This document shows positions 1 to 23,450 of a DNA stretch of 23,450 nucleotides, one piece after another. This DNA is from a virus. The notes under the pieces were generated by a model. It ran no database searches and was not told where the DNA came from. It saw only the letters and a list, made by a program, of their open reading frames with translations. Positions within the stretch are counted from its first letter, which is position 1, and the number at the start of each line of letters is the position of its first letter. The DNA lies in the IMG/VR virus record IMGVR_UViG_3300029448_000455, positions 1-23,450 of that record; one strand, 5' to 3'. Both the position numbers and the translations under genes were made by a program.

Positions 1-99
1 CAATGCGTTTTGTATTTTTGTTCCAAAATTTGAATCCTGATTGCCTTGTTTAGTTGTTGTTGTATTTAAGTCTTTAATATCAGTAGCGCTAAAACCCAT
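1..99 (-). CDS. Partial phage structural-module gene (N-terminus only)
   Basis: The ATG is at 97-99 on the minus strand, preceded by a GAAGGAT ribosome-binding site. The frame stays open to the left edge, giving the first 33 residues (begins MGFSATDIKDLNT, rich in Thr, Asn and Gln). It lies 3 bases after the stop of the 462-residue gene, so it is the next member of the virion operon. The visible part has no recognisable domain. By position it may be an internal virion, ejection or tail protein, but that is inference. Confidence 0.75.
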   Translation of the reverse strand, partial: MGFSATDIKDLNTTTTKQGNQDSNFGTKIQNAL

Positions 100-102
100 A
101 GA

Positions 103-1491
103 TTAATCCTTCATTTTTCCTAAATTTAAATTAGCAGTAATTGTTTCGCCGTCTCTTATTTCTGTAAATACGACATAATGAGAACCGTCCTTATTTACTT
201 CAAATGATTGTAAAGTTAAATCATCATCTTTTAAGAAGCGTTCAAACCTATCTAGAGTTGATTGATCTAAGCTTTCAAACTCGTTATTATAGATATCTCT
301 TATTTCTGCTCTGTCTTCAGTGGTAAATAAGTTTTGTCTTTCTATTGATGATAAGGCTTTAGTATACATTACATATTTTTCATCAGAATCAGCTTTTTGG
401 TAATCTTCGCTAAGTAATAGTTTATTTACTGCCTCTTCTTTTTCGTAAGTTCTATTATTAATTCTTTCCATATAATCTAGGATTAATTCATTACCTCTTT
501 TTGATCTACCGAGTCCGGCTGAAATCATCATAAAGTAAGCCATTTCTCGCTCAGAAATAGCACCTTTAGTTTGTTGAACAAAACCTAAAACAAAGTTTCC
601 TGATATAGATGTTAAAGCCTCTTTGTTTCCTAATTGTAATTTTTGGGCGTCTCCTAAAAGATTGAATGAATTTAAAAAAGACTCTACTCCAACTTGTATT
701 CCTGAAGCCATACCGAAATCGCTTTCATCTAAACCTTGCATTAAACCTCTATATTCATCTATTTGAGTTTGTGTTTTTGAAGCTTCTTTACTATCTTGTC
801 GTAATTTTAAAATGTCGTTTCCTAAACCCCCACCCATAGTCTCACTATATTTGTCTTCAAATTTTTCATTGTTACGGTCTATTGTATTTGTAATAGTTGT
901 GCCGTCTCCACCAATTTGAGTTACTTTGTCTGTTTTAAGATTTCTGTTATATAACTTTCCGTCTTTTACAAATTGCTCAAACCTATCAGGTTGCGCATTT
1001 AAGAAAGCTAATTCATTTGCGTTTGCACTTGCTAGACCACTAGCTAAAGCCTGACCAAAAGAAGTAGGCATTGTGCTATAACCCGCAAATTTACCAACAC
1101 CTTCGGCAAAGCCTGTTCCAAATGGAGTACCAGCAAAGTCAGTAAACTTTTTACCAAAGCTTAAAAGATTATTACCGACGTTTGGTCGAGGGTCTTGAGG
1201 TGTTTGTTGAGAAGTTGGTCTTTGTGAATATCCAAACTGTTTAAATTTATTTCTATCTGTAGGGTCTAATAATCCTCTATTTTGAGGTGGTGTTAATTCA
1301 GCCGTTCTTTGAGCGGAGTCTTGAAAAAAATTTATTTGTGAACTTGGGACTACTCTATTAGGAGCAACACTACTAATATTACCCATACCGCTTTGATCTT
1401 TATTTATTAAATTCGGATTAGATTTTGTACTTTGTAGAGGTATTCCATATTTATTAAATACACTATTAACATTAAAAAGAGAGCTAGCCAT
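103..1491 (-). CDS. Putative internal virion / DNA-ejection protein
   Basis: This 462-residue protein is not confidently assigned. The N-terminal 110 residues are low-complexity, rich in Asn, Gln, Pro and Ser. They are followed by a Gly/Phe/Ala-rich stretch (about 112-160) and a helical C-terminal half. Residues about 305-345 (KGAISEREMAYFMMISAGLG) have the look of a short domain often found in podovirus internal virion proteins. The start overlaps the preceding stop as TAATG, so translation is coupled to the 272-residue gene. Its place after the stabilisation protein and before the left-edge gene fits a protein ejected with DNA or one linking the tail. The function is inferred from position and composition only. 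Confidence 0.6.
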   Translation of the reverse strand: MASSLFNVNSVFNKYGIPLQSTKSNPNLINKDQSGMGNISSVAPNRVVPSSQINFFQDSAQRTAELTPPQNRGLLDPTDRNKFKQFGYSQRPTSQQTPQDPRPNVGNNLLSFGKKFTDFAGTPFGTGFAEGVGKFAGYSTMPTSFGQALASGLASANANELAFLNAQPDRFEQFVKDGKLYNRNLKTDKVTQIGGDGTTITNTIDRNNEKFEDKYSETMGGGLGNDILKLRQDSKEASKTQTQIDEYRGLMQGLDESDFGMASGIQVGVESFLNSFNLLGDAQKLQLGNKEALTSISGNFVLGFVQQTKGAISEREMAYFMMISAGLGRSKRGNELILDYMERINNRTYEKEEAVNKLLLSEDYQKADSDEKYVMYTKALSSIERQNLFTTEDRAEIRDIYNNEFESLDQSTLDRFERFLKDDDLTLQSFEVNKDGSHYVVFTEIRDGETITANLNLGKMKD

Positions 1492-2309
1492 TACGCAAAT
1501 CCCCCGAGTAGACCGCCACCAATAGCTGAGTAAAGTGGATTTACACCGTCAATCATACCACCAATTTTTGCACCACTTAAAGCACCTGATAATAAACCAG
1601 CACCGGTATTACGAAAAACCGGCTGAGTTGACACTGTGGTTGTTGGGACGTTAGAGCCTAAAGCACCAAGATATTGACCAAGTTTGAGATAAGGTTTTTG
1701 TTGTTCATAATCAAATCTAGCTACAGCGTCTTGAAGTTTGGCTGTATCGAGTGTTTCTCGTTCAGCTCCAACACTTGCTAGAGCTTGTATATCGTCGTAA
1801 TCCATTTGACCAAGTTGAGGCGCAAAAGAAGTAGCATTTACCATATTTGCTCTTTCTTGATTATATTGATCGCTGTATACTTTATTTGCTAAATCACCTA
1901 GAGAGTCAGCTAAAATTTCTTGATTAGCACCTGAACCAAAACGTCCAGCTTTTGTAAACTGAGAATTTACCTTACTTGTTACGTCGTCAGCCATTTGGTT
2001 AAATAGACCTTGTGAATAAGGATTAGAATTAGGATTTAAATAATCACCTGATAAAATTTTATTAATTTCACTTTGACTAGATTGCAATAAAGGATTTCCG
2101 GCTAAAGCTCTGTTTTGTGCTAATTGAAGAGCTGTTTCTGTAGCGGGATCAAAACCAACATAAGTAGCTTCAGGAAAAAAATTAGGAGATTGAGATTGAT
2201 ACAAGTCTCTTGAATCGTCCATAGCTATATCTAGATATGGTCTAATATATTCTGACGGCTCTGACTCAGTTGTTGTTGTTACGTTTTGTGGAGAACTTCC
2301 CTTAGACAT
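1491..2309 (-). CDS. Putative ejection/pilot-type virion protein
   Basis: The protein has 272 residues, with a Shine-Dalgarno AAGGGA upstream of the ATG. The middle (about 95-165) has the pattern NPY...V...F...GRFGSGANQE...Y..ER..M, seen in many uncharacterised podovirus virion proteins. The C-terminus (about 232-272) is a Gly/Ala/Leu-rich hydrophobic segment, like the membrane-active ends of P22-type ejection proteins. It sits between the GNAT-like gene and the 462-residue gene in the virion operon. The role in DNA delivery through the host envelope is inferred; a tail-fibre-associated role is the alternative. Confidence 0.6.
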   Translation of the reverse strand: MSKGSSPQNVTTTTESEPSEYIRPYLDIAMDDSRDLYQSQSPNFFPEATYVGFDPATETALQLAQNRALAGNPLLQSSQSEINKILSGDYLNPNSNPYSQGLFNQMADDVTSKVNSQFTKAGRFGSGANQEILADSLGDLANKVYSDQYNQERANMVNATSFAPQLGQMDYDDIQALASVGAERETLDTAKLQDAVARFDYEQQKPYLKLGQYLGALGSNVPTTTVSTQPVFRNTGAGLLSGALSGAKIGGMIDGVNPLYSAIGGGLLGGFA

Positions 2310-2324
2310 TTTTTATTTCCCTTT

Positions 2325-2759
2325 TCATATTTCTTTACTTAGTAAAATTGCTTTTTGACTAAATCCTTTCAATTTTTTTTTCCAACCGGAACGTCCGGCT
2401 ACTTCTACTTGATTGCAATTATTAATTTTTGCAAATTTTTCAATAACTTCTTGTATCGAGTCCAACCAAGACTCTAAATTAGTACCGCCAGCTAGAACGT
2501 ATCTTAAAATTTTTGTTCGAGGATAACTCGCAATCTCAGTTATGATTGCTGACTCTACTTTGTTGTTATTCCAACTAATAAATAATTGAAATCTATTTTC
2601 TTCTATACCTTTTAAAATATCGTTTATGTTATATGTACCGTCTAGGGCTTTTTCTAATAAAGGTGAGCATTGTTGCCAAACAAGAAACAAATCTTCTTTT
2701 GGAACTTGAGTACAAATACTTTTATCCGATAATGACATACTTAAAGTTTTGATCTGCAT
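2325..2759 (-). CDS. GNAT-like phage protein
   Basis: The protein has 144 residues. Its pattern (VWQQCSPLLEKAL, a strand FQLFISWNNNKVESAIITEI, then a helix before GRSGWKKKLKGF) matches small GNAT-fold proteins found among virion genes of P22-like and related podoviruses. The terminal G-R-x-G-W-x-x-x-L is their usual ending. No acetyl-CoA loop (Q/RxxGxG/A) is evident, so enzymatic activity is doubtful. The start overlaps the end of the upstream 109-residue gene by 38 bases. A second ATG (position 2738) is possible, and neither start has a strong ribosome-binding site. Confidence 0.65.
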   Translation of the reverse strand: MQIKTLSMSLSDKSICTQVPKEDLFLVWQQCSPLLEKALDGTYNINDILKGIEENRFQLFISWNNNKVESAIITEIASYPRTKILRYVLAGGTNLESWLDSIQEVIEKFAKINNCNQVEVAGRSGWKKKLKGFSQKAILLSKEI

Positions 2760-3051
2760 TAGAACTCGAGCTATGGGTCAATGTTGCTGAACCTGAGCTT
2801 GAAGCTGATACAAATAAATTTGGTTTAGCGCTATTACCGTTTGCAGTTATAGGCATAAATAAAATAATACTATTTTCTGATATTCTTGAATCTGCTAGCG
2901 TTGTTGATGTTGCGTTAGCTGTCAAAGTTAGAGATCCGGTTGAATTTAATTTACCGTCAATCGTATTATTTAAACTTATTGCGACTTGTCTTAAATGCTT
3001 AGAGTTATCCGCCATAGTTATAGGAACTGTCGGAAATTGGTTTTCAGCCAT
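2722..3051 (-). CDS. Small Ser/Thr-rich virion-operon protein
   Basis: The 109-residue protein has the segments HLRQVAISLNNTIDGK and STTLADSRISENSIILFMPI, ending in FKYVIIG. It is probably an all-beta protein. Similar short proteins occur next to tail or stabilisation genes in marine podoviruses, with no established function. The start overlaps the stop of the stabilisation-protein gene by one base, which indicates translational coupling and membership of the virion operon. It could decorate the capsid or tail hub; that is a guess. Confidence 0.65.
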   Translation of the reverse strand: MAENQFPTVPITMADNSKHLRQVAISLNNTIDGKLNSTGSLTLTANATSTTLADSRISENSIILFMPITANGNSAKPNLFVSASSSGSATLTHSSSSNADQNFKYVIIG

Positions 3052-4529
3052 TATCTTTTACCTTCAGGTCTTTGATCTACGTCTACTCCTAAAACATTTT
3101 TAAAATTACCATTTATATTAATTTTTAAACGGTGATATCTACCGGTACTTCTTAAAGGACAATCTCCATTATCTCTAACCGATACGGCTTGACCTTCAAT
3201 GGGTGATACTATTTGGCTAGGTCTTTGCGACGGTGTAACTGTAACCGTTGTAGTTTCTCCGTTAGCGTCGACAATAGGTCTAGCACTTATAAGAGTTGAT
3301 CTTCTTCCTTCTACTTCGAATTCTGTCGTAGTTATTGTAGCGGGTAGACTACCGCCTAAAAATTTACCAAACTTTTTGTCGGAACTAAAAGCACCTAAAG
3401 AAATTATATCTTCCGTAAATCTAAAACTATCTAGAGAATAAGGTAAATTATCAATAGAACCTAAAACATCTAAACTTTCTAAAGTAGTAAAAGCTGTTTG
3501 ACTTGCTGAACCAAGAAAGACAATACTTAGTCCACTTGCAGTTGACCATTTTCTAACAGAAAAATTATATATTAATAATTTATTATTGACGCCCGAAGTT
3601 GTAGCTCCAACTCCTCTATAAGACCAAACAATAATAGAATTATCCGGATCAACCGAACCGCAAATATTCTCAAAATCGGAAGTAATATCAGAATAAAAAA
3701 ATTCATTGACACGACCTATACCAATAGGAGTTAATTTTTGACCTTTTTCTAGTGAATAAAATCCGTCTTGAGCTAAAAAATAAATTGTATCACCAAAAGA
3801 GACAATACTTTTTGGAGAAAAAGCACCGATATTATCAGAAATTTTAGATATACTCCAAATTAGCGGAGTTCCCACATAGTCTATTCTAAAAATAGCTCTT
3901 TCAAAAAAAACAATTCCAAAACTCTCACCACCTACTACTCCTTGTATTACTCCGTGATCGCCTCTTATGTCTTGAAATCCTGACTGAGTAGATTGCGAAC
4001 TCGTCCACTGAGCAGAATTATTTAATCCTGACCATTTAAGACGTTGCGAGTAAGTTGTACCACCTTCAATAGTATATCCAGCAAAAACAAATTGAGATAT
4101 AACTGCTAAATATTTAGCTTTTACACTAACTAAATCGGAAAAGGCTGAGTCTCCGGTGTCAAACTTTTGTATATTATCTGCAAAATTAGAAGCTATAACT
4201 CTGTCGCCAAAACTAACAAAGCTCCAATAGTCTTTAGAGCCAGCCGTTGTACTATTATTATATCCGCCAGCTTTACTTTTATCTATAAAAGTTCCTGAAG
4301 CGTTAGCCTGATAAAGTTTTGTTTGATCTCCACAATAATTAATAGCTCCGGAAGTTGCCAAATGAGGAAACAAACCCACCGGATTATTTGTTGTTGGTGT
4401 TGTTGTTAATTCAACAAAACTATTGAATGATTTATAACCTTTAGCTAAAGGAATTACATTATCAACTTGTATAGCTCCACTATTTTTTAAAGCTGGTAGA
4501 TCAGCTTGTAAATCTCCGAGTTCTATCAT
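3051..4529 (-). CDS. Tail accessory / stabilisation protein (P22 gp10-like)
   Basis: The 492-residue protein has the hallmarks of the P22 tail stabilisation family. An N-terminal segment (MIELGDLQADLPALKNSGAIQ, then NVIPLAKGYKSF) is followed by repeated beta-propeller-like blades, for example GDRVIASNF, AQDGFYSL and NSIIVWSYRG. In that family the protein plugs the portal-adaptor channel and binds the tail fibre or needle. It directly follows the adaptor gene with 2 bases between them, the usual podovirus order. The length suits the family. Family assignment rests on pattern and context, without a profile search. Confidence 0.75.
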   Translation of the reverse strand: MIELGDLQADLPALKNSGAIQVDNVIPLAKGYKSFNSFVELTTTPTTNNPVGLFPHLATSGAINYCGDQTKLYQANASGTFIDKSKAGGYNNSTTAGSKDYWSFVSFGDRVIASNFADNIQKFDTGDSAFSDLVSVKAKYLAVISQFVFAGYTIEGGTTYSQRLKWSGLNNSAQWTSSQSTQSGFQDIRGDHGVIQGVVGGESFGIVFFERAIFRIDYVGTPLIWSISKISDNIGAFSPKSIVSFGDTIYFLAQDGFYSLEKGQKLTPIGIGRVNEFFYSDITSDFENICGSVDPDNSIIVWSYRGVGATTSGVNNKLLIYNFSVRKWSTASGLSIVFLGSASQTAFTTLESLDVLGSIDNLPYSLDSFRFTEDIISLGAFSSDKKFGKFLGGSLPATITTTEFEVEGRRSTLISARPIVDANGETTTVTVTPSQRPSQIVSPIEGQAVSVRDNGDCPLRSTGRYHRLKININGNFKNVLGVDVDQRPEGKR

Positions 4530-4531
4530 TA

Positions 4532-5161
4532 TTAAACAACCGCATTAGTAGACATTTGTAAATTTTGTGAGGAACTTCTACCATTTTCTGAACTTATATT
4601 AGCTTGCTTAATTGCTTCTTTGTAAAGTCCGGCGAATACCTGAAGTCTCTCGTCGTTCATTGTAAAAGGTATTGACTCTGCTAAGGCTGAGTACAAATAA
4701 ATATTAGGATATTTAGTTAAAATACTATTGGTTGCATTACTATCAGATAGAGAAGTTATCTCTTTAAAAAAACCTATTTCTAAAACATTAGCGCTATCAG
4801 GTGTTACTCCTAAGTGTATTTGATCTCCGACTATAGTAAAAAAAGTTGGAGTCCCAGCGCTTGCACTAGAATTATAAGTGCGAAAAAAATCATGGGGAGC
4901 TTTGTAATTTAAAATTCTGTATGGATTAGCTCGAAGAACAATATATTTAGCTTCAATAAATCCGCTTGGTAAAGTGTAGGATTGCGTCCCTGATACAGTA
5001 GTTATAGAAGTATCTACAGTTTCCATTTCACGAACTCTTAACTCATTGTTCATTCGTGTTTCAGCTAGAGAAATAAAATCTGATAGATGAGCTGTAAGGT
5101 CGTCTCTATTTAGATAGTTTCCTATAGTTGTTTTTAATTCTGTAAATGTAGATAAAGCCAT
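4532..5161 (-). CDS. Head-tail adaptor protein (SU10/P22 gp4-type)
   Basis: The 209-residue protein begins MALSTFTELKTTIGNYLNR. It contains FISLAETRMNNELRVREME, then a beta-rich insert (SYTLPSGFIEAKYIVLR) and a helical C-terminus (YSALAESIPFTMNDERLQVFAGLYKEAI). This order matches the podovirus adaptor that rings the portal and opens onto the stabilisation protein. The neighbouring SU10-type capsid gene and P22-like stabilisation gene support the call. It lies 4 bases after the preceding stop. Confidence 0.8.
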   Translation of the reverse strand: MALSTFTELKTTIGNYLNRDDLTAHLSDFISLAETRMNNELRVREMETVDTSITTVSGTQSYTLPSGFIEAKYIVLRANPYRILNYKAPHDFFRTYNSSASAGTPTFFTIVGDQIHLGVTPDSANVLEIGFFKEITSLSDSNATNSILTKYPNIYLYSALAESIPFTMNDERLQVFAGLYKEAIKQANISSENGRSSSQNLQMSTNAVV

Positions 5162-5165
5162 TTTA

Positions 5166-5504
5166 TTAAACTGTTCCCCCCCATATCCTTAAATTTTTAT
5201 TATCAGGGTCATTAAGAAATCTTTTGAATTGAGCTGGCTCTAAAATTTTTCCAGCATAAGTACAAATTCCTCTTTTTACTAATTTGTCGAGTGTTATCAT
5301 ATCAATCTCAGCTATTTTTTTCATTTTGGCTTTTTTTAATTCGCCTGAAAAATCCCAAAGCTTGTGATTATGCTCGAATTTATTTTTATCTAATATAGCT
5401 TGCACATCTTGTTTATTCTCAACATGAATTTTTTTTTCTGACTCGTCTAAATGTAGAGTGGTCTCTGTAAAACTTCCGCCAAGATTAAATTTTTTTGTAC
5501 TCAT
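5166..5504 (-). CDS. Hypothetical head-region protein
   Basis: The 112-residue protein is lysine-rich. An N-terminal beta-like segment is followed by a helical core (KAKMKKIAEIDMITLDKLVKR) and a C-terminus ending in RIWGGTV. I recognise no domain. The ATGA overlap with the preceding gene (5501-5504) shows coupling. Its location between capsid and adaptor genes suggests a head-completion or internal head role, which is an inference from order. Confidence 0.6.
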   Translation of the reverse strand: MSTKKFNLGGSFTETTLHLDESEKKIHVENKQDVQAILDKNKFEHNHKLWDFSGELKKAKMKKIAEIDMITLDKLVKRGICTYAGKILEPAQFKRFLNDPDNKNLRIWGGTV

Positions 5505-5710
5505 AAAACCTTTTTTACTGCTTTGTAAATATCTCTATCAGCGCTAGTTTTCATTTCTAAACCTTGAACGGCTAATCTTTTTGATCCTCTAAGTGTCATG
5601 TATTTATCACCCATTCTTTTTTTTCTAGCTGGTGATCCGTTTCCTCTAGAAACAGTTAAATTATTTTGACCTTTTACAGATTTTGTTTTGCCAATTTGCT
5701 TAAATACCAT
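5501..5710 (-). CDS. Small basic protein downstream of capsid gene
   Basis: A 69-residue reading starts at MVFKQIGKTK (ATG 5708-5710), chosen because an AAAGGAT ribosome-binding site precedes it. An upstream in-frame extension to 5779 would run through a strong hairpin (5741-5764) and is unlikely to be translated. The protein is very basic (KSVKGQNNLTVSRGNGSPARKKR), so it may bind nucleic acid or be an internal head protein. No family is recognised. It overlaps the next gene by 4 bases. Confidence 0.6.
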   Translation of the reverse strand: MVFKQIGKTKSVKGQNNLTVSRGNGSPARKKRMGDKYMTLRGSKRLAVQGLEMKTSADRDIYKAVKKVL

Positions 5711-5740
5711 TTTTATATCCTTTGTTTTTGTTGATAATAT

Positions 5741-5764
5741 ATAAGGGGGGTTATCCCCCCTTAT
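5741..5764 (-). terminator. Perfect 10-bp hairpin just after the capsid gene
   Basis: ATAAGGGGGG (5741-5750) and CCCCCCTTAT (5755-5764) form a perfect stem with a TTAT loop, about 20 bases after the capsid stop codon. In the minus-strand transcript no clear U-tract follows, so it may be a partial terminator or an mRNA-stabilising 3' hairpin. Either would let the capsid gene be expressed above the genes behind it. The structure is directly visible; its action is inferred. Confidence 0.75.
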
Positions 5765-5784
5765 ACCTTTATCTCGCAAATAAA

Positions 5785-6756
5785 TTATGCGGTTAAGTTA
5801 AATATTCCGTAGTTAGCATTTGGGCTAAGAGCAAGAAGACAATGTTCAATTAACATTAAACGCTTCTCGTTATCACCACTAGAGGCTAATTCTTTTACCA
5901 TGTAAGGTCTAAGAGTCCCGACCGCCCAAGTATCTAGTTGTAAAATGTCAACTCGATTTGCTTGCTGTAGTCTATTTGGTGTAAAAGTGAGAGTTCCGAA
6001 ATCGGACTCATACACTGAAACAGTAGCTACAGTTTTAAGATCGCTGGCGTCCTTATATTTACTTGCATTTCCGGTGAAGCCACTTGCTGTCTGCTTATGA
6101 CTTGGGGACATCATAACTACGTCAGGATTTCCGCCTTCGGTGTATGCTTTTAAAATACCGGCTGTTAATAAAGCTTCAGTAAATGTACGATTAGACCCAC
6201 CCGCAATAGCTGTAGCGCCCGTTCCGGCGGGTGAAGCTGAAGGTGAACCACCTACTGAGAAGTTTCCTACTGCGCCACCGGAAGGACGGTTTCCACCATA
6301 CCAAGTCCCAAGTGAAGCGGTCTCTCTAGCAGTTCCGGAAGAACCTGATACTTTAGCGTTCTCGACGCCAACGTATGCGTGTTCTTGGTCTTTTTTTAGT
6401 TCTTTTCCAGCCTTAATAAGATTATAGGCTAATTCTGAACTCTTACCAGCTAAGTCAACTGCTTCCATTGTTCCGGAAACACCGACTGTTTTTGCGCTTA
6501 TTTGTAGATTTGTATTTAATTTCACGGACTGATTTTTTGCGTCCATTCCGTAATCGTCTCCTTCAATTTGTGCGTTTGCACCAACTGAAGCTAGAGAGTC
6601 TACGTTCCATTCGTGAGTAGTTGATTTTACAGTTTGATTACCAATAGCCGAAATCAGTGGGGTATCTGAGGGCGAAATTGATCTGATAATATCCTGTAAA
6701 TCTTCTTTAATCACAGTAGAAGCGAAGGTCTCTATTGTGTTTGAAGGTACTGCCAT
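5785..6756 (-). CDS. Major capsid protein, SU10 family
   Basis: The 323-residue protein begins MAVPSNTIETFASTVIKEDL, followed by IIRSISPSDTPLISAIG and HEWNVDSLA, the typical start of the SU10-like (DUF5309) major head proteins with an HK97-type fold. A Gly/Ser/Ala-rich insertion (about 150-190) and the ending LALSPNANYGIFNLTA fit the family. It builds the icosahedral shell around the scaffold encoded just upstream. The ATG is preceded by an AAGGA site embedded in a very A-rich leader. The strong hairpin behind the gene suggests separate control of this highly expressed product. Confidence 0.9.
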   Translation of the reverse strand: MAVPSNTIETFASTVIKEDLQDIIRSISPSDTPLISAIGNQTVKSTTHEWNVDSLASVGANAQIEGDDYGMDAKNQSVKLNTNLQISAKTVGVSGTMEAVDLAGKSSELAYNLIKAGKELKKDQEHAYVGVENAKVSGSSGTARETASLGTWYGGNRPSGGAVGNFSVGGSPSASPAGTGATAIAGGSNRTFTEALLTAGILKAYTEGGNPDVVMMSPSHKQTASGFTGNASKYKDASDLKTVATVSVYESDFGTLTFTPNRLQQANRVDILQLDTWAVGTLRPYMVKELASSGDNEKRLMLIEHCLLALSPNANYGIFNLTA

Positions 6757-6778
6757 TTTTTTTTTCCTTTTTTTTTTG

Positions 6779-7816
6779 TTATTTAAATAGTTCAGTCAAA
6801 ACGGCGTGAGCGTCTTGTGTTGAACCGGTTTTTTTTAGATTTGACAAATTGTTCCGATACTTTTGAGTTCTATTAGATTCATTTGTACTTGATATTCTTG
6901 AACTGCTAAGAGTAGTTGATTTAGGACTGACTTTTTTATTTTTTAAATTTGCTTGTTTTAATTTATTGTATTTAAAGGCGTCAGCTAAAATTAATACTGA
7001 TCTATGGTCAACCAAGTTTTCAATATCATTTTGTGAGAAGCCTTTTGATAAAGCAAATTCTGATAAGTCTTTTCTAAATTGTTCACCTTTTTTTTCGTCA
7101 GCATAAATAGGTAATTTATCTGCAAGGATATTACGTTCTTTAACTATGTATTTCTGATAGACGATTTCACTTTCTGCTTTTTTTTGAGCTAGTATTTTTT
7201 GTTGTTCTAGCTTTACGTTAGCCTCTATTTCGTCTGCTCTTTTAAGATCAGCTTGAACTTTTACAAATTCGGCTGGATCTTCTACATATAGCTTTTCTAA
7301 GTCTTGAGGTGAGTATTTCTGTTTAGCTTGTTTCAAAAATTCCGATACTTGAACTAATTTAGTTTCAAGATCAGTTCTTTGTCTTTTCGCTTCAACGCTT
7401 TCACTTTCTAACTGAGTTTTTAAAGAATCAAATTCTCTTTTTTCCTCTGCTAGTTTTTGTGTTTTTTGCGTGTAATCCTTTTGCCTGAGTCTTTCTTGTT
7501 TTAATGTTTCTAAAGGTATTTTCTCGCCGTCTATGTCGATTAAATCTTCAGTCTTTGTTTCAGAAAGTTCTTCGTTGTCTAAAAGGTCTATAAGCTCTGA
7601 GTCTTCAGTTGCTTCGCTGGTATTCTCTTCAGAATTAGTTTGGGCATCTTCCGTCTCTTCGCTCTTAGTTTCTTGATTCCTTGAAGCTATCGGCTCTTCT
7701 TTCAAGCCGAGAAGGTTTTTCATTTCACTAATTACAGGGTCGGTAGTATTGGCTTCTTCGATTGGTGTCGCAGTGGACGTATCAATCGCTGAGTCCTCTT
7801 GGGATTGTTCAGTCAT
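6779..7816 (-). CDS. Capsid scaffolding protein
   Basis: The 345-residue protein has an acidic disordered N-terminus (about 1-90, Glu/Ser/Thr-rich). It continues with RLRQKDYTQKTQKLAEEKREF and a long coiled coil (about 105-225), and ends in a basic helical tail (about 285-345). This architecture, directly upstream of the capsid gene and downstream of the portal gene, is typical of podovirus scaffolds. They direct shell assembly and then leave. AGGAG lies at good spacing before the ATG. The call is strong from architecture and order, although such sequences diverge fast. Confidence 0.8.
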   Translation of the reverse strand: MTEQSQEDSAIDTSTATPIEEANTTDPVISEMKNLLGLKEEPIASRNQETKSEETEDAQTNSEENTSEATEDSELIDLLDNEELSETKTEDLIDIDGEKIPLETLKQERLRQKDYTQKTQKLAEEKREFDSLKTQLESESVEAKRQRTDLETKLVQVSEFLKQAKQKYSPQDLEKLYVEDPAEFVKVQADLKRADEIEANVKLEQQKILAQKKAESEIVYQKYIVKERNILADKLPIYADEKKGEQFRKDLSEFALSKGFSQNDIENLVDHRSVLILADAFKYNKLKQANLKNKKVSPKSTTLSSSRISSTNESNRTQKYRNNLSNLKKTGSTQDAHAVLTELFK

Positions 7817-7836
7817 AGTTTACTCCTAAATAATAG

Positions 7837-8070
7837 TTATTTTTTTGTTGCGAGTTTTCCCGTTTCGATAACGGACTGCAACCTCATCAGAACTGTCTCT
7901 AACATTAATCTTTTACGATAAACATTTTCACGACAGTTTGAATCTTGTTGATCTGAGTTTAACCATTCATTAGCTAACTCTGATCGAATTTCGTTTACTG
8001 CTTCAACAAATATAGGATTTTCTAATATTTGTTTTGACTCGTTTGCTTTTAAAATTTTTTCTTCTGACAT
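7837..8070 (-). CDS. Small hypothetical head-region protein
   Basis: The 77-residue protein is mostly helical (SKQILENPIFVEAVNEIRSELANEW, ending in VLMRLQSVIETGKLATKK). The pattern E..NPIF..A...IR..L...W, followed by a run of Leu/Met residues, is seen in short conserved proteins next to SU10-type portal and scaffold genes. Their function is not established. The start overlaps the preceding stop by one base. Confidence 0.6.
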   Translation of the reverse strand: MSEEKILKANESKQILENPIFVEAVNEIRSELANEWLNSDQQDSNCRENVYRKRLMLETVLMRLQSVIETGKLATKK

Positions 8071-9056
8071 TATAATAAATTTCTTATGTTTCTAAAATTT
8101 TTACTCATGTTATTAAAATTTTGAGTCCTTTGATTTTGATTATAATTTGTATTTTGTTTCTTTAATTCTTGTTTTGGGTCAGGTGTTGAATTGTATGAAA
8201 TGATTTGACTTGCGCCGTAATCAGATTTGAATGGGTTTTTATCAACATCTAAACCTTTATAAACATTACCCATATCATCAGCTTTATCGCCTCTGCTTTG
8301 TTGCATAAATACAGGCTCATTTTGTTTAGTTTCTTCATTGTATCTAAAATCATAAGGGGTGTCTGCTTGGGCGTCTAAGTTTAATCCTTGTTGTCTTGCT
8401 AAGTCTTTTTCAAATTCTTGATTAGCTTGGACGTATTTTAGGTTTCCACCTTTGGCAAAAATAACTTTACCGTCAGGTGTTTTTTCAAGAACTCCGGCTT
8501 TTAATAAAGTATTAATGTCGTTCATTCTTCCAAGAGCTAGAGGTAATCCAAAAGGCGGAATAACACTTAATGCGCTTTTTAAAATATTTCCAGCACTATC
8601 AAATTGAAATCTACTAGGTATTTCCATTCCACCGGTTAATGATCCTAAGCCTAAATTCATAAAAGCATTTTGTTCAGGGCTAAATACACTACCTACACCC
8701 TGATAAACAGGATCAGGACTATCGCTTCTATCGTCGCTACTATCACCGGTTGCTTCTTGATTTATAGGAACACATTTACCTTGAAAAGCGTCGTAAGTCT
8801 CAACGCCAATAATACAACCGTTCGCATCAATGGTATCATCAGTAGTATCTTCAGCCGTAGTATCAAAAATTGGATTAGGAAATCTAGCGCTAGGGTCTAA
8901 ATCTCCGGCTTGTTCTTGCTCAGTTCTTAAATCAAATATAGGATTTCTATAATTACCAGCACTATTAGTATTAGATTGAGAAATATTATCGTTAAATTTA
9001 TTTATAATAGTTTGCCTAGCTGGAGACATTAAAAAAGGTGTAAAGTTTGTTGCCAT
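8070..9056 (-). CDS. Hypothetical virion-operon protein
   Basis: The 328-residue protein is not recognised. It is acidic and low-complexity over about 20-125, with a paired motif NPIFD at residues 38 and 61 and two cysteines in CIIGVETYDAFQGKC. A hydrophobic patch (SVIPPFGLPLALG) follows near 170, and the C-terminus is Asn/Gln-rich. It starts 2 bases after the portal stop codon, so it is co-translated with the portal. It could be an internal head or ejection protein; only position supports that. Confidence 0.5.
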   Translation of the reverse strand: MATNFTPFLMSPARQTIINKFNDNISQSNTNSAGNYRNPIFDLRTEQEQAGDLDPSARFPNPIFDTTAEDTTDDTIDANGCIIGVETYDAFQGKCVPINQEATGDSSDDRSDSPDPVYQGVGSVFSPEQNAFMNLGLGSLTGGMEIPSRFQFDSAGNILKSALSVIPPFGLPLALGRMNDINTLLKAGVLEKTPDGKVIFAKGGNLKYVQANQEFEKDLARQQGLNLDAQADTPYDFRYNEETKQNEPVFMQQSRGDKADDMGNVYKGLDVDKNPFKSDYGASQIISYNSTPDPKQELKKQNTNYNQNQRTQNFNNMSKNFRNIRNLL

Positions 9057-9058
9057 TG

Positions 9059-11041
9059 TTAATTATTTTTAAATATTTGTGCTACCAATTTATCTTTTTC
9101 TCTCGTATCTAAGTCTTCGTTACGAATAATATCGGAAGCTATTTTTTCCTCTTTAAGTTCTAGATCTTTTGCTTTGAATTGTGCGTCTTGTTGAAGTTTT
9201 TGTTTTTTCATAGCAAGTTCGACCTTATCTTTTTCTTGATTCATTTTTAATTCTGCTTGCGCTAAGTCTATTGCCGTTGGTTTTCTTGGTTTTGGTGGTG
9301 GGGGTGGAGACGTTTCGGGATTATTAAAGAATTTAGAGGTATCTTTAATACCAGCATTTTCTAAGTATCTCTCTAAGGCATTATAAATATTTTGATTATT
9401 TACAATATTCATACCACCATTTTTAAGTATTTTTTCTTGTACGTTTAGGACTCTTGTTAATACATCTAACCTTGAGTCTTGGCTTCCTGTTCCGAGTCCG
9501 ACTTGTATTCTAGCTGAATATCTATCGACCCATTCTCTAGGAGAAATATTTATAAACTTACCTCGTAGTCTGATAATTCTTTCTTTGTCTTGATGTAAGC
9601 AAACTAAACTAAGTATACCTTGAAACATTTGCTTAACACCTTCAGCAAAATTTCTAGCATACATTTCAATTCTTTGTGTTCCGGCTTGTTGCATGATGTT
9701 AGAACTTACAGCCGTTGTATGACTTTTGTTAATGGTGTCAGCATTCAAGCCCATTTGAACCTCACTAACCCCTGATCGAGCTTGTCTTATCTCGTCTATT
9801 TTTTTTATCATAGAGAGACCTTCGTTAATAAAGTTTGGAACTGTTAAAGGCTGAACTGCGCCAGCTTTACGACTTCTAATAACACCGCCAGCTCTTGAAA
9901 CTAAAAGATCATCAATATTGACCATGTTTTCCTCTACAACAAGTCTCGAGTTGTTCATTAAGTAGGTGTTGTTTAGGATTTGACGTAATAATGTTGACTT
10001 GATTGTTTGTATATCACCTATCAGGTCATACATACTCAAACCAAAAAATCTGTGAGGCATGGGAACACCCGTAACAGTTGCAAAAGGAACTACATTTACT
10101 TCTTCATTAGATAATATTTGATTACTATCATAACCGTTTCCAGCGACAGTAACTTTTCTCAGTTCAGCTATACCGTCGTCGTCCGTATCAATTTTAATAT
10201 AACATTCAGTAATAGTAACATGAGTCATTGACGGATCATTAACATCATTATCAAGACTAAAACCGGAGTCATCATAGCTCTGTCTTTGAGCTGTTTCGTC
10301 ATTATAAAATTCGTCGTGGGACTCAGGGAGAGCGTCTACTAAATCTCTATCATAACCCATAGAGATAAGTTCGCTTCGTGTTTTAAATATTCTTTGAGCT
10401 ATAAAAGTTGCATTTTCAATATTTGTAGCGTTGCGGTCAACCAACATATGCTCGGGAGCTACATTTTCAATTTTTATTCGACCAAGTGTTTTTACTCTTT
10501 TAACTTTGACATCATAATTTTGTGTTTCTAAGCCTTCGTCGTTAATCTTGGTATCGGTTATTTCTATTTCGTTGTCATAGAGTAGAGCTTGATACTCTTC
10601 TTCGTTTAAATTTTTATATTCTTCTTTTTGTTGCGCCTTGTCTTCATGCCAATAGAATTTAACAAAACCATTTTTAGAAATCAGAGCGTCTTTAAAAAGT
10701 GTATGGAGTATTTCATAGCCGTTATTATCTTCATGAAAGATAAAATTACAGTAATCGGAAGCTTGCTCGCTATACTCTACGTCTTCCGGTTGTTGAGGAT
10801 CAAAACGAACAATACTATCACCTTGAGTAAAGACTCTCATAAGGCTAGGCATGATTGCCTCTACACATTCTAAGATATCTTGAGATACTACTTGTGATTG
10901 ACCTTCTTCTTCGTTGCCTAAAGGTTTTCCAAGATAAAATTTTAATCCTTCTTTACGGTGATTAGATAATTCACCTGAATAGAAGCCTAAACTTGTAGCT
11001 ATTTTCTGTGATACTATAGTTCTTAATCTGTCTTCGTTCAT
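9059..11041 (-). CDS. Portal protein (P22/SU10 type)
   Basis: The 660-residue protein is in the size range of podovirus portals. Family-like segments include GQSQVVSQDILECVEAIMPSL, the clip/stem region around VPMPHRFFGLSMYDLIGDIQ, and SGVSEVQMGLNADTINK. A long charged C-terminal coiled coil (about 570-650) follows a poly-Pro stretch at about 574-580. Twelve copies form the DNA channel at the capsid vertex and dock the terminase. An AAGAGGA site precedes the ATG. The gene sits in the canonical terL-portal-scaffold-capsid order. Confidence 0.9.
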   Translation of the reverse strand: MNEDRLRTIVSQKIATSLGFYSGELSNHRKEGLKFYLGKPLGNEEEGQSQVVSQDILECVEAIMPSLMRVFTQGDSIVRFDPQQPEDVEYSEQASDYCNFIFHEDNNGYEILHTLFKDALISKNGFVKFYWHEDKAQQKEEYKNLNEEEYQALLYDNEIEITDTKINDEGLETQNYDVKVKRVKTLGRIKIENVAPEHMLVDRNATNIENATFIAQRIFKTRSELISMGYDRDLVDALPESHDEFYNDETAQRQSYDDSGFSLDNDVNDPSMTHVTITECYIKIDTDDDGIAELRKVTVAGNGYDSNQILSNEEVNVVPFATVTGVPMPHRFFGLSMYDLIGDIQTIKSTLLRQILNNTYLMNNSRLVVEENMVNIDDLLVSRAGGVIRSRKAGAVQPLTVPNFINEGLSMIKKIDEIRQARSGVSEVQMGLNADTINKSHTTAVSSNIMQQAGTQRIEMYARNFAEGVKQMFQGILSLVCLHQDKERIIRLRGKFINISPREWVDRYSARIQVGLGTGSQDSRLDVLTRVLNVQEKILKNGGMNIVNNQNIYNALERYLENAGIKDTSKFFNNPETSPPPPPKPRKPTAIDLAQAELKMNQEKDKVELAMKKQKLQQDAQFKAKDLELKEEKIASDIIRNEDLDTREKDKLVAQIFKNN

Positions 11042-11056
11042 AATTCCTCTTAATTT

Positions 11057-12328
11057 TTATACAATAGATAAATTGGGGTAATCGAGTTTCTTCGCCCAAC
11101 TTTTATTAGAATTTAATCCTGTTAAAGCGTATCTCATACAATCTGAAGCGTGAGAATACATATTATGCTCCGGTCTTTCGGTGCTTAATCCTTTGTTATC
11201 AATAGCCCAACGATATTGTCTCAAAGCGGATATACCTTTTCTTGTTTTATCTTCGTCAAACCAACATTTATCAAGTTGCATTCTGACCGTATTAATGCCG
11301 TCAATAATTTTTAGTCTTGGTAAGAGTTCAACCGGCATTCCCAAGCTGAGAGCTATTTCATATCGAGATTTTCCTGTGCCTAGTTCTCTAGTTTGACCGT
11401 CAAAAGGAAAATAAACTCGACTGACGTTATAATCTTTGTCTTGAATGATTTGATGATAGAAGCCTATACTTTGACCACTATTCTCGTAGTAGTCTATAAA
11501 GTGATAAGCAGTTCCAACAATCTGAACAAACCATAAAGTACATAGATCACTCATACCTAAGTCAAAAAAGACTGACGTTGGATAGATTGGGTCGTAAGGG
11601 ACTTTCGTAATTCTTTTTTCTTCGTCAATTTTTTCAAATTGCTCTGCGTATATAGAGCCTATGGCGTTCGCTTCGAAACTACATTCCATTTCAGCCTGAT
11701 AGACTTGAGGGGGAAGCATTTTTTTAATCTCTTCTAGTTCTGACTCCGGTAATACCTTACATTCACTAGCTTTAAATATACCGGTAAACCATTTATCAGG
11801 GTCGCTCTTACCCATTTGGTAAAGCTCGTAGAGACTATTAGCCATTCCCTTTGAAGTACCACTAAAAATTATTCTTCCGTCTCTATCAGCGATACAAGGT
11901 CTTAAAATCTCATAAAAAAAAGAAATAGGAATATCTTGCATTTCGTCAACGCATATCTCGTCGGCATAAATACCTCTAATATTGTTGCCACGCTCTGCGG
12001 ATAGTAGCTGTATGGTAGCTCCATTAGGAAAAAGTATCTTTAGTTCACTATGATTAACCTCTATGTTTGGAATAACTGACGTATAGTGAATAAAATACTC
12101 CCAAGATATCTTTTTAGCTTGGGAAAATGTACCCGTTATAAAAAAACAATGGGGTCTTGGTAGAGGACAAGTCAAAGCGGTCTTAATTAGCTGGTTTACT
12201 AACAAGACGGTCTTCCCAAAACGCCTCATACAGATAATAACGTTAAATCTTTTTAATTTTTTATGTATTTCAAGCTGGTGTTTACGAGGCTTATACGGAA
12301 TTACTACTTTATTCGGGGATCGGGTCAT
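11057..12328 (-). CDS. terL: Terminase large subunit
   Basis: This 423-residue DNA-packaging motor has its signature residues visible. The Walker A-like CMRRFGKT is at 33-40, Walker B ICVDEMQD at about 125-132 (D128, E129), and the coupling motif SGTS at 156-159. The RNase H-fold nuclease acidic residues are D256 (FFDLG), D310 (YFPFDG) and D396 (HASD). The ATPase drives DNA into the prohead and the nuclease cuts concatemers. It overlaps the preceding small gene by 20 bases. The terS gene lies upstream across a non-coding gap. Confidence 0.95.
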   Translation of the reverse strand: MTRSPNKVVIPYKPRKHQLEIHKKLKRFNVIICMRRFGKTVLLVNQLIKTALTCPLPRPHCFFITGTFSQAKKISWEYFIHYTSVIPNIEVNHSELKILFPNGATIQLLSAERGNNIRGIYADEICVDEMQDIPISFFYEILRPCIADRDGRIIFSGTSKGMANSLYELYQMGKSDPDKWFTGIFKASECKVLPESELEEIKKMLPPQVYQAEMECSFEANAIGSIYAEQFEKIDEEKRITKVPYDPIYPTSVFFDLGMSDLCTLWFVQIVGTAYHFIDYYENSGQSIGFYHQIIQDKDYNVSRVYFPFDGQTRELGTGKSRYEIALSLGMPVELLPRLKIIDGINTVRMQLDKCWFDEDKTRKGISALRQYRWAIDNKGLSTERPEHNMYSHASDCMRYALTGLNSNKSWAKKLDYPNLSIV

Positions 12329-12506
12329 AAGTTTTTTTCTTTTCCCCGTTTAATAAATCTTGCATTCTCCCGACAACGCTTGCTTTTGCAATTCCTCTAC
12401 CTTCGTCTCCATTGACTTGCGTTTTGTCGTTCATTTCTTTGACAAATTGAGCAAAAATATCCGTAGAGACTTTTTTTTTCGAGTTTTTTTTATTGGTTTT
12501 TTTCAT
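12309..12506 (-). CDS. Small basic protein preceding terL
   Basis: A 65-residue reading starts at MKKTNKKNSKKK (ATG 12504-12506). A longer start at 12554 (MGSSYILL), behind a GAGG 11 bases upstream, is the alternative. The N-terminus is extremely lysine-rich, followed by DIFAQFVKEMNDKTQ and GIAKASVVGRMQDLLNG. The Lys-rich start suggests nucleic-acid binding. The terL start lies inside its end, so the two are translated together. No family is recognised. Confidence 0.55.
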   Translation of the reverse strand: MKKTNKKNSKKKVSTDIFAQFVKEMNDKTQVNGDEGRGIAKASVVGRMQDLLNGEKKKTYDPIPE

Positions 12507-12906
12507 AATTTGAAATTTCGTTGAAACTTTTAGTAGGATATAACTAGAACCCATTGACAATGCCTCGAGGTCTCGGGGGGTGCATACCATATATAGTATG
12601 CTTATTGCAAGTAATATTTTATTACAAAAAAAGCCTTATTTATAGCCGTTATTTTTTGTTGCATAATAACCATTATAAGAACGTTTTTGACCCACTACAT
12701 ATAGATCCCATAAAGGCTTGGTGGAAATGTATCTCTAGGACGTATACTTTTTAACTATATCAACGATTCTAGAGCATATATTCTTTAAAACATTAAACAT
12801 ATATTCTAATATTTCAAGGCATTTTATATATAATTTCAATATAATTGAAGGCTCACTACATACACAATCATAACTATATTGATTGCATACTTTACAGATT
12901 GTCATA
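12507..12906. other. Non-coding gap between small membrane gene and terL block
   Basis: About 400 A+T-rich bases have no credible gene. They hold a near-perfect 20-bp palindrome (12582-12601), a small dyad GTAAT-ATTTT-ATTAC (12611-12625) next to an A-tract, and two of the spaced GATTG motifs (12881, 12897). An interrupted tail of ATAT-rich sequence fills the rest. Because it separates terS from terL within a co-directional block, it is a reasonable place for a packaging site or a second late promoter. Neither is proven by sequence. Confidence 0.5.
12582..12601. promoter_or_regulatory. Near-perfect 20-bp palindrome, possible operator
   Basis: GCATACCATA followed by TATAGTATGC forms a dyad with one mismatched pair out of ten. 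It lies just upstream of the small gene that leads into terL. The ATACTATATAT core on the minus strand could also act as a -10 region. An operator or promoter role is inferred. Confidence 0.4.
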
Positions 12907-13011
12907 CTAAACTGATTGTATTACTACAATGATTGCTAATACGATTACACCTACTGTTATAGTCTTACCCTTCTTGTTAAGACCATTCCATTTATCTTTT
13001 AAGTAATTCAT
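12907..13011 (-). CDS. 34-residue single-pass membrane protein
   Basis: The ATG overlaps the terS stop codon (TAATGA), so the gene is translationally coupled. A charged N-terminus (MNYLKDKWNGLNKKGK) is followed by one hydrophobic segment at about 17-32 (TITVGVIVLAIIVVIQ). The basic side before the segment predicts a cytoplasmic N-terminus. It is far too short for a classical holin, but a minimal membrane-active role is possible. The function is unknown. Confidence 0.65.
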   Translation of the reverse strand: MNYLKDKWNGLNKKGKTITVGVIVLAIIVVIQSV

Positions 13012-13508
13012 TATCTCTCCCATTCTACTACTATCTTTGTATCTCCGTTGGAGTTTGTTTGTATTGCCATTCTATCTTTATCACTACCGTAGAGTTTGCC
13101 GGATATCTTGGACGCTACAAAATGTTTATGCTTCATATAACTTTCTATTAACTTCATTCTTCCAAGCTTAATATCTTTAGTCTTACTTTCCTTTAACAAG
13201 TCTTCAAACATTTCGTCTAGCTCTGTCAGAGTAAAGTCAACGCCTAAACTTCTAGCTTGTAAGTAATCGTCGTGTAGTTTGCCGGTCTTGTCTCTATCTA
13301 AATAGTTTCTAAATGTTCTCCAGCTTATGCCAACTTTAACTAATGCGTCTTTAACCTTGAGTCCGTCAGATATTAAATCTAATACTTCTCTAATCTGTGT
13401 AGTAGAGTATTTGAGTCCTATCTTGTTAGCGTTCTTTTTGATTAATTTAGTGGATTGTTCCGCCGGTTTGGTCGTAGACGTCTTTGTTTGTTTCATAATT
13501 GTATTCAT
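13011..13508 (-). CDS. terS: Terminase small subunit
   Basis: The 165-residue protein has a helix-turn-helix at about 45-72 (GLKVKDALVKVGISWRTFRNYL). An oligomerisation helix region follows, and the C-terminal segment R-x-K-L-I-E-S-Y-M-K-H-K-H-F-V-A-S-K-I leads into YGSDKD. That last pattern is the hallmark of Sf6-like small terminases, which recognise the packaging site and load TerL. The basic Lys/Thr-rich N-terminus is poorly defined, and ATGs at 13508 and 13496 are both possible. The annotated start overlaps the upstream gene by 62 bases, so a shorter N-terminus is possible. Confidence 0.8.
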   Translation of the reverse strand: MNTIMKQTKTSTTKPAEQSTKLIKKNANKIGLKYSTTQIREVLDLISDGLKVKDALVKVGISWRTFRNYLDRDKTGKLHDDYLQARSLGVDFTLTELDEMFEDLLKESKTKDIKLGRMKLIESYMKHKHFVASKISGKLYGSDKDRMAIQTNSNGDTKIVVEWER

Positions 13509-13641
13509 TTGCTATTGCTTCTATAAAGTCTTCAGCGCTTTTCTTACTGTTAAAGTTTGTCAATACTGAGAAAATAATACTAAATGTGCCGTCTTTGTTT
13601 TCAAGTATCACAAAATGATTTGGTAAGTCTTCTAATTGCAT
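13447..13641 (-). CDS. Small hypothetical protein upstream of terS
   Basis: A 64-residue protein (begins MQLEDLPNHFVILENKDGTFSI) with a short beta-like half and a helical patch SAEDFIEAIANEYNYE. Its 3' end overlaps the terS start by up to 62 bases in another frame. No strong ribosome-binding site is visible. It is probably a real small phage gene because the reading is compact and fills the space between neighbours. The function is unknown. Confidence 0.5.
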   Translation of the reverse strand: MQLEDLPNHFVILENKDGTFSIIFSVLTNFNSKKSAEDFIEAIANEYNYETNKDVYDQTGGTIH

Positions 13642-13656
13642 GGTTAAATAAATTGT

Positions 13657-13917
13657 CTAATAAGTCCGGCTTATAATAAACCTTTCGCTGTATAATTTTT
13701 TTTTTACTTGGAATTTTTTGTATAATCTAATTAATGATAGTGGCTCGATATCCATGATATCACATATCGTTATCAAGTCTTCATTATCTCTATTAAACCA
13801 AGCCTGAGCCTGAGCCTTAGTTTGAAAGTTATAATGTGGATCACCTGATAAACCTAAAGCGTCTTTTAACGCTTGATTTATTATGGCTACATAGAGACTA
13901 ATTTCGGGTATCTGCAT
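13657..13917 (-). CDS. Small conserved-looking phage protein
   Basis: The 86-residue protein has an excellent GGGGAG ribosome-binding site before its ATG. The pattern ALGLSGD followed by AQAWFNRDNEDLITICDIMDIEPLSLIRLYK resembles short proteins common in alphaproteobacterial phages and prophages (A..W....ED...C...G.DP..VR), whose function is not known. It is predicted helical and cytoplasmic. The following gap (13918-14018) carries a small dyad GTCGT-AATTC-ACGAC and a TATAGT box that might form a promoter for this gene. Confidence 0.65.
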   Translation of the reverse strand: MQIPEISLYVAIINQALKDALGLSGDPHYNFQTKAQAQAWFNRDNEDLITICDIMDIEPLSLIRLYKKFQVKKKLYSERFIISRTY

Positions 13918-14018
13918 ATTTTTTTTCTCCCCGAATAATGGTCGTAATTCACGACTATAGTAAATAATAACATATAACTAACATCATTATTATGAACGTA
14001 ATGTGAACAATGTTATAA

Positions 14019-14519
14019 TTATTCAATGACTCCGTTGCTCCAATAATCATTAAGAATAAATATAGCTCGTCTAAAACTTTCTATTTTTCTTTTTGCTGGT
14101 AAATTTTCTATCAATACTTGATAAAGAATTGGAACATATTTACTGATATATTTGTTTGTCTTCCATAGTTTATTTTGAGCGTCCATGACCCCTGTATTTG
14201 TTGCGTCTATATCTGAAGGTATATGGTCTTTATCTAATAAAGCTGTTACTTTTGGCGTATAACAAGCTTTATGCCATAACTTTTGATATTTGAGTCCGGT
14301 TGCATATAGTTCACCATTTAATGAATTATCTTCGGGATAGAGTAATTGTCTTGAAAAATACCAATGCAAGATATCAGTATATTTAAGTTGCAATCTTTTA
14401 GGTTCTCTAGCTTGCTCGACATATTCTACTTCCAAGCCGTCCGGCTCTCTATAAAATTTACCGTTATCTCCTTTTACAATAGATTGACCGCCAAAATCGG
14501 ATATCTTAGATTTACCCAT
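14019..14519 (-). CDS. Hypothetical early-region protein
   Basis: The 166-residue protein is not recognised. The N-terminal part (GGQSIVKGDNGKFYREPDG) looks beta-rich, and the middle contains LQLKYTDILHWYFSRQLLYPED. The C-terminal half is helical, with aromatic and basic residues. It overlaps the preceding gene by 8 bases. Its place among replication-linked genes hints at a DNA-related or regulatory role, but no motif supports that. Confidence 0.6.
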   Translation of the reverse strand: MGKSKISDFGGQSIVKGDNGKFYREPDGLEVEYVEQAREPKRLQLKYTDILHWYFSRQLLYPEDNSLNGELYATGLKYQKLWHKACYTPKVTALLDKDHIPSDIDATNTGVMDAQNKLWKTNKYISKYVPILYQVLIENLPAKRKIESFRRAIFILNDYWSNGVIE

Positions 14520-14721
14520 ATTTATTATATTGCTCTAAATAAACCAAAATTTTCTTCATGTTGTGGCTAATATCTTTCATTGAAGTTATAATCATTTGCT
14601 GTTCTTCTTCAGTTAATATTTCCCAATAATCATCATAAACTTTTAGTGTTTCAACTCTTGCTTCCTTCATTGATTTTAATAATCTTTTTAACAACAAAAA
14701 CTCATAAGGTATTACTTTCAT
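14512..14721 (-). CDS. Small coiled-coil hypothetical protein
   Basis: A 69-residue, almost wholly helical protein (LLLKRLLKSMKEARVETLKVYDD, then EEEQQMIITSMKDISHNMKKIL). The helical amphipathic pattern suggests a dimer or a small accessory factor. Its end overlaps the next gene by 8 bases, and its start is 7 bases past the preceding stop. No family is recognised. Confidence 0.55.
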   Translation of the reverse strand: MKVIPYEFLLLKRLLKSMKEARVETLKVYDDYWEILTEEEQQMIITSMKDISHNMKKILVYLEQYNKYG

Positions 14722-14728
14722 TTATTAC

Positions 14729-15118
14729 TTATTTTTTTAACCAATTACCCCAAATTCTTTTACTTCGGTTGTAATAAATAATATCTGTATTGATGTCTCT
14801 TGAATTTTTAATATACATTTCGTAGACGATATCCCTAACAGTGGATCTGTTTAGACCATAAATCTTTGCGATTTCATTAAATGTTTTTTGATAAATACAA
14901 ATTTTTTTAAATAAATCTATATTCCTTTTGACTTTGCAAGTATTTTTACAATGTTTTTTATAATTAGTTTCAACAATCTGAACTTTATTTTTACGCAAAG
15001 TCCAATAAAATCTAGACCTACCGAGTGGACTACGAGTTAATTTTGCCAAATTGTTTCTCACATCTATTAATTCGTTCTGAACTATAAGCCGGCAACCAAC
15101 GACCCATTCTTTTTGCAA
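14729..15118 (-). CDS. Helix-turn-helix protein, possible regulator
   Basis: The reading from ATG 15118 is 129 residues long and overlaps the replication gene by 89 bases. A later GTG or TTG start near 15046-15058 would remove most of the overlap. The clear feature is a resolvase-like helix-turn-helix at about 78-100 (TFNEIAKIYGLNRSTVRDIVYEMY), with a basic, Cys-containing stretch before it (KKHCKNTCKVKRN). It probably binds DNA and may control the late block that begins just beyond. The target is unknown. Confidence 0.6.
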   Translation of the reverse strand: MQKEWVVGCRLIVQNELIDVRNNLAKLTRSPLGRSRFYWTLRKNKVQIVETNYKKHCKNTCKVKRNIDLFKKICIYQKTFNEIAKIYGLNRSTVRDIVYEMYIKNSRDINTDIIYYNRSKRIWGNWLKK

Positions 15119-15809
15119 ATTCCCAATCTTGCCTATCTAATTCTTTTTGATCTTTTTCTGTAATTATTTCTTCAGTTTCAACTACTTGGTCTAAATAACA
15201 TTCTGCGTTTAACCATGTGGCTGGGTGTTTTGAATACTTTGCGTTTTTATCACAATGTTGATTATATAAATCTTGTAGTATTAGAGGTTTGTTTTTCCAT
15301 TCGTCGGATAATTTGTTAAATGATTTTCTAGCTTGACCAACACCAATTTTATTTTTTATGTCTTTCCAAAATAACTCAAAACCAATCGGGTGAGGCTTAT
15401 TTATATTAGAAGAAGAAGAAGATGAAGAGGAAGAAGAAGAAGAAGAGAGAGCCTTCCTTGAGCTTACCTTGAGCTTACCTAAAGGCGACCTAGAGCTAAC
15501 CTCTATTCTATTCTTTTGTCTTTCACTATTAATTTTATATGTTTCTATTTGTTCTAATAAACCTTTATGATGATAATGATCTTCTTTTAAGATAAAAAAT
15601 TTATTTAAAACATATTTAACATTTACATTATCTAAATCAGTCTTAATAAATCTTGTAATAGTATTTTTATCGAGTCCTGTTTCTCTTTCGCACCAATATT
15701 TATTCATTAAACGAAAGTAAATACCCAGTTCTTCATTATTTAATTCCATAGTTATTGCTAATTCGTTTGAGGCATAACACTTAAAAAATGGTAGATCCAT
15801 TGAACTCAT
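15030..15809 (-). CDS. Phage replication protein, DUF1376/lambda-O-like
   Basis: The 259-residue protein has an N-terminal DUF1376/YdaU-type domain (about 1-95: LPFFKCYASNEL, ELGIYFRLMNKYWCE). A linker (about 98-134) ends in thirteen consecutive serines. The C-terminal domain (about 138-259) contains FELFWKDIKNKIGVGQARKSF and HPATWLNAECYLDQ, the usual ending of phage primosome or helicase-loading proteins. In lambda O the origin lies inside the gene; here the linker DNA carries an 11-bp repeat array. The start overlaps the preceding stop as ATGA. The role in replication initiation is inferred from family resemblance. Confidence 0.75.
   Translation of the reverse strand: MSSMDLPFFKCYASNELAITMELNNEELGIYFRLMNKYWCERETGLDKNTITRFIKTDLDNVNVKYVLNKFFILKEDHYHHKGLLEQIETYKINSERQKNRIEVSSRSPLGKLKVSSRKALSSSSSSSSSSSSSNINKPHPIGFELFWKDIKNKIGVGQARKSFNKLSDEWKNKPLILQDLYNQHCDKNAKYSKHPATWLNAECYLDQVVETEEIITEKDQKELDRQDWEFAKRMGRWLPAYSSERINRCEKQFGKINS
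15408..15451. repeat. GAA/TTC triplet homopurine tract (poly-Ser codons)
   Basis: Forty-four bases are all purines on the plus strand except one T at 15423, mostly tandem AGA/GAA triplets. They encode the 13-Ser run of the replication protein. Such tracts can slip in length or form triplex or easily opened DNA. Its position beside the 11-bp repeats recalls the unwinding region of phage origins, though its strands are not especially A+T-rich. Confidence 0.85.
15456..15510. repeat. Five 11-bp tandem units, candidate origin iterons
   Basis: Units begin at 15456, 15467, 15478, 15489 and 15500. The first two are identical (CCTTGAGCTTA), the fourth matches 9 of 11, and the third and fifth 6 of 11. 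Because 11 is not a multiple of 3, the units fall in different codon frames, so the repetition is kept at DNA level rather than protein level. The helical-turn spacing and location inside an O-like gene support an origin of replication. Confidence 0.65.
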
Positions 15810-16027
15810 AAGACCCTAAGACTCCCTGAACTAGCTGGTATATAATCTACCCAGCCTTTTCTTTTTAACTTAGCTAACAAGACACAGATATTGGATTTAA
15901 CGCACCCATACTCTTCAGCTAATTGTTGATACGTCGGCGATAAACCTTGATTGGCAAAATGTCTAACAACATCTAATAGTATTATTTGCTTTTTTGATAA
16001 GGGTATCTTACTCGGAGGATTAAGCAT
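15806..16027 (-). CDS. Stand-alone LexA-like winged-helix regulator
   Basis: A 73-residue reading from ATG 16025-16027 is chosen because AAGGAAA lies 5 bases upstream; an in-frame TTG 18 bases earlier is less likely. The sequence LSKKQIILLDVVRHFANQGLSPTYQQLAEEYG...NICVLLAKLKRKGWVDY follows the LexA DNA-binding domain, ending where that domain would end. No S24 protease domain follows. It is the first gene of the minus block, divergent from the CI-like repressor, so a Cro-like role or control of the replication-late block is plausible. Confidence 0.75.
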   Translation of the reverse strand: MLNPPSKIPLSKKQIILLDVVRHFANQGLSPTYQQLAEEYGCVKSNICVLLAKLKRKGWVDYIPASSGSLRVL

Positions 16028-16219
16028 ACTTTCCTTATTTATCAAGGTTTATCACCATAAGGAGATACAACGAATGACATGAGATTAATTTGAAATACGG
16101 GGATATTAAAAAAAAATCTCATTAATTTACTATAAGAAGGAAACTATTTATTAAAATAATTAATTTTATTACTAAAAGAAATCTTGAAACATTCTAGGAA
16201 ATAACTATATATATAATAG
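16028..16219. promoter_or_regulatory. Divergent control region between the two regulators
   Basis: It holds the start signals for the minus LexA-like gene and the plus repressor gene. Visible elements are a leader-like motif TTATCACCATAAGGAG (16049-16064) and an inverted pair ATGAGAT (16079-16085) and ATCTCAT (16116-16122). A nine-A tract follows, then the first 29-base direct repeat (16176-16204) with TTGAAA (16184-16189). A TATATA/TATAAT stretch (16206-16217) gives a promoter for the repressor. Transcription from it would start almost at the repressor ATG. Confidence 0.6.
16176..16204 (+). promoter_or_regulatory. 29-base direct repeat, copy 1 (candidate operator)
   Basis: It matches the copy at 16844-16872 at 24 of 29 bases, with core TTGAAACATT followed by GAAAT. 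It includes the -35 box of the repressor's own promoter, as expected for autoregulation. The match is seen; the operator role is inferred. Confidence 0.55.
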
Positions 16220-16822
16220 ATGTATGAAAGCTTAATTAATAAATTAAATAAAATAAAATTTGATTCCCGTTGTGATTGGAAAGAAATAGCTGAAAAATGT
16301 AATGTTTCTCCTAGTACCCTATCTAAATTTGTTAAAAATGAAAATAAATCTTTAGAGGTAAAAACACTTGAAAACATATTAAAATTTATAGGATCAGATC
16401 TAGAACAAGCAATAAAAGATCAGATTGACGGTTATAACTTTGAACATAATCTTGATAATATTGGTCATTATGCTGAGAGTGGTCAAGTATTTCCCCTTAA
16501 TCATGGAGACATAAAATCATATCAATGTAATATTTATTGGAAGGGTTACAAATGTATTACTTGTAAAGCCCAGCCCTTTTCAAATTGGTATGTAGCTTTC
16601 AAAGATAATATTGATAATGATATAAAAAATACTGATTATTATAACTGTCTATCGGTTGTGTATCAAAATGATGATAAAATTTTCATTGGTGTAGGAACTA
16701 AAAAAAATGATAATTTTAATTATATAAGTGGTGTTAATGGTCAACCTATTGAAATTACTAATAAAATTGAAGAAATAAAACATATTTTTCCCGTAGACGT
16801 TATCTTTAGCCCTCTAGCTTAA
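16220..16822 (+). CDS. CI-like repressor with degenerate S24-type C-terminus
   Basis: The 200-residue protein has a helix-turn-helix at about 20-42 (WKEIAEKCNVSPSTLSKFVK). The C-terminal half begins ESGQVFPLNHGD and ends ISGVNGQPIEITNKIEEIKHIFPVDVIF. The end resembles the last strands of alphaproteobacterial CI/S24-fold repressors, but the usual G-D-S-M and V-K-R catalytic motifs are absent, so self-cleavage is unlikely. No Shine-Dalgarno precedes the ATG, and the TATAAT box lies 2 bases before it. A leaderless mRNA is therefore likely, as for lambda cI made from its maintenance promoter. Flanking direct repeats suggest it controls itself and the plus operon. Confidence 0.7.
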   Translation: MYESLINKLNKIKFDSRCDWKEIAEKCNVSPSTLSKFVKNENKSLEVKTLENILKFIGSDLEQAIKDQIDGYNFEHNLDNIGHYAESGQVFPLNHGDIKSYQCNIYWKGYKCITCKAQPFSNWYVAFKDNIDNDIKNTDYYNCLSVVYQNDDKIFIGVGTKKNDNFNYISGVNGQPIEITNKIEEIKHIFPVDVIFSPLA

Positions 16823-16843
16823 TTAAATTAATTTTCAAACATT

Positions 16844-16872
16844 AAGAAATTTTGAAACATTATGCGAAATTA
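16844..16872 (+). promoter_or_regulatory. 29-base direct repeat, copy 2, with early promoter
   Basis: This is the second copy of the repeat at 16176-16204. Its TTGAAA (16852-16857) pairs with CATACT (16874-16879) at 16-base spacing, a fair sigma-70-type promoter pointing into the plus-strand recombination operon. A partial third unit, CAAACATTAAGAAAT, lies directly before it. Repressor binding here would shut that operon; this is inferred. Confidence 0.5.
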
Positions 16873-16949
16873 GCATACTTTAAATCACCACATTTTCCTT
16901 AAATGTTAAATAATTTCTTTTAATAAATTTATTTTCCCTTATTATTTTT

Positions 16950-17004
16950 TTATCAACCATAAGACACGAAGTCCCCTAAGCTGGTTTATTTACTCTGTTT
17001 AGGG
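16950..17004 (+). promoter_or_regulatory. Leader element TTATCAACCATAAG-ACACGAA plus hairpin
   Basis: The 5' part (16950-16976) nearly repeats 23045-23073. Directly behind it CCCTAAG (16974-16980) pairs with TTTAGGG (16998-17004) around a 17-base loop. The element sits in the leader of the plus operon, 30 bases before its first start codon. A post-transcriptional or termination-control role is possible. Confidence 0.45.
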
Positions 17005-17034
17005 AAGTCGTAGGAAAAAAAATAGGAGTACTAA

Positions 17035-17199
17035 ATGAGTAAATACATAAGGCTTCATATAATTGGAGTAACAAATACAACCAGCCGTATAATTAAAAAC
17101 AATCCTAAAGTAGATTGGGTAGATTTTCTTTTTAAGTTTGTAGTATACGGAACTATCTCAATAATAATTTTTCAGGTTTTAAGATATGTCATACGTTAG
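17035..17199 (+). CDS. 54-residue single-pass membrane protein
   Basis: The start is fixed by AGGAG (17024-17028) ahead of the ATG. The sequence runs from a basic N-terminus (MSKYIRLHIIGVTNTTSR) to one membrane segment at about 31-49 (FLFKFVVYGTISIIIFQVL). It is the first gene of the recombination operon and overlaps the next start by 14 bases. It could be a superinfection-exclusion or membrane-anchoring factor, but no family is recognised. Confidence 0.65.
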   Translation: MSKYIRLHIIGVTNTTSRIIKNNPKVDWVDFLFKFVVYGTISIIIFQVLRYVIR

Positions 17200-17371
17200 A
17201 CAAGCTGAAGATATTAAAGATGAACTAAAAATACTTAGAACTGAATTTCAACAAACTAATATTTTACTAAAATCTTTAATTAGAATAATTCGGGTTGGTA
17301 CTCGCCAGCCCGAAGATGTGTTAGCCGGCATTCAATCTGAGTGGTTAAAAAAAATGAAGGAAGATAATTAG
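17186..17371 (+). CDS. Small helical hypothetical protein
   Basis: A 61-residue protein, helical and heptad-like through about 1-35 (AEDIKDELKILRTEFQQTNILLKSLIRII), ending in QSEWLKKMKEDN. Its ATG lies inside the end of the membrane-protein gene, and its stop overlaps the GTG start of the nuclease, so all three are coupled. A partner for the nuclease or membrane protein is possible. The function is unknown. Confidence 0.6.
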   Translation: MSYVRQAEDIKDELKILRTEFQQTNILLKSLIRIIRVGTRQPEDVLAGIQSEWLKKMKEDN

Positions 17372-18045
17372 TGGCTCATACTTCTTATCAAATTGATAGT
17401 GAAGATATAGCTTCGTCTACACAAATTATTAATAACGAAAAAAATGATAGTAAAGGTTTATTTATTTGGAGTAATTCTTTAGGTAAAAAGGGACTCGATT
17501 ACACTACTGAGTTAAACCGTGCTTCCGATATAGGAACTGAAGCTCACGAATACTTTGATGATTATTTAGTTAATAAAGTAATTCCTAAGTCTTTTGAAAA
17601 TAAGGAAGCTGAATATTGTTTTAATAAATTTAAAAATTGGTGGGACGATTTTAGTAAGCAAAGAATAGAAGTAGTCTTTACTGAAAAAAGCCTAGTCTCA
17701 GTTAAACACCGATACGGTGGAACATTAGACGCATTAATTTTATTAGTTGATACTAACGAATATGTATTAATTGATTATAAGACGGGATCAAATTTATATA
17801 TTTCTTATCTTGCGCAAGCTGGTAGCTATTCAAATTTAGTTTTAGAAAATACAACTATAACAGTTAATAAATTTCTTTTAGCTAGATTTGGTAAAAAAGA
17901 TGATCCAACTGATTTTGAGATCAGGGAATATAATATTTCTGATTTAAAAAATAGTTTTGAATATTTCTTAATTTTATTTGAAGCTTATAAAACTAAACAA
18001 CAAATTAAGAAAATCTTAAAAAGAAGAGGAACTAAAATATCATGA
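17371..18045 (+). CDS. PD-(D/E)XK nuclease (RecB/Cas4-like), GTG start
   Basis: The 224-residue protein shows the nuclease core: GTEAH (H59), E105 in TEKSL, GGTLDAL (D120), LIDYKTG (D135, K137) and QAGSY (Q149). This is the arrangement of single-domain RecB-like phage exonucleases that resect DNA ends. The gene begins with GTG overlapping the previous TAG stop, and its end overlaps the ERF annealing gene by 4 bases. Nuclease plus annealing protein makes a Red-like recombination pair. Confidence 0.88.
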   Translation: MAHTSYQIDSEDIASSTQIINNEKNDSKGLFIWSNSLGKKGLDYTTELNRASDIGTEAHEYFDDYLVNKVIPKSFENKEAEYCFNKFKNWWDDFSKQRIEVVFTEKSLVSVKHRYGGTLDALILLVDTNEYVLIDYKTGSNLYISYLAQAGSYSNLVLENTTITVNKFLLARFGKKDDPTDFEIREYNISDLKNSFEYFLILFEAYKTKQQIKKILKRRGTKIS

Positions 18046-18578
18046 TAGAAGTAGAACACCCGACAACTAACTATATTCAGAGTATTCCGGAATCAATTAC
18101 AAATGCAATATCTGAAGTTATGAACGGTATAAAGGCTATACCAAAAGACGGATCAAACGATTATCAAAAGTTTAAGTATATGTCTATTGACTCTGTTTTA
18201 AACATGGTCAATCCCTTAATGGCAAAAGCTAAACTTGTGATTACTTGCTTTGAAGACCAAGTAACTTTTACCAACAATCAAAAGGGAGTAGATATAACAA
18301 TTAAATATAAGCTTCTTCTAAGTAAAGGAAAAGACACTTGGAATTATCCTATTACGAGACAATGCACCGTCCCTTTTGCTGGTGGTGTTTCATACGGTAT
18401 AGCTCAAAGTTATATGCTTAAACAGTTTTATAGAGGTTTATTTTCAATAGCGACGGGTGAATTCGATAAAGAAATCGAAACTTATGACAATGAGTCAGAT
18501 AAGTCCGGATATGCAAAAAGATATCAAAACCCACAACCAACAAAAATAGTAAATGTTAATACAGAAAGAGGAAATTAA
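18042..18578 (+). CDS. erf: ERF-family single-strand annealing protein
   Basis: The 178-residue protein has the ERF core: an N-terminal helix (SITNAISEVMNGIKAIPKDG), KYMSIDSVLNMVNPLMAKAKL, a beta region, and the signature GVSYGIAQSYMLKQFYRGLFSIATGE. ERF proteins anneal complementary single strands produced by the partner nuclease. The tail after residue 150 is short and polar. The gene is translationally coupled on both sides. Confidence 0.85.
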   Translation: MIEVEHPTTNYIQSIPESITNAISEVMNGIKAIPKDGSNDYQKFKYMSIDSVLNMVNPLMAKAKLVITCFEDQVTFTNNQKGVDITIKYKLLLSKGKDTWNYPITRQCTVPFAGGVSYGIAQSYMLKQFYRGLFSIATGEFDKEIETYDNESDKSGYAKRYQNPQPTKIVNVNTERGN

Positions 18579-18958
18579 TGTCAGAATTTAAACCTAGTAA
18601 ACCGGTCTTTACCTTAGTCTCAAAAGAAAAAGACCATAACGATAAAAATATTTCATTAGGCGCTATATTTTATAATCAAAGTGAAAGCGGTAAAAAATAT
18701 TTTGGATTAAAATTATCTAGTGGAGATACAGGATATTTTAACATTGGAGATAAAGGTCTTCAAAATCTAATTTTAGATTATGTTAATAACAATTCTGAAA
18801 TCTTAGAGCCTAAAGATAAAAACGAAACTAATAATCCTTCAAATAATAGTCATGCAAGTGTATTTAAAAAACTTGGAGATCCTATTGATGATAAAATAGA
18901 CCCAAGATCAGAGCAACCACACTACGATAGGTATGGTAATTTAATTCAAGACTTTTAA
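18578..18958 (+). CDS. Putative single-strand DNA-binding protein
   Basis: The 126-residue protein has a compact beta-rich N-terminal half (FTLVSKEK, ISLGAIFYNQSESGKKYFGLKLSSGD) and a disordered polar second half ending GNLIQDF. Ending in Asp-Phe recalls the acidic protein-recruiting tip of SSB. The position directly after erf supports a single-strand-binding role. An OB fold is not proven, and a resemblance to short DUF736-like proteins is also possible. Confidence 0.5.
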   Translation: MSEFKPSKPVFTLVSKEKDHNDKNISLGAIFYNQSESGKKYFGLKLSSGDTGYFNIGDKGLQNLILDYVNNNSEILEPKDKNETNNPSNNSHASVFKKLGDPIDDKIDPRSEQPHYDRYGNLIQDF

Positions 18959-19257
18959 TGAAGTTAAGATCAGCTAAAAAATTAATGTTCGTGAGAAACT
19001 TACCTTGTCTGATTTGTGAGAATGATATGGGTATACAAGCTCATCATCTTAGAAAGAAAAGAGACAATTATCCTAAAGCTATGGGGTCAAAAGTTTCTGA
19101 CGAATTTACAGTTCCGTTGTGTTTTAGTTGTCATAACAGATTACATACACCTAACTCGTCGGAAGATAGATTTTGGGAAGCTGAATATTATGGAGATCCT
19201 TACCAAAGGGCTGAACAAATACACAAAGATTGGATAGAAAATGTCAACAATATTTGA
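18958..19257 (+). CDS. HNH-type nuclease (DUF968/NinG-like)
   Basis: The 99-residue protein carries CLIC (C17, C20), QAHHLR (H29, H30), KVSDEFTVPLC and CFSCHNRLH (C55, C58, H59, N60, H63). It is a zinc-bound HNH domain of the type found in small phage recombination proteins. A KxxD...VPLC..CHN..H order is typical of the DUF968 group, suspected to process branched DNA. It is coupled to its neighbours by a TAATG overlap upstream and a 17-base overlap downstream. Confidence 0.8.
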   Translation: MKLRSAKKLMFVRNLPCLICENDMGIQAHHLRKKRDNYPKAMGSKVSDEFTVPLCFSCHNRLHTPNSSEDRFWEAEYYGDPYQRAEQIHKDWIENVNNI

Positions 19258-19588
19258 ACTTGCAAAAGACTTAAACGGCAAAATACAACAATTTATAGTT
19301 GTCGGCTCTAAATGGGCTAAAGAAGACTCTTTAAAAAGATATCTAGAGTCCATGACTAAGGTAGTTAAATCAGAGGTAAAAGTGAGAGAACAACAAAAAG
19401 GCGTTGGTGTTACTGCCTCAGAGGATATTGCTTTAGCTAGTCAGGAATACAAAGACCACCTTAAAAAACTTAGCGAGGTAACTCAACAAGCCAACGAACA
19501 CGAAATAGAAAAAGAATCTATAAGAATGTCAGTAATGACTCAACAATCACTAAATAAGCTGTCAATAGCAGAGAGGAAAATGTATTAA
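19241..19588 (+). CDS. Coiled-coil hypothetical protein in recombination operon
   Basis: The 115-residue protein is almost wholly helical. It begins MSTIFELAKDLNGKIQQF, with a predicted coiled coil from about 70 to 112 (QEYKDHLKKLSEVTQQANEHEIE). No family is recognised. The position between the HNH and excisionase-like genes suggests a recombination accessory. One base separates its stop from the next ATG. Confidence 0.6.
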   Translation: MSTIFELAKDLNGKIQQFIVVGSKWAKEDSLKRYLESMTKVVKSEVKVREQQKGVGVTASEDIALASQEYKDHLKKLSEVTQQANEHEIEKESIRMSVMTQQSLNKLSIAERKMY

Positions 19589-19589
19589 A

Positions 19590-19970
19590 ATGACGATAAA
19601 GAAACTAATAGATCCCGAAACTAAACTATATTATGAGGTAGACATATCTGAAACTACTGCATTAGATAGATTAAAAGACAGTTATCTTAAAGATATTATG
19701 CTTTTTTCAAAACAAGATGTAGCCACATTGTTAGGAATTACAACGAAAACTTTAGATTTAATGCTAAAAAAAGTGAAAGCTTCTCACCCAAGTATCGAGT
19801 TTTATAAAACTCCTAGTGGAAATAAAAGATTTAATAAGATACACATAGATAAGCTAATAGAATGCTCTACCTTAAACCAAGAAACAAAATCTATTATATC
19901 TTTGGAACAAGCAAAGGAAGACAATACCGTCGATCAACGGGTCAAAAAATTAAAAAGAACGCTGAAATAG
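19590..19970 (+). CDS. Excisionase-like MerR-type winged-helix protein
   Basis: The 126-residue protein has a winged helix-turn-helix at about 39-92 (FSKQDVATLLGITTKTLDLMLKKV, then FYKTPSGNKRFNKIHIDKLIE). It is directly upstream of the integrase, the usual place for a recombination directionality factor. Its last 109 bases overlap the integrase gene in another frame, so the C-terminal 36 residues (Glu/Lys-rich) share DNA with the integrase arm-binding domain. Transcriptional control of int is an alternative role. Confidence 0.65.
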   Translation: MTIKKLIDPETKLYYEVDISETTALDRLKDSYLKDIMLFSKQDVATLLGITTKTLDLMLKKVKASHPSIEFYKTPSGNKRFNKIHIDKLIECSTLNQETKSIISLEQAKEDNTVDQRVKKLKRTLK

Positions 19971-20806
19971 TTTTAAGGCAAGTTGAAAATGAAATTTACA
20001 ATAGAGATTTTGGAACAAAGAAACATGTTCCGACTCTATTGGAAGCGATTGAAGAATATGTTGATCTTAAAACCTATCTTAAAAACGGTCATATATCCCC
20101 TACCGGAGAAAAATATTTAGATAAAGTAAAAGAAGATTACGGTCATATATACATTGATGATATCCCTACAGATTTTAGGGAATTAGTTAAAGAGTCCTCA
20201 CCTGATAGTTGGAAAAACTCCACAATAAATAAATTATTAACTGACGTCCAAAGCGCAGTAAATCATCAATTAAAAAAATTAAAAAAGAATAAAATTAGTA
20301 TTGAGAAATTTAAAGAAGCTGAAGTAAAGATTGAATATCATACTAAGGAAGAATTTGAAATTCTATTAAAGCATTCAGAAAAATTAGATAGGTTTCTTAC
20401 TTTTTTGTATTACACCGGTTGCCGTCGTATAGAGGCATTTAATTTAAATTGGAAAGACATTAACTTTAGTAAGAATGAAATAGCTATCTATATGCCTAAA
20501 GTTTTTAAATATAAATATATTCCAATACACCCTGAACTTAAAAAGGTCTTGGGTGAAAAGAAAAACGGAAGCGTATTCGGTTATAAAGATTTTAGTTCTA
20601 TAAAAAGAACTTGGAAACGCATGGTTAAGAACTCCGGCATTTATTCTACCCCTCACATGTTTAGACACAGTTTTGCTACTAATTTAATAGCTCATACTGA
20701 TATGAAAACAGTTATGAACTTAGGCGGTTGGGCTACTGAAAAAAGTTTAATTAGATATTTAAAAGTGGTAGATAAAAGAAAGAACTTAGCAATAGAAAAT
20801 CTATAA
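19862..20806 (+). CDS. int: Tyrosine-family integrase
   Basis: The 314-residue protein has an N-terminal arm-binding segment (KIYYIFGTSKGRQYRRSTGQKIKKNAE), a core-binding helical domain and a complete catalytic domain. Residues: R188 in TGCRRIE, the beta-hairpin lysine within PKVFKYKYIPI, H265 and R268 in PHMFRHS, W290 in GGWAT in place of the second histidine, and nucleophile Y299 in SLIRYLK. Its stop codon is followed without a gap by the tRNA-Thr gene, the likely attachment locus. It is translated from within the upstream excisionase-like gene. Confidence 0.93.
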   Translation: MLYLKPRNKIYYIFGTSKGRQYRRSTGQKIKKNAEIVLRQVENEIYNRDFGTKKHVPTLLEAIEEYVDLKTYLKNGHISPTGEKYLDKVKEDYGHIYIDDIPTDFRELVKESSPDSWKNSTINKLLTDVQSAVNHQLKKLKKNKISIEKFKEAEVKIEYHTKEEFEILLKHSEKLDRFLTFLYYTGCRRIEAFNLNWKDINFSKNEIAIYMPKVFKYKYIPIHPELKKVLGEKKNGSVFGYKDFSSIKRTWKRMVKNSGIYSTPHMFRHSFATNLIAHTDMKTVMNLGGWATEKSLIRYLKVVDKRKNLAIENL

Positions 20807-20881
20807 GCTGGCGTAACTCATTGGTAGAGTGCATTCTTGGTAAGAATGAGGTAGGAAGTTCAATTCTTCTCGCCAGCACCA
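20807..20881 (+). tRNA. tRNA-Thr (anticodon GGT), CCA encoded
   Basis: All four arms fold. The acceptor is GCTGGCG with CGCCAGC, the D arm ACTC with GAGT, and the anticodon stem CATTC with GAATG around loop TTGGTAA (anticodon GGT). The T arm is GGAAG with CTTCT around TTCAATT. Discriminator A and genomic CCA follow. It begins on the base after the integrase stop codon. It may be a phage-carried functional tRNA or a tRNA completed by the attachment core. Confidence 0.93.
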
Positions 20882-20932
20882 AATCACATAACTAACGTCT
20901 TTATTCAACATAACAAAATATGAACGGCTGAC

Positions 20933-20941
20933 TGCTATAAT
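20933..20941 (+). promoter_or_regulatory. Extended -10 promoter
   Basis: TGCTATAAT is a perfect extended -10 element (TGN plus TATAAT). No good -35 box lies upstream, which extended -10 promoters can do without. It points at the 51-residue reading whose ATG is 6 bases downstream, so its mRNA would start at or near the start codon. Confidence 0.5.
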
Positions 20942-20946
20942 TCTTT

Positions 20947-21102
20947 ATGCAAAAAATCATAAATTCAATCTCAAACATTTTCAAAAATAACTTTCATTCT
21001 GACGACGGACTAATTACTTATTGTAAAAATGAGTACAAAGAAAATTGGGAGTTTGTCTATAGATATGTAAAGCAAAAGAAAAGTTTTCCTTACAAATTCT
21101 AA
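20947..21102 (+). CDS. 51-residue hypothetical protein, possibly leaderless
   Basis: The reading MQKIINSISNIFKNNFHSDDG...NWEFVYRYVKQKKSFPYKF starts just beyond an extended -10 promoter and is followed by non-coding A+T-rich sequence. It is basic and aromatic at the C-terminus. No Shine-Dalgarno is present, consistent with a leaderless message or with the reading being chance. No family is recognised. Confidence 0.4.
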   Translation: MQKIINSISNIFKNNFHSDDGLITYCKNEYKENWEFVYRYVKQKKSFPYKF

Positions 21103-21405
21103 AAGACGTTATCCACAGCTAAAAAAAAAATTATTTTTTTTATTATTGTTTTATATCAGTAGTTATTTTTTTAAAATTAGGTAAAAATCGTTCGACTATT
21201 GTTGATCTACCGTGTCAAGTTTTTGTGAAAATTTTTTTTGACCCTTGATAATAAATAATTCTAAAGTTTAAAAACTCCTAAAACAATCATATTACAAAAA
21301 TCTCAAAATCCAATTTGATATAATAGATCATAAATTAAATTTTAACGAATTTAATAATGCTATTTAAAATTGTGAATATGGCTTTAATAAGAAAGGTAAA
21401 TCATA
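21103..21405. other. A+T-rich non-coding region with a DnaA-box match
   Basis: It contains TTATCCACA (21109-21117), an exact DnaA-box consensus, then long A and T tracts. A possible promoter TTGTGA-N18-GATAAT ends near 21252. An extended -10 TGATATAAT (21316-21324) would drive the next gene with a leader of about 75 bases. A single 9-base match could be chance in this composition. The rest shows nothing recognisable; integrase arm sites could also lie here. Confidence 0.5.
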
Positions 21406-22011
21406 ATGATGATACAATCTTATGGTGCTAATGAGATATCAGAACAATTAAGTATATCTCAACAGTATCAAAAAAAAATGAGAAGCACTTATGGAAAGGT
21501 CAATAGACAATTTCCTAAAGAACTTCCTTACATAACTAAAGAAGAAGCATTTAAGGGTTATAAACTTTTAATGATTAAGTTTGGTAAAAAGAAAGTTAGA
21601 AACTTTTCTAATACTAAATGGATTACAAAAAAGTTAATAGCTAGAAGAACAAGACCTAGAAGGTGTTGGATTGCCTTATCAGGCGATTCAAGTTCTCTTT
21701 GGAAAGGTTGGCGTAGATTAATCCATGATGTTTCACATAGGATCTATGATTTTCAAAATCCAAATGCTAGTAGAGATCATTCTCAAAAACAAGCAGAGAT
21801 TGAACTTGAAATAGGTCAATATGTTATGGATCAAGGTTGGTTAGAGGGAAAGTTAAAACCTAAAGCTAAACCAATCCTAACTAAAGAAGAAAAGGTTGCT
21901 AAAAAGATAAGCAATTTTGAGAAACTTCTAAGTAGGTGGGAAACTAAACAAAAAACTGCTCACACCTACATTAAGAAGTATAAAACAAAGATAAAACGAC
22001 TAAGTAAATAA
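21406..22011 (+). CDS. Basic protein with metallopeptidase-like HDxxH...H motif
   Basis: The 201-residue protein is strongly basic, especially at 58-85 (KFGKKKVRNF, KKLIARRTRPRR) and after 150. The central segment WKGWRRLIHDVSHRIYDF then RDHSQKQAEIELEIGQYV carries H107-D108-x-x-H111, H125 and E131/E133. This spacing recalls the zinc site of small metallopeptidases such as SprT-like proteins, with Asp in place of the usual catalytic Glu. A ribosome-binding AAAGG precedes ATGATG. DNA-associated proteolysis or simple zinc binding are both possible; the function is unproven. Confidence 0.55.
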   Translation: MMIQSYGANEISEQLSISQQYQKKMRSTYGKVNRQFPKELPYITKEEAFKGYKLLMIKFGKKKVRNFSNTKWITKKLIARRTRPRRCWIALSGDSSSLWKGWRRLIHDVSHRIYDFQNPNASRDHSQKQAEIELEIGQYVMDQGWLEGKLKPKAKPILTKEEKVAKKISNFEKLLSRWETKQKTAHTYIKKYKTKIKRLSK

Positions 22012-22163
22012 ACTTAAGCCATATCACAATTTTATATATACCTAAATATACTCAACAATATTAATATTTAATACCGACTGTGCTAAATTTGTGCAAATTA
22101 TTATTTCCCATTATGTTCTATTATAGAAAAACCATTGAGAAATAACGAAACATTTTAAAACAT

Positions 22164-22189
22164 AGTGGGTTATTTTTTAGCCCACTTTT
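22164..22189 (+). terminator. Intrinsic terminator
   Basis: AGTGGGTTA (22164-22172) pairs with TAGCCCACT (22178-22186) around a five-T loop, with one T-G pair, followed by TTT. It ends the transcript of the 201-residue gene or of a short RNA from the promoter at 22089. Confidence 0.7.
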
Positions 22190-22280
22190 CAACACTTCTA
22201 CCGATAAACAACAAAAAATCTTTCTTGGTAAGGAAGAACCACCCTATTATCTAGCAATATCGCCGTTCTATTGTGATAGA

Positions 22281-22309
22281 TTGTGCAAATAATTTATTGG
22301 AAATAATAA
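22281..22309 (+). promoter_or_regulatory. Sigma-70-type promoter for the 163-residue gene
   Basis: TTGTGC (22281-22286) and TAATAA (22304-22309) are separated by exactly 17 bases and point at the gene starting at 22353. The predicted start near 22316 gives a leader of about 37 bases that contains the repeated leader-like element. Confidence 0.6.
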
Positions 22310-22352
22310 GAAAAAATGCTACTTTTACTCATCAACTATATGGAGACGAACA

Positions 22353-22844
22353 ATGATTAGTAAAATAATAAGCCTTCAAGCCTTTAACAGAAATTTTCTT
22401 TTTGATTTAATACCCGATAGAGGACGTATCTATGTGGCGATTAAAATCTTTAAATTTCGCACTGTTAAAACATTAACTCTACCCAAGATCCTTAAAAAAC
22501 CTTTTATGTATACTAGATTTTTTTCTTATTACATAAAAACATTTTTTAAATATTCTTTATTTGTATTTCCTATTTATATTATTAGAAAAGAATACGATTA
22601 TGTCGATCATGCGTCCTCAAGCTATCCGGAAAAATATAATACCGGTTTTTCTTTTTGGTGGAATTACCATAAAGACGAATTAAGAGAATTTTTTAGCCCT
22701 AGAGATATCGACTGCGGATATAATCTTTATGTAGATTTTATTTCAAGAGAAGAATATCTAGATAGTGAGTCTTCTAGCCGTGATTATATGTTAGAAGCTT
22801 ACGAAAACGGACACCCTAGCAGTATAAATACGGGGGGTTATTAA
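22353..22844 (+). CDS. Hypothetical protein, aromatic and basic N-terminal half
   Basis: The 163-residue protein is not recognised. The N-terminal half (about 1-95) is basic and rich in Phe, Ile and Tyr (VAIKIFKFRTVKTL, RFFSYYIKTFFKYSLFVFPIYIIRK). That stretch includes a hydrophobic run at 69-77 that could touch the membrane. The second half is acidic and Tyr/Ser-rich. GGAG lies 8 bases before the ATG. Its stop overlaps the next start as TAATG, so the two small genes form a unit. Confidence 0.6.
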   Translation: MISKIISLQAFNRNFLFDLIPDRGRIYVAIKIFKFRTVKTLTLPKILKKPFMYTRFFSYYIKTFFKYSLFVFPIYIIRKEYDYVDHASSSYPEKYNTGFSFWWNYHKDELREFFSPRDIDCGYNLYVDFISREEYLDSESSSRDYMLEAYENGHPSSINTGGY

Positions 22845-23014
22845 TGTTTAAATATTATCCAAAATCTAGCAATATTGAGTTCGAGCGTAGGATATTAAAA
22901 GTAGCATTTAAGCCAAGATCAGTCCCAATATCTGTTTTTAATAGATACTATCACCCATTTTTTCACATGAATAAAAAATTCATTTTAAGCAAAGATTTAA
23001 AGGTGGGGAAATAA
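22844..23014 (+). CDS. 56-residue hypothetical protein
   Basis: The ATG overlaps the preceding stop codon and is preceded by GGGGGG at suitable spacing. The protein is basic and aromatic (FERRILKVAFKPRSVPISVFNRYYHPFFHMNKKF), similar in character to the upstream protein. No family is recognised. It is the last plus-strand gene before the convergent junction. Confidence 0.6.
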   Translation: MFKYYPKSSNIEFERRILKVAFKPRSVPISVFNRYYHPFFHMNKKFILSKDLKVGK

Positions 23015-23111
23015 ATAGTTAAAAGGGGGTAGGAGCGTCTTTACTTATCAACCATAAGGACACGAATACCCCCATAAAATGTTTACTTTATTGTATACAT
23101 TATACAAGTGT
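23015..23111. repeat. Convergent junction with repeated element and dyads
   Basis: The plus and minus genes meet here. GGGGGTA (23025-23031) and TACCCCC (23067-23073) are inverted around the second copy of the leader-like element (23045-23073). TTGTATA-CAT-TATACAA (23091-23107) is a perfect 7-bp hairpin, flanked by direct repeats GTTTACT at 23081 and 23110. The hairpin could act as a bidirectional terminator, although it lacks a G+C-rich stem and U-tract. Confidence 0.6.
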
Positions 23112-23366
23112 TTACTCTAAAACTCTAATATCTTCAATACATTTTCGAGAAATTAACTGTAAACTTCCTTCGTTTCCGTCTAAATACGAATCGTTATCTA
23201 GACAGTATGCGCTAAATAAAATTATTTTTTCGTCGTCTTCGTGATAGATCCAGCCAACCGATACGCACCGAGTCATAGGTTTATTGACAAATTCTGAAGC
23301 GGAAGCCCAACCACCGTCTCCAAGTCCTGAGTCTTCCCACCTAACAACAACGAGCTTATTGTTCAT
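23112..23366 (-). CDS. Small hypothetical phage protein
   Basis: The 84-residue protein has the pattern VVVRWEDSG, then PMTRCVSVGWIYHEDDEKIILFSAYC and a final SRKCIEDIRVLE. Short beta-rich proteins of this layout are common in marine phage genomes, with no known role. The start lies 3 bases after the stop of the Cys-rich gene, so they form a minus-strand unit. The strand switch relative to the genes at its left is notable. Confidence 0.65.
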   Translation of the reverse strand: MNNKLVVVRWEDSGLGDGGWASASEFVNKPMTRCVSVGWIYHEDDEKIILFSAYCLDNDSYLDGNEGSLQLISRKCIEDIRVLE

Positions 23367-23369
23367 TTT

Positions 23370-23450
23370 TTAGCTGTCTTCGTTAGTCTCTTCGGTTTCT
23401 TCATCTACACACCCCACGCATCCACACCAAACACAAACTTTTCCGCAGTG
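23370..23450 (-). CDS. Partial Cys-rich protein (C-terminus only)
   Basis: The last 26 residues are visible: HCGKVCVWCGCVGC, then an acidic tail. The frame is open to the right edge, so the start is missing. Cysteines spaced CxxxCxxCxCxxC beside a histidine suggest zinc binding or another metal site. It is coupled to the next gene with 3 bases between them. The function is unknown. Confidence 0.6.
   Translation of the reverse strand, partial: HCGKVCVWCGCVGCVDEETEETNEDS

Follow-up and report, generated by a model that had tools for sequence, protein, structure and literature searches.

A 23,450-nt stretch of virus record IMGVR_UViG_3300029448_000455 (IMG/VR, positions 1-23,450; hereafter "the window") probably encodes an initiator of the lambda O type that carries the origin of phage replication within its own gene, with proposed iterons and a proposed unwinding tract written into linker codons. 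Five contiguous 11-bp units and an adjacent G-free tract are maintained at the DNA level, and both lie in the codons of a disordered linker. From this arrangement we infer binding of the units, opening of the tract, and origin activity. The first-pass annotation had proposed a self-contained initiator-origin unit, a reading that is now supported at the sequence level by the persistence of the unit register among homologues and by the lambda O-like layout of the gene.

A DUF1376-type initiator with a repeat-bearing linker

The gene (15030..15809, minus strand) encodes a 259-aa protein that matches PF07120 (DUF1376) over residues 18-88 with 32.4 bits (E 1.2e-7), above the curated Pfam cut-off of 30.1, as well as the PHROG families phrog_9327 ("primosomal") and phrog_270 ("replication initiation"). 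For the DUF1376 N-domain (residues 6-103; 15501..15794, minus strand), AlphaFold predicts a winged-helix-like H-H-H-H-E-E-H arrangement, with a pLDDT of 82 and a pTM of 0.70 when the domain is modelled alone. Since Foldseek searches with the whole protein and with the N-domain returned no significant match and only weak ones, many of them to winged-helix proteins, this fold rests on the model and is unconfirmed; a PDB sequence search likewise gave no match. A helical C-domain (residues 141-207; 15189..15389, minus strand; pLDDT about 85) is delineated by the phrog_9327 match, which spans residues 125-210, and by a 36% match of residues 135-211 to the replication initiation protein of Gordonia Dardanus. 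Together with the phrog_270 match, these similarities identify the C-terminal recruitment-type domain common to known initiators. Residues 101-139, which lie between the two domains and are encoded by the array and the tract that follows it, are modelled with low confidence and presumably form a disordered linker. The window thus holds repeated sites between the two domains of an initiator gene, and this succession of N-domain, disordered linker with repeats and C-domain agrees with the initial suggestion of a lambda O-like placement within a DUF1376-type protein.

An 11-bp array that is out of codon frame

The array occupies 15448..15502 (minus strand; identified by TRF and lag-11 tests) and consists of five units with the consensus AGGTNAGCTCN, proposed as iterons and running out of codon frame. 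Read on the coding strand from 15502 down to 15448, they are AGGTTAGCTCT AGGTCGCCTTT AGGTAAGCTCA AGGTAAGCTCA AGGAAGGCTCT. The array had originally been framed at 15456-15510; it is real, but its best five-unit frame lies 8 bp away, so that the last unit of the former frame (15500-15510) falls outside the array, while a further good unit at 15448-15458 had been left out. The description of five units, two identical, one matching at 9/11 positions and two at 6/11, was confirmed, as were the positions of the GAGC core at 15449, 15460, 15471 and 15493.

Exactly three copies of AGGTNAGCTC are present in the 23.45-kb window, each of them inside the array. None of 2000 dinucleotide shuffles reached the lag-11 score of the array, which stands at 0.464 over base composition, versus 0.221 for the next best 55-mer of the window at any of the out-of-frame periods tested; it is by far the window's strongest out-of-frame periodic array. 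The same score was reached by 0/5000 synonymous recodings of the same peptide, with the gene's own or with flat codon usage; the protein therefore does not explain the 11-bp period, just as the first-pass annotation had argued that protein selection would not yield one. A generic repeat-cluster score was not significant for the window's gene (17/100 shuffles reach the same score), being weak here because the gene is AT-rich, and the period-specific tests are the decisive ones.

Register is kept among homologues while residues diverge

IMG/VR relatives of the gene fall into two groups, one including L001, L005, L006, L014 and L015 (the first three sharing about 59% protein identity with the window) and the other L002, L003, L007, L008 and L009 (about 50%). 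All 10 of these homologues carry five units in the same 11-bp register, the unit there being AGGTNACCTC. The check originally proposed, an alignment of homologues in which the period should persist while the amino acids vary, thus had a positive outcome: register is kept in these ten and in a further family member, L174, and residues diverge. In window-versus-other comparisons, conservation of the array residues falls below that of the remaining protein (7-9/19 vs 48-60%), with array DNA about equally or more conserved (65-74% vs 56-67%). Residues that are identical between two proteins also retain identical codons more often in the array and tract than elsewhere (Fisher p 0.011, 0.0054, 1.7e-5 and 9.9e-5 in four pairs); for the array alone, the corresponding values are 0.13, 0.18, 0.0093 and 0.013. 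Recodings, homologue comparisons and codon use accordingly place the array sites under selection at the DNA level and not via the protein. At unit position 8, G is present in 4/5 window units, and nearly all of the relatives' units have C, a difference that runs in parallel across codon frames, as would be expected for sites following one binding protein.

In L001, L006 and L003 as well, no 55-mer of the entire locus scores higher for 11-bp periodicity than the array. A scan of IMG/VR (2.9 million viral contigs) with the DNA pattern only returned 13 stretches, 7 of which lie in the DUF1376 gene family of the window, and L174 was recognized as a new member of this family by the DNA pattern alone. 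The window's own G-type unit pair gave 0 matches in an IMG/VR scan. A genome-contig scan with the window's family as query found no relatives, and the same scan with YdaU as query found 18. Single conserved AGGTAAGCT sites were also noted outside the array, at L001:3111 and L001:7951 with matching sites in L005 and L006; by position, these lie in other phage genes, an exonuclease-like and a small-terminase-like gene.

A G-free tract beside the array

Directly after the array, the coding strand lacks G for 55 nt (15397..15451, minus strand; CTCTCTCTTCTTC...TCTAATATAAATAA), a stretch that encodes poly-Ser and that we propose as an unwinding or single-strand element. TCT accounts for 11/13 of its Ser codons, compared to 24% of Ser codons elsewhere in the window (P 7e-6), and the G-free run is longer than in 96/100 synonymous shuffles. 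The same tract is found in both other clades of relatives. The 40-mer of lowest stability lies at or near the tract in L001, L006, L003, L127 and L120, and away from it, at 0.24 of the gene, in the window's own gene. Relatives use other G-free repeats, e.g. AACCA.

In-gene repeats across the DUF1376 family

DUF1376 genes from E. coli Rac, from named phages and from unselected genomes of one phylum were grouped into 42 clusters at 50% identity and compared to 26 neighbouring ORFs as controls, with a repeat cluster considered significant when it lay beyond at least 99/100 synonymous shuffles. Significant in-gene repeat clusters were detected in 24/42 DUF1376 clusters vs 1/26 control ORFs, and 22 of these 24 sit at 0.37-0.56 of the gene; the other 18/42 clusters have none. 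Unusually long G-free runs were observed in 13/42 clusters, all at 0.43-0.58 of the gene, vs 1/26 controls. Across the linkers of all 42 clusters, lag 11 is the strongest (mean z 2.15) and lag 22 the second, with multiples of 3 averaging a z of 0.2. Without the window's family, the lag-11 mean is still 2.02 (Wilcoxon vs lags 8, 10, 13 and 14, p about 8e-10). No lag-11 peak is seen in the C-terminal third of the genes, and the N-terminal third has just a small one (z 0.81). The units themselves differ completely in sequence, for instance TTCAACGACCG (in Rahnella, a Moraxella phage and others), CCAACGGCGTT, GCAATGCGAAC and GCAAATGCAAT (in a Rhizobium phage), and the layout of N-domain, linker repeats and C-domain recurs across the family.

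Extra domains were observed near the linker of several DUF1376 genes, namely the ydaU variants L090-L099 (about 1197 bp), L113 and L137. The insert of the ydaU variants is nuclease-like in look, and the L113 and L137 segments resemble GIY-YIG-type domains by eye; the linker seems to be a preferred insertion site.

Genome context

Directly upstream of the initiator gene, with a 4-nt overlap, lies a gene for a 79-aa LexA-DBD-like winged-helix protein (15806..16045, minus strand; PF01726, E 2.5e-5). This protein, also retained in L001 and L003, has a match to the wHTH part of phrog_270 and is an alternative candidate binder of the units. The 79-aa and DUF1376 proteins jointly match this one PHROG initiator family, as if a one-piece initiator elsewhere were divided between two genes here. 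No helicase or helicase loader was recognized within the window, and the gene directly downstream of the DUF1376 gene has no PHROG match in the window, L001 or L003. In several DUF1376 relatives, the next gene does encode a helicase loader, P protein or replicative helicase; such an adjoining gene is a trait of the lambda module and not of in-gene origins as such. The cumulative GC-skew minimum near 16000-16500 agrees with an origin here but coincides with divergent transcription.

One other candidate origin was considered and rejected: the 17-bp repeats at 12881-12942 (GATTGTNATACTAAA) are imperfect and lie in an intergenic AT-rich stretch, and TRF reports no array at the equivalent position of L001 or L003. 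To the right, a complete tRNA-Thr (GGT; 20807-20881) starts right after the integrase stop codon, and the ORFs beyond it (21406-22844) have no PHROG match. The window may represent an integrated prophage with its attachment site at tRNA-Thr and host DNA to the right.

Proposed mechanism and competing explanations

We propose that the initiator would bind the units side by side on one DNA face through its winged-helix-like DUF1376 domain; participation of the small upstream winged-helix protein in unit binding appears less likely. The resulting nucleoprotein complex would strain open the adjacent G-free tract, with one strand held by the initiator, and the C-domain would then recruit the host replicative helicase or its loader. 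As a single gene would hold both initiator and site, specificity and site would travel and change together.

Among other readings, an operator is unlikely but the most credible. The units would then be bound, by the 79-aa protein or by the initiator, solely for control of operon transcription or translation, consistent with a LexA-DBD-like protein being encoded just upstream and conserved along with the array, and with the pseudo-palindromic character of the units (AGGTNACCT). The array is however intragenic, about 300 bp past the start codon, and the upstream intergenic region contains no unit match; DUF1376 genes whose neighbours are quite different share its position and 11-bp period, and an adjacent G-free tract would not be expected of an operator. 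Formation of mRNA structure for translational control is the least plausible alternative and can be given hardly any weight: adjacent units of L001 can pair and the L003 fold reaches a z of -2.6, yet shuffled sequences fold just as well as the array of the window (z +0.27), and relatives differ in their predicted folds.

The two remaining explanations start from the linker itself. Tandem repeats might gather in disordered linkers by slippage under relaxed selection, with poly-Ser as a microsatellite, and both the disorder in the AlphaFold model and the variable length of the poly-Ser tract between relatives fit this view. Frame-keeping slippage would nonetheless produce multiples of 3, which are precisely the lags that show next to no signal across the family, where 11 and then 22 dominate; neutral repeat growth is thus a poor explanation, as it cannot readily make an 11-bp period. 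In addition, the units stay in register and show a parallel change at one of their positions while residues diverge, and we consider this scenario improbable. Selection on an 11-residue peptide repeat (KVTNSEPLGNL / KVTSSEPLSS) is more improbable still. Three units span 33 bp, and the linker peptide is therefore itself repetitive, as this explanation would have it, but synonymous recodings almost never restore the period (0/5000 for the window, 0-15/5000 for relatives), and where the window is compared to the others, divergence is greater in the linker peptide than in the remaining protein, with no such excess in the DNA.

Implications for the DUF1376 family

An origin within the initiator gene, our preferred reading for the window, may extend further. 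We tentatively suggest, as a possibility that we still regard as doubtful, that the DUF1376 family at large consists of self-contained initiator-origin genes, whose linker codons would comprise 11-bp, one-turn iterons and a strand-biased G-free element, free in sequence as long as the register is kept; here, the triplet tract would imitate a DnaA-trio/DnaD element and may recruit host initiation proteins. In Pfam, DUF1376 is entered as a domain of unknown function, and the family spans phages and prophages of several bacterial groups. A frame-independent, position-specific 11-bp signature would allow its members to be predicted as initiators, each with a predicted origin within its gene. In-gene origins would also account for odd low-complexity peptides (poly-Ser, KPLTNNQEP, TDTDTD, SPSPSP) as read-through of origin DNA.

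Comparison with known systems

Lambda iterons are 18 bp long, and the contiguous 11-bp units described here differ from them in being shorter. Other differences from lambda are the DUF1376 N-domain, the G-free TCT tract, and the fact that no P-like gene was recognized in the window. In lambda and Stx phages, the origin lies in the middle of gene O and includes iterons and an AT-rich tract (PMC7466680); the window resembles this in that its proposed iterons also sit in mid-initiator gene, within the linker that joins the DNA-binding and recruitment domains, and precede a proposed unwinding tract.

The Rac prophage gene ydaU, also a DUF1376 gene, carries GTTCAAAC-type repeats in its linker and is followed by ydaV, which encodes a putative ATP-binding protein, and the C-terminal part of YdaU matches the lambda-O homologues of Gifsy-1/2 at 47%. 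Unlike the window's gene, ydaU has a different unit sequence and no clean 11-bp array. The Rac prophage has an active origin, oriJ (PMC3945230), the placement of which within ydaU was not found in the portions of the literature searched. In Bartonella, a run-off replication origin located inside an O-like gene was recognized by a GC dip and palindromes and has been portrayed along the same lines as that of lambda (PMC3610622); the passages covered describe no 11-bp period, and the paper does not mention DUF1376.

A further parallel is found in B. subtilis oriC, where a DnaD recognition element (DRE) lies opposite the DnaA-trios, its strand CTACTATTACTTCTACTA having regularly spaced TnnT and no G (PMC10201434). 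There, duplex-binding boxes are followed by this strand-specific element; the order of boxes and then tract is similar in the window, and the TCT repeats of the tract (TCTTCTTCT) give TnnT every three bases, much like the B. subtilis DRE; this resemblance to the DRE and DnaA-trios is a lead only. Across the titles, abstracts and passages covered by our full-text search of non-subscription literature, no origins in DUF1376 genes were described. Taken as a whole, the principle is that of lambda, and the novelty lies with the DUF1376 family, the 11-bp period of contiguous units and the recurrence of a G-free element.
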